Translations under genes and position numbers: made by a program
The notes under the pieces: generated by a model
What the model was told of the DNA's origin: nothing
What the model saw: the letters and a program-made list of their open reading frames with translations, nothing else
The model's database searches: none
DNA from: a bacterium
GTDB lineage: Bacteria > Armatimonadota > Zipacnadia > Zipacnadales > UBA11051
DNA length: 64,000 bases
Direction of reading: 5' to 3'
Assembly (NCBI GenBank): GCA_021372615.1
Contig: JAJFUB010000019.1
Span: forward strand, 1-64,000
Part shown: positions 1-64,000 of the stretch, in pieces
How positions within the stretch are numbered: position 1 is the first letter of the stretch
Layout of the letters: every line of letters starts with the position of its first letter

Positions 1-988
1 CACCCCCACCCTTCCCCGCCTCCATCACCGCCCGCACCTCCTCGCGCACCTGCTGTGGTGTGCCTCGCGGCAGTGTCTCCTGGATGTCGATCCCGCCCTG
101 GAAACACAAGTCCGTCCCGAACTCCCGCTTCAACACGCGAAGCTCCATCCCCCGGGCCCGCGGCTGCAAGGACTGCAGTACATCCAGCCCGCACTCGATG
201 AACTCGGGGATCAGCTCCACCACCGACCCGCAGGTGTGGTGCATCACCTTGATGCCATACCCGTGCGCGAGTTCGATGTACCGGCGGAAGCCCTCCCTGA
301 AGAACCGACGCCAAGTGTCCAGGCTCATCATCGGGCCGGTCTGGGTGCCAAAGTCATCGCCCATCATGAAGATGTCAATGGCGTCCCCGGCGGCGACGAA
401 GACGCACTCATTGTACTGTAGGAAGTAGGCCACGATGTGGGCAATGATGGCCTCGGCCACGTCGGGGTTGAGCGCCAGGTCCAAGTACGTCTGCTCCATG
501 CCGCGCAGGTACATCATCGGCTTGAGCTGCGCCGTGCGGTCCAGGCGGTCGCCGGCATTGACGACGGCATACCCCGCTTGCGCCCGGCACTGCTTCCGAA
601 GCTGCGCGTAGTCCCACCAGTCGGCGCTGGGCCAGCGCGCATAGGCCTCAATGTCGGCTGCCGTCTGCGCCGCCTGCAGGGGCGACTGCACCACGTGTTG
701 GTAGGTCCAGGTGTAGCTGCCGCCGGTCACGGTGCGCGGTCGGCGACGCACCCCCCACAGGTCCTCGACGCTGCCGTCGGGATGGGTGCGCAGGCTCTGG
801 CCCACGTACGAAGGCCCCTCCACATAGCGCAGGTCTATCCCCAGCTGCCGCAGCAAGCTCTCCCGGTCCGGCAGGCCGAAGTGCTCCCGGAGCCTTTGCG
901 TGACCTCCGGTGTGGCCCAGTAGTCACGCGGGAGGCGGTCCGGCGGCTGGTGGAACAGGGCGGTCAGGACGCGAGCGCGGGAATCCAT
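1..988 (-). CDS. Uroporphyrinogen decarboxylase (UroD)-family protein, C-terminus cut by window edge
   Basis: Read from the reverse complement: an open frame starts at ATG 988 (MDSRARVLTALFHQPPDRLP) and runs off the left edge without a stop, giving about 329 residues. The N-terminus (ALFHQPPDRLP, an RxPxD-like opening), the central DDFGTQTGPMMS stretch, HTCGSV and the late GGIDIQETLP motif are typical of the UroD/MtaA superfamily. Divergent members of this family are usually not heme enzymes but cobalamin-dependent methyltransferases or proteins of unknown substrate, and I cannot choose between these. It lies 46 bp downstream of the receiver-kinase gene on the same strand, so it could be the last gene of that operon or a separate unit. 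The substrate is unknown. Confidence 0.8.
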   Translation of the reverse strand, partial: MDSRARVLTALFHQPPDRLPRDYWATPEVTQRLREHFGLPDRESLLRQLGIDLRYVEGPSYVGQSLRTHPDGSVEDLWGVRRRPRTVTGGSYTWTYQHVVQSPLQAAQTAADIEAYARWPSADWWDYAQLRKQCRAQAGYAVVNAGDRLDRTAQLKPMMYLRGMEQTYLDLALNPDVAEAIIAHIVAYFLQYNECVFVAAGDAIDIFMMGDDFGTQTGPMMSLDTWRRFFREGFRRYIELAHGYGIKVMHHTCGSVVELIPEFIECGLDVLQSLQPRARGMELRVLKREFGTDLCFQGGIDIQETLPRGTPQQVREEVRAVMEAGKGGG

Positions 989-1034
989 GGCTTCCGTCGT
1001 TCACCTGCGGTGGGGGTCGCTCTACGCGCGGGAG

Positions 1035-2546
<1,512 letters not shown>

Positions 2547-2569
2547 TGGGTGCTCCTGCCCGGCAGTAC

Positions 2570-2589
2570 GCCCGACACTCTTGTCGGGC
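2570..2589 (-). terminator. Intercistronic hairpin
   Basis: GCCCGACA and TGTCGGGC form a perfect 8-bp stem with a 4-base loop in the 76-bp gap between the [FeFe] sensor kinase and the hybrid kinase. No T-tract follows on the minus strand. It could attenuate or stabilise the transcript rather than end it. A second small stem (2615-2632) overlaps the stop codon of the sensor kinase. Confidence 0.4.
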
Positions 2590-2622
2590 GCCGGATCGGG
2601 GTCGGGCGCGTCCGGGCGAGCC

Positions 2623-4641
2623 TCAGCTCGCCGCGGGCTCCCCGATCGTTTCAGGCTGATCGCCCTCGATGGGCGTGTGCACCGGCAGCGTCACCGTCAC
2701 CACCGCGCCCCCTCCGGGACGGTTGGCGATGGTGATGTCACCATGGTGCAGCTTGACGATCCCCCGGGCGATGGCGAGCCCCAGGCCTGTGCCCTGCCCC
2801 GGTGGCTTGGTGGTGAAGAACGGGTCGAAGACGTGGGGGATCACGTCCTCGTCCAGGCCGGGGCCGGTGTCGGCGAAGCTCACCGCCAGCATGTCCTCGC
2901 CGCGCCGGGCCGTGGCGACCGTCAGCGTCCCCGCCCGGTCCATCGCCTCGCAAGCGTTGTCCACGACGTTCTGGAACACCTGCGTCAACTGGTCCACATC
3001 GGCGAGCATGTCGGGCAGGTCCGCGGCGAACTCGCGAACGACTTCAACCTCGCCCATCTTCGGGGCCCCCGTGGTCAGGACCGAGTCCAGGAGCTGGTTG
3101 AGGTCGAAGCTGGTGAGCTTGAGGCGGTTCTGACGGGCGAAACTGAGCAGGGCGACCATGATGCTGCGGCAGCGGGCCGCCTCGTCGGCGATGACCTGCA
3201 GGTCCTCGCGGCGCGGATCGGTCGGGTCCAGTTGCCGCAAGATGAGATGGCTATAGAGCAGCACCGTGGACAGCGGGTTGTTGACTTGGTGGGCCACCCC
3301 GGCCGCGAGCTGCCCGATGGCGGCCAGCTTCTCCGCCTGCACCAGGCGCTCCTGCGTGCTGGCCAGAGCCGCATGGGAGCGCGTCAGCTCTTCCAGCGAC
3401 TTCTGCGTCTCGTCAATCAGGTACGGCAGGCACATCTGGGCCTCGGCGAGTCCCTGGCAGACGGCGATCGCTTTCTCGCGGCAGGTGGAGTACCCGCAGG
3501 CCATGCAGTTCAGCTCGTCGGCCTCGCTGAACTTGTTGATGCTGGCCAGGGCCTCCTTGATCTCCTCCTCCGACGGCATGGGCGCGACGATCGGTGGCGC
3601 GGTGTACTCACGCGTGAGGTCCACGTCGTCATACTGCGCCAGGAAGGCCTCCGCCTCCTCGGGGCTGAGCGCCTCGCCGCGCGTGACGTAGTCGCTGACT
3701 AGCTCCTTGCGGGCGAACTCCCCCGCCTGGCCGCCCATCACCGGGCCGTTGATGCACCCCTCGCACATCAGCACATCCACGATGCCGGCATGGATCTCGC
3801 CCTTCTGGAGGTCCTCGATCAGCCGCTGCACCCGCAACATGCCGTCGGTGACCAGGATGCGGTTGTCGAGGACATCCTGCTGCACGGCGGCGGTGCGGAG
3901 CAACCCACCGGACACGGGGAACACGCGGCCGAGCATGGCCCGCGGGGGGTCGAAATCGCTGTCGGGCTCGGCGGTCAGGTCTACCTCCGCCTCCTCCAGC
4001 ATCGCGCGCAGCTCGTCGAACGTCAGGGCGACCTCAATCGCGCCGGCGACATCCGGGTCGCGGATCTCGCTCTTCTTGGCCGTGCAGGGGCCGATGAACA
4101 CGATCCGCGCCTCCGGCCAGTGCTTCTGCTTGAGGGCACGGCCCAGCGCGACCATGGGTGACACCAGCGGCGCCAGGTCGGGCACCAGCGCCGGCGCGAA
4201 CTTCTCCACATACGCGACCAGCGCCGGACAGGGGCTGGTGAGCATCGGCGTACCGTTCTGGGTCGCCATGAGCTTCCGGTAACGGCGGGCCACGAGGTCG
4301 GCCCCGAAGGCCACCTCGACGACCCGCGTGAAGCCCAGACGGCGCAGCGCGCTGACCACCTGGCCCGGGCGTGCGGGGCTGAAGGCCGCCGGGAAGGACG
4401 GCGCCAGCGCGGCCACCACCTCGCCACCCTCCGCCAGCACCGCGCGGGTGTCCTCGATGCCGCTCTCGATCTGCTTGGCCTGCTGGGCGCACACGCGGAA
4501 GCAGTTGCCGCAGGCGAGGCAGCGCTCCTCCACGACCGTGGCCTGCCCCTCCACGACCTTGATGGCCTTGGCCGGACAGTGCCGCACGCAGTGGTAGCAA
4601 CGCTTGCAGCGGTCGCCGATGGTCTGGATGATGCTGGCCAT
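2623..4641 (-). CDS. [FeFe]-hydrogenase-like sensor fused to histidine kinase
   Basis: 672 residues from ATG 4641 (MASIIQTIGD). A longer TTG-started reading from 4692 would overlap the gene before it and adds residues unlike the family. Domains: two 4Fe-4S clusters of ferredoxin type (C12, C15, C18, C22; C41, C44, C47, C51); an [FeFe]-hydrogenase H-cluster domain about 70-320 with TSPCP at 135-139, GPCTAKKSE with C186, and CEGC at C293/C296; an FeS-type segment with C379, C382, C387, C395 and C404; then HisKA with H451 in GVAHQVNNPL and an ATPase domain (NVVDNACEAM, DTGPGL, GTGLGLAIA). All four H-cluster cysteine ligands are present, but the proton-relay cysteine of the canonical TSCCP motif is proline. 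Established knowledge: such fusions are treated as sensory rather than catalytic hydrogenases. Inferred role: cytoplasmic sensor of H2 or low potential controlling the adjacent hydrogenase. It begins 28 bp after the RegB-like kinase. Confidence 0.92.
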   Translation of the reverse strand: MASIIQTIGDRCKRCYHCVRHCPAKAIKVVEGQATVVEERCLACGNCFRVCAQQAKQIESGIEDTRAVLAEGGEVVAALAPSFPAAFSPARPGQVVSALRRLGFTRVVEVAFGADLVARRYRKLMATQNGTPMLTSPCPALVAYVEKFAPALVPDLAPLVSPMVALGRALKQKHWPEARIVFIGPCTAKKSEIRDPDVAGAIEVALTFDELRAMLEEAEVDLTAEPDSDFDPPRAMLGRVFPVSGGLLRTAAVQQDVLDNRILVTDGMLRVQRLIEDLQKGEIHAGIVDVLMCEGCINGPVMGGQAGEFARKELVSDYVTRGEALSPEEAEAFLAQYDDVDLTREYTAPPIVAPMPSEEEIKEALASINKFSEADELNCMACGYSTCREKAIAVCQGLAEAQMCLPYLIDETQKSLEELTRSHAALASTQERLVQAEKLAAIGQLAAGVAHQVNNPLSTVLLYSHLILRQLDPTDPRREDLQVIADEAARCRSIMVALLSFARQNRLKLTSFDLNQLLDSVLTTGAPKMGEVEVVREFAADLPDMLADVDQLTQVFQNVVDNACEAMDRAGTLTVATARRGEDMLAVSFADTGPGLDEDVIPHVFDPFFTTKPPGQGTGLGLAIARGIVKLHHGDITIANRPGGGAVVTVTLPVHTPIEGDQPETIGEPAAS

Positions 4642-4669
4642 GTCATTCACCCAAGACGACAGAACTATA

Positions 4670-6079
4670 CTACGGGGCGGACGTTCCCTCAACGGCGTCG
4701 GCCTCGGCCCCTGCTGCCGCGGGCGCCACCGGGAGCGCCACGGTGAAGGTCGTCCCCTGGCCGACCTCGCTGGCCACTGCTATCTCCCCACCGTGTGCTG
4801 TGACGACGGCCTTGACGATGGCCAGCCCGAGGCCCGACCCGTGCACCTGCAGAGCGCGGGCGGCCTCGGTGCGGAAGAACTCGTCAAACACCCGCGGCAG
4901 GTCGGCCGCGGCGATGCCGATGCCGGTGTCGGCGATGCGCACCAGCACACGGCGGCGGTCGTCATCGGGGACGGCACTGAGTGTGACGCGGCCGCCGGCC
5001 GGCGTGTACTTGATCGCATTGCCCAGCAGGTTCTCCAGCGCGGTCCGCAGCCCCTCAGGCTGTCCGTGCAGAGGCGGCAGGCCCGGCTCTACCTGCACGT
5101 CCAGCGCCACACCGCGCTGTTCGGCTGAGTCGGTCAGCGCGTCCACGGCCTGGCCTACCAGATGGCTGAGCGCCACCGGCGCAAAGGGCTCCTGCAGCGG
5201 TGCCTGACGCATGCGGCTGAGGGTCAGGAGGTCGCCCACGGTGTCCAGCAGTGTCTCGGTTCGCGCCTCTGCCCGCGCGGTCAGTTCGCGCACCTTGTCG
5301 GGGACGTCGCCGGCCCGGCCATCCCGGATCGCGCGCAGCGTCATGTTGATGCTGGCGAGCGGGGCGCGTAGCTCGTGCGACACCTTCCGCATGTACTGCA
5401 GTTGCATCTCCTGGGTGCGCTGCAGGTCGTCGCGGGCCAGGTCGCACGACGCGGCGTGATGCTCCACCTCGTCCAGCGCCTCGGCCAGTTCCCGTTCGCG
5501 CTGCCGCAGCTTCTGGCTGACGGTGACGGTAAGGAACACCGCGATGAAGAGCGCGGAGGTCATGACCCCGACGTGGGCTGCCGTATCGAGACCCCCCAGC
5601 AGCCCTCTCCCGGCGAAGATCGGCACATGCGGCAGCAGTCGGTAGTGCTCGCCGAACACCACTGCCGCGTACAGCGTGGAGGCCAGGGCGGCCTGCGCGT
5701 AGGCATGGTCCGGGGGGAGCAGAATGCTGGCGATGATCATGTGGAAGACGAGGTAGAGGGCGAAGGGGTTGTCCAGGCCGCCGGCGAGGTGGATGAGCAC
5801 CGCCACGGCGATGAGGTCCAGGGAGATCTGCGCGTTGGCCAGGCACCGGGCGGCCCGGCCGTTGCCCACCCCCGACCGACGCAGATGGCGCGCGACAGCC
5901 GCCAGCACGGCGTTGTACGCCGCCACAGCCACGCCGAGCAGCACCAGCTTGACCAGCGGCACGGGGTAGCCCAGAGGGCCGGAAGCCACAGCGGCGGCCA
6001 GCACGATGCCGACCGCCGCCAGCCATCGAAGTCGTATCAACCAGCGGTTGTTGCTCGCCAACTCCTGCTCGGGAGACAT
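4670..6079 (-). CDS. RegB/PrrB-like membrane redox-sensing histidine kinase
   Basis: 469 residues. The first about 190 residues contain about six hydrophobic membrane segments. GGLDNPF at 100-106 matches the GGxxNPF heptapeptide that forms the quinone-binding site in RegB/PrrB kinases. A short coiled linker (about 190-230) leads to HisKA with H235 in KVSHELRAPL, and then an ATPase domain (LENLLGNAIKY, DTGIGIA, GSGLGLAIV). Established knowledge: RegB reads the redox state of the quinone pool and represses or activates hydrogenase and respiratory genes through RegA. Here the partner is probably the stand-alone receiver protein encoded 34 bp upstream, although that protein lacks the RegA helix-turn-helix. 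I did not find the RegB redox-active cysteine context; C212 is the only cysteine in the linker. Confidence 0.85.
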   Translation of the reverse strand: MSPEQELASNNRWLIRLRWLAAVGIVLAAAVASGPLGYPVPLVKLVLLGVAVAAYNAVLAAVARHLRRSGVGNGRAARCLANAQISLDLIAVAVLIHLAGGLDNPFALYLVFHMIIASILLPPDHAYAQAALASTLYAAVVFGEHYRLLPHVPIFAGRGLLGGLDTAAHVGVMTSALFIAVFLTVTVSQKLRQRERELAEALDEVEHHAASCDLARDDLQRTQEMQLQYMRKVSHELRAPLASINMTLRAIRDGRAGDVPDKVRELTARAEARTETLLDTVGDLLTLSRMRQAPLQEPFAPVALSHLVGQAVDALTDSAEQRGVALDVQVEPGLPPLHGQPEGLRTALENLLGNAIKYTPAGGRVTLSAVPDDDRRRVLVRIADTGIGIAAADLPRVFDEFFRTEAARALQVHGSGLGLAIVKAVVTAHGGEIAVASEVGQGTTFTVALPVAPAAAGAEADAVEGTSAP

Positions 6080-6113
6080 CGAGGTGTTGACGGGATCTCA
6101 CTCCTGGTCGAGA

Positions 6114-6536
6114 CTACTTGCGCCACATCTGCAACACCTGCTCGATCCGCTTGAGCAGCATCTCCGGCTCGGCCGGCTTGTCAATGAAGCCCTGGACCGG
6201 CAGGAATTCCCCCGACCGGTAGGTGCCGTCGCTCTGCTCCGGGTAGAAGCGCAGCTTGGTGGTCCCGTGGATCGCTGACAGCACGATGATCGGCGTGTCC
6301 GCCAGTTCGGCAGGGAACTCGTTGCGCAGCTTCCAGACGAACTGGAAGCCCTCGGTGCCGTCGGGCATCATCACATCCAGCAGGATCAGGTCGGGACAGA
6401 AGCCCGGCACCTTGTCCAGGGCCTCGGGCGCGCTGTTGGCCGCGGCGACGTCGTAACCGGCCGTCTCCAGCACCAGGCGCAGGATCTCGACCACATCGGG
6501 GTCATCGTCAACCACCATGATCTTGGCTTGTGCCAC
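6114..6536 (-). CDS. Stand-alone CheY-like response regulator with loop insertion
   Basis: 140 residues starting at GTG 6536 (MAQAKIMVVDDDP). The start is chosen because AAGGAGGG lies seven bases upstream; a longer frame reaches 6599 but would overlap the endopeptidase gene. It is a single receiver domain with DDD at 10-12, phosphoacceptor D54 in LLDVMMPDG and K120 in GFIDKP. Between the beta-4 strand (IIVLSA) and the beta-5 lysine there is an extra stretch of roughly 20 residues (about 90-113, including TTKLRFYPEQSDGTYRSGEF) that ordinary CheY proteins lack. It has no output domain, so it must act by protein contact or pass phosphate onward. It sits between the hydrogenase endopeptidase gene and the RegB-like kinase and is probably that kinase's partner. 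Confidence 0.88.
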   Translation of the reverse strand: MAQAKIMVVDDDPDVVEILRLVLETAGYDVAAANSAPEALDKVPGFCPDLILLDVMMPDGTEGFQFVWKLRNEFPAELADTPIIVLSAIHGTTKLRFYPEQSDGTYRSGEFLPVQGFIDKPAEPEMLLKRIEQVLQMWRK

Positions 6537-6582
6537 GGCAGGACCCTCCTTGACCATCATGTTCCCAGACCACGGCCCCGTC

Positions 6583-7077
6583 TCACGGCGCCAGCGCAAC
6601 GGCCTCTTCGCATGTCAGCCCATCTTCGCGCAGCAGCCGTCGCACTTCCGCCAGCGCCACCGGCACCGCGCGCGCGGCGGCCTCGCTCAGGGCCAAGCCC
6701 GGCGCAACGCGCTCCGGCTCGATGCCGACGACGTGCAGGCGCGGCGTCACCCCCATGAGTTCGGCCAGCCCCAACACCTGCTCCAGCCCGATATGGTGCA
6801 ACGAGGCCACCGTGCCAGGCGGCAGCAGCTTCACTTGCTCGGGTGTGAAGACCACGACCTCGCCCGGCGCCCGGCCCATGGCCACGGCATCCACGAAGAT
6901 GACGTGATCGGCCTCCTCCATGTCGAAGAGCAGGTCGAGCCCGCCCACATGGCCCTCGATGACCTCCACGCCCGCTGGCGGGCCGGCGGTGGCCAGCTCG
7001 CGCGCCACCACCACCCCCACACCGTCGTCGGCATACAGTTCGTTGCCCACGCCGACGATCACCACGCGCCACGCCAC
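6583..7077 (-). CDS. [NiFe]-hydrogenase maturation endopeptidase (HyaD/HybD/HycI family)
   Basis: 164 residues from GTG 7077 (MAWRVVIVGVGNEL). The family normally begins a few residues before the GxGN motif, so the longer frame into the hydrogenase gene was rejected. GVGNELYADDGVG near the start, FVDAVAMG and ASLHHIGLEQVL match the nickel-sensing Asp/Glu, Asp and His positions of the family. The enzyme removes the C-terminal tail of the hydrogenase large subunit after the NiFe(CN)2CO centre is inserted. Its substrate is evidently the adjacent alpha subunit, which ends in DPCISCATH followed by a short tail. It begins 11 bp after the alpha gene, so the two are almost certainly cotranscribed. 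Confidence 0.92.
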   Translation of the reverse strand: MAWRVVIVGVGNELYADDGVGVVVARELATAGPPAGVEVIEGHVGGLDLLFDMEEADHVIFVDAVAMGRAPGEVVVFTPEQVKLLPPGTVASLHHIGLEQVLGLAELMGVTPRLHVVGIEPERVAPGLALSEAAARAVPVALAEVRRLLREDGLTCEEAVALAP

Positions 7078-7088
7078 ACCTTCGGGCC

Positions 7089-8378
7089 TCACACGAACTC
7101 GACCTTCAGCAAGTGCGTGGCGCAGGAGATGCACGGATCGTAGGCCCGCACCAGCATCTCCAGTTGCAGGGCGATCTCGTCTTGCGGCCGGTCCAGAATC
7201 TGCGGCACGAGCGCCCGCATGTCGTGCTCGATGTTGCTCAGGTTCTGGCCCGTCGGGATGATGAGGTTGCAGTCCACGATCGTGCCCTCATCGTCCACCG
7301 CGTACTCATGGTAGAGTGTACCCCGCGGCACCTCCGACGCCCCCACGCCGCGGCCGGCCTTGACCTCCACCGTCATGTCCTCCTCGTGCAGCCCCATGTC
7401 CACTAGCCGGTCAATGAACTCAATGCCGTCGAGGGTGCACTCGACACACTCGACGACCTGCGCGATGGTGTTCATGAAGGGATTGTAGGAGACCGGTTGC
7501 AGACCCAGCGCCGCGGCGACCTCCTTGGACTCGGGCCGCAGCTGGTCGTAGTTGATGTTGAACCGCGCCAGCGCGCCGACCATGTATGGCCCGACCGCCG
7601 AGGCCACGTGCTTGGCATGGGAATGCGGCGCCACGAATTCGCGCACCTGCTGCTTGTAGTCAGGGATCGCGGTGTCCCCGGTCTTGGTGGAGCGGATCAC
7701 CTCCCCCCGGTACAGTGCGTACTCCTCGGGATGGTGCAGCGCCGTGAACTCCATGTCGCGCTCGAACTGCGGCAGCGCGAGGGTCTGGAGCAGCGCGACC
7801 GTGGCGTGCAGGTCGGGCACCGAGTCCACCAGTCGCTGGCGCAGCGCCAGGAGGTCCTCCGCCTGCGGCACCTTGGGGAAGGCCTTGACCTTCATCGCGC
7901 AGGCATGGATGTGCCGGCCGGCGACGGTGCAGCAGATGTCGTTGCCCAGGCGCTTGAGGCGCAGCGCCATCTTCACGACCTCGGGGTGCGACGCCACCAG
8001 GGGCAGCACGCTGGGCACCCCCAGCAGGTCCGGCGCCACCAGGTAGAAGGCGTGCAGATAGTGGCTCTGCAGCGTCTCGCCGGCGAACGTCAGCTTGCGC
8101 AGCAGCAGCGTCTGGTCGGAGATCTCCACGCCGAGGGCGTTCTCCATGGCCTGCAGCGAGGCGCTGGTGTGGCCGACCGAGCAGATGCCGCAGATGCGGC
8201 ACGTGATGTGCGCGGCCTCGTACCACTTGCGGCCCAGCAGGAAGGCCTCGAAGAAGCGCGGCGACTCGGTGATGGCGAGCTTCAGCTCCTTGATCTCCCC
8301 GGACTGCACGTCCAGGACGACATCCCCGTGGCCCTCCACGCGCGTGACGTCATGGATGTTGATCTTCACCTCGTTCAT
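7089..8378 (-). CDS. hydA: [NiFe]-hydrogenase large (alpha) subunit, group 3b type
   Basis: 429 residues from ATG 8378 (MNEVKINIHDVTRVEGHG); GAGGT precedes the start, and the longer frame to 8426 adds unrelated residues. The N-terminal RVEGHG, the proximal motif RICGICSVGH (C63, C66) and the distal motif DPCISCATH (C416, C419) supply the four cysteines that hold the NiFe centre. The final LLKVEFV after H422 is the tail expected to be cut off by the maturation protease encoded next. The motif wording and the gene set (beta, gamma, delta, alpha) match cytoplasmic group 3b NADP-reducing bidirectional hydrogenases, also called sulfhydrogenases. The reaction is reversible H2 oxidation coupled to NADP(H). 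The symbol follows the archaeal hydBGDA convention and is not the [FeFe] HydA. Confidence 0.95.
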   Translation of the reverse strand: MNEVKINIHDVTRVEGHGDVVLDVQSGEIKELKLAITESPRFFEAFLLGRKWYEAAHITCRICGICSVGHTSASLQAMENALGVEISDQTLLLRKLTFAGETLQSHYLHAFYLVAPDLLGVPSVLPLVASHPEVVKMALRLKRLGNDICCTVAGRHIHACAMKVKAFPKVPQAEDLLALRQRLVDSVPDLHATVALLQTLALPQFERDMEFTALHHPEEYALYRGEVIRSTKTGDTAIPDYKQQVREFVAPHSHAKHVASAVGPYMVGALARFNINYDQLRPESKEVAAALGLQPVSYNPFMNTIAQVVECVECTLDGIEFIDRLVDMGLHEEDMTVEVKAGRGVGASEVPRGTLYHEYAVDDEGTIVDCNLIIPTGQNLSNIEHDMRALVPQILDRPQDEIALQLEMLVRAYDPCISCATHLLKVEFV

Positions 8379-8429
8379 GCCCGTACCTCGCTTGCTCGTT
8401 CGTGAGCCGACGCGCCCATGCGCCACGCG

Positions 8430-9176
8430 TTACGCCGGTTGGTCTTCCTGGTAGCTGTTGAACATGTTGAAGTGCATCAGCACCTCGTCCACCTTCAGTC
8501 CGTGCTCGGCCAGCGTTTCCTTGTGGGCCTGTTCGTTGGGGTGGCTCACCAGGCCCCGGCAGGCCTCGCAGCCGTCCCCGTGGGTCGGGCAGATCGCGCC
8601 GCACCCGGCGCGGACCACCGGGCCCATGCAGAAGCGACCCTGGAAGAACACGCAGACGTTCTCCTTCTTCTTGCACTCCACGCACAGCGGGTAGTCGGGC
8701 AGACGCGGGGCCTTGCCCAGAGCCACGTCCCGCACCACGCTCAGGAACTCCGTGCGGTCAATGGGGCAGCCGGGCAGGAACAGGTCCACCGGCACGACGG
8801 CGCTGAGCGGCCGGGCGGGAATGGTATCGAACTGTGCCCCCGCCTCGCCATAGACCATCTGCTTGACCTGGTTCATGCCATAGCGGTTCTTGAGGGCGTT
8901 CAGGCCGCCGGTGTGGGCGCAGGCGCCGAGGGCTACCAGAACCTTCGCGCGCTCGCGGATCGCCTTGAGCTTCTGCTCGTCGGCGTGGGTGGAGATGCTG
9001 CCCTCCACCAGCGCGATTTCCAACTCCGGCGGATTGGCCTTCTCGCTGAGGCCCTCACGCCACTCGACCAGGTCAATGAGGCTGAGCACATCGAGCAGTT
9101 CGTTCTCACACTCGATCACTGCGAGGCCGCAGCCCTCGCAGCAGGTGAAGGCAAACATGCCGACCCGTGGCTTCAT
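8430..9176 (-). CDS. hydD: [NiFe]-hydrogenase small (delta) subunit, group 3b type
   Basis: 248 residues. CCEGCG at 12-17 starts the proximal 4Fe-4S site; GACAHTGG and FLPGCPID give further conserved positions. A C-terminal cysteine-rich stretch (CVECKKKENVC, GRFCMGPVVRAGCGAIC, GDGCEAC) holds the remaining clusters. This is the electron-transferring partner of the alpha subunit, carrying electrons from the NiFe centre toward the beta and gamma subunits. There is no twin-arginine signal, consistent with a cytoplasmic enzyme. The ATG at 9176 follows directly on the stop codon of the gamma gene with no gap, and the alpha gene begins 51 bp further on. Confidence 0.95.
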   Translation of the reverse strand: MKPRVGMFAFTCCEGCGLAVIECENELLDVLSLIDLVEWREGLSEKANPPELEIALVEGSISTHADEQKLKAIRERAKVLVALGACAHTGGLNALKNRYGMNQVKQMVYGEAGAQFDTIPARPLSAVVPVDLFLPGCPIDRTEFLSVVRDVALGKAPRLPDYPLCVECKKKENVCVFFQGRFCMGPVVRAGCGAICPTHGDGCEACRGLVSHPNEQAHKETLAEHGLKVDEVLMHFNMFNSYQEDQPA

Positions 9177-10022
9177 TCAGATCGCCTCCCACATGTGCTT
9201 CAGCTCCGAGTAGGTGAAGACGGGGCCATCGAGGCAGACGTACTTGTTGTTGATCTGGCAGTGCCCGCACTTGCCCACGCCGCACTTCATGTTGCGCTCC
9301 AGCGACAGGATGATGTTCTCATCCGCGAGGGCCTTGTTCTGGCACTCGAGGATCACGAAGCGGTACATGATGGGCGGGCCGACGACCACGGCGCGAGTCC
9401 GCGCCGGGTCCGGGTCCAGGTCCGGGAACAAGGTGGTGATGACCCCGACATGCCCGGACCAGTCGGGGTGCGGCCGGTCTATGGTCAGGTGCAGGTCCAC
9501 CGCGTCGCTCGCCTGCCACTGTTCGACCTCGTCCCGGAACAGCATCTCCTCCGGTCGCTTCATCCCGTACAGCAGCGTGAAGGTACCGTAGTCGAAGCGG
9601 TTGCACATGATGTGGTGGATCAGCGGCCGCACCGGGATCAGACCAATGCCGCCGGCCACGATCAGGACGTCCTGCCCGTGGAGGGCCTCGTCTGGGAACC
9701 CGTTCCCGTAGGGCCCACGGATGCCCACCAGCGCCCCCTCCTGCAGGTTGTGCAGCGCCGTCGTCACATTGCCGACGCGGCGCACGCACAGCTCGAAGAT
9801 GGGGTCCTCACAGGGGGCCGACGCGATCGAGATCGGCGCCTCGCCGATCCCGGGGAGCGAGACCTCTACGAACTGCCCCGCGCGGTGCCCCAGCGGCTGG
9901 CCGTCCTCGAAGCGGAACTGGAGGAGCGTCTCCAGCGGCGTCTGCGGGGTGATGTGCTCCAAAACGGCCAGCTTGGGCACGTACAGTTGGCGATTGGCTT
10001 CACACTGGCAGGTGGCGGCCAT
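9177..10022 (-). CDS. hydG: Hydrogenase gamma subunit: FAD/NAD(P)-binding reductase with 2Fe-2S cluster
   Basis: 281 residues from ATG 10022 (MAATCQCEANRQLY). That ATG overlaps the beta gene's TGA as ATGA, which argues for translational coupling and against the longer upstream frame. It belongs to the ferredoxin-NADP reductase family: GQFVEVSLPG with PISIAS for flavin binding, GPYGNGF, VAGGIGLIPVRPL for NAD(P) binding, and a C-terminal CGVGKCGHCQI...C 2Fe-2S site. In group 3b hydrogenases this subunit passes electrons to and from NADP(H). The gene is called hydG in archaeal sulfhydrogenase operons; this is unrelated to the radical SAM HydG found at 11995-13431. Confidence 0.94.
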   Translation of the reverse strand: MAATCQCEANRQLYVPKLAVLEHITPQTPLETLLQFRFEDGQPLGHRAGQFVEVSLPGIGEAPISIASAPCEDPIFELCVRRVGNVTTALHNLQEGALVGIRGPYGNGFPDEALHGQDVLIVAGGIGLIPVRPLIHHIMCNRFDYGTFTLLYGMKRPEEMLFRDEVEQWQASDAVDLHLTIDRPHPDWSGHVGVITTLFPDLDPDPARTRAVVVGPPIMYRFVILECQNKALADENIILSLERNMKCGVGKCGHCQINNKYVCLDGPVFTYSELKHMWEAI

Positions 10023-11059
10023 CAGCTGCGCCTCCCTTCGGCCTCGGCGATCAGGTCGTTGAGGACCTCCACCGGGTCTATGTGTACGAGACACTGGCGC
10101 ACGCAGCGGCCGCAGCCGCAGCAGTAGGGCCGCCCGTACTTGGTGAACAGATAGGAGTACTTGCGGTAGAAGCGATGGCGCAGCCGGTCCTCCCGCTCCT
10201 CGCGGAAGTTCTCACCCGTGGCCACCTTGCTGAACTCCTCGAGCATGCACCCGTCCCACTCCCGCTCCTTGGTGCCGCGGTCCAGCGTCAGCGCCATGCG
10301 GTCTATGACATTGAAGCAAAAGCAGGTCGGGCAGACGAGGTTGCAGGTGCCGCAACTGTAGCACTTGGTGGCGTGCTCGCCCCACTGCTCGCTGTCCGCC
10401 AGCCCCGACAGGAGCAACGGCAGGCTGTGGCACTCCGCGCTGACCCGTGTGGTCTGCTGGATGCGCCGCGCCAGACGCTCCTTGGCCTGGGCCAACGCGG
10501 CGGCGCTCGCCTCCTGCGTCGGCAGGCCATCGAGCATCGCGGCTCCCGCCTCGGTGCCGATCTCCACCAGGTAGCCGCCCTCGACCACCGTCAGGAACAG
10601 GTCAAAGCCCTCGGCGGGGGTGGCCGTGCCCATGCTGCCACAGAAGCAGTGCTCGTCGGGCACGCAGTCCACGCCCACGATCCGCATCCCGCTGCGATGG
10701 GCCGTGTAGTTGGGGTCCACGTTCACATCACAGAAGGCCTGGTCCAGCGCCCAGAGGCCGTGGATGTCGCAGGGGTGGGCGCCGAAGATGACGAGCGGCT
10801 CGCTCTCCACCACCGCCTCCATGAGGGGGCGCTCCGCCAGCTCGTAGCGCACGAGTTGCTCCACCGGCGGGAAGGCGTACTTCTTGGCCGGCAGGACGGT
10901 GCTGATGTACTCCAGCTCGACCTCGCAGGGGTCCCTGACCTCCGCATAGGCCCACTGGTCTGCGCCAGTGCGGCGGTGAGGCGCCACCACCCGGGCCTCC
11001 GCCATGAGCCTGGCCAGGAGCTGCGGGACCACCTCGCAGCCGATCACCTGTAGCGGCAT
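10022..11059 (-). CDS. hydB: Hydrogenase beta subunit with two 4Fe-4S clusters
   Basis: 345 residues. The N-terminal two-thirds resemble the beta subunit of sulfhydrogenases and related anaerobic sulfite reductase A proteins (GAHPCDIHGLWALD, CFCGSMGTA). The C-terminal third has two ferredoxin-like sites, CYSCGTCNLVCPTCFCFNV and CCGCGRCVRQC. It is the Fe-S electron-transfer subunit joining the hydrogenase dimer to the flavin subunit. An excellent ribosome site, AAGGAGGT, lies six bases before ATG 11059, and the gene is the first of the hydBGDA set. The 299 bp upstream contain only a hairpin (11131-11172) and no clear promoter, so the transcript may come from hypA or from a promoter I cannot see. 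Confidence 0.94.
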   Translation of the reverse strand: MPLQVIGCEVVPQLLARLMAEARVVAPHRRTGADQWAYAEVRDPCEVELEYISTVLPAKKYAFPPVEQLVRYELAERPLMEAVVESEPLVIFGAHPCDIHGLWALDQAFCDVNVDPNYTAHRSGMRIVGVDCVPDEHCFCGSMGTATPAEGFDLFLTVVEGGYLVEIGTEAGAAMLDGLPTQEASAAALAQAKERLARRIQQTTRVSAECHSLPLLLSGLADSEQWGEHATKCYSCGTCNLVCPTCFCFNVIDRMALTLDRGTKEREWDGCMLEEFSKVATGENFREEREDRLRHRFYRKYSYLFTKYGRPYCCGCGRCVRQCLVHIDPVEVLNDLIAEAEGRRS

Positions 11060-11130
11060 GCAGATACCTCCTTAGGCGGCCTGTCCCACGCCACCAACCC
11101 GCGTCCCGTCGCCGCCGGACCAAAACAACA

Positions 11131-11172
11131 AGCCCACCTCCGCCAGCGAGCCATCGCTGACGACGGTGGGCT
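11131..11172 (-). terminator. Nested hairpin followed by T-rich run between hypA and hydB
   Basis: Outer arms AGCCCACC (11131-11138) and GGTGGGCT (11165-11172) enclose an inner stem AGCGA/TCGCT (11145-11158). On the minus strand the structure is followed by TGTTGTTTTGG, as in a Rho-independent terminator or attenuator. The rest of the 299-bp gap (11060-11358) shows a small CCGGAA/TTCCGG inverted repeat and nothing else that I recognise. Confidence 0.45.
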
Positions 11173-11358
11173 CTATGTCTCTTTGGATGTGATCCCGGGC
11201 TCTACGGCCATCTTGGACCTGACCGATCCGCGACACGGCCCTCGCTATCCACGATGCTCCGGAAATCAGCCCTTCCGGACCGGCCGCGACCCGCCCCCGC
11301 CACCCCTGTGGGATCGCGTACCACTACGACCTGGCACTCCGCCAGTCGGCGTGTGGCC

Positions 11359-11706
11359 TCATGGGCCTGGGGCGTATTCGCACGCCCTGATGACAACGGT
11401 CTCGCCGCCACACAGGCGCACATCCCGGGCGCCGCAGGCGGGGCACGTCATGTCCTCATCCAGTGGCGACGTCTCGTGGCAGGTGTTGCAGCATCCCAGC
11501 AGTGGGACTGTCTCCACCCGCAACGCCACCGGCGGTAGCCCCTCGTGCTCACACACATGGTCCAGGCTCGCCTGCAGGGCCTCCTCGCTCACCCCTCCGA
11601 GTTCGGAGACCAGCACAGTAAGGGCCTGCGGAATAGCCTGCGGTGGGCGATGTGGATGGTTCAGCACGGTATGGAGGATGTGATCAGCGAGTCCGTGCTC
11701 GTGCAT
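11359..11706 (-). CDS. hypA: Hydrogenase nickel incorporation protein HypA
   Basis: 115 residues from ATG 11706. The protein begins MHEHGLADHIL; HypA binds nickel through its N-terminal Met-His-Glu, and a longer frame to 11919 would bury that motif. A zinc site of two CxxC pairs (CCNTCHETSP and CPACGARD) lies in the C-terminal half, followed by the usual GGETVVIRACEY ending. HypA delivers nickel, with HypB, to the large subunit before endopeptidase cleavage. It is the only hyp gene in the window, so hypBCDEF must lie elsewhere. It faces away from the radical SAM HydG-like gene, with the palindromic control region between them. Confidence 0.93.
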   Translation of the reverse strand: MHEHGLADHILHTVLNHPHRPPQAIPQALTVLVSELGGVSEEALQASLDHVCEHEGLPPVALRVETVPLLGCCNTCHETSPLDEDMTCPACGARDVRLCGGETVVIRACEYAPGP

Positions 11707-11741
11707 GCCACCGGTGCCCCGACGAAGTGGCTGAGGTCGTG

Positions 11742-11757
11742 ATATTGTCCACAATAT
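11742..11757. promoter_or_regulatory. Perfect palindrome in the hypA/HydG-like divergent region
   Basis: ATATTGT-CC-ACAATAT is a perfect 7-2-7 inverted repeat. Read on the minus strand it overlaps the likely -10 of the hypA promoter, so a bound protein would block transcription. The regulator is not identified. Confidence 0.55.
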
Positions 11758-11780
11758 GAAGATTGTGATAGAATTCACAA
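11753..11780 (-). promoter_or_regulatory. Possible hypA promoter
   Basis: On the minus strand TTGTGA (11780-11775) and CATATT (11758-11753) are spaced by 16 bases; each matches four of six sigma-70 consensus bases. Both palindromes overlap it. The AT-rich island stands out from the GC-rich surroundings. Confidence 0.35.
11763..11780. promoter_or_regulatory. Rex- or CRP/FNR-like operator
   Basis: TTGTGATAGAATTCACAA is an 18-bp site with perfect TTGTGA/TCACAA arms. It differs at one base from the Rex consensus TTGTGAAnnnnTTCACAA (NADH/NAD sensing) and also contains TGTGA-N6-TCACA, the CRP/FNR-family consensus. It covers the possible -35 elements in both directions. Which family binds cannot be decided from sequence alone. 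Confidence 0.6.
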
Positions 11781-11791
11781 ACCCATATACC
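11763..11791 (+). promoter_or_regulatory. Possible promoter for the HydG-like gene
   Basis: TTGTGA (11763-11768) and TATACC (11786-11791) are spaced by 17 bases. The -35 lies inside the Rex-like palindrome, so one operator could control both divergent genes. The transcript would have a leader of roughly 200 bases. Confidence 0.3.
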
Positions 11792-11994
11792 AGTTTACCC
11801 CTTTCCCGCGCCCCTGTCAACCGCCTTTCTCCGACAGCCGTTAGGAGCGCGACCCCTCGGCGGGCCGCTTGATTTGCCCCACCGCGCAGGTACCTCCCAT
11901 CTGCACGACGAACTGGCAACTACGGTCGAGACCCACGGCCCTCAGGCAGCAACGACTTCCCCAGCCCGAGTGGCCCGCCCAAATGGAGCCTGGC

Positions 11995-13431
11995 ATGAGT
12001 CCCTCGCCCTCCCCGCACAGCGACTGGTCGCCCGCGCAGGTGGCGGCCGCGGCCCAGGCCATCGTTCAGCCCGCAGCGATCACCGCACTGCTGGAGCACA
12101 GCACCGGGGCCAGCGCGGCCGATGTGCGGGATATCCTCTTCGAGGCCGGCCACTGTCGCGGGCTGACGCTCCCGCAGGCGGCGACGTTGCTGCAGGTCAC
12201 CGACCCGCCGCTGCGCGAGCGCATCACGACCACGGCGCGCGTGGTGCATGAGCGCATGTTCGCGCGCCGCGTCCGGCTGTCCGATCCCGTCTGCCCCACC
12301 AACCGCTGTGTCAATGACTGCCTGTACTGTCCCCTGCGGCGCTCCAACACGCACCTGCGGCGCCATACCACCGGGCCGCGCGACCTGCAGCGGGAGGTCA
12401 TCCCACTGCTCGAGGAGGGCCACCGGCACCTGACGCTGGTGTTCGGCGATAGCCGCACCGGCATCCAGTACGTCCGCGATGTCGTAGACGCGGTGTACGC
12501 ACTGCGCTCGCGCACCGGCCGCGTCCAGCGGGTGGATGTGAACCTGAACTCGTCGGGACCCGAGGAGTTGGCGGCGCTGGCGGGCGTCGAGCGCCTGGGC
12601 ACCTACCACCTCTACCAGGAGACGTACCATCCCGAGACGTACGCCCGCCTGCACCCCGAGGGCCCCAAGGCTGACTTCGCCTGGCGGCTCACCAGCCACG
12701 ACCGCGCCGCGGAGGCGGGTCTGCGCGATCTGGGCCTGGGGGTCTTGCTGGGCGTGTACGACCCCTGCTTCGATGTGCTGGCGCTGCTCACCCACGCCCA
12801 CGTGCTGGTGACGACCGGCCGCGCCCGCTCGGTGACGGTGTCATACCCGCGGCTGCTGGCGACACCCGTAGCCCCGGCCTCGGCCGAGACGACCTGGGCC
12901 GTAGACGACGATAGCTTCGCCTTCCTGGTGGCGGTGACGCGGCTGGCCCTGCCGCGCACCGAGATCATCCTCAACACCCCTGCGCCCTCGGAGGTGCGAC
13001 GCACGCTCTACGCCCAGGGCGTGTCACAAGTCAGCGTGGGCTCCTCCAGCTACCCCGGCGTGTACAGCGCCGACGGAGCCCCCGAGGCAGGCGGTCGCCT
13101 GACCATCGGCCGCCCGCGCAACCTGGAGACCCTCGTCTACCGCATGTGCGAGGTGGGCTTCGTTCCGGACTTCTGCGCCGTGTCCGGCGCAGGGCCCGAG
13201 CCACCGGCCGACGCCGGCCCTGACGCGGCGCGCCTGGCCCTCGACCACAAGGCGGCCAACTCGCTGCTGGCCCTCAAGGAGTACTTGCTGGACTATGCCT
13301 CCGAGGACACGCAGACCATCGCCGCCGGCATCATCCAGGAGGAGCTGGCCCGCCTGTCCAAGAAGGTCCGCAACCAGACGCTGGAGCTGATGGAAGAGGC
13401 CGAAGCCGGCTTCCGCGGCCAGCGCCTGTAG
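11995..13431 (+). CDS. HydG-like radical SAM protein lacking most auxiliary-cluster ligands
   Basis: 478 residues from ATG 11995 (MSPSPSPHSD), preceded by GGAG; ATG 11983 is an alternative. The radical SAM site is C105-x3-C109-x2-C112 (RCVNDCLYC). The HydG hallmark run GTYHLYQETYHPETYARLHP (202-221) and the later KEYLLDYA place it in the HydG tyrosine-lyase family, whose known members cleave tyrosine to give CO and cyanide for the H-cluster. In HydG a C-terminal CX2CX22C motif binds a second 4Fe-4S cluster carrying the dangler iron. Here C394 is kept but the two following positions, at exactly the expected spacing, are S397 and A420. Auxiliary-cluster chemistry is therefore doubtful. It is divergent from hypA and shares the palindromic control region. 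It could be a modified H-cluster maturase for the neighbouring [FeFe] sensor, or a paralogue with another product. Confidence 0.88.
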   Translation: MSPSPSPHSDWSPAQVAAAAQAIVQPAAITALLEHSTGASAADVRDILFEAGHCRGLTLPQAATLLQVTDPPLRERITTTARVVHERMFARRVRLSDPVCPTNRCVNDCLYCPLRRSNTHLRRHTTGPRDLQREVIPLLEEGHRHLTLVFGDSRTGIQYVRDVVDAVYALRSRTGRVQRVDVNLNSSGPEELAALAGVERLGTYHLYQETYHPETYARLHPEGPKADFAWRLTSHDRAAEAGLRDLGLGVLLGVYDPCFDVLALLTHAHVLVTTGRARSVTVSYPRLLATPVAPASAETTWAVDDDSFAFLVAVTRLALPRTEIILNTPAPSEVRRTLYAQGVSQVSVGSSSYPGVYSADGAPEAGGRLTIGRPRNLETLVYRMCEVGFVPDFCAVSGAGPEPPADAGPDAARLALDHKAANSLLALKEYLLDYASEDTQTIAAGIIQEELARLSKKVRNQTLELMEEAEAGFRGQRL

Positions 13432-13560
13432 CCGCTCGGCGATCCACATTCCGTCGGGCCGCGCGAGGGAACACCGGGGCTGCCACCGTTGTCTGAGAAG
13501 ACAGCGGGACCGGTCGCCCTGCGGCCTCGCGAACCGCCACACCTGGAGGGGGCCTCCCCG

Positions 13561-15912
13561 ATGAGAACCATCCCTTGTGCCGGACTCACTCTCGCCGTGG
13601 TCGTCGCGCTGATGGGGGCGGGCCCCGCGTTGGCGGTGCCGCTCACGTTCTCAGGCACCGTCGTGGATGCCGCCGGCCACCCGATCGCTGACGCGCAGGT
13701 GGCGGCGGTGGTCGTCGCCCTGCCCAACAGCACTGCACTCACGGTCTTCAAGACCGACGCAGCCGGGGCGTTCACCTTCCAGTCAGAGCCCCTGCCGTAT
13801 GACCAGCGCAACGCCAGGCGGCCCGTGCTGGCCTACAAGGCCGGCCTGGCGATGGCGTTGGGCAGCGCGGAGGCGGGGAAACCGCTCGTGCTGACGCTGG
13901 GCGACAAGCCCGAGCAGCGCTCCGGTCTGGTGCTGGGCCCGGACGGCAAGCCGCTCGCGGGCGTGCCTGTGAGGGCTACCTCAGTCTCCCAGACCGACAG
14001 CGGAGGGGCCAACGCCCTTTCCAGCTCATCGCTGCCCTCGTCCGAGGGCCAGACGGTGACGGACGCGCAGGGACGCTTCGACCTCCCGGGCTTCGCGCCG
14101 GGCATAAGTGTGTTCGTCAGCATGGAAGCGGAGGGCTGCGCCGGTGCGGGCGTACGGATCACCGATACCACCCCGATGACGATAGCCCTCAAGCCCGAGG
14201 CCACCGTCAGCGGCAAGGTGCTGGTGAACGGGCAGCCTCAGGCCGGCGTGCGCGTGTGGTCGTACCCGACACAGCCGATGGCGGGCGCGCGTTCGGCCTC
14301 AGCCCAGACCGCCGCCGACGGCACGTACACGCTGCATCACCTGGGGGCCGGCGTGCTGTCCGTGTCTGTCAGTGGCGCCCCCGGCATGGCGCGTCCGCTG
14401 GAGCAGATCGTCACGATCAAGGCCGGGCAGGCTGAGAAGGGCGTAGACTTCACGCTGACGCCCGGCGCCCTCATCCGGGGCAAAGTCACCGATGAGAAGA
14501 CCGGGCAGCCTGTGGCGAAGGCCAGTGTCACCACCATGACCGCCGAAGGCCGGTCGCCGGCCAGCGCCTCCACCGACGCCGATGGCAAGTATGAGCTGCG
14601 CGTGCCGCCGGGAACCTATCGGCTCGTCTGCCAGGGCGTCGGCGGGGCCTGGACAGGGCCCGTGTTCGTGACTGTCGGCGGACGTCCCCAGCCCGTTGGC
14701 TCCGTCGAGGTCACGGTCAAGGAAGGGGATGCTCTCGAGGGCCAGAACCTCACCACACGCCTGCCGCGGACGATCAAGGGTCAGGTGCTCTTGCCCGACG
14801 GCCAGCCCGCCACGGGCGCCTTGCTGACCATGCTGGGCGGGTTCGAGGGGCGGGCGATGCCCGACCTGCAGCCGGAGGCGCGGTTTGAGCTGAAGCTGCC
14901 CGACCCACCCACGACGCCCGGTCCCCTCTCGTACCAGTCCCAGCCCACTCTCCTCGTCACGGAGCCGACGCGCAACCTGGCGGCTGCCATTCAGAGCCCG
15001 TTCGCCGACAGCCTGACGGTCGCACTGCAACCCGCCGCGACGGTCAGTGTGCTGATCGCCGACGAACAGAACCACCCGCTCCCGGGCTTCCGGGTGTCCG
15101 TCAGCTACCCGATGGGGGAACATAGCTGGATGAGCCAGGGGTCGGTGGTGTCGGACGCGCTGGGCCTGGTGCGGCTGGCGCTGCTGCCGCCGGGCTTCAA
15201 GCTGCGGGTCACCCCGGACACCACGCTGCAGCAGTTGATGGTCAACGACACGGCGCTGCGCGAAGCCGAGTTCGTGCTGAAGCCGGGCGAGGAGCGGCAA
15301 CTGCCGACGATCATCGTCAACCCCGCCGGGCGCAGCCTGAACGTGTTCGTGGGCGAGGCGGACGGCAAGCCGGTCGCCGGCGCCCAGGTGTATGCTCCCG
15401 GGGCGCAGACCCCGGCGCTCACCGACGCCGCCGGGAAGGTGACCCTGACGAAGCTGCCGCTGAAGGGGAAGGTGCTGCTCATCGCGTTCCATCCCACGGA
15501 GGAACGGCTCGCGGTCGAGAGCGTAGACCCCGACGCGGGGGTGTGGCCGGGCCTGATCGTCAAGCCCCGGGGCACGACGACCGGGATGCTCATCGCCAAG
15601 CCGGGCGGCAAGCCGCTGGAGGGCTGGCAGGTCTGGTGTTGGGCGCGGGGCGACATATGGCGCCTCCCGTATGAGGTGCAGCAGCGCCTCGGGACCTCGG
15701 GCGGCGAGCGGCCGCGCAGCACCACCGATGCCCAGGGGCGCTGGCGCCTGGAAGGCCTCATCCCGGGGCTCGAGTACCAGTTGGTCGGCTCCACCGACGC
15801 GGCCGGCGGGGCCCGCTGGGGGGGCCGGGGCATCAGCACCTTCACGGCCGCCGGCGGGCCCGACCAGCAGGACCTCGGGATCGTGGAGTGCGACGTGCCC
15901 GAGGGGCAGTAG
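13561..15912 (+). CDS. Secreted protein of repeated carboxypeptidase-regulatory-like domains
   Basis: 783 residues from ATG 13561 (MRTIPCAGLT), preceded by GGAGG. The start is chosen because it begins a signal peptide ending near GPALA; an in-frame upstream extension adds 24 non-hydrophobic residues. I count about eight units of the type SGTVVDAAGHPIADAQV...TDAAGAFTF, which is the pattern of CarboxypepD_reg-like beta-sandwich domains. Such domains form extracellular stalks or binding modules, and no catalytic domain is visible. There is no C-terminal membrane anchor or LPxTG-type signal. It sits between the HydG-like and hydE genes and converges on hydE with a 9-bp gap. I see no functional link to hydrogenase maturation. 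Confidence 0.8.
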   Translation: MRTIPCAGLTLAVVVALMGAGPALAVPLTFSGTVVDAAGHPIADAQVAAVVVALPNSTALTVFKTDAAGAFTFQSEPLPYDQRNARRPVLAYKAGLAMALGSAEAGKPLVLTLGDKPEQRSGLVLGPDGKPLAGVPVRATSVSQTDSGGANALSSSSLPSSEGQTVTDAQGRFDLPGFAPGISVFVSMEAEGCAGAGVRITDTTPMTIALKPEATVSGKVLVNGQPQAGVRVWSYPTQPMAGARSASAQTAADGTYTLHHLGAGVLSVSVSGAPGMARPLEQIVTIKAGQAEKGVDFTLTPGALIRGKVTDEKTGQPVAKASVTTMTAEGRSPASASTDADGKYELRVPPGTYRLVCQGVGGAWTGPVFVTVGGRPQPVGSVEVTVKEGDALEGQNLTTRLPRTIKGQVLLPDGQPATGALLTMLGGFEGRAMPDLQPEARFELKLPDPPTTPGPLSYQSQPTLLVTEPTRNLAAAIQSPFADSLTVALQPAATVSVLIADEQNHPLPGFRVSVSYPMGEHSWMSQGSVVSDALGLVRLALLPPGFKLRVTPDTTLQQLMVNDTALREAEFVLKPGEERQLPTIIVNPAGRSLNVFVGEADGKPVAGAQVYAPGAQTPALTDAAGKVTLTKLPLKGKVLLIAFHPTEERLAVESVDPDAGVWPGLIVKPRGTTTGMLIAKPGGKPLEGWQVWCWARGDIWRLPYEVQQRLGTSGGERPRSTTDAQGRWRLEGLIPGLEYQLVGSTDAAGGARWGGRGISTFTAAGGPDQQDLGIVECDVPEGQ

Positions 15913-15921
15913 ACGGCGCGG

Positions 15922-16956
15922 TCAGCCTCCGACCCGCAGGGCATGGCCCGGCCCCGTCGCGACGTGGCGGCCCAGCGACTGCAGCCGCGCCTCCAGGCAG
16001 CCACGACAGTGCTCCGGCTGCTCGTCGAGGCAGATCTTGCCCGGGTAGATCTCGTACGCCGCCCGATACACCTGCGGCGTCGCGTTCGGCATCATGACGT
16101 TGGCCCCCGCCTGCAGCCCCTTCTCCCGGCCCAGCGGATCAATGCTCCCCAGCGCCGTCGTCGCCACGAGATGGCACTGCGGCAGTAGCAGCCGTGCCAG
16201 CGCCATCATGCGCAGCACCAGCCCGACCTCACACCGGGGCGCCTCCGCCAGCGGTGTCTGGGGGTGCGGGATGAACGGGCCGAGGCCGACCATGTCGGGC
16301 GCCAGGTCGCGCAGGAAGAGCAGGTCGCGCGCCAGCAGGGCCGGGGTCTGGCCGGGGAGGCCCACGAGCAGCCCCGAGCCGACCTGATAGCCCAGCTCCC
16401 GGAGGTCGCACAGGCAGCGCACCCGGAGGGCGAAGCTCATGCCGGGGTGCAGGTTCGCGTACAGGTCCCGGTCGCTGGTCTCGATGCGCAGCAGGTAGCG
16501 GTCCGCGCCCGCTTCACGCCAGGCGGCATAGTCCTCACGGGGGCGCTCGCCGAGACACAGGGTGACGGCCATGCCCGTCTCGCCCTTGATCCGCCGCACG
16601 AGGTCGGCGACGACCGTGCGGCCGAACCACGCATCCTCGCCCGACTGCAGCACGACCGTCTGGTAGCCCAGGCTCGCGGCGTGGCGCGCGGCGGCGGCAA
16701 CGGCCTCGGGCGTCATGCGGTAGCGAGGCAGTCCGTGGTTGGGCGCCCGCAGGCCGCAGTACCGGCACGTGCGGGTGCAGTGGCTGGAGAACTCGATCAG
16801 GGCGCGCAGGTGCACCCCCTCGCCCATGTGCTCCTGGCGCACCCGGTCGGCAGCCGCGTACAACGCCGCCTCGAGGGCCTCGTCGCTTGTCGTCAGCAGT
16901 GCCTCGAGCACCTCCGTCTCGATCTCCCCCGCCAGCAAACGCTCTACCAGGGTCAT
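15922..16956 (-). CDS. hydE: [FeFe]-hydrogenase H-cluster maturation radical SAM protein HydE
   Basis: 344 residues from ATG 16956 (MTLVERLLAG). The start overlaps the metW stop codon as ATGA, which argues against the longer frame to 17034. The radical SAM site is C60-x3-C64-x2-C67 in IEFSSHCTRTCRYCGLR. HydE-typical motifs follow: VLQSGED, GSGLLVGLPGQT, GPFIPHPQTPL, TTALGSIDPLGREKGL, ANVMMPN and IYPGKIC. The second, usually non-essential cluster is present as C309-x7-C317-x2-C320. Established knowledge: HydE acts on an iron-cysteine intermediate from HydG to help build the azadithiolate-bridged 2Fe unit. It is the distal gene of a metX-metW-hydE operon, an unusual setting. HydF is not in the window. 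Confidence 0.92.
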   Translation of the reverse strand: MTLVERLLAGEIETEVLEALLTTSDEALEAALYAAADRVRQEHMGEGVHLRALIEFSSHCTRTCRYCGLRAPNHGLPRYRMTPEAVAAAARHAASLGYQTVVLQSGEDAWFGRTVVADLVRRIKGETGMAVTLCLGERPREDYAAWREAGADRYLLRIETSDRDLYANLHPGMSFALRVRCLCDLRELGYQVGSGLLVGLPGQTPALLARDLLFLRDLAPDMVGLGPFIPHPQTPLAEAPRCEVGLVLRMMALARLLLPQCHLVATTALGSIDPLGREKGLQAGANVMMPNATPQVYRAAYEIYPGKICLDEQPEHCRGCLEARLQSLGRHVATGPGHALRVGG

Positions 16957-17609
16957 CGTTGGCCTCCGATCCGCTCTACCAGGAAGAGACCGGCGTCCGC
17001 CCGCAGGTTCGGCAGGAACCGCACCACCCGGCACCGGCCGCGCGCATCCGTGCGCAGCGGGACCTCGCGCAGGATGCGCAGGTCCGCGAGCCGGCAGAAG
17101 TCCCGGAAGTCCTTCAGGGTCGTGAGGTGGATATTGGGTGTGTCATACCACTCGTACGGCAGACGGGCGGTCTTGGGCATGCGCCCGCCGAAGAAGAGCT
17201 GCGCCCGGGCGGACCAGTGGGCGAAGTTCGGCAGCCCGATGATGCAGCGCCGGCCCACCCGCGCCACCTCCCGCAGCAGGTGGAGCGGTCGCTGTAGGAC
17301 CTGGATGGTGTTCGTCAGGATGACGACATCCACAGACTGGTCGGCGTAGTCGGCCAGCCCCTCGTCCAGGTCGCCGTGGACGATGTTGGTCAGGCCCCGG
17401 GCCACGCAGGCCTGGATGCACTGCTCGGACAGCTCGATCCCCAGGCCGCGGACGTGCCGCTCGCGGCTCAGCGCTGCCAGCAAGTCGCCGTTGCCGCAGC
17501 CCAGGTCCAGGACGGTGCTGCCCGGCTCGACCAGCTCAATGACATGCCGGAAGTCCTGCGGCGGACATCCCACCCAGGAGGCCGGCTGTGTCAGCGTTGA
17601 GGCAGTCAT
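16953..17609 (-). CDS. metW: MetW-like SAM-dependent methyltransferase
   Basis: 218 residues. The class I methyltransferase motif VLDLGCGNGDLL (about 33-44) and the MetW-specific run LPYEWYDTPNIHLTTLKDF (about 149-167) identify the family. MetW is found beside MetX in many bacteria and is thought to assist or be required for MetX homoserine acetylation; its own methylation substrate is not established. It begins four bases after the metX stop, and its stop codon overlaps the hydE start, so metX, metW and hydE are almost certainly one transcript. Confidence 0.93.
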   Translation of the reverse strand: MTASTLTQPASWVGCPPQDFRHVIELVEPGSTVLDLGCGNGDLLAALSRERHVRGLGIELSEQCIQACVARGLTNIVHGDLDEGLADYADQSVDVVILTNTIQVLQRPLHLLREVARVGRRCIIGLPNFAHWSARAQLFFGGRMPKTARLPYEWYDTPNIHLTTLKDFRDFCRLADLRILREVPLRTDARGRCRVVRFLPNLRADAGLFLVERIGGQR

Positions 17610-17613
17610 CGGT

Positions 17614-18750
17614 TCATCTCCTCTCTTCCTGCCCCGCCAGGAACCCTCGCACCAGGCTGGTCAGGCTCTCGGCCTCCAGCAAGAAGGCGTCATGCCCGTA
17701 GTCGGTGCTGATCTCGGCATAGACGACGTCCAGACCGTTCTGGCGGAGGGCCGTCACGATCTCGCGCGATTGGTAGGACGGGAACAGCCAGTCGGATGAG
17801 AACGAGGCCACCAGGAATCTCGACCGCGCGCGGGCGACGGCCTCGCGCAGGGAGCCGTAGGCCCGTGTGAGGTCGAAGTAGTCCATGGCCTTGCTGATGT
17901 ACAGGTACGAATTGGCGTCGAAGCGCTTGACGAAGCTGTCGCCCTTGTAGTGCAGGTAGCTCTCGACCTGGAAGTCGGTGACGAAGTCGTAGCCGTACTC
18001 GGCCTTGTCCTGCAGCCGGCGCCCGAACTTCTGGCGCATGGACTGGTCGGACAGGTAGGTGATGTGGCCGACCATCCGCGCGATGGACAGGCCGCGGACC
18101 GGTATGCTCTTGCCGTAGTACTCCCCGCCCATCCAGTCCGGGTCGGCCATGATCGCCTGCCGGCCCACCTCGTCGAAGGCGATGGCCTGCGGTGACAGGC
18201 AGTGGGTCGTGGCCAGCGGCAGGACCAGCCGCACGCGCTCGGGATAGCTCACCGCCCACTGCAACACCTGCATTCCGCCCATCGAGCCGCCGACGACGGC
18301 ATGCAGCACGTCAATGCCCAGGTGGTCCACCAGGACGCGCTGCGCGTTCACCATGTCCTCGACCGTCAGAACCGGGAAAGACAGGGCATAGGGGCGCCCT
18401 GTCCGGGGGTTGATGCTGGAGGGTCCGGTGGATCCTTTACAGCCGCCGATGATGTTGGAGCAGAGCACGAAGTACTTGTTGGTGTCGAGCGCGCGGCCCG
18501 GCCCGATCATCACATCCCACCAGCCGGGCGCCGTGTCCTGGGCACTGTGGTACCCCGCCACATGCGCATCGCCCGACAGGGCGTGGCACACGAGGATGGC
18601 ATTGTCCTTCGCCGCATTCAGCTCGCCGTAGGTCTCGTACGCGAGCGTAACCGGCCCGAGTTGCTGCCCGCTGGTCAACACGAGTTCATCCGGCGCGGCG
18701 CCGAAGGTATGGGTCTGCGTCTCAACGATGCCGACTGATCCCTGTTGCAT
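17614..18750 (-). CDS. metX: Homoserine O-acetyltransferase
   Basis: 378 residues from ATG 18750, the second of two adjacent ATGs (18753 and 18750). The ribosome site AAGGAGG is spaced six bases from the second, so I chose it. It is an alpha/beta hydrolase fold with the nucleophile in [15 protein letters not shown] and the Asp/His pair near [27 protein letters not shown] and [14 protein letters not shown] are MetX signatures. It transfers an acetyl or succinyl group to homoserine, making the substrate for MetY. It follows metY after a gap of about 100 bp that holds a strong hairpin, and it leads the metX-metW-hydE group. Confidence 0.95.
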
Positions 18751-18777
18751 CATGCACCTCCTTTCCGACATGCCCAT

Positions 18778-18812
18778 CAGGCCCGGATGTCGGGAGGTGA
18801 CATCCGGGCCTG
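18778..18812. terminator. 14-bp perfect hairpin between metY and metX
   Basis: CAGGCCCGGATGTC (18778-18791) and GACATCCGGGCCTG (18799-18812) pair perfectly around a seven-base loop. There is no T-run after it on the minus strand, and the metX ribosome site follows within about 20 bases. It may be a processing or stability element that sets unequal metY and metX expression rather than a full terminator. Confidence 0.45.
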
Positions 18813-18852
18813 GGATAGGGTCGCGGAGACAGCCCGCGAGGTCCGGCAACCG

Positions 18853-20151
18853 CTACGCCTGCGAGGCCGCCAGGGCCTGCTCGATGTCGGCGATGATGTC
18901 GCCGACGGATTCGATCCCCACCACCAGCCGGATGAAGTCATCGCTCACGCCGGTGGCGAAGCGCTCGTCATCCGACAACTGGGCATGCGTCGTGCTCCAC
19001 GGGTGCACCACCAGCGACTTGGCGTCCCCGATGTTCACCAGGTGCGACAGCAGCTTGACGTTGTTGATGAACTTGATGGCGGCCTGAGCCCCGCCCTTGA
19101 TGCCGAAGCCCAGGATGGCCCCGTAGCCGTGACGCAGGTACTTCTGGGCCAGGTGGTGCGTCGGGTGGCTGGCCAGGCCCGGGTAGTTCACCCACGACAC
19201 CGCCGGGTGGCTCTGCAGGTGGTTCGCCACCGCCAGGGCGTTGTCGCTGTGCCGCTGCACCCGCAGACCCAGGGTCTCCACGCCCTGCAGGATCAGGAAG
19301 GCGTTGAAGGGGCTGAGGGCCGGGCCCACATCGCGCAGCAGTTGCGTGCGGGCCTTGACGACATACGCGACCGCCCCGAAGGTGTCCCAGAACCGCAGGC
19401 CGTGGTAGCTCGGGTCGGGTTCGGTGAAGGCCGGGAACTTGCCGTTGGCCCAGTTGAACTTGCCGCTGTCCACGATGATCCCGCCGACCGAGGTGCCATG
19501 CCCGCCCAGGAACTTGGTGAGCGAGTGCAGGACGATGTCCGCGCCCCACTGGATCGGGTTGAGCAGGTACGGCGTCGTCACCGTGTTGTCAATGATGAGC
19601 GGCAGCCCCGCCTCGTGCGCCACGTCGGCCACCGCCTGGATGTCGAGCACGTCGTTCTTGGGGTTGCCCAGGCTCTCGGCATACACGAGCTTGGTGTTGT
19701 CCCGGATGGCCCGGCCGAAGGCGCCCGGGTCGGACGGGTCGGGGTCCACGAAAGTCGTCTCAATCCCGAGCTTCTTGAGGGTGTAGTGGAGCAGGTTGTA
19801 GGTGCCCCCGTAGAGACTCGACGAGGCCACGATGTGGTCGCCGGCGCCGGCGAGGTTGAGGATCGCCAGTGTCTCGGCCGCCTGCCCGGAGGCGGTCACC
19901 AACGCCGCCGCCCCACCCTCCAGCGCGGCGATGCGCTGCTCGAGTACGTCCCACGTCGGGTTGGTGATCCGGGCGTAGATCTGGCCGGCCTCCTTGAGCG
20001 CGAAGCGGTTGGCGGCCTGGTCGGTGTCCTTGAACACGTATGAAGTTGTCTGGTAGATCGGTACGGCGCGCGATCCGGTATCCGAATCGGGTTGCTGCCC
20101 GGCGTGCAGCGCGAGGGTATCGAAGCCGGTGTAGTCGCCGATGGTAGACAT
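18853..20151 (-). CDS. metY: O-acetylhomoserine sulfhydrylase (aminocarboxypropyltransferase)
   Basis: 432 residues from ATG 20151 ([19 protein letters not shown]), with AAGGGG upstream; the longer frame to 20196 adds 15 unrelated residues. It is a Cys/Met-metabolism PLP enzyme: [30 protein letters not shown], the aspartate in PLIIDNTV, and the PLP-binding lysine in [14 protein letters not shown]. It converts O-acetylhomoserine and sulfide to homocysteine, the direct sulfhydrylation route. It is full length for the family, which is usually about 430 residues. It lies between the porin-like gene and metX, all leftward. Confidence 0.95.
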
Positions 20152-20197
20152 GGTCTTCCCCTTCTCAACCGGCGTCCTCCGGACGCCGCGGTTCACA

Positions 20198-20920
20198 CTA
20201 GAACACGTGTGTCACAGCTACGGCAAACTGGTCGTCGAGGTCGTCGTTGATGCGGGCCAGGCCGGCATCAACGAAGGTGTTGGCGTCCGCGACATAGCGC
20301 GCCGCCAGGTCGAGCCAGGCATCCGCCTCGGGCTGGTCGTAGTACTCCACGCCGACGATCAGCTTGGGGGTGGCTTGCACGCCCAGGAAGCCGCCGAGCT
20401 GGAAGCTGCGGTCATCGTCCTTGCCGAACAGCCCCGAACCAAGACCGTCGGTGTTGCGGAGCGTTACGCTGGCGATGACTGGCGTCTTGGACGGGAAGAT
20501 CTTCGTGGCGGCGAGGTAGATGTCACTCGTGGTCGGCCCGTCGTCCTCGTTGAGGCGCAGGACGCCGCCCAGCGCGACATTCGGCGCTCCGCCCTTGCCC
20601 GGCCAGACGTACTTGGCGTGCAGGAGGTCTATGGAGGTCAGCCCGCCCACCGCCAGGTCAGCGCGCGTGACGCCCACTTCGAGGTTGTCATAGGCGCCAT
20701 AGACGAGGCCGTAGGTCGTCAGGCCGCCCGCGGGCTGCAGGTTCAGGTAGTGGAAGGTCGCGGCGGCCTTGTCCCGGCCCAGGTTGAGGGCCAACGGGTT
20801 GAGGAAGACCCCGGTGGGGCCCTCCCAGGTGCCCTGTGCGCACGCGGCGGTGGCGGCGACGACGATCAGCAAGACGGCAAGCAAGGTCGTGACGGTTCTC
20901 ACGGAAGTAGCCTTTCTCAC
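20198..20920 (-). CDS. Secreted beta-barrel-like outer membrane protein, unknown function
   Basis: 240 residues from GTG 20920. A second GTG at 20902 would give the cleaner signal peptide [17 protein letters not shown] and is also possible. After cleavage near ACAQG the protein is rich in alternating hydrophobic strands ([34 protein letters not shown]) and ends in a phenylalanine (VAVTHVF), the usual last residue of outer membrane barrels. This suggests a diderm cell envelope. I recognise no substrate. It is leftward between cysK and metY; a GGCGTC/GACGCC hairpin (20171-20187) separates it from metY. Confidence 0.7.
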
Positions 20921-21049
20921 AGCGCCTCTGCCGGCGCTGCTGTCGGTGTATTTGGCTGCGGCGGGCGCAGCCGCGATGCGTCATGGACGGCGGGTGGTGA
21001 ACCAGGGGTGACGAAGGGGGAGAGAGGGGAAGACCGCTTCAGCCCTATG

Positions 21050-21097
21050 CTACCGCTTCGTACACCCCGGGCGCATGCTACATAGGCATCGCATCAT
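21050..21097 (-). CDS. Possible 15-residue cysteine-rich mini-ORF after cysK
   Basis: A perfect ribosome site, AAGGAGGT, lies five bases before ATG 21097 and opens a 15-codon frame, MMRCLCSMRPGCTKR, ending in TAG. Three of fifteen residues are cysteine. It begins 32 bases after the cysK stop and precedes the porin-like gene. It could be a cysteine-sensing leader peptide, a small protein, or chance. Only the ribosome site and codon content support it. Confidence 0.3.
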   Translation of the reverse strand: MMRCLCSMRPGCTKR

Positions 21098-21129
21098 GGC
21101 TACCTCCTTGTGGCGCGCCGGGCGCGGGG

Positions 21130-22086
21130 CTACTCCAGCTCCACGCGCTCCAGCACGGCAGGATCGTACTCGAACAGGTCGGTGGACAGGTACCGCTCGC
21201 CGGTGTCCGGCAGCAGCACGACGATCAGCTTGCCCTCACTCTCGGGTCGGGCCGCGATCTGCAGGGCGGCGTACGTGGCTGCGCCCGATGAGACGCCGGC
21301 CACGACACCCTCGGTGCGCGCCAACCGCCGGGCCGTCGCCACGGCATCATCCCCCGTGACCTGGAGGATCTCGTCAATGAACTCGCGCCGCAGCACCTCC
21401 GGCACGAACCCGGCCCCGATGCCCTGAATGCGGTGGGGGCCCGCCTGCCCGCCCGACAGCACCGGCGACTCCGCGGGCTCGACGGCGACCAGCTTCAGCT
21501 CGGGCTTCAGCGGCTTGATGGCCTCGGCGACGCCGGTGAGCGTGCCGCCGGTGCCGATGCCCGAGACGAACACGTCTACGCCGCCGCGGGTGTCCCGCCA
21601 GATCTCCGGCCCGGTGCTGCGCCGGTGGGCATAGGGGTTGGCCAGGTTCTCGAACTGCTGCAAGAGCAGGTACCTGCTGTCCTCAGCGGCAAGCTGCGTG
21701 GCGTAGGCGACAGCGCCTTTCATGCCCTTGGCGGCCGGCGTCAGGATGAGCTTGGCTCCGAGGGCGATCAGCAGGCGGCGGCGCTCCTCAGTCATGCTCT
21801 CGGGCATCACCAGCGTGAGCTGGTAGCCCCGGACGGCCGCGACCAGGGCCAGGCCAATGCCGGTGTTGCCCGAGGTGGGCTCCAGGAGAATGGTGTCCGG
21901 CCCGATCCGGCCGATGGCCTCCGCGGCCTCGATCATGCTCAGGGCGATGCGGTCCTTCACGCTGGATAGGGGGTTGAACGACTCCAGCTTGGCCGTGACG
22001 CGCCCCGGCAGGCCTGCCGCCAGGCGGTCCAAGTAGACCAGGGGGGTCTCACCGATCAGTTCTGTTGCGTCGGCAGCGATGGGCAT
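21130..22086 (-). CDS. cysK: Cysteine synthase (O-acetylserine sulfhydrylase)
   Basis: 318 residues. It is a fold-type II PLP enzyme with the PLP lysine in [13 protein letters not shown], the substrate loop [16 protein letters not shown] and the phosphate-binding [10 protein letters not shown]. The family ending ([26 protein letters not shown]) is intact. It makes cysteine from O-acetylserine and sulfide. It is transcribed from a consensus sigma-70 promoter at 22182-22209 through a leader of about 90 bases that contains a long-range stem. It is the first gene of a leftward series of sulfur amino acid genes. Confidence 0.95.
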
Positions 22087-22104
22087 GGTGGTCTCACTTT
22101 CGCT

Positions 22105-22158
22105 CGATCAGAGCGTCTTCCGCAGCCTGGGACACTGGGTCGTGCCGTGCTCTGATCG
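22105..22158 (-). promoter_or_regulatory. Leader stem upstream of cysK
   Basis: CGATCAGAGC (22105-22114) and GCTCTGATCG (22149-22158) form a perfect 10-bp stem around a 34-base loop inside the cysK 5' leader. The 3' side ends about 20 bases before the start codon. This is consistent with cis regulation, but it matches no riboswitch class that I can identify. Confidence 0.4.
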
Positions 22159-22181
22159 CAAAGTCAAGTATGTGGGTCGGG

Positions 22182-22209
22182 ATTATATAGATTTGCAGCC
22201 GCCTGTCAA
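22182..22209 (-). promoter_or_regulatory. Consensus sigma-70 promoter for cysK
   Basis: On the minus strand TTGACA (22209-22204) and TATAAT (22187-22182) are both perfect and are separated by 16 bases. Transcription would start near 22175. It is the best promoter in the window. Confidence 0.85.
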
Positions 22210-22273
22210 GACCCTTTTTCGCGGCGTCGTGCGGAATCTCTACCCGCCGTGGCTCCCATCCCCAGAACCGACG

Positions 22274-22299
22274 CAGGGCAGGCGCTGTCGCCTGCCCTG
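22274..22299. terminator. Hairpin after the beta-helix gene
   Basis: CAGGGCAGGCG and CGCCTGCCCTG pair over 11 bp around a four-base loop, 31 bp past the stop codon of the leftward beta-helix gene. No T-run follows. The GGCAGGC core resembles the palindrome at 56818-56842, so it may be a REP-like unit used as a transcript end. Confidence 0.5.
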
Positions 22300-22329
22300 C
22301 CGTACCCCCCAAGATGCCCCGTCAGGAGC

Positions 22330-25300
22330 CTATCCGCCCACGTACACCTTCACGTTATCGAACTCGCCCTTGGCCCAGGTCCACAGCCCCGGGAAGCGCG
22401 GCCGCGCCGGGAGAGCGCGGCCCTTGTAGTCCAACGCCATCTGGTTGTCCACGATGAGCTGCACCCGTTGGTCGGGGAGTACCTGCGCGATGACATGCTG
22501 CCACTGGTTCGGCCGGGCCAGAGGCCTCTCGGAAGTGGCCACTTCCTCCCCGTCCACCATCAGCTTGTTGAGGCCGTTGTTGTTGGAGGCGAAGCCGAAC
22601 AGCAGCCCGCGGGTGAAGTCCGGTGGCTCGTCGAGCACGAAGGCCGACAGGTCGCCGGGAGCGGCGCTGCGGGCGTCATACTCGATCCGCACGACCGGCG
22701 AAGTCTGCGCCTGGGGCAGGCAGATGAAGGCGCGCGGCCCCTCGCCACTCAGGATGCCACCGCCCATGCGCCACGTGCCCGAGGCCAGGCGCCACTTGTC
22801 CGTCAGCTTGCCACCCTCGAAGTCGTCTTCGGCCAGCAGCCGCCAGGCCACGTTGCCCGGGTGCTGCAGCTCGCCATGGGTCGCGGGCGGGAGGGGCTGG
22901 GGGGTCAGCTCGGGCAAGTCCTTGAGCTGCTCGGCGGGGACAATGCTGATCCGCCCGCCGACGCTCGCCGACGCATCATCGAGGTTGACGTACGTCAGCC
23001 CCCACTTGCCCGTCGCGGTGCTGGAGATCTTCAGCAGCAGCAGGTTGAGACCGGCGTTGAGCTGGACCTCGGTTTGCCCGCCCGCCCCGGCGTACGCGGG
23101 GATGGCGCTGCCGTTGAGCCAGGCCCGCAGGCCGCCATCGCACGCGATCAGCAGTGTCGCGGCGGTCGGCTCGGCGGCGCGCACGGCCGTGAGCACATAG
23201 GCCGTCGCGGGGCCCGTCGGCTTCAGCGCAGTCGCCAGGGCGATGCCCCGGTTGCGGATCGTCTGCCAGCGCACCTTGCCGCCCAGGCCGTCACACTCAG
23301 CCTTCAGGTCCAGCCGCGTCTCCGGCGGGTGCACGTAGTCGTCCACCGCCTTGCCCTCACGGTTGGGGAAGGGGCCCACGCACGCGAAGTCGAGCACCAC
23401 GCCTGCGCCGACCACGAAGCTGGTGTCGAAGGCGAGGGGCGGCAGGCCCTCGCCCGACAGCCGCAGCTTCATCGGCACCGTGTAGGGCCCCCACGCCCCG
23501 GCGGGGGCCTTCACCTCCAGGGGCACGGGCGTCTCGGCGCCGGGCTTGAGTTCGGCCGTGGCGCTGGCCGCCGTCGGCTGCCAGCCGTCCGGCCAGGTCG
23601 GGGTGACCTGCAGCGTCAGCGGCGGGGCCTCCGCCGGCAGCGTCGCCAGCACCGCCCACTTGCCGTCGCCGCCCTTGCCCTCGTGCAGCAGGCGGTGGAG
23701 CGACGAGGTCTTCCAGCCCTCCTCCGTCAGCTTCAGGCCCGACAGGAGTTCGATCAGCTCCAGGCTGTAGCCGCCGGGGCGGAACTCGGCCAGGTCCTGC
23801 CAGAGGAGGCGGGTGAGCCGGGCCGGGTCCACCTGCCCGGCAGCCTTCGTCCGCTTCCAGGCGGGGGCCTGGCCGAAGGCTTCCCGGGCCAGCACGTCCA
23901 CCGTCTGCAGCCGCGCCGCCAGCAGTCGCTCCGGCTGCACCCAGGCGTCCTGCAGGCCGTCGCCCCCCAGCGGGCGCTTCACGTCGGTGCAGTCGTTGTT
24001 GCGCACCAGCACCCGCGCCGCGTTGGGGGCGACATCCACGCCCCAGTCGGACCGGGCGATGCGGTTGCCCTCGACGACGGCGTCCTCCAGGACCGGCGCC
24101 GCGACCTGGCCCGAGGTGCTCACGCGAATGCGGGCGTTGGAGTCCAGCCGGTTGTCGCGGATGACGATACCCAGGGCCATGGGGTACTTCCAGGGCGAGC
24201 CGTCGGGGTTGGTCGAGGGGTGGGCGCCGACGCCGATGGCCGAGTCACCCCCGCCGTACTGGTAGCCCGCGGGCACAGCGTGAATGTGGTTGCCCTCGGT
24301 GATGTGATTGCCCAGGTACTGGATGAAAAACTGGGGCTGGGAGCCCTTCTGCGGCGGCCCGGCGTAGTGCGAGGCGTGGCTCCAGAACCCCCCGGCCCGC
24401 GACGCCTCGTTCTCGGCCACGAGGCTCTCCATCCCCGTGCCATAGAACTGGAAGGCGATGCGCACCTCGGCGTACTTGTTCTGCACCACCAGGAAGCGGT
24501 CCATGGTGTGGTTGATGCCGATGACAGACGTGGCATCGGGCGGCAGGGCGAAGGGCTCGTCCACTGTGACCGTGGTGTCGGTGTTGCCCACCACGCGCCG
24601 GTACTGGCCCTTGCCCCGCCCGCCGACGAGGTACAGCGTGTGCCCGGCCAGCACGTCCGGCTTCCACTCCTGGGCGGCCGGCAGCGTCACCGTCGTTGCC
24701 GTGGCTGAGGCCACGCTGCCGAAGTACTGGCCGCTGGCCCCGTCGGTGCTGTTGCACTCCCGGTCCCAGCCCCAGATGTCGCGGAACTCGTTGCGGGCCA
24801 GGTAGATGCGCGACACGGTCGGCCCGGCCAGGTGCGAGCTGAAGAACAGGGCGCTGCGGGCGGTGTTGTCGGCGCCGAGGAACTGGTTGTTCTCGATGGT
24901 CAGCCGCTCGCCGTCATGCACGAAGCAGTAGCCGAGGCTGCCGATGCGCAGGCGGTTGTTCTGGATGCGCGCGCCCCGGCCGTTCATGAGCCAGAAGACA
25001 TTGCCGGAGCTCTCCAGGTCGCAGTCGGTCACCTCCACATTCCTGCCGCCCAGGTGCAGCAGCGTACCCTTGGCCCCGGCCCCGCCGTCGGTCGCGGTCT
25101 GCCGGAAGATCTCGTTGTGGTCCACGATGTTGATGTAGCCGCCGTACATGATCCACTGCATCCGCACCCGCCGCACGAACACATTCCCTGCCTCCGGCGG
25201 CTTGTCGTCAGCCAGCAGGCCATTGTTGGCGTTGACAAACCAGAACGTCAGGTCCTCGAGGCCGAAGTCGTGTGTGCCGCGCAGGACGCAGTCCATGCGG

Positions 25301-26202
25301 TTGGTCGGGGTGTCCTTCCACGCACTGCGGCCGTCGCCCCAGAAGAGCTGCGACAGGCTCCGGCCCTCGCCGCGCAAGACCGTCTTGACGGGGATCGTCA
25401 GCGGGCGCTTCAGCAGGTACCGGCCGCGCGGGAAGGTGACGATGCCGCCCCCGCCCTGCTCGGCCTGCTTCAGCGCCGCCTCCACCGCGGCGGTATCATC
25501 GGCCAGGCCGTTGCCCAGCGCACCGAACTTGCGCACATCCAGCACTGTCTGCGGCCACACGGGCCGCGCCTCCACCGTGAGCTTCACCGGGGCGCTCCAG
25601 GCCAGGTCGCCGCCCTTGCCCCCGTGAGCGAACACCTCGTACTGACCGGGCGGCAGGTTCGTCGGCAGCTTCGCCTGCTCAGCATAGGCATCGCCGGTGG
25701 GCGTTAGCATGAGGCTCCGGGGCCCCCGGAGCCACAGGCGCGGCGGCACAGCCCCGGCCCACGCCAGGTTCTTGCCGAAAGCGCGGACCCAGCCGCCAGG
25801 GCTGGCGGTCAGGCCCAGGTCGCCCTGCACCCACCAGACCTGCGGGTGGTTGAGCAGGCCCCGCACGGAGCCTGCAGCCGAGGTGAGGCGATACGCGAAG
25901 ACACCGGGTGCGAAGGCGGCGGGGACGATGAACTTGACGGAGATGTCGGAGGGCTGGATTGCCTCAACCGGCTGCCATACTTGCGGCCAGGCCGGGGCGG
26001 CGACGCAGGCCGTTGCGGCCTTGTCAGGCAGCCGCGCGATCTCGGCTTTGACTCCGACCCCGAAGTCCCCGCCGCACACCAGTGCGGTCTCATCGGGCCG
26101 GATAGGGTCACTCGCCCAGTACACAGCCGGGGCCGCCGCCAGCGGCAGCACCCCCGTCACCCAACACGTCACAATGACGGTCACGAGTCGGAGACGAGCC
26201 AT
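22330..26202 (-). CDS. Large secreted right-handed beta-helix protein, putative polysaccharide-active enzyme
   Basis: 1290 residues from ATG 26202 (MARLRLVTVIVTCWVTG), with GGAGGTG seven bases upstream; the open frame reaches 26595 but the signal peptide marks the start. After the signal peptide comes a region of about 200 residues rich in beta strands. A Pectate_lyase_3-type parallel beta-helix follows (from DVRKFGALGNGLADDTAAV, about 225, through FPRGRYLLKRPLTIP and many NN-rich coils such as NNRLRIGSLG). Then come beta-sandwich segments and a C-terminal LamG/3-keto-disaccharide-hydrolase-like domain (about 1110-1290, LAEDDFEGGKLTDKW to FDNVKVYVGG). Such proteins bind or cleave acidic polysaccharides outside the cell. 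The exact activity is unknown. It is divergent from the gene at 26408, sharing a 205-bp intergenic region. Confidence 0.82.
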   Translation of the reverse strand: MARLRLVTVIVTCWVTGVLPLAAAPAVYWASDPIRPDETALVCGGDFGVGVKAEIARLPDKAATACVAAPAWPQVWQPVEAIQPSDISVKFIVPAAFAPGVFAYRLTSAAGSVRGLLNHPQVWWVQGDLGLTASPGGWVRAFGKNLAWAGAVPPRLWLRGPRSLMLTPTGDAYAEQAKLPTNLPPGQYEVFAHGGKGGDLAWSAPVKLTVEARPVWPQTVLDVRKFGALGNGLADDTAAVEAALKQAEQGGGGIVTFPRGRYLLKRPLTIPVKTVLRGEGRSLSQLFWGDGRSAWKDTPTNRMDCVLRGTHDFGLEDLTFWFVNANNGLLADDKPPEAGNVFVRRVRMQWIMYGGYINIVDHNEIFRQTATDGGAGAKGTLLHLGGRNVEVTDCDLESSGNVFWLMNGRGARIQNNRLRIGSLGYCFVHDGERLTIENNQFLGADNTARSALFFSSHLAGPTVSRIYLARNEFRDIWGWDRECNSTDGASGQYFGSVASATATTVTLPAAQEWKPDVLAGHTLYLVGGRGKGQYRRVVGNTDTTVTVDEPFALPPDATSVIGINHTMDRFLVVQNKYAEVRIAFQFYGTGMESLVAENEASRAGGFWSHASHYAGPPQKGSQPQFFIQYLGNHITEGNHIHAVPAGYQYGGGDSAIGVGAHPSTNPDGSPWKYPMALGIVIRDNRLDSNARIRVSTSGQVAAPVLEDAVVEGNRIARSDWGVDVAPNAARVLVRNNDCTDVKRPLGGDGLQDAWVQPERLLAARLQTVDVLAREAFGQAPAWKRTKAAGQVDPARLTRLLWQDLAEFRPGGYSLELIELLSGLKLTEEGWKTSSLHRLLHEGKGGDGKWAVLATLPAEAPPLTLQVTPTWPDGWQPTAASATAELKPGAETPVPLEVKAPAGAWGPYTVPMKLRLSGEGLPPLAFDTSFVVGAGVVLDFACVGPFPNREGKAVDDYVHPPETRLDLKAECDGLGGKVRWQTIRNRGIALATALKPTGPATAYVLTAVRAAEPTAATLLIACDGGLRAWLNGSAIPAYAGAGGQTEVQLNAGLNLLLLKISSTATGKWGLTYVNLDDASASVGGRISIVPAEQLKDLPELTPQPLPPATHGELQHPGNVAWRLLAEDDFEGGKLTDKWRLASGTWRMGGGILSGEGPRAFICLPQAQTSPVVRIEYDARSAAPGDLSAFVLDEPPDFTRGLLFGFASNNNGLNKLMVDGEEVATSERPLARPNQWQHVIAQVLPDQRVQLIVDNQMALDYKGRALPARPRFPGLWTWAKGEFDNVKVYVGG

Positions 26203-26407
26203 GGCAGACACCTCCGCGCAGGGTCGGCACATCTTCCCTGCGGCGGGCCGGTTCTCCTCGCCCCGGCCTGTTCTTCCTGGCACGCGACCACCGGTAGAGC
26301 AGGTTTCGTGGCCCACGCCTGCGAAGGACCCTCCGTCATGGCTCCGGTCGCACAGACTGTGGCGACTGCGGTTTCCGCGTCGCCCCATGTTCACAGGAGG
26401 CGCCGAC

Positions 26408-29400
26408 ATGCGATGGCTGCTCACGTGGTGTGCTGTGTGCGCCGTGCTTGCCGCTCCGGTCGCGGCCCAGCCCCAGCCCAACCTCCTGGCCAACTCCGGC
26501 TTCGAGGAGATCGGCGCGGACGGCAAGCCCCTGCAGTGGAGCTTCCTGGGCAAGGGTGAGCTGGTCACCGATGGGAAGCTGGCCCATGGCGGCAAGCACT
26601 ATGCCCGGGTGCGCTTCGAGGACTGCGCCATCCAGACCGTCCCCATCGAGCCGAACACCTACTACTTCGTCGAGGGGTTCGTGCGGGGGGAGAAGCCCGA
26701 CACCGACGAGGTGCCGCGCATCAAGGTGTACTTCCAGAACCCCGCCGGCAAGAGCAGCCTCATTGCCGGCGGCTACATCACCAAGCCCTCGTATCGCGAC
26801 TGGCAGCCCTTCCGCATTACGCTGCGGTCACCGCAGGATGGCGTCAGCGTCGCCGTGCGGCTCATCGGCCAGTACAACGGCTACGACTGGTTCCACTTCG
26901 ACGAGGTGACGATGCGTAAGGTGCCGCTGCGCGAGTGGCCGGCCGCTGCCGACCTGCCCGACGTCAACGGCCAGACAGTCGTCGTGCCCGATCTGGAGGA
27001 TGTCTGGTCATTCGCCCTGTATCGGGTGCCACCGGCGGCGCAGGCGCCGATTGACGGGCTGCTGACCACCCAGGCGTGGACGGCCCGCGCCCGGGAAGTC
27101 GTCTCGCGTCCCCCCACCTGCGACTTCGACCTCCGCTTCCGCCGGCCGGTCAACACCTCCTGGGTGCTCATCCACGCCATCAGCCCCGACGAGAGGCTGG
27201 GGCAGGCGGCGCTGTTCACGCTGCCGCCGGACCGGCACGATGAGGGGCGGAAGCTACTCGACATCCCGGCGGGGGACAACGTCATCCACTCCCTGCGCCT
27301 CAAGCCGCAGCCGCTGCCGGGCCTGCGGGTGCGCCTGTATGGCACCGACCGGCGCACCGCGCTCGTGCAGGAGATCCAGGCCTTCGGCGTGCGCCCCGGT
27401 CTGGCCGAGCAGGGGGCGGCAGTGCGCTTCGGGACGGGGGCTCCGCGGGACGCTGAGCGGGCCGCGCTGGAGGCGGTGTACGCCAACGACGAGGACCGGC
27501 AGGCGCTGGTGGGCGGGCTGGAAGCCCGCACTACTTCAGAGGCTCCCCCCGCCTCCCCCCTGACCGTGAAGGCGGGCAAGACGCTGAGCCTGTTCGCCGA
27601 TGTCACTGGTGGCAAGGCCTGTGGCGTGAAGTCCGTGACGCTGCGTGTGCAGCCGCAGGGACTGCCGGCCGGGTCCGTCATGGAAGTCTGCCTCAAGCAG
27701 CCGGCCGAGCTGGACCTGAACCTGGGCTATGCCGAGCTGACCGACCGCCGCGAGGAGCGGGCCAAGACGCTCCGGCCGCGCAACTATGCCGACCTGTGCC
27801 GGGTTCTCGCACCGGTCGGCCCACAGGGCCTGGCCCTGACCCTCGACGTGCCGGACCTTCTGCTGCCTGCCGGGGAGAGCCTGTGGCTGACGCTGCGCGC
27901 CGAGAACGGCTTCAGCCTCGACCCGAGCCGCCTGAAGCTGTCGGCCGAGACATGTGCGGAGGCCGCCGCCGTGGCCGAGTATGCCCCGCGCCTGGACCGC
28001 ATCATGCGGCGGCTGTACTCCGACGAGACCGAAGCCCACCCGTACGACGGCCTGCCCTACCAGGACATGATCCTGTACCGGCTGACGCAGCGGGTGCTGG
28101 CGCTGGACCCGGGCAATGAGCCGGCGCAGCTCATCCAGCGGCGGATGGCGCACCGCTGGTGGCCGGTGGAAGTCAGGAGCGCGGGCTTGCCAGCCCGCGA
28201 AGACACGCCGCGGGCTGGCAAGCCCGCGCTCCCACCCGAGTGGGCCGTGTGGGGACGGCACTGCGCCCGCGAGTGGAAGCGCGTGGGCGACTGGTGGCTG
28301 GCGAACCGCTGGGTGGAGAACGGCGAGCTGGGGGCGGTGCTGGGCGATGACGGTGAGTACACCTGCCACTGGCCGCTGGCCTATCTCATCACCGGCGATG
28401 ACCGCTACCGCCTGGCCCAGGGCGCGATCGCCGATGCGGTCTGGGAGCAAAGCGGCGGCAACGGCTATGCCATCAGCGCCTCCGATGTCGAACATGCGGC
28501 CGAGGACTCCAGTTGCACGCTCCCGCAGATGCTGCTATGCGAGTACGGCAGCCCGGTCCATGTCGAACGCATGATGAAGATGAGTGAGCACATCCCCTTC
28601 TGGACGGGGATCAACGACCAGGGCCGGCGCCACTTCCGCTCCTACATCTTCAGCACCAAGATGGTCAAAGACCAGCCGAAGGACGACATTGACCACCTGT
28701 ACTGCTCCCTGGCGATGTGCGGGGCCACACACCTGGCCTGGTACTGCCGCAACCCCCAGCCATTGGGCTGGGTGCACGAGTACGAGCAGGCCTGGTGCGC
28801 GGTGGCGATGAGCACCGAGAAGGGGAAGCCCGTCGGGGCGCTGCCCTGCGACGTGCGCTTCAAGACCGGAGAGATCGCCCCATACACCGACAAGTGGAAC
28901 CGGAGCGTCTACTACTCGTTCGGGGACTACGTGACCAAGAACTTCCTGTGGGGGGCCCAGGAGCTGACGCGCGACCCGGCGTTGCAGCCGGCCGTAGACC
29001 TGCAGTTGCCCCGGATCGAGGCCGCCATCCAGAGCGCGGACGCCAACCTGCAGCGCTTCGCCAACCCACCCGTGGGCGACCCGGCGAAGCCCGAGAGCCT
29101 CGACAAGACGTGGCGCGGCGCCGGCGACGAGCTGACCATGTGGCGCGCGGCCATGGCCACCGGCAAGCAGGAGTACCTCGTCGGCTGCCTGAAGGAGCTG
29201 GCGGCTGAGTTCGAGCGCACCCGCTGGCTCATCACCGCGGCCGAGCCGATCACCGACCGCGTCCCCGTGCCCGGCACGACCCTCCTACGCTACATGTTCC
29301 TCGGCGGGGACTGCGGCGGCAAGACCCATGTGCCGCGCCTCGGCGTATCATGGGAGGGCGGCGGCACCGACTTCGCCGCCTTCGTGCTCAAGAACGGCTA

Positions 29401-29968
29401 TGACGCGCTCAAGGTGCTGCTCTACAACTTCCGCGACAAGCCCATGGCCCTCACCATGCGCGTGTGGAAGCTGGACCACGGCACCTACGAGCTACGCGTG
29501 GGCGCGGACGTCCCGGGCGCGGCGCAGGCCGCGCGCAAGCTGGAGCTGTGCCGCTACGCGGCGGTGCCACTGACGCTGCCGCCCGGCCAGACGACCGTCG
29601 TGGAGGCACGCCAACTGGCGAAGCTGGAACCACTGGAGGGGCGCGCGGACGTGGCGCTGTCGGATCGCGACCTGGAGATGGTGGGGCCGAAGGAAGTGCG
29701 GGTCACGGTGCACAACATCGGCGCGGCGGCGGCCGAGAACATCGTCGTGGTGCTGAAGGACAAGAGCGGCAAGGTGGTAGATCGGCAGGTCATCGCCAAA
29801 CTCGACCCGCCGGCGGACCTCAAGCCCAAGACGGCGACGGTGACGCTGAAGGGCGCTGCCCCCGCGAGCATCGCCATTGACCCCGACGACAAGATCGCGG
29901 AGATCTATGAGGGCAACAACAGCATGGCCGTGGGGCCCAGGCGGGGGAGGTTCGTCTATCTGAGGTAG
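26408..29968 (+). CDS. Large secreted protein with N-terminal CBM-like, central helical and C-terminal CARDB domains
   Basis: 1186 residues from ATG 26408 (MRWLLTWCAVCAVLAAPVAA, signal peptide), with AGGAGG upstream and a GGCGAC-type hairpin at 26361-26384 just before it. Residues about 20-175 look like a carbohydrate-binding jelly roll (NLLANSGFEEIGADGKPLQW). The centre, about 520-950, is helical with Trp-rich repeats (REWKRVGDWWLANRWVE, HWPLAYLITGDDRY), reminiscent of alpha/alpha toroid lyases and glycosidases. The end, about 1085-1180, is a CARDB-like domain (VTVHNIGAAAAENIVVVL, EIYEGNNS). I recognise no catalytic family with confidence. Residues about 589-608 are encoded by a palindromic REP-like doublet. 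Confidence 0.8.
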   Translation: MRWLLTWCAVCAVLAAPVAAQPQPNLLANSGFEEIGADGKPLQWSFLGKGELVTDGKLAHGGKHYARVRFEDCAIQTVPIEPNTYYFVEGFVRGEKPDTDEVPRIKVYFQNPAGKSSLIAGGYITKPSYRDWQPFRITLRSPQDGVSVAVRLIGQYNGYDWFHFDEVTMRKVPLREWPAAADLPDVNGQTVVVPDLEDVWSFALYRVPPAAQAPIDGLLTTQAWTARAREVVSRPPTCDFDLRFRRPVNTSWVLIHAISPDERLGQAALFTLPPDRHDEGRKLLDIPAGDNVIHSLRLKPQPLPGLRVRLYGTDRRTALVQEIQAFGVRPGLAEQGAAVRFGTGAPRDAERAALEAVYANDEDRQALVGGLEARTTSEAPPASPLTVKAGKTLSLFADVTGGKACGVKSVTLRVQPQGLPAGSVMEVCLKQPAELDLNLGYAELTDRREERAKTLRPRNYADLCRVLAPVGPQGLALTLDVPDLLLPAGESLWLTLRAENGFSLDPSRLKLSAETCAEAAAVAEYAPRLDRIMRRLYSDETEAHPYDGLPYQDMILYRLTQRVLALDPGNEPAQLIQRRMAHRWWPVEVRSAGLPAREDTPRAGKPALPPEWAVWGRHCAREWKRVGDWWLANRWVENGELGAVLGDDGEYTCHWPLAYLITGDDRYRLAQGAIADAVWEQSGGNGYAISASDVEHAAEDSSCTLPQMLLCEYGSPVHVERMMKMSEHIPFWTGINDQGRRHFRSYIFSTKMVKDQPKDDIDHLYCSLAMCGATHLAWYCRNPQPLGWVHEYEQAWCAVAMSTEKGKPVGALPCDVRFKTGEIAPYTDKWNRSVYYSFGDYVTKNFLWGAQELTRDPALQPAVDLQLPRIEAAIQSADANLQRFANPPVGDPAKPESLDKTWRGAGDELTMWRAAMATGKQEYLVGCLKELAAEFERTRWLITAAEPITDRVPVPGTTLLRYMFLGGDCGGKTHVPRLGVSWEGGGTDFAAFVLKNGYDALKVLLYNFRDKPMALTMRVWKLDHGTYELRVGADVPGAAQAARKLELCRYAAVPLTLPPGQTTVVEARQLAKLEPLEGRADVALSDRDLEMVGPKEVRVTVHNIGAAAAENIVVVLKDKSGKVVDRQVIAKLDPPADLKPKTATVTLKGAAPASIAIDPDDKIAEIYEGNNSMAVGPRRGRFVYLR
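27513..27529. repeat. Single REP-like palindrome inside a coding sequence
   Basis: GCGGGCT-GGA-AGCCCGC is a 7-bp perfect stem with a three-base loop. It has the same core as the doublet at 28176-28232 and is read in frame as GLEAR. Confidence 0.45.
28176..28232. repeat. REP-like doublet: 24-bp perfect inverted repeat in frame in a gene
   Basis: Arms 28176-28199 and 28209-28232 are exact reverse complements of 24 bases, separated by nine. Each arm is itself a palindrome (GCGGGCT...AGCCCGC), as in paired REP/BIME elements. The total length is in frame and encodes SAGLPAREDTPRAGKPALPP, a Pro/Ala-rich linker before the helical domain. Confidence 0.7.
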
Positions 29969-30073
29969 GGCGGAAATGGCAAGATCGGTCATCAGCCGCA
30001 AGGAATTGCGAGCCGGAAGGAGAAGAACGTAAGAATACCATAGCGCCGGGAAACGCCCCGGGAGGCCCATGCC

Positions 30074-30733
<660 letters not shown>

Positions 30734-30762
30734 CACGACGCGATAGCCGCTCGCCGTTGCCC

Positions 30763-30884
30763 TCAACCCTCCAGAATCGTCTCCACGCACGCCACCGCGT
30801 TCTCCGTCCGCACGTCCGGCAGGATCGGCTTCTTCGGGCCGAGGACGAAGCCGCCGTCGCGGCAAGTTCGTGTACCTGAGATAG
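30763..30884. pseudogene. Remnant: UroD-family 3' end (minus) abutting a foreign gene tail (plus)
   Basis: On the minus strand 30860-30763 reads as the last residues of a UroD-family protein, GGFVLGPKKPILPDV followed by ENAVACVETILEG and a stop, with no body upstream. On the plus strand the adjacent 30861-30884 reads GKFVYLR and a stop, closely matching the RFVYLR ending of the gene at 26408-29968 down to the following bases. Two decayed gene ends therefore seem to be joined here. Confidence 0.5.
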
Positions 30885-30895
30885 GGGAGGGCGCG

Positions 30896-32359
30896 TCAGG
30901 GCGTCTCATCCATGGGCAGGTACGGGAAGCAGCCCGCGCCGACCGGCGCCGGGGCGGGCGTGGTCAGCCGCGTCATCACCGCCGGCGTGATCCAGGAGCG
31001 GTCCTGCCCCTCCTCCAGCCGCCAGTGGATGTTGCGGAGCCACGCGTCATTGCGCGGCTCGGGGAAGTCGTGACGCCAGAAGCACCCCCGCGTCTCCTCG
31101 CGCATGAGTGAGGCGAGGAGGATGGGGCGGGCGAGCGTCAGCAGGTTCAGGCACTCCAGCCCGCCGCGCAGCTCCGCCGGCGAGCCCACCCGCAGCGTCG
31201 GTCGCAGCGTTTCGAGTCGCTCCAGCTCGCGCAGGCCGATCTCCAACGCGCCGCGTGACTTGATCGCCCCGCAGTACCGCCACATGAGGGCGTGCAGCCG
31301 GGCCGTGACCTCCTCGGCCGTCGGCCCCTCGCCCGTCAGCAGCGCCGCCACGCGAGCCCGGCCCTCGCGCACCTGCGCCTTGTCGGGCTCGCAGGCTTCC
31401 GTCGCCGCCGCATGGGCCGCGGCCTCGCGCCCGGCGATGGCCCCGAAGACGAGCACGTCCGCCACGGCCGCCCCCCCCAGCCGGGCAGCCCCGAAGAGTC
31501 CGCCCGTCGTCTCCCCGGCGCCAAAGAGCCCGGCCAGGCCGGTCTGGCAGCGGTCGTCTATGGCGATGCCTCCCAGGAAGTAGTGCGCCGCTCCGGCCGA
31601 GAGCAGTGACTCGACTGGCACCCCCGGCGCGGCGAACGCCTCGGCGATGCGCCTGGTCGGGAACTGGAAGCTGATGAGTTCCATGTCCACCAGGTCCGCG
31701 CCCGCATGGTAGGCCAGGGCGATGCCGTCACCCGTCGTGCCGGGCGGGTTGTCGGTGCGCTCAAACAGGCAAGCGCCGCCGCCGCAGGCGATGATGACCG
31801 CCTTCGCAGCGATGACCACCGGTGTGCCGTCGCGCAGTTGCACCCCCAGTGCCCCGGTCACGCGCCCGTCGCGGACCAGCAGGGACGCGATCATCAGCTC
31901 GTCCACGAATCCCACACCCGCCTCCATGGCCCGGCGGCGCAGCGGCCGCACCATGCCGAAGCCCCGCGGCCCGTTCCCGCCCCGTACCCGCGCCACCCCG
32001 AGGCGCCCCTCGGTGTCGGCGTGGTCGAGGATGTCCAGCGGCACCTCGCAGTCCACCAGATCGGCGACGCTCTCGGGCACGCCGCGCACGAAGGCCTCGA
32101 CGAGGCGTTGGTTGCTCAGGAAGCCCCCGGTGTGGACGACCTGGCGGAACAACTCCGTCTCGTGGGCAGGCGTGGCGTAGGTCGTGCCGCCCCACGCCGC
32201 CGCAGTGCAGTTGGGGTCCTCGGCCTGCATCTTGGACACGACCAGCACCTTAGCCCCGGCCTGCCGTGCCGCCAGGGCGGCGCGCAGCCCCGCCCCCCCG
32301 GTCCCCAACACCAGCACGTCAGTCTGCAACCGCAACTCGTCTGGACCGCTCATCTGCAT
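30896..32359 (-). CDS. FAD-dependent oxidoreductase (succinate dehydrogenase/fumarate reductase flavoprotein family)
   Basis: 487 residues from ATG 32359 (MQMSGPDELRLQTDVL); ATG 32353 is an alternative, and the frame to 32728 adds unrelated residues. The FAD-binding fingerprint VLVLGTGGAGLRAALAARQAG, the second FAD segment GLAGLFGAGETTGGLFGAARLGG and AKAVIIACGG define the family. A C-terminal helical domain resembling the fumarate reductase C-domain (about 370-470) is present. There is no Fe-S or membrane-anchor partner gene beside it and no signal peptide, so it is a soluble single-subunit enzyme. The substrate is unknown; L-aspartate oxidase-like or adenylylsulfate reductase-like relatives are possible but not supported by specific motifs. 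Confidence 0.85.
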   Translation of the reverse strand: MQMSGPDELRLQTDVLVLGTGGAGLRAALAARQAGAKVLVVSKMQAEDPNCTAAAWGGTTYATPAHETELFRQVVHTGGFLSNQRLVEAFVRGVPESVADLVDCEVPLDILDHADTEGRLGVARVRGGNGPRGFGMVRPLRRRAMEAGVGFVDELMIASLLVRDGRVTGALGVQLRDGTPVVIAAKAVIIACGGGACLFERTDNPPGTTGDGIALAYHAGADLVDMELISFQFPTRRIAEAFAAPGVPVESLLSAGAAHYFLGGIAIDDRCQTGLAGLFGAGETTGGLFGAARLGGAAVADVLVFGAIAGREAAAHAAATEACEPDKAQVREGRARVAALLTGEGPTAEEVTARLHALMWRYCGAIKSRGALEIGLRELERLETLRPTLRVGSPAELRGGLECLNLLTLARPILLASLMREETRGCFWRHDFPEPRNDAWLRNIHWRLEEGQDRSWITPAVMTRLTTPAPAPVGAGCFPYLPMDETP

Positions 32360-32516
32360 GCTCTCCCCGCTGTGGCGATGATGCAGGAGTGCTTCGCCGC
32401 ACGCGTGGCGCGCTCCTTGCCCGGAGGTCTTCCCGTCCGCCAGGCGGAAACGAGCCCCCCGTTCGCGCCGCCCGCGGCAGCACAGCGGGCATGCCGTCAC
32501 CATCGGAGGGGCTCGG

Positions 32517-35375
32517 ATGATGAGCAGAAGGTCTGTTGTGCTGGTGCTGGCTGTCGTAGTCGGGGCATGGGCAACCACGGTGGCCCACGCCCAGCCGGCA
32601 CGCGGCGGCCCGGGCGGGCTGCTGCGCGAGTACCAGCAGCTCCTCACGCAGGTGCGCAACCAGGGCGGCGACACCCGCCAGGCCGAGCAGCTCGCCACGC
32701 AGTCACGCGTCGCCGCGCAGCGCGGCAAGCAGCAACAGGCTCAGCAACTGCTCCAGCAGGCGGTGAACCTGCTGCGCGCCCGCACGGGTGGCACGGGAAC
32801 CGCTCCCCCGGCCACCACCCCTCCGACTTCGGGCGGGCAGGCGCCCGTCTACATCTGCGCCTTCACCCACCACTACAGCGGCCCCGGCGGCTACTACGCC
32901 AGCGCGGCCGAGGTGCGCACTATCGCCACCTTCTTCCACCAGTACGCCATCCCCGGCACGCTGTTCTTTGACGGAATCCTGGTTGAGCGGCTGCAGCGCG
33001 AAGACCCGGCCCTCTTCGCCCAGATCAACGAATGGAAGCTCCCGCTGGGCTACCACGGCGAGGAGACCCATGGGCCCTACCCGGTCCCCTCCGACCTGTT
33101 CGCCGAAGTGTACCCGCTGCGCGAGGCCCAGGGCTTTGCGGGGAAGTGGTCGCTGACCACCGGGCTGGAATGGGACGAAGCCGTGCGCCAGACGACGGAG
33201 CGCACCACCCACCGCGTGCCGTGGATCGTGGATGAGAAGACGCGGATGCTCGACCGGCGGCGCGAGGCGGCGTCGGACCTGTCCCGGATCGGCGGGCTGG
33301 CGCTGGTGCAGCAGGCCTTCGGGCGGGATGTCTCGATGATGCCCAGCCACGCGTTGGAGAGCGCCCCCGAGGGCTACGCCTTCCGCCGGATGAGCAGCTT
33401 CGGCCTCGATCAGCCGGCGGTGCCGACCGCCGCCCACGCTCTGCGCATCTACCACCTGGACCAGTACGTGAGTGCCGTGATGTCCATTGCCGGCGCGGAG
33501 ACGAGCATCTTCTGGTACATGGGCCGCCTGACCAGCAAGGGCGACGACATCGGCGAGGCGGGCTATCGCCTCGGGCCGCTGCGCGCGGATCTGGCGCGGC
33601 TGGACCGCAGCCGGCCGCGCCTGCTGCTCATGGGCTTCAGCCGCCTGCAGGAGCAGGAAGCCGCGCCGACCGTCCGCTATCTCAACGAGGAGTTCTTCCC
33701 CCGCAACCCCGGCAGCCGCTGGGTGAGCGGCGACACACTGCCGGACTGCTTCGAGCCGGAGAAGGGCTACGCCCCCACGACGGCCGACCTGCGGGCGCTC
33801 AGCCAGGCGCTGGTGTCCTCGTGGCGCGGCCGCCCGCCGGACATGGTCCGCACCCCCGGCCGCGACTTCTCGCTCTGTGACGCCTACGAGGCCCTCGCGC
33901 AGGCCCTGGCCACCACTGCCGGGTCGGGAAAGCTGCCCGAGCGTGTGGAGCTACACCCGCTGTACGGCCCGGTGGCGCGGGACGGTCGGGCGTCCCTGCG
34001 GGGCCAGTGCAGTCTGTCGCTGCCCGATGTCGCCGCTGCCGCACAGGCGGCGCTGGCGACCTTCCCGGCCGAGGGTGACCGCTTCGTCCCCACCACCACC
34101 CGTGCCGGGGGCGTTACCCTCAACGCCGCCGAGTTGCTGGTCGCCATGGCCTCGGCCGTCCTGGCTCTGAGCGACGGCGGCACGGGCCCCGTCAGCGTGT
34201 CGCCGGCCACGCTCTTCCCGCCCTACGGCGACACCCTCGACCAGGTCTGCCGACCGCGCGCGGTGGAGCCCTTGTGCTACACCAAGGGGCAGTTGTGGAC
34301 AGTGAAGCCCGCCCTCGTGCGCGACCAGGCGCCGCAGCCACAGCCGCAGCCCCCCACCGCCGGCCCGGCCCCCGCCGCCAGCGTCGGTCGCCTGCTGATC
34401 GTCTTCGCCGCGAACCTGAGCGGCAGTGGGCGCTGCTACCGCGAGGAGCCCTTCGGGGCGGACCTGTACCGCGTGACGTACGACCTGGGCAGCGGCAAAG
34501 CCTCCGACCTGCGCCGCCTCACCAGCGCCGCCGACAGCGCCGAGTGGTTCCCCGCGCTCTCCCCGGATGGGGCCTTCGTCGTCTACAACGCCACGCGCAG
34601 CGGAGCGCGCGGGGCGGCCAACTCCCTGCGCGCCATCAACATGGCCACCGGCGCCGACAGCCTGCTCGCCGACAACGGGCGCTTCCCCTGCTTCTCGGCC
34701 GACGGCACGCGCCTCGCGTACAGTATGACCCAGGGGCCGACGCACCGGATCCTCGTGGCGCCGGTGCAGCGCGACGGACAGGGCGGGCTGCAGCTCGGGC
34801 AGCCCCAGGTCGTCGCGGACCAGCGCCAGGGCGCCGAGCGGGTCGAGGACCCCTGCTTCTTCCCCAAGGGCACCCACCTGGTCTTCCACCTCAAGCAGGA
34901 CACGCGCACCCCCGCCGCGTTGGGGACCATCGGCGTGGACGGCGCCGGCTTCGGGTGCATCACCCCGGCCAGCGGGGCGGGCCATGCCACCACCTGCCCG
35001 ACCGGCGTGGCCGTTGCCTACACGCTGTCGTCCAACGGCCAGGCGATGGTCCTGTCCGCCTCGGGCGGCGCGTGGGGCACCCCCGCGGCCCTGCCACTGT
35101 CCACCAACCCCGCCGACTACGCCAGCCTCGACTCGCGTTATGCCGGGGCGCCGCAGGTGCGGGCCAGCTACCTGGAATGGATCGCGCCCGACCTGCTACT
35201 GGCGACGTCGCATGGCTCGGACGCAGGCGGGAAGTTCAGCTTCGCGCGCCTGTATCTGCTGCAACTGGCCGGCAGCGGCGGCCAGCCGCGCCTGCACGAC
35301 CTCTCCGGAGCCATCGAGGCTCTGGCGGGGGTGAAGGGGTGTGACTTCTGCACGGCAGACGGGCTGCCGCTGTAG
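32517..35375 (+). CDS. Secreted multidomain protein: deacetylase-like, repeat-like and TolB-type propeller regions
   Basis: 952 residues. ATG 32517 is followed by a second ATG; GGAGG lies about nine bases upstream. The signal peptide ends near TVAHA. A Gln-rich coiled segment (about 30-85, REYQQLLTQVRNQGG) is followed by a Pro/Thr linker. About 110-440 resemble a polysaccharide-deacetylase fold (VYICAFTHHYSGPGG, ATFFHQYAIPGTLFFDG, GYHGEETHG). About 445-595 are two segments that look like pseudomurein-binding repeats (AALATFPAEGDRFVPTTT). A C-terminal PD40/TolB-like propeller (about 630-940, SAEWFPALSPDGAFVVYNA) ends the protein. The deacetylase assignment is from pattern only; I do not see a clean zinc triad. 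It faces the next gene, with a bidirectional hairpin between them. Confidence 0.75.
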   Translation: MMSRRSVVLVLAVVVGAWATTVAHAQPARGGPGGLLREYQQLLTQVRNQGGDTRQAEQLATQSRVAAQRGKQQQAQQLLQQAVNLLRARTGGTGTAPPATTPPTSGGQAPVYICAFTHHYSGPGGYYASAAEVRTIATFFHQYAIPGTLFFDGILVERLQREDPALFAQINEWKLPLGYHGEETHGPYPVPSDLFAEVYPLREAQGFAGKWSLTTGLEWDEAVRQTTERTTHRVPWIVDEKTRMLDRRREAASDLSRIGGLALVQQAFGRDVSMMPSHALESAPEGYAFRRMSSFGLDQPAVPTAAHALRIYHLDQYVSAVMSIAGAETSIFWYMGRLTSKGDDIGEAGYRLGPLRADLARLDRSRPRLLLMGFSRLQEQEAAPTVRYLNEEFFPRNPGSRWVSGDTLPDCFEPEKGYAPTTADLRALSQALVSSWRGRPPDMVRTPGRDFSLCDAYEALAQALATTAGSGKLPERVELHPLYGPVARDGRASLRGQCSLSLPDVAAAAQAALATFPAEGDRFVPTTTRAGGVTLNAAELLVAMASAVLALSDGGTGPVSVSPATLFPPYGDTLDQVCRPRAVEPLCYTKGQLWTVKPALVRDQAPQPQPQPPTAGPAPAASVGRLLIVFAANLSGSGRCYREEPFGADLYRVTYDLGSGKASDLRRLTSAADSAEWFPALSPDGAFVVYNATRSGARGAANSLRAINMATGADSLLADNGRFPCFSADGTRLAYSMTQGPTHRILVAPVQRDGQGGLQLGQPQVVADQRQGAERVEDPCFFPKGTHLVFHLKQDTRTPAALGTIGVDGAGFGCITPASGAGHATTCPTGVAVAYTLSSNGQAMVLSASGGAWGTPAALPLSTNPADYASLDSRYAGAPQVRASYLEWIAPDLLLATSHGSDAGGKFSFARLYLLQLAGSGGQPRLHDLSGAIEALAGVKGCDFCTADGLPL

Positions 35376-35383
35376 GGCAGAGG

Positions 35384-35415
35384 AGCGCCCCAACGGCGCC
35401 TTTGGCGGGGGCGCT
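35384..35415. terminator. Bidirectional hairpin between convergent genes
   Basis: AGCGCCCC (35384-35391) and GGGGCGCT (35408-35415) form an 8-bp stem with a short GGCGCC core in the loop. The 3' arm touches the stop codon of the leftward gene. Confidence 0.5.
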
Positions 35416-36673
35416 AGCGCGGGAGGCGATACCGTAGCGCGATGCCGCTGAAGGACACGCCGTTGTGGTAGGGGACGAAGTAGATGTGCTTGCCGTCTGA
35501 AGCCGAGAACTTGTAGCCGCGCGTGGTCAGGCCGCCAATGGCCTCCGCGTTGAAGGCCGACCAACTGGCCGCGGCCTGGAAGTCTCCCGTGGTGTCGTAC
35601 CGGAGCATGCGGGCGTGGAAGATGTTGCCGTCCCCGCTGTAGGGGATGAAGTACAGGTACCGCCCGTCGAACTCCGCGCCCACGTAGCCGCGCGTGTCGA
35701 GCCCCCCGGTCCTGCCGGCGTCATAGGCCGACCAGCTCGTCGTGTTGCCGAAGTCGCCCCGGGTGTCGTACCGCAGCACCCGGCCATGGCAGCCGTCAGC
35801 GCTGCGGAAGGGCACGAAGTACATGTACCGGCCATCGCAGGCAGCGCCCTTGTAGCCGACGGTCCGCAGGCCGTTGGTGGTCGCAGCATCATGCGCGCTC
35901 CAGCTGGCCGCGGCCCCGAACTCCCCCCGCGTATCGTACCGCAGCACGCGGCCATGGAAGCTCCGGCCATCGTTGAAGGGCACGAAGTACACATGCCGGC
36001 CGTCGTAGCCGGCCCCGTAGTACCCACGCGTATCGAGCCCGCCGGTGCGGCTCGCGTCGTACACCCGCCAACTCGCCGCGCTCCTGAACTCCCCCTGCGT
36101 GTCGTACCGCAGCACCCGGCCATGCGCGTACGGCTGGTAGCCGAACGGAGCGAAGTACAGGTAGCGGCCGTCACTGACGGCGCCTGTGAACCCGCTGTGC
36201 CGCAGCCCGATAACGGGCCCGGCGTCGAAGGCGCTCCAACTGGCGGGACGGGTGAAGTCCCCGCGGGTGTCGCAGCGCAGCACGCGCGCATGGCGGGTCT
36301 GGGCGTCAGCGAAGGGGACGAAGTAGACGTAGGGCGCCTGGTAGACCGCGCCGGCGTAGCCGACCGTCCGCAAGCCGTCGGTGTGGCCGGCATCGTAGGC
36401 GGCCCAACTGCCCGGCGCCTGGAAGCTGCCGGTGGTGTCATAGCGCAGGACGACGCCATGGAACGCGGCCGTCCGGCAGGGCGCGTAGTACACGTAGCGG
36501 CCATCGCAGGCCGCGCCGAAGTAGCCCTTGGCCTGGAGCCCGCCGGTGTTCCCGGCGTCGAACGCCTCCCAGGCGGTGGGGTCGGCGAAGTTGTCGGCGG
36601 TACAGCCGCGAGATGCTGCTCCACAGACCAGGAAGGCACAGATCAGACCGGCCGACGACATGGCTCGAAGCAT
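35414..36673 (-). CDS. Secreted seven-repeat, probably beta-propeller protein
   Basis: 419 residues. After a short signal peptide (MSSAGLICAFLVCGAAS, from the fifth codon; M1 at 36673 is also possible) the protein is almost entirely seven tandem units of about 56 residues. Each unit follows the pattern SWxAYDAGxTxGLxTxGYxGAxxDGRYxYFVPF...HGRVLRYDTxGDF. Seven repeats of strand-rich units with YVYFVPF and LRYDT strands suggest a seven-bladed propeller. I do not recognise the repeat as a named family. No catalytic residues are evident, so a binding or scaffolding role is likely. It lies between two large extracellular proteins and is 51 bp from the beta-helix gene on the same strand. Confidence 0.78.
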   Translation of the reverse strand: MLRAMSSAGLICAFLVCGAASRGCTADNFADPTAWEAFDAGNTGGLQAKGYFGAACDGRYVYYAPCRTAAFHGVVLRYDTTGSFQAPGSWAAYDAGHTDGLRTVGYAGAVYQAPYVYFVPFADAQTRHARVLRCDTRGDFTRPASWSAFDAGPVIGLRHSGFTGAVSDGRYLYFAPFGYQPYAHGRVLRYDTQGEFRSAASWRVYDASRTGGLDTRGYYGAGYDGRHVYFVPFNDGRSFHGRVLRYDTRGEFGAAASWSAHDAATTNGLRTVGYKGAACDGRYMYFVPFRSADGCHGRVLRYDTRGDFGNTTSWSAYDAGRTGGLDTRGYVGAEFDGRYLYFIPYSGDGNIFHARMLRYDTTGDFQAAASWSAFNAEAIGGLTTRGYKFSASDGKHIYFVPYHNGVSFSGIALRYRLPR

Positions 36674-36724
36674 GGTCTCATCACTCTCCGTTCCCGCAGT
36701 GGCGCGGTGACCGCCGTCGGACGC

Positions 36725-39442
36725 TCAGGGCTCTATCTGGCGCATCACCACGTTGTCCAAGTACAGTTCGCATGCCTCCAGGCTGTTGCTCACGAAGCCC
36801 AGCCACTCGAGTCGGTTGAACTCCGGGCCGCAGGCCAGGTCCTGGCCCTCGAACAGCACCTTGCCCGCCTGATCGGTGATCTTCATGCTCCACTTGGCGT
36901 CGGCGCACTTGCCGAGCCCGTCGGTGATCGTGAAGTGCACCCACTGGCTGTCGGGCAGGCGGACTTCCGTCGGCTTCTTCTCGTTGAGGAGCAGTCGGCC
37001 ATCCTTCTCGACCCACAGCGACGGCCCCAGCTTGGCGTATGAGGCCGTGTTGCGCCATTCGCTCCACAGCATCGCGCCCGGCTCGCGGTACAGGTCGAAG
37101 TCCAGTTGCAGCTTCACATCGCCCGTCAGGTGGGGGCTGTAGTAGATGTGCGGCATGTAGTACGTCAGGCCCGGCGCGTCCACGAAGCGCAGGCTGTAGG
37201 GCTTGGACAGCGCCCGCTTGTCGCTGACCTCCACGTAGGCCCCGCCCTTGACGTCCTCGACCACCGACGCATAGGCCGGCTTCTGGCCCGGCTGGGCGTC
37301 ATCGAAGTTGTCCTCGGGCAGCATCGAGCGCAGGTGGCGCTCGTTGGGCGACAGGTCCGACATCGCCGTCTGGCCCGGCAGGGCCTTCCAGGCTGCGTCG
37401 CCATAGAGCCCCACCGTGCTCGTGTCAATGGGCCGGAAGCCCATTGCCAGGGCCGGCGACTTGGGCTGCAGGCGGAAGTCGCGCCTGGCGGCATCCACGA
37501 AGAGCGGGTCGGCGATCCGCGAATGGCGGTCCATCACCGGCTGGTACCAGATGTCGTTGATGCCCTCCTTCTTGCGCCACTCATCCCAGGTGAAGCCCAG
37601 GAACTTGATCGGCTGGCCGTCCGGCCGCCAGTAGAGGTTGTAGTCAATGATCTTGTTGTAGGTCTGCCACTCGGGAATGTCGTAGAACGGCGTGCCGGCG
37701 CCGTCGAGCAGGACGATGTTGTTCTCGAAGATGTTCGTGCGCTCGGAGTCAATGCCCAGGCCCCAGCCATTGAAGGCCGAGATGTTGTTGAGCACCGTGA
37801 TGCAGGAGGTGCCATGCTGGATGCGGATGCCCCCGTGGCCGCAGTCGTAGCAGACGTTGTTCTCGCACAGCAGGCCCGAGCTGCCGCCGTCAATGTAGAT
37901 GCCGTGGCCGATGCGGGCGGGCGGGGTGCCCACATCGTGCACGACGTTGTGGCGGATCACCGAACCCGGGGTCAGGCCCAGGCTGTAGATGCCGCCCCCG
38001 TCCTCCAGGGTCCGCATGACATGGTGCACGTGGTTGTACTCGACGATGTTCTCGCGCGTGCCCGAGTACACGAGGTCCCACGTCCAGCCCACCGAGATGC
38101 CGGTATAGCGCAGATCGCAGACCTCGTTGTGTGAGAACGTGTTGTTGGCCCCGTACGCCATGTAGATGCCGGTCGCGCCGGGGTTCGTGTGCCCGCCGTC
38201 GTGGATGAAGTTGTTGTCCACGAGGTTGTGGTGGGCGACACGCTCGAAGGGCGACGGGCGATCGGTGGTGCCGATGCGCACCCCGCCCCCGCCCAGGTCG
38301 TGCAGATGGCACCGCTGGACCGTGTTGTACGAGCTGTCGCGGTCGAAGGCGATGCCGTAGCGGTCCACGTGGACGACCTCACAGCCGACGACGGCGCAGT
38401 AGCGCGCGGCCTGGAAGTCCAGGGCCGCCCCGAGGCCGCTCGCGGCCTGCGGGAAGGAGAAGCCCGTAGGCGGCAAGTCCCACCCCGCGTGCTGGAACGA
38501 CAGGCCCTCGAAGCGCACGTACTCGACGAAGCGGTTGCCGTCATACGAGCCCTGCGCGGCAATGAGACGCTCGCACGTCGGCGCCACCACCTCGGCCTTG
38601 CCGAGGTCCTCGCCGGCGAAGGGGATGATCTTCAGCTCGCCGGTCTCGCGATTGAGCTGCCATTCGCCGGGGGCATCGCAGGCGCCGGGGTGGTTCATCA
38701 CGAGGTACGGGCAGGTCGCCCAGCCGGGCTTGGGCAGCTCCCAGACGGCCGGGCCGCCCAGGGTCGCCAGGTGGGTCTGCGGGTCCACGCTCTTGAGCGG
38801 GAAGGTGCCGGTGTTCCAACTGAAGGTGAGGCGCACCTCGACATCCGACAGGTTGGGCCAGGGCTTGAGGTCCTCGCCCCGGAAGACGAAGCGGTCGCGC
38901 GAGGCGCCAGCCGGGCCGGTGCTTCCCTCAGGCGGCACGCCACGGACGATGTAGTACTGGCCCTCGTTGGGCGAGCGTGCCGGGATGTAGCGCCTGCCAT
39001 TGACGTAGAGCTCGCGGAAGACCCACTTGTGCCCCGCCGCCTGCGGGATGGTCGTGCCCCACGAACCGTCAGCGTTCCGGCGCAGCCCCGTGATGACGCG
39101 ACCGGCCGACAGCACCGGCTGCGCGCCGGGCGCCGCGGCGTACAAGATCGGACCACGGGCGGTCCCGGAGTCCTCCGGTCCCAGCGCCAGCGGCGCGGTC
39201 AGCCGGTATGTCCCCGCGTGGACGAGGACGCGCGCACCCTCGACCGGCAGCTTTCTGCCGCGCTTGAGCGCCCGGATGGCGTCACGGGCGCGGGTCAGCG
39301 TCCGGAAGGGCGCCTTCTGCGTGCCCGTGGCCTGGTCGTTGCCATTGACGGCTACGTGCAGCGCCACCGGGGCGGCGCCACAGACAGACATGAGCAGCAG
39401 GCCGACAGCAGCGGCCATCGCGACGCGGCGTACGCGCAGCAT
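36725..39442 (-). CDS. Secreted right-handed beta-helix protein, glycoside hydrolase-like
   Basis: 905 residues from ATG 39442 (MLRVRRVAMAAAVGLLLMS), with AAGGAG seven bases upstream; the frame to 39529 precedes the signal peptide. The N-terminus VALHVAVNGNDQATGTQKAPF with TLTRARDAI is the standard opening of parallel beta-helix proteins with a DUF1565/GH141-like lead. The helix coils run to about 640 (NLVDNNFIHDGG, IVEYNHVHHVMRT, ENNVCYDCGHGG) and end with ADPLFVDAARRDFRLQPKS. The last about 230 residues form a beta-sandwich. GH141 enzymes include fucosidase and xylanase activities; I cannot name the activity. It is divergent from the gene at 39643. Confidence 0.82.
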   Translation of the reverse strand: MLRVRRVAMAAAVGLLLMSVCGAAPVALHVAVNGNDQATGTQKAPFRTLTRARDAIRALKRGRKLPVEGARVLVHAGTYRLTAPLALGPEDSGTARGPILYAAAPGAQPVLSAGRVITGLRRNADGSWGTTIPQAAGHKWVFRELYVNGRRYIPARSPNEGQYYIVRGVPPEGSTGPAGASRDRFVFRGEDLKPWPNLSDVEVRLTFSWNTGTFPLKSVDPQTHLATLGGPAVWELPKPGWATCPYLVMNHPGACDAPGEWQLNRETGELKIIPFAGEDLGKAEVVAPTCERLIAAQGSYDGNRFVEYVRFEGLSFQHAGWDLPPTGFSFPQAASGLGAALDFQAARYCAVVGCEVVHVDRYGIAFDRDSSYNTVQRCHLHDLGGGGVRIGTTDRPSPFERVAHHNLVDNNFIHDGGHTNPGATGIYMAYGANNTFSHNEVCDLRYTGISVGWTWDLVYSGTRENIVEYNHVHHVMRTLEDGGGIYSLGLTPGSVIRHNVVHDVGTPPARIGHGIYIDGGSSGLLCENNVCYDCGHGGIRIQHGTSCITVLNNISAFNGWGLGIDSERTNIFENNIVLLDGAGTPFYDIPEWQTYNKIIDYNLYWRPDGQPIKFLGFTWDEWRKKEGINDIWYQPVMDRHSRIADPLFVDAARRDFRLQPKSPALAMGFRPIDTSTVGLYGDAAWKALPGQTAMSDLSPNERHLRSMLPEDNFDDAQPGQKPAYASVVEDVKGGAYVEVSDKRALSKPYSLRFVDAPGLTYYMPHIYYSPHLTGDVKLQLDFDLYREPGAMLWSEWRNTASYAKLGPSLWVEKDGRLLLNEKKPTEVRLPDSQWVHFTITDGLGKCADAKWSMKITDQAGKVLFEGQDLACGPEFNRLEWLGFVSNSLEACELYLDNVVMRQIEP

Positions 39443-39642
39443 GGGCAGTCTCCTTGGGAAGGCGGCGGGCCGAGCGTGCGCCCACCGTGTCATCAGCCCC
39501 GGATAGTTGGCGGCCCGCCCGTGCCTCACCTCCCCGCGACTGCCGCGCGCTCGGTCCCGAGGGCGACAAGGACTCGGCCCGCCCGGCTGCGAAACAGCGC
39601 CTGACGCCGGTCGCGACAGACGCAGGCGGGAGGCAGGAACCC

Positions 39643-42600
39643 ATGGCAGGTCGGCACGGCTGGTTGATGGCGCTGGGGATGTGTCTGCAGGTGCTGCTCG
39701 TCGTCGGCACAGGGCACGGGGCCCCGGCCGAGCAAGCGTTCCGCTCCGCCGCGGCCGCCTTCAGCGAGAACCGGGCCCTGCCTGCGGACGCGGGCTGCGT
39801 GCGCACGTGGCTGCGCTGTGGCCCGGCCGGGGTGCAGGTCGCCCTGACCACCCGCGAAGGCGCGAAGGCTTCCCTGACGCTGAAGCCCTTCAGCGCCTCA
39901 CTCCCGGCAGCAGGCGCCGCGACCGCCCCCACCCCCCTGCCCGACGCCGGCCTGCAGATCCCCGAACTGCGGGTCCGCCGCTACGTGCGCCCCAATCCGG
40001 CCTTGCTCAAGGGCGAGGCCCGCAGTCGCGTGCTGAAGGCATGGGACACACTGCCCTCCCCGCTGACGCGGCCTGCCCTCCTCGGTTTCACCCAGAGCGG
40101 CAGCGAGGTGGCCTGCACCCTCGACGGGCTCTACTGCGGCACGGCCCTCCGGGGCGGCACGCTCCAGTCGGTGCGGTTCACCCTCCCGCCCGGCTCGGCG
40201 CTGGGCCCCTCGGACTTTGGCCCGGCCCCCGAGGCAGGCTTCGTCCCGGTGGACATCCGCGCTCTCGACCAACCCGGCGCGCTGGCCGGGGCCTCGGTGG
40301 AGCCGAACCGCGCGCGGCTGCCCGTGCCCCTGCTGGAAGCCTCCGCCGCCAATCTCGATCTGGGCGCCACGGCGCCGCAGAGCGACCTGTACAGCGACTA
40401 CACCAACCGCAGCGCCTTCGACGCCCTGCCGGGCTCCTTCGTCCTCACCGTCCCGAGCGCCCAGTACGCCCGCGCATGGGTGCTGTGCGCCGTCGAGGAC
40501 GATCCGGCGCGCGACCCGGCCCTCACTGTGCGGCTGACTCGCTTCGTCTCGGGCGGGCCCTACACGGGCCGGGCGCGGGACTGCCTGGCCGACACGACGG
40601 TGGCTCTGCCCCGCGACGGCGCCGCGCCGGCCGCGGGCGTCACGCAGGCCGGCTCCGTCACGGTCGGGGGCAAGCAGCGGCCGCTGTACCTGGTGGAGGT
40701 CCCGCTGGCCTCCAGCGACATCCAGGACCTGATCTTCCAGGAGACGCCCCAGCGCGGCACGGCCAACATCGGCCCGTACCTGGACCTGGAGTTGCTGGGT
40801 CGGCTGCGGCCGCAGGACCGGCCCCACCCCTTCGGCGACGGACGGTACCTCCCCGACAGCCGGCAGGTCAGCGGCGTCCACGTCTTCGGCGTCACGCTGG
40901 AGCGGACGCCGGTCGAGATGGAAGTCCGCCCCACGCAGCCCGGCAACATCTTCTGCGGCAGCGAGAAGCCGGAGATGCTGGTGGCCCTGCGGCCCCGGGT
41001 GACGGGGACGTATGAGCTGTGCTGGGCCATGCGCGATGCCGCGGGCCAGCCCTGCGGCGGCGGGCGGAAGAGCCTGTCGCTGCAGGCGGGCGAGGCGGAG
41101 TTGACCGTCCCGATCTCCCTGGCTCAGCCGCAGGTCGGTTGGTATGCGGTCGAGTGCTCGCTGTGGCAGGACTCGCGGGCGCTGTTGACTCACCACGCGG
41201 CCTGTGCCCTGCTGCCCCCGGACACGCGGCAGGCCGGCTTCGAGTCGCCCTACGCCTCGTGGTGGTTCGACCACCACTACGGCACCAGCGACCCGCGGAT
41301 CATCGGCCCCCTAGTCCTGAAAGCCGGGTTTCGCCGCATGGCCTATGGCTGCGCGCGCCACACCGAGGCCGAGCTGGCGCCCTGGAAGTTCACCGCCGCC
41401 GCCGTGGGCTGGGGGACGTTGCGCGACCCGAAGATGACGGACCAGGAGATTGCGGACGCCATCCGCGCGACGGCAGACAAGTTCCCCCACTGCGGCAACA
41501 TCCTGCTCTTCCACGAGAGCATGCCCAACGCGCCGCTGGGTACGCGCACGGCGTGGGAGCTGTTCAGACTGCCGGTGAAGGAATACCCGGGCGCCGACGA
41601 GCGCTGGGCGCAGGTCACGCGCGTGGCGCGGATCGTGCGCGACAAGTTCCCGCAGTTGAAGATCTACCTGGGCAACTCCGGAGCCTCGTCCGAACTCATC
41701 GCCGAGGGGCTGCGGCGCGGCTTTGCGAAGGAGTATGCCGACTACGTCGGGATCGAGACCGTGGGTCGGACGGGCCACCCGGAGAAGCTGTGGGAGGGGG
41801 GCCTGCCGGGGGTGTGGCTGCTGCGTGAGACTGTCCGCCAGCGGGGCTACCCGTGGGGCGTCACGAGCTGCTTCGAGACCAACTACCGGCAGGAGCGCCT
41901 GCTGGGCCCGCAGCGCCAGGCCGAGTGGTATGTGCGCGATGTCCTGCTGTCGCACGCCTACCGCTTCCCGTACATCTCCATCGCCCTGCTGCACGATGTG
42001 GGCAACAGCTACCATGGCAGCTTCTGGGGCGCGACGGGCCTGTGCCGGCGCTTCCCGCTGCTGTACCCCAAGCCGTCCTATGTGGCGATGGCCACGGTCA
42101 CGCGGGTGCTGGATCGCGTGACGCTGCGCCGGGAGGTGCCAACCGGCTCGAACTGCGTCTACGCCCTGGACTTCGCCCGCGCCGACGGCCAGCACGTCTA
42201 CCCGGTCTGGACCGCCCGCGGCACGTGCGCCCTGACCGTCGTGGTCAGGGGCGCGAGCCGCCTGCAAGTGGTGGACCTCTACGGCCGCACACGCCCGCTC
42301 GCGACGACCGCCGGGAAGGCGACCCTCACCGCCGGCACGGCCGTGCAGTATCTCGTGACCTCGGGCACCCTCGCGAGCGTCACCTGCGGCAAGCGGACCT
42401 ATGCCGGAGACCAGCCCCCCGCCGCCTTCGCGGTGGCCAACGCCATGGACAAGCCCGCGCAGTGGCAGCTCGCCACGATGACTGACCCGCTGCTGGAGCA
42501 GACCACGGCGGCCCACCTGCCCTTCCGGACGGCGGGACAGTTCAGCCTGCGCGGTGTGAAGGACGCAGAGAAGGGAAGCTGCCTGGAGGTGGAACTGACG

Positions 42601-43068
42601 CCCCGCCGCGATCTGCCGACGCCGCTGCTCAGCGAGTACGGGGTGCTGCGCCTCAAGCAGCCGGTCACGCTGCCCGGCCGCCCGACGACGCTGGGCGTAT
42701 GGGTGAAGGGCAACTCCGGTTGGGGTCAGGTGTACTGGGAGATCGAGGACGCCGCCGGGGTGCGGCGCGTGTCGTGCGGTACGGTCGTCCACGATGCCGA
42801 TGTGTTCGACTACGATGGCCGGGTGTCAGTGGACTTCGACGGCTGGGCGTTCCTGAGCTTCCCGATCACCGATGCCTCGCCCATCCCGGACCTTTCCACC
42901 GGCGCGGTCGGCAACCTGTGGGAGGCCACCGACCGGCCCAAGGCCGTCACGTACCCGATCAAGCTGACGGGCGTCGCCTTCTCGCTGCCGCAGCAGGCGC
43001 TGCACCTGACCGAGATGACCCCCGTCCGGCAGGTGCTGCGCTTCCGCGACGTAGGGGCGTATGAGTGA
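39643..43068 (+). CDS. Secreted glycosidase-like protein with TIM-barrel core and CBM-like end
   Basis: 1141 residues from ATG 39643 (MAGRHGWLMALGMCLQVLL, signal peptide to about 27). The N-terminal 520 residues are strand-rich. Residues about 530-840 look like a clan A-type barrel: SWWFDHHYGTSDPR, then a glutamate in ILLFHESMPN (possible acid/base) and one in VTSCFETNY (possible nucleophile). About 930-1130 form a jelly-roll segment (GVWVKGNSGWGQVYWEIED). The distances between the two glutamates fit a retaining clan A glycosidase, but this is inferred from pattern only. No family number can be assigned. It converges with the GH42-like gene with a 15-bp gap. Confidence 0.72.
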   Translation: MAGRHGWLMALGMCLQVLLVVGTGHGAPAEQAFRSAAAAFSENRALPADAGCVRTWLRCGPAGVQVALTTREGAKASLTLKPFSASLPAAGAATAPTPLPDAGLQIPELRVRRYVRPNPALLKGEARSRVLKAWDTLPSPLTRPALLGFTQSGSEVACTLDGLYCGTALRGGTLQSVRFTLPPGSALGPSDFGPAPEAGFVPVDIRALDQPGALAGASVEPNRARLPVPLLEASAANLDLGATAPQSDLYSDYTNRSAFDALPGSFVLTVPSAQYARAWVLCAVEDDPARDPALTVRLTRFVSGGPYTGRARDCLADTTVALPRDGAAPAAGVTQAGSVTVGGKQRPLYLVEVPLASSDIQDLIFQETPQRGTANIGPYLDLELLGRLRPQDRPHPFGDGRYLPDSRQVSGVHVFGVTLERTPVEMEVRPTQPGNIFCGSEKPEMLVALRPRVTGTYELCWAMRDAAGQPCGGGRKSLSLQAGEAELTVPISLAQPQVGWYAVECSLWQDSRALLTHHAACALLPPDTRQAGFESPYASWWFDHHYGTSDPRIIGPLVLKAGFRRMAYGCARHTEAELAPWKFTAAAVGWGTLRDPKMTDQEIADAIRATADKFPHCGNILLFHESMPNAPLGTRTAWELFRLPVKEYPGADERWAQVTRVARIVRDKFPQLKIYLGNSGASSELIAEGLRRGFAKEYADYVGIETVGRTGHPEKLWEGGLPGVWLLRETVRQRGYPWGVTSCFETNYRQERLLGPQRQAEWYVRDVLLSHAYRFPYISIALLHDVGNSYHGSFWGATGLCRRFPLLYPKPSYVAMATVTRVLDRVTLRREVPTGSNCVYALDFARADGQHVYPVWTARGTCALTVVVRGASRLQVVDLYGRTRPLATTAGKATLTAGTAVQYLVTSGTLASVTCGKRTYAGDQPPAAFAVANAMDKPAQWQLATMTDPLLEQTTAAHLPFRTAGQFSLRGVKDAEKGSCLEVELTPRRDLPTPLLSEYGVLRLKQPVTLPGRPTTLGVWVKGNSGWGQVYWEIEDAAGVRRVSCGTVVHDADVFDYDGRVSVDFDGWAFLSFPITDASPIPDLSTGAVGNLWEATDRPKAVTYPIKLTGVAFSLPQQALHLTEMTPVRQVLRFRDVGAYE

Positions 43069-43083
43069 GCGCCGGGCCGGCTG

Positions 43084-46000
43084 CTACAGGCTCCCGTAGT
43101 CCATCGCCGCCAGGAAGTCGTCGGCCTTGCCGACATACAGCAGGCGCGTCGTCTCGGCGGCCTCGTCGAGCGTGAACGACTCCACGTCACGGAACAGGAT
43201 CTTCCCCTCGTAGACCTCCACCACGTCGGCGCGCCGGGGCAGATGGATCGTCTTCTCCCCGGCGGTGCTGGTGTGCAGCATCACGAAGCTGTCGTTGGCG
43301 TGCAGCACGTCGCCCGAGTCGCTGTAGACGTGCACCCCGGCGGCGCGGGCGAGATTGCGGAGGAGATCCGGCGGCAGAATGTGCGAGCCGCAGAAGATGC
43401 TGCGGCTGCGCCCCACCTGCTTGACCGCCAGCGCCACCTGGCCCGTGTCGCGATAGACCCCGAGCGCCTCGGCCGCGGGGTCCTGCACAGTGAACAGCGG
43501 GTCCAGCTCATACGGGGCCCCGAACGACAGGCTCTGCAGGCCCGTGGCAGTCAGCGGATGCTGCAGGTTCGTGACATTGACGACCGGCGTGGACGGGCCA
43601 GACACGCGCTGCAGGCCGAAGCCCGTGAGGGTCTCCATGTTGCGCACATCGGCCTTGCCATCCCGGATGAAGCCAGGGGCATAGCACCACAGCACGGTGG
43701 CGCCGCGGTCGCGGACTTGCTTGCGGACGGCCGTCAGTGTCGCCTCGTCATACTGGCAGCAACTGAGCATGACATAGAGCTTGTAGTCCAGCGGGGCCTG
43801 CTTGAGGTCGCTCAAGAGCATGATGTCCACCGGGGCGCCGATCCGCGCCAGGCGGCTGCGCTGGGTGCCGATCAGTTCGGCGGCCAGGTTGTTGACGCGG
43901 CGATCATAGAGCCACTGGTCGCCGTTCCACGCCGTTACCGGCTGGAGCTGCCCGGAGGCGAAGCGCGCCTGGTCGTACGACAAGTACTTGAGGCTGTCCT
44001 CGTCAATGACAGCGGCGATCTCGGCGCGGCGGCACACGCCGGTGCGCAGCGCGAACTCCCCGGCGCGGCGCGTGATGCGGCTATCGCGAGCGATGGCGTC
44101 CGAAGCGAGTTCGTGCCCGGACTCCAGTTGCAGGAAGCCCACCGGGTTCAGGTGGCACAGCTCCTTGCCGAAGTTGCGGCGTAGCGCCTCGCGGGTCTGG
44201 GCGGGGTTCACCGTCGGGTTGTAGTCCGCCGGGCCCGACAGGTGAGTGCGGCTGTCGTCATCGGGCCAGAAGAGCTTGCCCGCGCGGTTGATGGAGGCAA
44301 AGGCCCACATCCAGCCCATGTCGTCGCCAAGGCGGCGGATGGCATAGCTGTGCGGGGCGGAGAGGAAGTCCAGGTCGGGCGAGTCCAGCGCCCGCCGCAC
44401 GGCGTTGTGCCCGCTCATCTGCAGGCACCAGTCCATGTTCGCGTACTCCAGCGAGTAGCCGAAGTACGCGCCGGTGATCTTGCGGCGGCCGGTCGCGGCC
44501 TTCGCGGCCCCCAGGCACGTCAGCATGGTCTGGACGACGCTCTCGGAGTACATCTCGTTGTACGCGATCGCGGCCCCGGCGCGGGCCGGGTCGCGGAAGA
44601 CACCCAGCTCGCGGCCCAGGCGGGTGGCGAGGTCGGGGATGCCGGCCTGCGCCCACTCCGGGTGGTCGGGATAGTGGGCCTTCACATAGGCCGCGAAGGC
44701 TGCCTGCTCGGGCGCGGAGTAGTCCATGAGGTGCCTAGCTGCCGCGCTGCCGTGGCAGCCCCAGCCCTGCCATTCGGCCGAGACGCCGCCCACGATCCAG
44801 TAGCCCAGGATGCGCGAGGCATACGGAGCGGCCTCGACGTGCCGGACGAAGGCGGCCATGGCCGCGGCGGCGTCCTCGCGCCAGCGCCGCGAGTTGAACG
44901 ACGGCGTGCTCTTGTAGTAGCCCCAGGTAGCGCCGTCGCTGAAGCGCGCGATCTCGTCCGGGTGCTCCTCCGCCCACCACGGCGGGGGCGCGGCCCACAC
45001 GATGGGCAGCACCAGCGCCGCCGGGTCGCGGTCCAGTTGGGCGATGATGGCCTCGTCCACGTGCGCGAAGTCGTACGCCGCCGGGCCCGTCCACCACTGC
45101 GGCTGGCCCATGGGGTCCAGCCAGATGGCCGAGACATTGAAGCCGGCGGCCTTGTAGGCCGCAGCGGTGCCCTCGCGGTCGCGCCCCTCGCCGTTCCCCA
45201 CCATGGCGAAGAACGGCTGGTCGTTGACGAACAGACGCGGCGTGCTGTCCACGACGCGCACTTCGCTGGTGAGGTTGGCAGGCCTGGCCTCGCTGCGGAA
45301 GGCGAAGCGCGCGGCCGGCTCCGGCGTGTCCGCGAGGGCCCGCCCCGCCAGGTTGACCCGCAGCTGCAGCGGCATTGAGGGGTACCAACGGGAGAGAGGA
45401 ATGCTCAGGCCGGACACCGTGACGCCGCCCTCCGCGGCGGCCTGGCACTGCGCGGCCTGCAGCACGAACTCGCGCTCCAGCAGCTTCTGGCCGGTGTCGG
45501 TGCGCGTCAGCGTCGCTGCGAGCGCATCGCCCGCACCCACGGGCTTCTCGGACTGGAAGCGGCAGGTGAAGTCCTGGCTCTCGCCGCCCGCCACGATGGG
45601 CCTGACGGTCAGGGCCAGCAGGCGTGTCGGGGGTTCCCACACCTTGTTGACATAGGGGATGGTCACGACCCACGGCGCGTTGGGCGGGCCGGGCTGCAGG
45701 ATCGGCGCGACCCAGCCGCGGTCGTCAAAGGCCGGGCCCGTCCATCCCGCCGGGGCCGTGCCGCTGCAGCGCCACTTGTCATCGGACACGACGCGCGTGC
45801 AGGCATGGCCGGGCTGGTTCATGACCAGGTCAAGCAGCACGCCACTCGGGCCGCTGACGTTGTAGGCCTCGACCGCCACGCAGTTGCTTTGCCCGCGCTT
45901 CAGCCGGGCAGTGACGTCCAGCAGCGTCGGCGTCATCCACGAGTTGGTCTCCAGATTCTCGGCGATCTTCTCCCCATTCAGATACAGCCGGAAGTAGTCG

Positions 46001-47568
46001 TCCACGGTGATCTGCAGCCAGGCGTCCGTCAGGTCCGCAGGCGCCTCGAAGGTGCGGCGGAAGACGGTGCGCGTGGCCTGCAGTGCCTCATCCCGCTCGC
46101 CGGGCTGCGGGCAGGCGAGCATGTCGCCCCGCCAGTACGGACGCTGCAGGCTCAGACGCTTCGCGGTCGGGGGGGTGATGGTGCTCGTGACCGGCTGTAG
46201 CGCGGCGACCGGGCGATCGCGCGGCGGGTTGGCGCCCTCGGCGATGAGCACGGCATCGAGCCACACGCCCAACGCGGCGGGACGGGCCAGCGTCAGCCGT
46301 CCCCCGGCACTGCCGCCCAGACGCACCCATACCAGCTTGCCGGTGTCGCCCCCGGGAGCCGGCTGCAGCGTCACGCCGGAGGCGACCGTCTGACGCAGGG
46401 CTTCATACGCCCCGGGCACGTCGAGCATCCGCTGCCACACGCTGTACTGCCCCTCGGGGAGCGTCAGCGTGCAGCAGCGCGGCGCCTTCGCCCCCTCCGT
46501 GCCGGGCGCCAAGGCCGCGGCCGGGAGCAGGTAGTGCCGCCCGCCCGGCAGGAGCAACTCGGCCTCCGACGTCACCTGCAGGCGCGAGGTCGTGAACACG
46601 AATGCGATCTCTGCCTTGCCCGGCGCCTGGTCTACGAGGTCCAGGCGTAGCTTCGTGATCGGGCCGCCCAACGCCCAGTCCTGATAGCCCCGCCCCAGGG
46701 CCGTCGCGGCATCAATCACCAGGTCATGCCACTGGCCGTCGGTGGTCAGCGAGGGGACCGGTAGGCGGTACTCGGCCGCGATGTCGTGGCGGCTGTTGGC
46801 GTAGAAGATCTGCCCGCCCGTCTCCTTGGCGATGAAGTCCCAGGCCCGATAGCGCAGCACGAAGAAGCGCGCCGCGGCCGGGTCCAGCGGCACATCGGCG
46901 CAGTATAGGCGGCAGTCCGGCTCGCGAATGTCGAGCACGAGCAACCCGCGCTCCTGGCGGTGGGTGAGGGCGTACGGCTGTTCCCATCGGGTCAGACAGC
47001 GGCCCTCGGCCGGCACCAGCGCCTCATCGCGCTGGGCGGTGAGGCGCACCGCGCCGATCTCGAGGTTGCCGGGCGCCTCGTCCACCAGGTCCAGCCGCAC
47101 CGACGTGATCGGGCCGTTGCTCCACCAGTCCGACGCATCCCCGCGCATGGACAGGGCGAGGTTGACCCACAGGTCGTGCCAGCGCCCATCGGTGACGAGG
47201 GAGGGCAGATGGACATACTGCGCGTCGGCGAAGTCGTGGGCGCTGTTGGCGTAGAACAGCTCCCCTCGCGTGGTCGAGGCGGTGAAGCCCGAGGCGCGGT
47301 AGCGCACGTGTAGCCACGCGACCATCCCCCCGTCCACGTCCAGATCGCTGCGCGCGAGGGAGGAGTCTGGCTGCTGGATGGCGAGCTTGAGCAGGCCCGT
47401 GCCGGCGGTCAGCGTCAGGCCCCGAGGCTGCCCCCAGCCCTGCACGCCGGCCACGTCCGGGTCGAACAGGACGACATCGTTGAGGTGGTGCCACGAGGCC
47501 GCCGGGGCGATGGTCGCCAGGCACAGGCAGAGCGCGGCGACGCCGTGGCGCAAGCTGAGCTTCGTCAT
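43084..47568 (-). CDS. Secreted GH42-like beta-galactosidase family protein with tandem N-terminal domains
   Basis: 1494 residues; the signal peptide ends near IAPAASW and AGAGGA precedes ATG 47568. Residues about 80-185 and 225-325 are tandem copies of one beta-sandwich domain (ELFYANSAHDF and QIFYANSRHDI, with SLVTDGRWHDL and SLTTDGQWHDL). A galactose-binding-like domain (about 490-610, VDDYFRLYLNGEKIAEN) follows. The barrel, about 790-1180, contains FFAMVGNGEGRDREG, a glutamate in WIVGGVSAEWQGW and the acidic motif FWPDDDSRTHLSG. After it comes a segment like the GH42 trimerisation domain (VDIMLLSDLKQAPLDYKLYV). The overall order matches extracellular GH42-like proteins of soil bacteria. 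The substrate is uncertain. It is the last gene of a four-gene leftward set. Confidence 0.78.
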   Translation of the reverse strand: MTKLSLRHGVAALCLCLATIAPAASWHHLNDVVLFDPDVAGVQGWGQPRGLTLTAGTGLLKLAIQQPDSSLARSDLDVDGGMVAWLHVRYRASGFTASTTRGELFYANSAHDFADAQYVHLPSLVTDGRWHDLWVNLALSMRGDASDWWSNGPITSVRLDLVDEAPGNLEIGAVRLTAQRDEALVPAEGRCLTRWEQPYALTHRQERGLLVLDIREPDCRLYCADVPLDPAAARFFVLRYRAWDFIAKETGGQIFYANSRHDIAAEYRLPVPSLTTDGQWHDLVIDAATALGRGYQDWALGGPITKLRLDLVDQAPGKAEIAFVFTTSRLQVTSEAELLLPGGRHYLLPAAALAPGTEGAKAPRCCTLTLPEGQYSVWQRMLDVPGAYEALRQTVASGVTLQPAPGGDTGKLVWVRLGGSAGGRLTLARPAALGVWLDAVLIAEGANPPRDRPVAALQPVTSTITPPTAKRLSLQRPYWRGDMLACPQPGERDEALQATRTVFRRTFEAPADLTDAWLQITVDDYFRLYLNGEKIAENLETNSWMTPTLLDVTARLKRGQSNCVAVEAYNVSGPSGVLLDLVMNQPGHACTRVVSDDKWRCSGTAPAGWTGPAFDDRGWVAPILQPGPPNAPWVVTIPYVNKVWEPPTRLLALTVRPIVAGGESQDFTCRFQSEKPVGAGDALAATLTRTDTGQKLLEREFVLQAAQCQAAAEGGVTVSGLSIPLSRWYPSMPLQLRVNLAGRALADTPEPAARFAFRSEARPANLTSEVRVVDSTPRLFVNDQPFFAMVGNGEGRDREGTAAAYKAAGFNVSAIWLDPMGQPQWWTGPAAYDFAHVDEAIIAQLDRDPAALVLPIVWAAPPPWWAEEHPDEIARFSDGATWGYYKSTPSFNSRRWREDAAAAMAAFVRHVEAAPYASRILGYWIVGGVSAEWQGWGCHGSAAARHLMDYSAPEQAAFAAYVKAHYPDHPEWAQAGIPDLATRLGRELGVFRDPARAGAAIAYNEMYSESVVQTMLTCLGAAKAATGRRKITGAYFGYSLEYANMDWCLQMSGHNAVRRALDSPDLDFLSAPHSYAIRRLGDDMGWMWAFASINRAGKLFWPDDDSRTHLSGPADYNPTVNPAQTREALRRNFGKELCHLNPVGFLQLESGHELASDAIARDSRITRRAGEFALRTGVCRRAEIAAVIDEDSLKYLSYDQARFASGQLQPVTAWNGDQWLYDRRVNNLAAELIGTQRSRLARIGAPVDIMLLSDLKQAPLDYKLYVMLSCCQYDEATLTAVRKQVRDRGATVLWCYAPGFIRDGKADVRNMETLTGFGLQRVSGPSTPVVNVTNLQHPLTATGLQSLSFGAPYELDPLFTVQDPAAEALGVYRDTGQVALAVKQVGRSRSIFCGSHILPPDLLRNLARAAGVHVYSDSGDVLHANDSFVMLHTSTAGEKTIHLPRRADVVEVYEGKILFRDVESFTLDEAAETTRLLYVGKADDFLAAMDYGSL

Positions 47569-47602
47569 GCAGGTCCTCTTCTCGTGTGATGGCTGGGAGG
47601 GG

Positions 47603-50260
47603 TCAGGGCTTCTCGACCCGCAGCACCCACGTCCGGTGGGCGGGCAGGCTCAGCCGACACGACAGGGCCGCACCGGCGGCCTCGGCGCGAACGGTGTCGC
47701 CCGTCACGATGGAGCGGAACGCGATCGCCCCACTGTGGCCCCGCGCCTGCTCCCACCAGGGCCGGTCCAGTGACAGCGTCACCTCCCGCGCGGCGGCGGA
47801 GGTGTTGGCGACGGCCAGGAGGGCCTCCTGCCCCCGGCCGAAGCGCTCGACGCGGACCTCCGGCACGTTCGCGCGCACATGGGTGACGGGCTCCCAGCCC
47901 GCGTGGTTCAGCGCGTCGAAGACGGGTAGATAGCGCGCAAAGAGCGGCCGGTCACGCGCCAGCAGCGCGGCGTCCTCGAAGTAGCGGTGCATGTGGGCAT
48001 AGCCCGGCTCGGTGCCGCCGCCGGCAGTGCTGATCCCCGGCCAGAAGCCGTACAGGAGCTGATTGGCCACGTAGCTCTCCATCTCCTCGGGGGTCATCGC
48101 CGGGACGCGCACCCGCACCGCCGAGCGCCACTGCAGCAGGTTCGACACCGGCCGCCGGTAGGCGTAGATGCGCTGCTGCATCGCCTCCCCATCCTCCTGC
48201 AGGTCCAGCAACTCGGAGCCGACGACATCGCCCATGTGGCCATACAGGCGCGTGGCGGGCGGGAAGAGATTGAGCATCAGCAGCTTGCCGCGCCCGTGCA
48301 TGTCATCCCACAGGCGGTGCATGAACTCGTACGCGGCGAAGGCGCTGAGGACCACCGGCGTGCCCGTGCGCAGCGAGAAGGCCAACGGCAGGTCCGCGGC
48401 GGCGAGGTGCGCGGGTGTGTAGTCCTCCCACTGTCCGAAGTACAGACTGACGCTGTCGAGATACACGCCGTCGGCCCACTGCAGGGCCGGCTCGATCTCG
48501 TACGTGCGGCAGACGGAGGCGATGCTGGGCTCGGGCAGGTCAGGGTCGGTGTTCAGTTGCCACCACTGGGCCCAACTGCTGTAGTAGTCCACCAGGTATG
48601 CGCCCATGCCATCGGGGCCCAGGATCATCGAGTTGAGCACCGCCCGGGCCATCTCGTCGCGCGGGGCCGCACCCCACCTCTTCCCCTCGACCTTCTGCTC
48701 CGCGAGGCTCTTCAGGAAGGCCAGGCGCTCGGCGTAGGGTGGCAGCTCGGCGCTGGACTTGGCGTCCCCGAGGTTCTGCCGCTGCCCCCACGGTTCGCTG
48801 TAGGGGAAGGTCAGCACGCCATGGGCGCGGCAGTACTCGCGCTTCTCCGGTGTCAGCGCGTTGCACTCGTAGAAGGCGAGGCCGAACGCCTCGGGGGTGG
48901 CATGCTCGGGCTTCGGTATCCGGAGCGTCCATGCGCCCCCGCGCGGCGTCGCGGGTGCGAACAGGCCAGGGAAGAGGGCATAGTAGCGCTCCAGCGCCGC
49001 CCGGAACGTCCAGGCCGGGTCATGGCGGTAGAGGCTGAACACAAACCGCCCCGTCGCCCGCGGGGCCTGGGGCGAGAGGCCGAGGTCTACGGTGGTGACG
49101 AGACCCTCGGCGCCGGCGGTGAGGGTCTGCAGGGCGGGCTGATCCAGCGGCACAGCCAGGGCCAGCCCGACCGGCCCCTTGCTGACGGAGACCAGCGGAT
49201 AGCGGCTGAGGCGATGGCCGGCCAGACCGAACTCGTTCTCGTAGCGGCCGGTCGCGGCGATCCTCTCGTCGCGGCACGGGTCGGCCGACCACGTCCAGCC
49301 CGTCAGGGCCAGCGGCAGGCGGTAGCGCAACTGCAGGCACCGCCCGCGCGGCTGTGCCCCGGTGGCCGAGACCTCGACCGTGGCGCGGAGTTGCCCCGCC
49401 TCCTGCGCATAGCGTGTCTCGAACGTCAGCCCCGCTGAAGGCACTGCCGCGCGCTGGCGCAGACCGTCAGGCGTCCGCTCGATCTTGCCGCTGACAGCGG
49501 TCTCGTCGCTCCAATGGCCCGCAGTGGCGGACACCTGGATGTCGTCCACATCAGCCTGCAGGTCCCCCCCGGTGTACACGCGCAGGGACAGCCGCGCCGA
49601 GACGACCTCCTCGTCCACGGCGTAGGCACTGGAGAGACGCTCCCAGGTGTCGGCCTTCGTGTTGCCGATGTCCGAGCGGTAGTGCGCCTTCGAGTAGGGG
49701 CTCCATGCCCACCCGGGGGGCGCCGGCACGCTCTCGGTGATGTCACGGCCGTCCTTGTCGAAGACCCGCATGCACAGGATGTAGGTCAGGTCCGTCTTGT
49801 GGGTGCGCCCCCACCACGAGATGGTGCAGTCGCCGCCCGGTGGCAGGGGCATCGTCCCGGCGACGGCCATGCCCACCCCGGCGTCCTTGCCGTTGCCCAG
49901 TTGCAGGTAGGCCTCCCCCTCGGGCGCGCCGCCGGTGCGGTGTCGGGCGTAGTCGCCGGTCGCCTGCCAGTCGGCGAAGGAGGCCTGCAACCAGGTCTGC
50001 TCCTGGCCCTCAGCCCCGAGTTGCAGCACCACGCGCGCGGGGGCGGACGGGTCGCGGGTGAACTCCCGGAACGACAGCCCTCCGCCGCCCGTGAGCTTCA
50101 GAGCCTGGCCGTTCACGGTCACGCTCTCGATCTTGCCGGACCGGTCGGCGAGGGACACGGCCAGGCCGTCTCCCGTCCGCCACTGGGCCGCGGCGGCGGG
50201 GAGGCATAGCACAACGAGTCCGGCGAAGACGGCCGTGGCAGCCTGCACAGCGTGTCTCAT
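47603..50260 (-). CDS. Secreted glycosidase-like protein, family not recognised
   Basis: 885 residues with a signal peptide (MRHAVQAATAVFAGLVVLCL to about 25). The first about 400 residues are beta-sandwich (ISWWGRTHKTDLTYI, RLSLRVYTGGDL). The next 350 residues look like a TIM barrel (AFGLAFYECNALTPEK, DGMGAYLVDYYSSWAQWWQ, WADGVYLDSVSLYFGQWED). A small C-terminal strand domain (EALLAVANTSAAAREVTLS) follows. The aspartate in GVYLDSVS is placed like the nucleophile of clan D or GH31/GH36 enzymes, but I do not claim a family. It lies 34 bp upstream of the GH42-like gene and 36 bp downstream of the next gene, so cotranscription is very likely. Confidence 0.72.
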   Translation of the reverse strand: MRHAVQAATAVFAGLVVLCLPAAAAQWRTGDGLAVSLADRSGKIESVTVNGQALKLTGGGGLSFREFTRDPSAPARVVLQLGAEGQEQTWLQASFADWQATGDYARHRTGGAPEGEAYLQLGNGKDAGVGMAVAGTMPLPPGGDCTISWWGRTHKTDLTYILCMRVFDKDGRDITESVPAPPGWAWSPYSKAHYRSDIGNTKADTWERLSSAYAVDEEVVSARLSLRVYTGGDLQADVDDIQVSATAGHWSDETAVSGKIERTPDGLRQRAAVPSAGLTFETRYAQEAGQLRATVEVSATGAQPRGRCLQLRYRLPLALTGWTWSADPCRDERIAATGRYENEFGLAGHRLSRYPLVSVSKGPVGLALAVPLDQPALQTLTAGAEGLVTTVDLGLSPQAPRATGRFVFSLYRHDPAWTFRAALERYYALFPGLFAPATPRGGAWTLRIPKPEHATPEAFGLAFYECNALTPEKREYCRAHGVLTFPYSEPWGQRQNLGDAKSSAELPPYAERLAFLKSLAEQKVEGKRWGAAPRDEMARAVLNSMILGPDGMGAYLVDYYSSWAQWWQLNTDPDLPEPSIASVCRTYEIEPALQWADGVYLDSVSLYFGQWEDYTPAHLAAADLPLAFSLRTGTPVVLSAFAAYEFMHRLWDDMHGRGKLLMLNLFPPATRLYGHMGDVVGSELLDLQEDGEAMQQRIYAYRRPVSNLLQWRSAVRVRVPAMTPEEMESYVANQLLYGFWPGISTAGGGTEPGYAHMHRYFEDAALLARDRPLFARYLPVFDALNHAGWEPVTHVRANVPEVRVERFGRGQEALLAVANTSAAAREVTLSLDRPWWEQARGHSGAIAFRSIVTGDTVRAEAAGAALSCRLSLPAHRTWVLRVEKP

Positions 50261-50296
50261 CGCAGTGGTCCCTTCTGGGGCATAGCGGCGCCGACC

Positions 50297-53200
50297 CTAG
50301 CGGAAGGTCAGCGTGCCGAAGTTAGCCAGGTCCTTGAAGCCGCCGGCCAGCGGCGCCCAGACCATCAGCTCCATCGTCGGGTTGTTCCGCCCGGGCGCGC
50401 GTCCCCGACACAGGCTGATCTTCCACGTATCGCCCGGACGCGGTGGCCTGGCGTCCAGCCCGGCGCAGGGGATCTCCATCTCGACGGTCCACGGCGCGCC
50501 CTCGACGACATGGACGGCGGTCGTCGCGCCGATGGGCCCGGGGCCACTCTCCCGGTACTCCGCCTTGCTGTTGGCGCCGTTGACGATGACCTGCCGGTAG
50601 GTCTTGCCGTCTCCGTCGGCATCAATCCACACCTCCACCTCGTCGTCGTCCCACGGCGGGCCGCCGATGATCAGCGGCTTCTTGCGGTCCGGTTCGGTGC
50701 AGACGAACGCCACGTACAGGTTGGTGTCATCGTACATCAGCAGGGCGGCGGTGCCGGCCCTCGATACACCGTCGCCACCCAGCAGGAAGAAGTCCTCAGT
50801 CCGGGCCGCCTCCCGCCACGACTCCTCGGAGAGCGACCCGTCAATGATGATCCCGCCCGGCGAGCGTGGCGCCGCCAAGCGGCGCGGCTTGGCGTATGCC
50901 TCGCGGAAGGCCTTGGGGTCCACGCCGCTGAGGAACGGCCCCGTCACGGCCTCATTGGCAGCCAGGATCTGCAACTCCAGGCGGCGGTTCGGGCAGATCC
51001 AGTCGCTGCCCACGCTGAGCCACACCTGCCCGTCCCAATCTGCGGGGGCACAGGGCTGCAGGTCCAGGGCGAAGGTCCTCTCGGGTGTCTCGACCAGGGC
51101 GGCCCCCAGGTCGCGGCTTTCATCGGCCACGCGCGCCCGGCCCCAGTCCGGCGCCGTGGAGCTGCAGGTGCGGTGCAGCACGCCGGTCGCGAAGGCAACG
51201 CGCTTCGTGTAGCCCGCGGGCGTGTGGTAATCCACAACGATCCCGGCGAAGTTGCGCGAGTTGGCTCGCTCGGGCACGTGGAAGCCCGGCCCGCGCATGT
51301 GGAAGGCGCTATGGAAGGTGTTGGCGAGACGGAGCTGCACCCGGCGCAGGTTCTTGACCTCCAGCCCCGCGAACGCCGCCCCTAGGAGCCCGTCCTGTCC
51401 CTGCAGGATGGCGCGGCTCGTGCCCGCGGTCAGGGTGAGCGTGTCAGGTTGGGCCTGCGCGGTGAGCATTCCCAGGCCCGGCTGCATCTCGTTCGGCGTC
51501 TCACCGCTGGTCAGCGTGGCTGCGTTGAGGACCTCGAGGCCCCGGATGGTGCGGTTCACGGGCGCGACGGTGCGCTCGTTCGGCCCTCGAGTGGCGCGTT
51601 CAGAGGGCACGCCGAGGTCCGGTTTGGCGGCGGGGAGCTCTACGGCGGTCTCGACGGCCTCCGCCGGGCGCAGTTCTCCTGTGCTCTCGACCACGGCGTG
51701 GACCGCGACCGTGTACGCGCCCCCCTCCGGCCGGGCCGGGGACAGCGGTACAGTGAGCTTCCCGCCCGCGCCGGCTACCAGGCGGTTGTAGAGCACCCGG
51801 TCGCCCCGAGCCACCGTCACGACCGCGGCCTGCAGCCCCGGCGTCGCCAGCGTGAGGCCGGTCGATGACGCCGTCGCGGTCAGACTGCTGACGCGGGCCG
51901 GCACGGCGACCGGCTCTGCCGCGAAGGCCACATCCAGCACGTGACGCCCGGGGCCGACCTTCACGACAGGGAAGACCTCATCCCCCTCGCAGACCCAGTC
52001 GGGCCTCACCGGCTTGCCATCGAGGGTGACGACCCGCGGGCGGTAGTTCCTGAGCGGGAGCAGGAGGATGATCTCGGCCTCGTCGCGGCGCGAGTCGACC
52101 TGCGCCTTCAGCGTGCCCTGCTGCCAGTCCGCCTTCGTCTGCAGGGCGACCCGTGGCATTGCCCCGAACAGGTAGTTGCCCGCCAGGCCGTTCTCGGAGT
52201 AGACGGCGGCGGGCTCGGCCGTGACATAGAGCTGGTGGAGGATGAGAGGCTTCATCTCCAGCTTGAGGTCCAGGGCCGCCTGGTACGGCCCGGACCACAG
52301 TAACCGCCGCCGCGTCACACGGTCCAGTTGCCAGCCCGTCTCCCGGTACACCCGGCGGGCGAGGCTCTCCGTCACCTGGCCCTCGTAGGCAAGCGCGTCC
52401 TCCACCTCGTACCCCCACACGAACACCCGGCCCGTGCGGTCCAGGTTCAGGCTGTCCACGTCCAGCCGCAGCGGGACCGTCTCGGTGTCCTCGGCGTGGT
52501 TGATGAAGGAGAGCAGGACGCCCCGATCGCCGTGCCGCTGCACGGCGTACGACTCCAGGTTGGTGGTCTTGTCGCTCTTCCAGTCAGGCTCGTAGCGCGC
52601 CGGGACGGAGGTGCAGTTGCCGACCTCATACGCCGCCTGAAAGAACGGGCGGCTGGCCACGACCCCGCAGTAGTCCAGCGACGCCAGCCAGCCCAGGGCC
52701 AGCACCCGGTTCATGTACTCGCGCCGCAGCGGCGGGGTGAAGTAGAGCAGGTTGATGCGGGCGTCCGGCCGGGCGGAGCTGACGAAGGCCTGCGTCACTG
52801 CCGCCAGCCCGGCGAAGTTGCGCCAATAGTTGGCCCGCAGTTGGTCGCGCGCCTCGATGAAGTTCACGTCGCCGTACGGGTTGCCCCGGTTGTTGAAGAA
52901 GATCATCGTGTCGGGGCTATGCCTGGCCGCCAGGCGCTTGAGGTCCAGGAAGAACCGGAAGGACAGATCATCCCGCGTGTACTCGCCCGATTGCCACTCG
53001 ATCAGGTTGATCGCCTTGGGGTCGTCCAGGTAGATGAAGTCGGTGCCCAGGGCGTTGAGCACCGTGTCGAACTGCGACAGCAGCTCCTGGTAGCACGCCG
53101 GGATGGACAGCAACTGCGCGAAGTTGGGGGCCATCCCGGGGAAGGTGGACAGGGGCTCCCCGTCCTTGTTGCTGTGACGGAACCACTCCGGGTGCGCCCG

Positions 53201-54862
53201 GTGGATGCGGGTGCCCACGTAGGTGGAGAGCTGCCACATGTACAGGCCGACCTTGATGCGCGGCGACAGCGCCTTGATCCGCCGGATGTGGTCGCGCAGC
53301 TCCGGACCCGTAATCCACCCGCCGTAGCCGCCCTCCATGCCTCTGTCCACATAGTAGTCCGCCCAGCTTCCGCTCAGGCTGAGCAGGACCATGATGGTCC
53401 CCTCATCCGTGGCCTGGACCATCTGGCGCAGACGGCCCAGGTCGGCGCCGGTCTCGATCTTGATGTCGCTGACCCAGGCGGGCACGGGAGGGATCTGCCG
53501 GAGGGCCTGCTGCACTTCCGGCAGGGCGGGGTACTCGCGGCGCAGGAACGTCTGCCAGTCGCCCGGGAAGATGCTCACGAACTGCTCGTACGAGGTCTCG
53601 CGGGTCGGCGACAGCTTCGAGGTGCCCAGCGACATGTCCCAGCCATCCGGGGTGTAGCTCATCGCGTTGGGCGCCTCGACGTACGAGGCGATCGCCCCCG
53701 TGAAGAAGGGCCAGACGAACTGGTCATCCAGCTTCGTGCGCGTGTGGGCGAAGCTGTAACCCCGCGCCGGTTGGTGGAGCAACATGCTCTTGGCGGTGCT
53801 CTGGTACTGGGTGACCTTCTGCCACTCGCCAATCTGCGGCGCCGGGACGAGGGGGCCGCCGCCATCGGCCCCGCCCATGTGGTAGCCGCCGTTGCGGTAT
53901 GCGGGGGTGAACGCTGCCTGGGTGTTGAAGGTGATGAACTGCAGGTCGCGGCTCGTCGTGCGGAAGGCCACACGCTGGAAGAGCTTGTTGCCGCTGAGCC
54001 AGTACTGCTTGCCGATGGTCAGGTCCGGCACGGTCGGGTTGGCGCAGGTCAGGTCGAGGCGCTGCTCGCGCTCGCGGAACTGTGCCTGCCGCACCCGGTC
54101 GTCGCGCGACTGCCCCGTCACCAGCGACTTGCGGTCCTCCAGGTGGTAGCGCCCCTCCAGGAAGTTGAGGAGTCGCTCCTGGGTCCGCACGTTCCAGCCG
54201 CCGACCACTTGGCCGGTCGCCTTGGAGATGGCCCAGGCCACGTCAGCGTTGCCCAGGAACCACGCCGCTTCGGTCTGCTGGGGAAAGCGCCAGGAGGCCG
54301 GCATCGCTGCGGGGTCCTCTAGATGGACGGGCTTGCCCCCTGCCGTGATGCTGAGGCCGTCGAGAACCATGGTGTGCTCCGGGGCCATGAAGGCCTGCTC
54401 GTAGAACGCCACGCGCACGACGACGCCCCACGGTTGCTGCCTGGGGTTCTCCCAGTGGGCCGGGTCCAGGTCCAGCTCCACGCGCGTCCACGCGCCCTGC
54501 TGCACCGCGAACGAGCGATTGAAGGGGCCCCGGGCCGTCCAGAGCTGCACGCGCATCCCGCTGCCGTAGGTCTGCTTCACCCAGAAGCCGAGCCTGTCGG
54601 CCGGGCCGGCGCCGGTGAGGTCCAGCTCGCGGTGCAGGTTCATCCCCCGGTACGGCTTCGCGCCTGCCTGGGGCTGGGCCAGCAGGGCATACCGGCCGAC
54701 CTTGCTCTCCCGCGTGACCGACAGCGTCGTGTGGTCGGTCACGTCCCAGCCGCCGGCGGTAGCTGCGTTGAGGTCGGCGAACTCGATACCGTCCGTCTCC
54801 TGGCCGAAGGCGAGGCCTCCGCAGACGACGCAGAGCAGCAGTGCGACCGTGCAGCGATGCAT
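50297..54862 (-). CDS. Very large secreted glycosidase-like protein with C-terminal CBM9/DOMON-like domain
   Basis: 1521 residues with a signal peptide (MHRCTVALLLCVVCGGLAFG). The order is: carbohydrate-binding-like sandwich about 25-180; beta-supersandwich to about 450; a barrel about 460-800 with GLYMWQLSTYVGTRIHRAHP and a likely nucleophile aspartate in DFIYLDDPKAINLIEW, as in GH36/GH31-type alpha-glycosidases; beta-rich segments; and a CBM9/DOMON-like end about 1340-1521 (IIIDGSLSEESWREAA, DDDEVEVWIDADGDGKTYRQ). The enzyme would act on an extracellular glycan. The family is inferred from fold pattern and the YLDD motif. It is the second gene of the set that starts at 56766. Confidence 0.75.
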   Translation of the reverse strand: MHRCTVALLLCVVCGGLAFGQETDGIEFADLNAATAGGWDVTDHTTLSVTRESKVGRYALLAQPQAGAKPYRGMNLHRELDLTGAGPADRLGFWVKQTYGSGMRVQLWTARGPFNRSFAVQQGAWTRVELDLDPAHWENPRQQPWGVVVRVAFYEQAFMAPEHTMVLDGLSITAGGKPVHLEDPAAMPASWRFPQQTEAAWFLGNADVAWAISKATGQVVGGWNVRTQERLLNFLEGRYHLEDRKSLVTGQSRDDRVRQAQFREREQRLDLTCANPTVPDLTIGKQYWLSGNKLFQRVAFRTTSRDLQFITFNTQAAFTPAYRNGGYHMGGADGGGPLVPAPQIGEWQKVTQYQSTAKSMLLHQPARGYSFAHTRTKLDDQFVWPFFTGAIASYVEAPNAMSYTPDGWDMSLGTSKLSPTRETSYEQFVSIFPGDWQTFLRREYPALPEVQQALRQIPPVPAWVSDIKIETGADLGRLRQMVQATDEGTIMVLLSLSGSWADYYVDRGMEGGYGGWITGPELRDHIRRIKALSPRIKVGLYMWQLSTYVGTRIHRAHPEWFRHSNKDGEPLSTFPGMAPNFAQLLSIPACYQELLSQFDTVLNALGTDFIYLDDPKAINLIEWQSGEYTRDDLSFRFFLDLKRLAARHSPDTMIFFNNRGNPYGDVNFIEARDQLRANYWRNFAGLAAVTQAFVSSARPDARINLLYFTPPLRREYMNRVLALGWLASLDYCGVVASRPFFQAAYEVGNCTSVPARYEPDWKSDKTTNLESYAVQRHGDRGVLLSFINHAEDTETVPLRLDVDSLNLDRTGRVFVWGYEVEDALAYEGQVTESLARRVYRETGWQLDRVTRRRLLWSGPYQAALDLKLEMKPLILHQLYVTAEPAAVYSENGLAGNYLFGAMPRVALQTKADWQQGTLKAQVDSRRDEAEIILLLPLRNYRPRVVTLDGKPVRPDWVCEGDEVFPVVKVGPGRHVLDVAFAAEPVAVPARVSSLTATASSTGLTLATPGLQAAVVTVARGDRVLYNRLVAGAGGKLTVPLSPARPEGGAYTVAVHAVVESTGELRPAEAVETAVELPAAKPDLGVPSERATRGPNERTVAPVNRTIRGLEVLNAATLTSGETPNEMQPGLGMLTAQAQPDTLTLTAGTSRAILQGQDGLLGAAFAGLEVKNLRRVQLRLANTFHSAFHMRGPGFHVPERANSRNFAGIVVDYHTPAGYTKRVAFATGVLHRTCSSTAPDWGRARVADESRDLGAALVETPERTFALDLQPCAPADWDGQVWLSVGSDWICPNRRLELQILAANEAVTGPFLSGVDPKAFREAYAKPRRLAAPRSPGGIIIDGSLSEESWREAARTEDFFLLGGDGVSRAGTAALLMYDDTNLYVAFVCTEPDRKKPLIIGGPPWDDDEVEVWIDADGDGKTYRQVIVNGANSKAEYRESGPGPIGATTAVHVVEGAPWTVEMEIPCAGLDARPPRPGDTWKISLCRGRAPGRNNPTMELMVWAPLAGGFKDLANFGTLTFR

Positions 54863-54915
54863 GGCATGGCTCCCTGGCTGTGGGGCGTGGTGCAGGCCCC
54901 CGCCCTACAGTCGCG

Positions 54916-56766
54916 TCAGCGGTTGAGGATCAACTCGCGCACTCCCCTGATCTCCGTCTCCAGCGTCGCGTACACGGACTCCTCCACGGCCTCGGTCTTG
55001 ACGCGCACCCGCTTGCCGTCGAGGGTCGCACTGCTGCACTTCGGCCATCCCGGCAGCAGGAGGCGGAGAGAGACCTCTTCGCCGGTGCCGCCGAACTGCA
55101 CCTGCAGACGGTCCCTGGTCCTTGCGTAACGGTACGAGAAGTGGGTGTCCGAGGCGGGGAAGTGAGCCGTGACCGCCGCTCGCTTGACGCCTACCGCCGG
55201 CCAGCGCGGCGCACAGAGCACGCGCCGCAGCAGCTTGCCCTGCGACTGGATGCCCGCCAGTTCCTCAATGATCGCCGTCGCCCACGGGCTCAGGCCCCAC
55301 GGGTCGTAGTTCGTCTGGTTGTGCGGCGCGTTGATGGCCGCCGTGCCGTCGGCATGGTACCAGGTGAACATTGCGCCGTGGTCGCGCCGGAGCACGGCGT
55401 GCACGTCGCGCAGCAGGCGACAGGCAAACTCCTCGCGTCCATGCCGCAGAGCGGCGCGGCACAGCTCGCCCCCGACCCACGGGAAGAGACCGCCGTTGCA
55501 GTACTCGCCCTCGCCGCGCGTCCAGGCCCCGGCGTTGCGACGGAAGTAGCCCAGGCGGTCGGGGTAGCCCGGCTGCAGGCTCCACCACGGAAAGGCATCC
55601 CCCGTCTCCTCCCAGCGCCGGACGTACTCGTCAATGATCGATACAGCCTGCGCGTGGTCGGCAAACTCGCGGTTGAGCGCCGCCGCGTTGCTCATGGTGA
55701 GCTGGTTGTCCTCGTCGAAGTCGCCATGGTCGAAGGGGTCCAGGTGGATGTGGGGTCGGTACTTCACTCCATCCCAGAACAGCGCGTTGCCCTGCGCGCG
55801 GTAGTAGGCGTGCAGGCGGCGGTAGTGGTCGGACCGCTCGCGGTCGCCCAGGGAGGCGAAGCCCTCGGCCAGGAGCGCGCAGGCGTGGCAGATCTGCGAC
55901 GTGTCGCCCTGCATCAGCACCCACTTGCGGGCCGTCTCGGCGAAGGCGTGCTCGCCGTCCTCGTCAAAGGCGATGTCCCACTCGTCGAGCGTGTGGGGGC
56001 GCCTGATGACCCCATGCTGGCCGTCGAACATCATCGGGTCGGTGGTGGCGAAGTCTAGGCCGGCCTCCACCTGCGGCAGCATCTTCTGCAGCCACGCATC
56101 GTCGCCGTGGGCCACCCAGCCCTTGCACAGCGTGGTGGCCATGCCGATCTCCAGGTCGGCCATGCACGTGCGGAGCTTGCGCGGGGTGCGCGCGTACGGG
56201 TAGTTGTCGCCGTAGACGTGGTCGGGCAGGCGGCCATCCGGCCACTGGTTGTCGTACACCGCCTCGAACATGCTCTTGACGTCGGCGATGAAGTAACGCA
56301 GGCCGTCAATGCCGAAGGCGGGGTACGCGAGGTTCTGGCGCGTGTTGTCGGCGGCCTTGTAGTACGTACGCAGCTTGCCGTTGACCTGGGTGACATCGAG
56401 CGTCTGCCGCAGCCCCTCTGCCAGCAGGTCCAGCAGCTCATCCATCTCCCCCGTGTCCGTAGTGATGCCCGTCTGCGCACAGACCCGGAAGCTGCCATGC
56501 CGCACGTACGGGGTCTCGCCCGTGCGGGGCGTCGTGGCCGTGATGAGGTGCACCCCCGGCTGGCCGCCGGGCTGCACGACGACTTCGGCCTTACCCTTCC
56601 CAGCGGTCACGGTCCGCTCGCAGTATGGATGGTGGGCGGCATCGGTGAGCACGAACGTCACGGGCTGTCCGGCCAGCCCCTGCCACTCAAAGGTGATCTT
56701 CACCTCATCCAAGGGCGCGCACCGGTTCGGGTCTGTCCAGATGACTCCGGCCTGTCTCAAGCGCAT
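54916..56766 (-). CDS. Cytoplasmic six-hairpin (alpha/alpha)6 glycoside hydrolase-like protein
   Basis: 616 residues from ATG 56766 (MRLRQAGVIWTDPN). AGGAGG lies seven bases upstream; ATG 56784 lacks such a site. There is no signal peptide, unlike its neighbours. After an N-terminal beta domain (about 1-100, VHLITATTPRTGETPYVRHG) there is a helical toroid (about 110-530) with repeated aromatic motifs: YKAADNTRQNLAYPAFGIDG, LPDHVYGDNYPYARTPRKL, NGGLFPWVGGELCRAAL and NAPHNQTNYDPWGLSPWA. A C-terminal beta domain closes it. This resembles intracellular GH78, GH63 or GH127-like enzymes that finish imported oligosaccharides. It is the promoter-proximal gene of the set that includes three secreted proteins. 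Confidence 0.75.
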   Translation of the reverse strand: MRLRQAGVIWTDPNRCAPLDEVKITFEWQGLAGQPVTFVLTDAAHHPYCERTVTAGKGKAEVVVQPGGQPGVHLITATTPRTGETPYVRHGSFRVCAQTGITTDTGEMDELLDLLAEGLRQTLDVTQVNGKLRTYYKAADNTRQNLAYPAFGIDGLRYFIADVKSMFEAVYDNQWPDGRLPDHVYGDNYPYARTPRKLRTCMADLEIGMATTLCKGWVAHGDDAWLQKMLPQVEAGLDFATTDPMMFDGQHGVIRRPHTLDEWDIAFDEDGEHAFAETARKWVLMQGDTSQICHACALLAEGFASLGDRERSDHYRRLHAYYRAQGNALFWDGVKYRPHIHLDPFDHGDFDEDNQLTMSNAAALNREFADHAQAVSIIDEYVRRWEETGDAFPWWSLQPGYPDRLGYFRRNAGAWTRGEGEYCNGGLFPWVGGELCRAALRHGREEFACRLLRDVHAVLRRDHGAMFTWYHADGTAAINAPHNQTNYDPWGLSPWATAIIEELAGIQSQGKLLRRVLCAPRWPAVGVKRAAVTAHFPASDTHFSYRYARTRDRLQVQFGGTGEEVSLRLLLPGWPKCSSATLDGKRVRVKTEAVEESVYATLETEIRGVRELILNR

Positions 56767-56817
56767 GCGACCGCCTCCTGCCATGGTGGCGTCCTGGTGT
56801 CGTCCGGCACAGCGCAG

Positions 56818-56842
56818 GTGGGCAGGCGGCTTGCCTGCCCAC
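56818..56842. repeat. REP-like palindrome upstream of the six-hairpin enzyme gene
   Basis: GTGGGCAGGC (56818-56827) and GCCTGCCCAC (56833-56842) pair over 10 bp around GGCTT. It sits in the 124-bp gap after the leftward gene ending at 56891, so it may act as that gene's transcript end. Confidence 0.5.
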
Positions 56843-56890
56843 GCACCGACGAGACGCCCACGCCACTGCGGAACGTAGCGACCTCGTCGC

Positions 56891-59800
56891 TCAGTCGTAC
56901 TGGAAGCCGCTGATGCGCAGCCAGTTGCGCTGTGTGGGCTTCCAGTGGATCAGGTTCCGGCTGGCGTTGCCCAGTACGCCGCTCTGCAGGCGGCTGTTGA
57001 GCACCGCCACATACAGCTTCACCTCGACGGTGTTGACGTCCACCACCTGGTTGAGGCGGAAGACGCAGAAGCCCGGCGAGTACCACTCCGGGGTCAGCAC
57101 CTTCGTCCGCCGCATGGCATCGGTGATCTCGATCTTGTCCACGCGCACTACCGTGTCTCCACCGCCCCGGAAGCCCACGCCGATGGGCACATCGGTGGAC
57201 AGGGGGATGTCAATCAGTGGGTCCTGCTCATACTTGGTCTGGGTGTGGGTCGTATACGTCGCCACGATCTTGTTGTTGCGGTGCATCATCGAGGGGTCCA
57301 CGGGGCCCTGCAGCCACGCGGCCAGCTTGTTCACCCCATCGAGCACCTTGAAGCCCTTGCCCACGCCGTCGAGCACGTCCTTCATGATGCCGACCTTCAG
57401 GGTGTCCATCTCGACCCCGGTCAGGTTCTCGATGCCGACCTCCGCCGAGACGCCGCCCTGGATGAAGTCCCCGCCCTGCAGCCAGATGATGAGATTGTCC
57501 AGCGTGATGTCGGTCTGCCCGGCAGTGGCGTGGTACATCAGGCCCAGGGCGCCCTGGAAGGCGCCGAACTTGGTGTCCACCTTGATGGCCGGGATGTTGC
57601 CGGCCGCGGCCGTTTGCTCGCAGATCGCCCAGGTCGTCGCGTCGAAGTCAATGCTGGTGAACTTCGGGCTGATCTGGCCCAGCCTGATGATCCCGACGTC
57701 CTTCGTCTGCCCGGCGGTCAGCAGCCCGGTGCTCGTGCCCTCCGTCGTGTGGTCGTCGGCCTGTGCCCACACCGGGTAGTCCTGGTTCGCGGCCACGCGC
57801 TCCAGCCGGAAGACGCCGTCCGTCCCGGTGCCGACGGCGCGCGGGGCGCCCTGCAGCCACACCGTCGCACCCGCCAGAGGCCGGCTGCTGGTCAGGTCCA
57901 CCACCTTGCCCGTCACCGTCGCGCGGGGCCCATCCACCAGCGCCAGGTCCAGCACGCAGTCATCCGTCGCGTGCGAGGTGCGGGTCAGTTGAGCCGTCGT
58001 CTCCTTGGTCTGGAAGCCGTACGCCCCACAGATGATCCGGTGCCGGCCCGGCGGCACATCAGGGATGCGGTACCTGTGCCCGGTGGCCCCACCCGGACAG
58101 TACAGGTCGTCCGTATCGCACAGGAACGCCTCGATGCTCTCGTCATCGAGGAACTGACCCGTCCCGGCCACGCGCACATCGCCCACCACGTTCAGCGCCC
58201 GCTCGCACTGGATGGCCAGGTCGAGCGTCTGCCTGTTCTGCACCGTGAACGGTGCGGCATAGCCTGTGAAGAACCGGGGCTCGGGCTGATCGCGGTCGGC
58301 GTAGAGAGCCTTGGCGTCATAGCTTCCGGCGGGCACATCCGCGATCTCGATCGCCCCCTGTGCGTCGGTGAAGCCGCCCCACATGTCCTTGAGCACGACC
58401 GCCGCATGAGCCACCGGCGGATGGGGCGCGGTGTAGTCCGTCACCCGGATCCTCAGCAGCCCGCCCGGGGGCCGCACACGGAAGCGCAGCGTGGCCGCGT
58501 TGTTGTCTCGCAGGCGGTCGGCGAACACGTCCTGCGGGTCCACCGCGATCTGCAGCGTGTGGTCGCCCTCGGCCACGCTCGTGAGGTCTACCGGGACGCG
58601 CAGTTGCACGCCGCTGACGTCGGGCTTCGGCGGCACCGGGTCGTAGATGATCGCCCGCCCCAGATAGGCCGAGCGCAGATTGGGCGTCCGCTCCAGCACC
58701 GGCACCGTCTGCTGGAACAGCGGCTGCCCGTCGAGCTTCACCGTCACCAGCGTGTTCAGGAAGACGCCGGCCAGACGCGGGCTGCCCACCAGCAGGTCGA
58801 GTTGGGTCGGCCGCTGGACATAGCCCGTGTGCAGCAACCGCGTGTTGCTCCGGAGGATGGGCGTGGTCAGCAGCCCCACGTCATTGAGGCCGTAGACCGT
58901 CTTGGCGCCCACCTTCTGGCGGTCCTTCGCGTCATGCCCGTCGGCCACCACATAGCCAACCTCGGTGGTGTTGTTGTCCTCGTTGGCCTCGCGGATGGCG
59001 TTGTCGGGGTCCACCTGGACGGTCAGCTGCTTGCGCCCCAGGCCCGTGTGCAGCATGATCTTCGTGTCGCGGGGGGCGTAGTCATACGTGAGGGGTGCCG
59101 GAGGCTGTGCTGTGGGCTCGTAGCGGTAGGAGTACACGAAGCGGGGCAGATAGAGCACGCGCTTCTGCCCGCGCGTGAACAGTGCCGTGCGGTGGTCACT
59201 CTCGTCCTTCAGGCGGATGCGCAACTGTGCCCCGTCCACGTTCACCGCGAAGCTCAGGTCGCCGAAGTACTGGGCGCCCTGGTTGGTGATCTCGATACGC
59301 GGCGACAGCGAGAGGCTCTCCCAACTGCTGAAGGGGCCGACGCGCAGGGGTTCGTCATCGGCCGCCGGGACGAGAATGCGCGCGACGAAGTCCGGGTCCG
59401 GCCCGGTCTCCGTTCCTCCCGCGGTTGTGCCTCCTCCGGTCGTCCCGCCTCCGGTCGTCCCGGTGGTGGTCGTGCCGCCGCCGCTGATGGCGGTCGGTCC
59501 ACCCGTGACCGCCGAGTAGAACACCCGCCGGATGTTGGCGGGCATCTCCCCGCGCTTCTGACCCACAATGACGACATGCGCCACGCCGCGGTCGTCAAGG
59601 CAGCAGTTCATCCCCTCGCCGTCGAGGGACTGAAAGACGGAAGCCTCTGTCTGCGTCCCCGGCCGCAGGATGGGGATGGCCGGCCCCAGCCCCGACGCTC
59701 CCAGCCAGTGGAACGTCAGGCTCGGATCGCCGCCCGCCTGCTGGTACAGCAGCAGCCCGACCGCCCCGTGTCCGTTGGACACCAGTTGGTACTCGGTCCT

Positions 59801-60679
59801 TGCCGCCCTGGGCAGCACGGGCACTTGAACCTGTTGCCATTGCGCAGCCGACGTCGCTCCCACCGGCGCCCAGGCCAGCGTCGGCTGCTCGGCTTTGCTC
59901 CAGATCACGAACACCCGCCGGTGCGGCCAGTCCAGCACCGCCCGCAGTTCCGTTGCCGCCGCCGGGGCCGCACTGGTCCAGCCCTCCCGCGACCCCGGGG
60001 GCTGTATCTGCCAGTTGGCCTCCTGCGTCCCGTCCGCTCCCGGTGGCAGCGTGGCCACGATGGGCACGCCCCGGTGCATCCCGAACAGCTCGGTCGTCCC
60101 TGACAGGTCCACGTAGGCCGGGGGGTAGCTGTGCTGGCCGACCGTGAACCTCAGCTTGCTCAGCGGCCACTGGCTGCCCTGCTGCCCGTACCAGTTGAAG
60201 GTGGTGCTGCGCGCCACCGCCGCCAGCCCGGCCGGCGTGCGCACCAGCCCCGACGCCGTGACCCCCGTCACGCTCTGGGCGATCTCCGTCGGCCCCGTCC
60301 AGGTGTTGCCGTTGCCCTGCCATAGCAGCAGGTGGCCCCCCTGAGACCCCATCAGCAGCGATTTGTGCCCCTCGGCCAGCAGCGCCCGCAGGTTCGGCAG
60401 ACTGCTGCCCTCGGGCATCTGGAGCGTGCCCCTCTGCCAGGGCCCGCCGCTGCTGGTCGCGCTGAACAGCCCCAGGGGCGCCTGACCGACGTGGCCCTGG
60501 TACACGATCACGACGCGGTCGCCGCAGGCCGCGACCTGCAACTCCGTCGTGATCCGCGCCACCGTATCCAGCGGTGAGACCAGCGAGAGGATCGAGGCGC
60601 TCCCCGCCTGCCCCGTGGCAGCCGATGCCCCCAGCAGCGTCACCGTCAACACAGCACACAGCGTCGCCATCGTCTTCAT
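56891..60679 (-). CDS. Secreted repeat protein with Gly/Thr linker, CARDB and carboxypeptidase-regulatory-like domains
   Basis: 1262 residues from ATG 60679 (MKTMATLCAVLTVTLLGASA, signal peptide); AAGGGTG is seven bases upstream, and the frame to 60730 adds a non-signal leader. The N-terminal about 390 residues are propeller-like (LLLWQGNGNTWTGP, RRVFVIWSKAEQPTLAW). A low-complexity Gly/Thr linker (about 392-420) follows. CARDB-like domains (about 440-760, PDNAIREANEDNNTTEV, LQIAVDPQDVFADRLRDNN) and carboxypeptidase-regulatory-like domains (about 770-990, GGFTDAQGAIEIADVPAGSY) come next. A C-terminal beta domain of about 270 residues ends the protein. No enzyme motif is evident, so an extracellular binding or adhesion role is inferred. 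Confidence 0.76.
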   Translation of the reverse strand: MKTMATLCAVLTVTLLGASAATGQAGSASILSLVSPLDTVARITTELQVAACGDRVVIVYQGHVGQAPLGLFSATSSGGPWQRGTLQMPEGSSLPNLRALLAEGHKSLLMGSQGGHLLLWQGNGNTWTGPTEIAQSVTGVTASGLVRTPAGLAAVARSTTFNWYGQQGSQWPLSKLRFTVGQHSYPPAYVDLSGTTELFGMHRGVPIVATLPPGADGTQEANWQIQPPGSREGWTSAAPAAATELRAVLDWPHRRVFVIWSKAEQPTLAWAPVGATSAAQWQQVQVPVLPRAARTEYQLVSNGHGAVGLLLYQQAGGDPSLTFHWLGASGLGPAIPILRPGTQTEASVFQSLDGEGMNCCLDDRGVAHVVIVGQKRGEMPANIRRVFYSAVTGGPTAISGGGTTTTGTTGGGTTGGGTTAGGTETGPDPDFVARILVPAADDEPLRVGPFSSWESLSLSPRIEITNQGAQYFGDLSFAVNVDGAQLRIRLKDESDHRTALFTRGQKRVLYLPRFVYSYRYEPTAQPPAPLTYDYAPRDTKIMLHTGLGRKQLTVQVDPDNAIREANEDNNTTEVGYVVADGHDAKDRQKVGAKTVYGLNDVGLLTTPILRSNTRLLHTGYVQRPTQLDLLVGSPRLAGVFLNTLVTVKLDGQPLFQQTVPVLERTPNLRSAYLGRAIIYDPVPPKPDVSGVQLRVPVDLTSVAEGDHTLQIAVDPQDVFADRLRDNNAATLRFRVRPPGGLLRIRVTDYTAPHPPVAHAAVVLKDMWGGFTDAQGAIEIADVPAGSYDAKALYADRDQPEPRFFTGYAAPFTVQNRQTLDLAIQCERALNVVGDVRVAGTGQFLDDESIEAFLCDTDDLYCPGGATGHRYRIPDVPPGRHRIICGAYGFQTKETTAQLTRTSHATDDCVLDLALVDGPRATVTGKVVDLTSSRPLAGATVWLQGAPRAVGTGTDGVFRLERVAANQDYPVWAQADDHTTEGTSTGLLTAGQTKDVGIIRLGQISPKFTSIDFDATTWAICEQTAAAGNIPAIKVDTKFGAFQGALGLMYHATAGQTDITLDNLIIWLQGGDFIQGGVSAEVGIENLTGVEMDTLKVGIMKDVLDGVGKGFKVLDGVNKLAAWLQGPVDPSMMHRNNKIVATYTTHTQTKYEQDPLIDIPLSTDVPIGVGFRGGGDTVVRVDKIEITDAMRRTKVLTPEWYSPGFCVFRLNQVVDVNTVEVKLYVAVLNSRLQSGVLGNASRNLIHWKPTQRNWLRISGFQYD

Positions 60680-60782
60680 GCCGATCACCCTTCCCGCATC
60701 AGGGGTGTGACCGTGACAGACGGTCGCCATCGAGCACAGTGTTCGGCGTAGGCTACGAGCGCTCCTTGTATGAAAACGCGTG

Positions 60783-60825
60783 AGCGCGGACGTCCCTGTC
60801 AGGCGCGGGCGAGGCCGTCCGCGCT
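60783..60825 (-). terminator. Hairpin after the M81 peptidase gene
   Basis: AGCGCGGACG (60783-60792) and CGTCCGCGCT (60816-60825) pair over 10 bp around a 23-base loop. On the minus strand the stem is followed by CACGCGTTTTCAT, a weak T-run. It would end the M81 transcript before the next leftward gene. Confidence 0.45.
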
Positions 60826-60861
60826 ACTGGATGATGGAGCGGACGCCTCGAACGCGCCCGG

Positions 60862-62340
60862 CTACTCCAGGTCCAGCGGCCACATCGGGCGCCCCAGCTT
60901 GGAGAACGTGTACTGGGTCACGTCCGGATTGTGCACGCCGGGTGTATCCACCTCGAGGATGCGTCGGGCCAGCGGACCAAAGGCCGCGCGGAAATGCACC
61001 GCCGACTTCAGGCCGATAAGCAGCCGCTCCGCCGGCTCGATCCCCAGGCACCGCAGGGCCTGGGTGTCGTAGGGCTGGATGCGTCGCTCGGTCAGCACGA
61101 TCTCTACACCGCCCACGACGAACACGGCCGTCCGCCCCATCGCCACCGGCAGCCCCCGGGTCATGGGCCCCTCGTTGACGTAGTTGCCCTCGGACAGCAG
61201 GCGGACGGTCCCAGTCAGCGTCAGCGGCTGGCCATGACGATCGTCAGTCTTGCCACCCACGTTCAGGGTGATCTCCCGGCCCTCCCCGGCGTCCCAGGCG
61301 GCGGCGACCGACTCGGGGTCCACGATGATGGCGACGGTGGAGTTCGGCGCCTGTGCCTCGATCAGCGCCTGGAGCATGACCGTCCCATCGCACGGCGCGC
61401 CGCCGCCCGGGTTGTCCGAGCCGTCGGCCAGGATGACCGGCCCGCCGTGCTCCAGCGCCCAGCCGATCGCTTCCTGCAGGGGCGTCAGGCGCAGGCGGAA
61501 GTCCTCGCGCCGCGCCCACATCTCGTCCGCCACGCCCTGCGCGGTGCTCCGGGCGAGGGCCTTGTCGCCATCGGCGATGGCAACGACTGCCGCGCCGGTG
61601 CAGGGCGTGTCGGCGAAGGGAAAACCGCCTGCCAGCGTGATGCTGATGATCCCCGGTTGCTGCTCGCGCTCATGCACCAGCGCCAGCATGTCCTGCATGG
61701 GCGGGGTGAGCGTGCACTGGCGGGGCGGGCCGATGAGCATAGGGACCTGCGCCAGGGCCGCCACAGGGCGCGTGCGGCCGCGGACGGCGTCCGCAATGAT
61801 CCCGAAGGCCTCCTGGCCGCGCGCGAAGTTGTCCACGTGCGGGTAGGTGTCGTAGCCGACGAGGGCGGTGGCGTGCTCCACCATCTCGGGGCTGATGTTG
61901 GCGTGCAGGTCCAGGGTCGCCACCACCGGCAGGTCCGGGCCGACGACCTGGCGCACGCGGCGGAGCAGCTCGCCCTCGGCATCGGGGCACCGCTCGGTGA
62001 CCATGGCGCCGTGCAACTCGAGCAGGACACCATCCACCGGCAAGGCCTCCGCCAGGCGCACCAGCAGCATCCCGGCCAGCATCTCGAAGGCGGTCTGCTC
62101 GACGAGGCCCGACGGCTGGGGGAAGGTCCACAGCAGCGGCACCAGTTCGGCATCGCCCGCCGCCTCGGCGGCGGCGATGAAGCCATCCGTGCAGCCGGAG
62201 GTGCCGCGCATCGCGGTGATGACCTCCTCCCCCCGAATGAGCCCGGGATAGCGGCTGGAGCCCACGAAGTCGTCCAGTGTGGTCAGACCATGGGCAAAGG
62301 TGTTCGTCTCGTGGGACAGGCCGGCGACAGCGAAACGCAT
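60862..62340 (-). CDS. M81 family metallopeptidase, microcystin LR degradation protein MlrC-like
   Basis: 492 residues. The opening MRFAVAGLSHETNTFAHGLT, VVATLDLHANISPEM, ADGSDNPGGGAPCDGTVML and the C-terminal LTERRIQPYDTQALRCLGIEP match the MlrC/DUF1485 family over its full length, which is about 490-510 residues. The histidines in SHETNTF and DLHANIS are likely zinc ligands. In sphingomonads MlrC hydrolyses linearised microcystin peptides; in other bacteria the natural substrate is unknown, and most homologues have no link to microcystin. It is cytoplasmic with no signal peptide. It is divergent from the gene at 62525. Confidence 0.9.
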   Translation of the reverse strand: MRFAVAGLSHETNTFAHGLTTLDDFVGSSRYPGLIRGEEVITAMRGTSGCTDGFIAAAEAAGDAELVPLLWTFPQPSGLVEQTAFEMLAGMLLVRLAEALPVDGVLLELHGAMVTERCPDAEGELLRRVRQVVGPDLPVVATLDLHANISPEMVEHATALVGYDTYPHVDNFARGQEAFGIIADAVRGRTRPVAALAQVPMLIGPPRQCTLTPPMQDMLALVHEREQQPGIISITLAGGFPFADTPCTGAAVVAIADGDKALARSTAQGVADEMWARREDFRLRLTPLQEAIGWALEHGGPVILADGSDNPGGGAPCDGTVMLQALIEAQAPNSTVAIIVDPESVAAAWDAGEGREITLNVGGKTDDRHGQPLTLTGTVRLLSEGNYVNEGPMTRGLPVAMGRTAVFVVGGVEIVLTERRIQPYDTQALRCLGIEPAERLLIGLKSAVHFRAAFGPLARRILEVDTPGVHNPDVTQYTFSKLGRPMWPLDLE

Positions 62341-62450
62341 GGGAGAAGCCTTTCGTGTGTCTGTTGTTCAGCGTGGGGCAGGCCGGCGGACCGGCCGCCC
62401 GGAGCATTCCCCGCCCGCGGGCCGGGGTCCTTGCCGATACTCCGCTAGCC

Positions 62451-62479
62451 TTGACCCCGGCGGCGGCGGGGGCCACAAT
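62451..62479 (+). promoter_or_regulatory. Likely promoter of the gene at 62525
   Basis: TTGACC (62451-62456, five of six consensus bases) and CACAAT (62474-62479, four of six) are separated by 17 bases. The expected start is near 62486, about 40 bases before the ATG. Confidence 0.5.
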
Positions 62480-62524
62480 GCGGGGCAGCGGCTGCCATCC
62501 CCAGCCAGTGGAGCGGCGACACCC

Positions 62525-64000
62525 ATGCAGACCACGGCAGACACCTACGCGACCGCACTCGCCGCACGGCGAGAGGCGTATGTGGACTGGATATTGGAGC
62601 ACTTCGGCGCGCTGGAGCCCAGGATGGCCGCGACCGATGGCCGCCGCTGGGCGCTCAACCACGTGCGGCTCGTGCGCGGGCAGCAGACCGACGAGGCCAA
62701 CGAGTACTTCGCGTCCCTCGTCCTGACAAAGGACGCCGACATCCACTTCATTCGGTTCCTGAAGACACTACTCGACCACCGGGCCTCGCCTCACCTGTCC
62801 GAGGCAGCCCGGGGGCGGATCGGTGAGGTCCTCACCGGCTGGCCCCGCAACGACCTGAGCAGCGTCGCCCACTGGCCCCCCCGCCACACCGAGAACCACG
62901 ACCTGATGCACCTGACCATCGGCCTGTTCGCCCGGCAGCAACTGGGCGACGACCTGTCGGGTCAGGTGCGCGAGATCATGCAGGCCCTGCGCTGGCGCTT
63001 CGAGCGAGGCTGGGTCGAGTGGAACTCCGCCTGCTACCAGTGCCACTACGCCAACCCGCTCACCATCCTGGCCGACCACGCCCCGGTGACCCAGTTGCGC
63101 CGGGCCGCGCAGAACCTGCTCAACGTGCTGCTGGCCGAGCGCGCCGTGCTGGGGCTCAACGGCTTCCTCGGCGGCCCGTCGTTCCGCTGCCGCACTGCCG
63201 ATGCCATGCACTCGCTCACCCGGCGCAAGGTCGCGTACCTGCAAGACAGCCGCTACGACGGGTTCCTCCCCACGGTGTGGCTGGCGTTCGGGCTGGGGGA
63301 GCCGAGGTACGACTTCGCGCAGGCCCGGCAGGAGGGGCTCGAGCCGGCCACCACCGAGTATGCCAGCAGCAACGAGCCGCGCCTGAAGCAGGATGAGGGT
63401 CTGTTCTTTGCCTGCAGCTCGTTCGCGCCGCATCCGGTGGTGGTGGCCCTGGCCGCCGAGGGGGCGACCCGCGAGGTTCTCATGTACAATGGCCAACGCT
63501 TCCTGGGCTGGCCCGGCCCGGAGCATGGCGAGGTGATGTGGCGGACACAGCGGTGGATGCCCGGCGCGCTCACCGTCTACAACACCCCCCATGTCTCGAT
63601 GGGCTCGATCCACTCGTCCGGGTGGGTGTGCCAGAGCCGTTACGACCAGGTGCTATTCGCCGCGGACCCGGCGGTGGGCCTGCGGGTTGAGCTGCCGCTG
63701 CCGGCAGTGACACCGCACAAGCGGCGATACGAGGTGCGGGGGAGGGTGGTGCAGTACCGGAACTGGCTGCTGGGGCAGGGCACGCTGTTCGAGGACGGCG
63801 GCCTCACCGCGCGCCCGATGGGGCCATGGCGCCTGTACCGCGTCGGCCAGGGCCTGTGCGCCCACTATGCGCTGCCGGATTCCTACCATGTCCTGCAGGT
63901 CGCCGACCTGGATCAGTACCCCACCGAGGAGGCGTTCGTCAGGGTCCTGTCGGCACCCACGCTGGCCGGGCAGCAGGTCTGTGGCGACACCAGCAGTGGG
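62525..64000 (+). CDS. Unrecognised large soluble protein, C-terminus cut by window edge
   Basis: An open frame from ATG 62525 (MQTTADTYATALAARREAYV) runs to the right edge without a stop, giving 492 residues so far. There is no signal peptide. The first about 300 residues are helical with many Trp, Tyr and His (GWPRNDLSSVAHWPPRHTEN, MHLTIGLFARQQLGDDLSG, FLGGPSFRCRTADAMHSLTR), recalling the alpha/alpha toroid of heparinase and alginate-lyase-type proteins. The part after about 300 looks beta-rich (EVLMYNGQRFLGWPGPEHGE, MPGALTVYNTPHVSMGSIHS), as in toroid-plus-sandwich lyases. That resemblance is pattern only and I do not assign a function. A likely promoter lies at 62451-62479. Confidence 0.72.
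   Translation, partial: MQTTADTYATALAARREAYVDWILEHFGALEPRMAATDGRRWALNHVRLVRGQQTDEANEYFASLVLTKDADIHFIRFLKTLLDHRASPHLSEAARGRIGEVLTGWPRNDLSSVAHWPPRHTENHDLMHLTIGLFARQQLGDDLSGQVREIMQALRWRFERGWVEWNSACYQCHYANPLTILADHAPVTQLRRAAQNLLNVLLAERAVLGLNGFLGGPSFRCRTADAMHSLTRRKVAYLQDSRYDGFLPTVWLAFGLGEPRYDFAQARQEGLEPATTEYASSNEPRLKQDEGLFFACSSFAPHPVVVALAAEGATREVLMYNGQRFLGWPGPEHGEVMWRTQRWMPGALTVYNTPHVSMGSIHSSGWVCQSRYDQVLFAADPAVGLRVELPLPAVTPHKRRYEVRGRVVQYRNWLLGQGTLFEDGGLTARPMGPWRLYRVGQGLCAHYALPDSYHVLQVADLDQYPTEEAFVRVLSAPTLAGQQVCGDTSSG

Follow-up and report, generated by a model that had tools for sequence, protein, structure and literature searches.

A HydG-like radical SAM clade of Armatimonadota with a replaced tyrosine-clamp arginine and a decaying auxiliary-cluster motif

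Introduction

HydG is the textbook two-site radical SAM maturase, and its auxiliary cluster carries the dangler iron on which the Fe(CO)2(CN)Cys synthon is built. In the tyrosine-bound structure of ThiH, R300 binds the amino and carboxylate groups of tyrosine, and T299, R306, S318 and S321 hold the phenolate (PMC9046217). These five tyrosine-site residues have been termed strictly conserved in ThiH and HydG, R300 in NosL too, and the published alignment marks the Tyr at position 80 of ThiH with a star (PMC9046217). In clostridial acetogens, HydG has been reported with C-x5-C or C-x4-C variants of the auxiliary motif, or with the motif missing (PMC9431212).

Here we analyse P0001, a HydG-like protein, together with its eight orthologues; we call these nine Armatimonadota proteins FAM. 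FAM shares with HydG (TIGR03955; 4wcx, 4rtb) the full-length fold, the CX3CX2C motif, the phenolate pocket and an [FeFe]-hydrogenase gene neighbourhood, but differs from it in having Pro at the R300 site, Cys at the Tyr80 site, a new D181 and N185 and no GRTGxxFM segment, and in an auxiliary CX2CX22C motif that is incomplete in P0001 and variable across the clade. It has the barrel and the phenolate pocket of ThiH (TIGR02351; 7pd1), an enzyme that works without an auxiliary cluster; unlike FAM, ThiH has R300, Tyr80 and E158 (P329, C100 and N183 in P0001), while FAM carries an extra C-terminal domain and its genomes are missing the thiamine thiazole genes. NosL (TIGR04158; 4r33), a tryptophan lyase, has the same radical SAM aromatic amino-acid lyase fold, yet it keeps the clamp Arg (R323) and is missing the R306-type Arg that FAM keeps. 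The HydG variants of acetogens depart from CX2CX22C as FAM does, the report there being one of Cys spacing (PMC9431212). Variable C-terminal Cys motifs of HydG being known from that work, the lack of auxiliary cysteines is in itself nothing new. In the literature searched we found no HydG paralogue of the FAM kind, and no HydG-fold protein encoded within a hydrogenase operon that has lost the tyrosine clamp across its clade.

Results

The protein and its fold

The window, i.e. the whole stretch of DNA analysed, comprises 64,000 nt (GCA_021372615.1, contig JAJFUB010000019.1, positions 1-64,000, forward strand). P0001 is encoded at 11995..13431 on the + strand and has 478 aa; the assignment as a HydG-like radical SAM protein comes from its ORF, HMM matches, best PDB match and AlphaFold2 model. 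The nearest NCBIfam model is HydG (TIGR03955), to which it scores 267 bits, below the cut-off of 312. ThiH (TIGR02351) comes second with 171 bits against a cut-off of 380, and the NosL model (TIGR04158) gives 71 bits only. Four other FAM members were compared with TIGR03955: one passes (G256, 334.5 bits) and three fail (245, 283 and 289 bits).

The best PDB match is 4wcx, HydG of T. italicus (TiHydG). The AlphaFold2 model, built with 45 sequences, has a mean pLDDT of 88.6 and superposes on 4wcx with a TM-score of 0.88 (query) or 0.92 (target) over the whole length, C-terminal domain included, so that the predicted fold is intact. The CX3CX2C motif of the SAM cluster (C105-C109-C112; 12307..12330, + strand) is intact too, as the first-pass annotation had stated, and is invariant in FAM (9/9) and in HydG (98/98); radical SAM chemistry is inferred from it. 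Judged by its sequence, P0001 is nevertheless HydG-like and not HydG, because its auxiliary cluster motif is incomplete and its tyrosine-clamp Arg is lost.

The substrate pocket

We transferred the tyrosine-site residues of ThiH to P0001 through a gap-free local alignment (phmmer) to 7pd1. The Arg of the STRE motif, equivalent to the amino/carboxylate clamp R300 of ThiH, is replaced by P329 (12979..12981, + strand): this site is Pro in 9/9 FAM proteins and Arg in the 98/98 other HydG and in E. coli ThiH. Likewise, the invariant Tyr of PLYxSNxC (ThiH position 80) is replaced by C100 (12292..12294, + strand), with Cys in all nine FAM members vs Tyr in 98/98 other HydG. The HydG core motifs had been described as intact in P0001; these two substitutions, found there and in all eight orthologues, overturn that description. 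Further changes lie in the stretch D181-x-N183-x-N185 (12535..12549, + strand), in which N183 occupies the position of ThiH E158, according to the same alignment, and is flanked on one strand by the FAM-specific D181 and N185.

The phenolate end of the pocket is kept: T328, R335, S347 and S350 (12976..13044, + strand) correspond to ThiH T299, R306, S318 and S321, and residue counts across FAM give T 9/9, R 9/9, S347 8/9 (one member has Ala) and S350 9/9. His267 is kept as well. Type-II divergence between FAM and HydG singles out nine sites in total, C100, D181, N185 and P329 among them, and the ThiH alignment places these four at or beside the tail of the substrate.

The auxiliary-cluster site

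The auxiliary motif of P0001 (13174..13254, + strand), as read from alignment and residue counts, is decayed to C394, S397 and K419/A420. The claim had been that two of three auxiliary cysteines were lost at exact positions. Part of it stands: C394, the first Cys, is the only one left, with Ser at 397 and no Cys at the third position. The exactness does not, as the loop between the second and third positions is shorter than in HydG, and anchoring on the invariant Asn422 puts the third position at K419; simple counting would give A420, and neither residue is Cys. The whole C-terminal remainder downstream of C394 contains zero Cys, hence no alternative set of ligands in that domain. The GRTGxxFM segment of HydG is missing from all nine members.

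Nor is the exact loss of two cysteines a feature of the type, since relatives keep 0, 1, 2 or 3 of them: three in G256, G251 and G248, two in G258 and G252, one in the window genome (G000) and in G257, and none in G254 and G255. The minimum numbers of losses on the FAM tree for the three positions are 1, 2 and 2. To go by the residues present, the triad CX2CX~22C is in graded decay across FAM, with independent losses in several lineages, which suggests that the auxiliary cluster is dispensable for whatever these proteins do; the three members with all three cysteines could still bind a cluster. The changes at the substrate end are more uniform across the clade than the loss of auxiliary cysteines and are thus probably older. 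This loss seems to be a secondary effect that came later and is still under way, with the defining change lying elsewhere.

Distribution, phylogeny and selection

A search of the phylum (291 genomes) returned eight orthologues of P0001 at 50-66% identity (L023-L030), separated by a clear gap from ordinary HydG, which reaches at most 40% identity. A DNA pattern encoding CPxNRCxxxCLYCP matches every FAM gene and no other fetched locus; it had no match among the 392 genomes searched from the phylum to which a Planctomycetota locus belongs. In a scan of genome contigs FAM was found in six records, all of Armatimonadota and none elsewhere, and one scan of viral contigs returned none. Within the range of these searches, FAM occurs only in one part of Armatimonadota.

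The nine proteins are monophyletic (support 100/100) on a branch of 0.89 and sister to all sampled HydG in a midpoint-rooted tree, the direction of the FAM/HydG split being inferred from that root, with a ThiH-rooted tree unresolved. A recent origin of FAM from the canonical HydG found downstream of HydA in some more distant families (G224, G218) is unsupported, FAM being a deep sister branch. For G254 vs G255, both with zero auxiliary Cys, dN is 0.052 and dS 0.588 (omega 0.089), and the C-terminal part alone gives dN/dS values of 0.030/0.422. The FAM gene is therefore under purifying selection, its decayed C-terminal domain included.

Hydrogenase operon and other maturases

In 8/9 genomes the FAM gene lies directly downstream of the HydA gene of a bifurcating [FeFe] hydrogenase, in the order regulatory proteins, HydC (NuoE-like), HydB, HydA and FAM, followed in most genomes by HydS and then by a response-regulator/kinase. 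The link to [FeFe] hydrogenase suggested by the first-pass annotation is supported by this arrangement. In these operons HydB, of 1015 aa, carries a fused GltD-like module, and the L1 motif of HydA is TSCSPGW. The latter is also that of HydA1 in the solved bifurcating HydABC of A. woodii (7q4v), which makes the operon hydrogenase one of an ordinary kind; the GltD fusion and the inserted HydG-like gene set the armatimonad operon apart from that of A. woodii. Sister families (G274, G275, G289 and G290) have the same operon with HydS right after HydA and no FAM gene, so that the FAM product is not required for that hydrogenase. In the more distant G224 and G218, canonical HydG and HydE follow HydA. 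We also considered an exotic H-cluster matched to the odd HydG, the TSCSPGW motif of the adjacent HydA, in place of the usual TSCCP, resembling a change of cubane ligand; this is out, because A. woodii HydA1 has the same motif and TSCSPGW HydA is present in armatimonad genomes without FAM.

The window genome carries its hydABC operon on a different contig (C18, L173). The window itself holds HydS (2623..4692, - strand), a sensory [FeFe]-hydrogenase-like protein with a histidine kinase domain (PF02906, HisKA, HATPase_c), which is orthologous at 44-46% identity to the HydS following FAM in relatives, and a response-regulator/PAS/histidine-kinase protein (1035..2546, - strand), which its domains and the gene order of relatives identify as an operon mate of HydS. 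One of the genome's two HydE maturases is encoded at 15922..17034 (- strand; TIGR03956, 352 bits, above cut-off). The [NiFe] hydrogenase operon at 6583..11059 (- strand), with protease, large, small, gamma and beta subunits, is a neighbour only and putatively group 3b-like. P0001 is followed here, but not in relatives, by a large protein (13489-15912) bearing five carboxypeptidase-regulatory-like repeats, apparently through a local rearrangement.

Every FAM genome (9/9) encodes another HydG with the clamp Arg and three auxiliary Cys, of CX2C type in six genomes and CX5C type in three (G254, G255 and G257). A search for a second, complete hydG had been proposed as a check, and the window genome does have one, on contig C152, with CX2CX22C intact; it also encodes HydF, besides the two HydE. 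No ThiH or ThiO was found in FAM genomes, and for ThiG nothing exceeded scraps of 20-31 bits in FAM or control genomes.

The CX5C type belongs to a HydG subgroup bearing FCTAGYRCGRTG, i.e. CX5C instead of CX2C, which occurs in Planctomycetota, Omnitrophota and some Armatimonadota (L062:9139-10659, L085, L087, L102, L106, L119, L134 and L142). Unlike FAM, the CX5C-type HydG examined here keep the Arg and the Tyr. In the phenolate pocket of this subgroup, and of a related group of CX2C type, T299 is changed to Ala (or Cys) and S318 to Asp; Asp is found at the S318 position in 42/98 sampled HydG.

Discussion

We favour the view that FAM is a functional, neofunctionalised, catalytic radical SAM paralogue of HydG that has ceased to make the Fe(CO)2(CN)Cys synthon, and put its probability at about 60%. 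Going by the conserved motifs, the 5'-deoxyadenosyl radical would still be made at the CX3CX2C cluster, and a phenolate-type head probably still docks in the pocket of T328, R335, S347 and S350. With Pro for the clamp Arg, and with Cys100, Asp181 and Asn185 newly present on the barrel face below it, FAM would no longer grip the alpha-amino/carboxylate group of L-tyrosine. Its chemistry would most likely be an attack by the radical either on a relative of tyrosine that carries another tail or on tyrosine itself, bound in a different pose; tyramine, a keto-acid or peptide-borne tyrosine are candidates by guesswork, and Cys100 may be a new catalytic or H-donor residue. If dehydroglycine no longer has to be turned into CO and CN, the second cluster would be dispensable and open to the independent losses seen in several lineages. 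The product may serve or regulate the bifurcating [FeFe] hydrogenase/HydS operon, as gene order suggests, ordinary synthon synthesis presumably being left to the other HydG of each genome. The more specific idea, that FAM is an undescribed radical SAM family which descends from HydG or is its sister, and which serves the bifurcating [FeFe] hydrogenase or HydS by a new reaction on a phenolic substrate other than tyrosine (or on tyrosine within a peptide), is tentative, and we rate it somewhat short of an even bet.

The earlier proposal that P0001 does not build the synthon by the usual route is supported by these data. Its companion, that tyrosine-derived products are released with no synthon formed, is weakened by the loss of the strictly conserved clamp Arg in the whole clade. 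In its general form, FAM would still be a HydG/ThiH-type tyrosine lyase, yielding dehydroglycine and p-cresol (perhaps with free CO and CN) without dangler iron and feeding H-cluster assembly or signalling. The kept phenolate pocket, SAM motif and His267 agree with this, as does the place of the gene in a hydrogenase operon, and release of free CO and CN has been reported for HydG (PMC9431212). Canonical tyrosine lysis is even conceivable if another residue could stand in for Arg300. However, with Pro for the clamp Arg and Cys for Tyr80 in 9/9 members, and with a HydG of complete auxiliary Cys in every FAM genome, we find such a lyase unlikely. Less likely still is a non-catalytic pseudo-maturase, i.e. 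a HydG-shaped scaffold or sensor (binding HydF, HydA or HydS, for example) that regulates the bifurcating hydrogenase: the second site is decaying, the substrate clamp is gone and the gene often sits just before that of the HydS kinase, but the invariance of the SAM-cluster Cys (9/9) and the new invariant active-site residues point to altered catalysis rather than loss.

Two further explanations carry little weight. FAM is missing the auxiliary cluster as ThiH is, and its genomes have no ThiH, which might suggest a replacement ThiH making 2-iminoacetate for thiamine; this is very improbable, as the same genomes have no real ThiG and no ThiO and ThiH itself needs R300, and the absence of ThiG led us to discard it. 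The chance that P0001 is an artefact of sequencing or assembly, or a pseudogene, is practically nil, even though the window genome is a single draft of 171 contigs. The ORF is intact, purifying selection is evident, and the nearest relative, at 66% identity, has the same P329 and C100. Close homologues with the cysteines had been named as what would point to sequence error; this applies by half, in that this relative has CX2C but has likewise lost the third Cys, and with seven further genomes there are eight orthologues whose auxiliary region is degraded to differing degrees, which refutes such an error.

With the clamp uniformly rebuilt and the second site at 3, 2, 1 or 0 Cys, FAM offers natural test proteins that may show which residues determine the substrate and under what conditions the second cluster is required. 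It may also point to an accessory step of bifurcating [FeFe] hydrogenases that has gone unrecognised. For motif-based annotation FAM is a warning: G256 (L025/L054:9442-10899), passing the HydG cut-off without the clamp Arg, would be called HydG, and if the new-family reading is true, some FAM members are now auto-annotated as HydG.

Some observations concern the hydrogenases themselves. The HydB-GltD fusion (L054:4414-7461 and relatives) contains NuoF domains, and rules that sort hydrogenases into A2/A3 would be misled by it. At L157 (G290), a HydA orthologous to the TSCSPGW type reads TSCCPGW, an apparent reversion or ancestral state. In a survey of Armatimonadota MAGs from marine sediment, FeFe hydrogenases were reported absent (PMC10290634); the window genome, in contrast, encodes six Fe_hyd_lg_C proteins (on C143, C18 and C85 and at 2623-4692 of the window).
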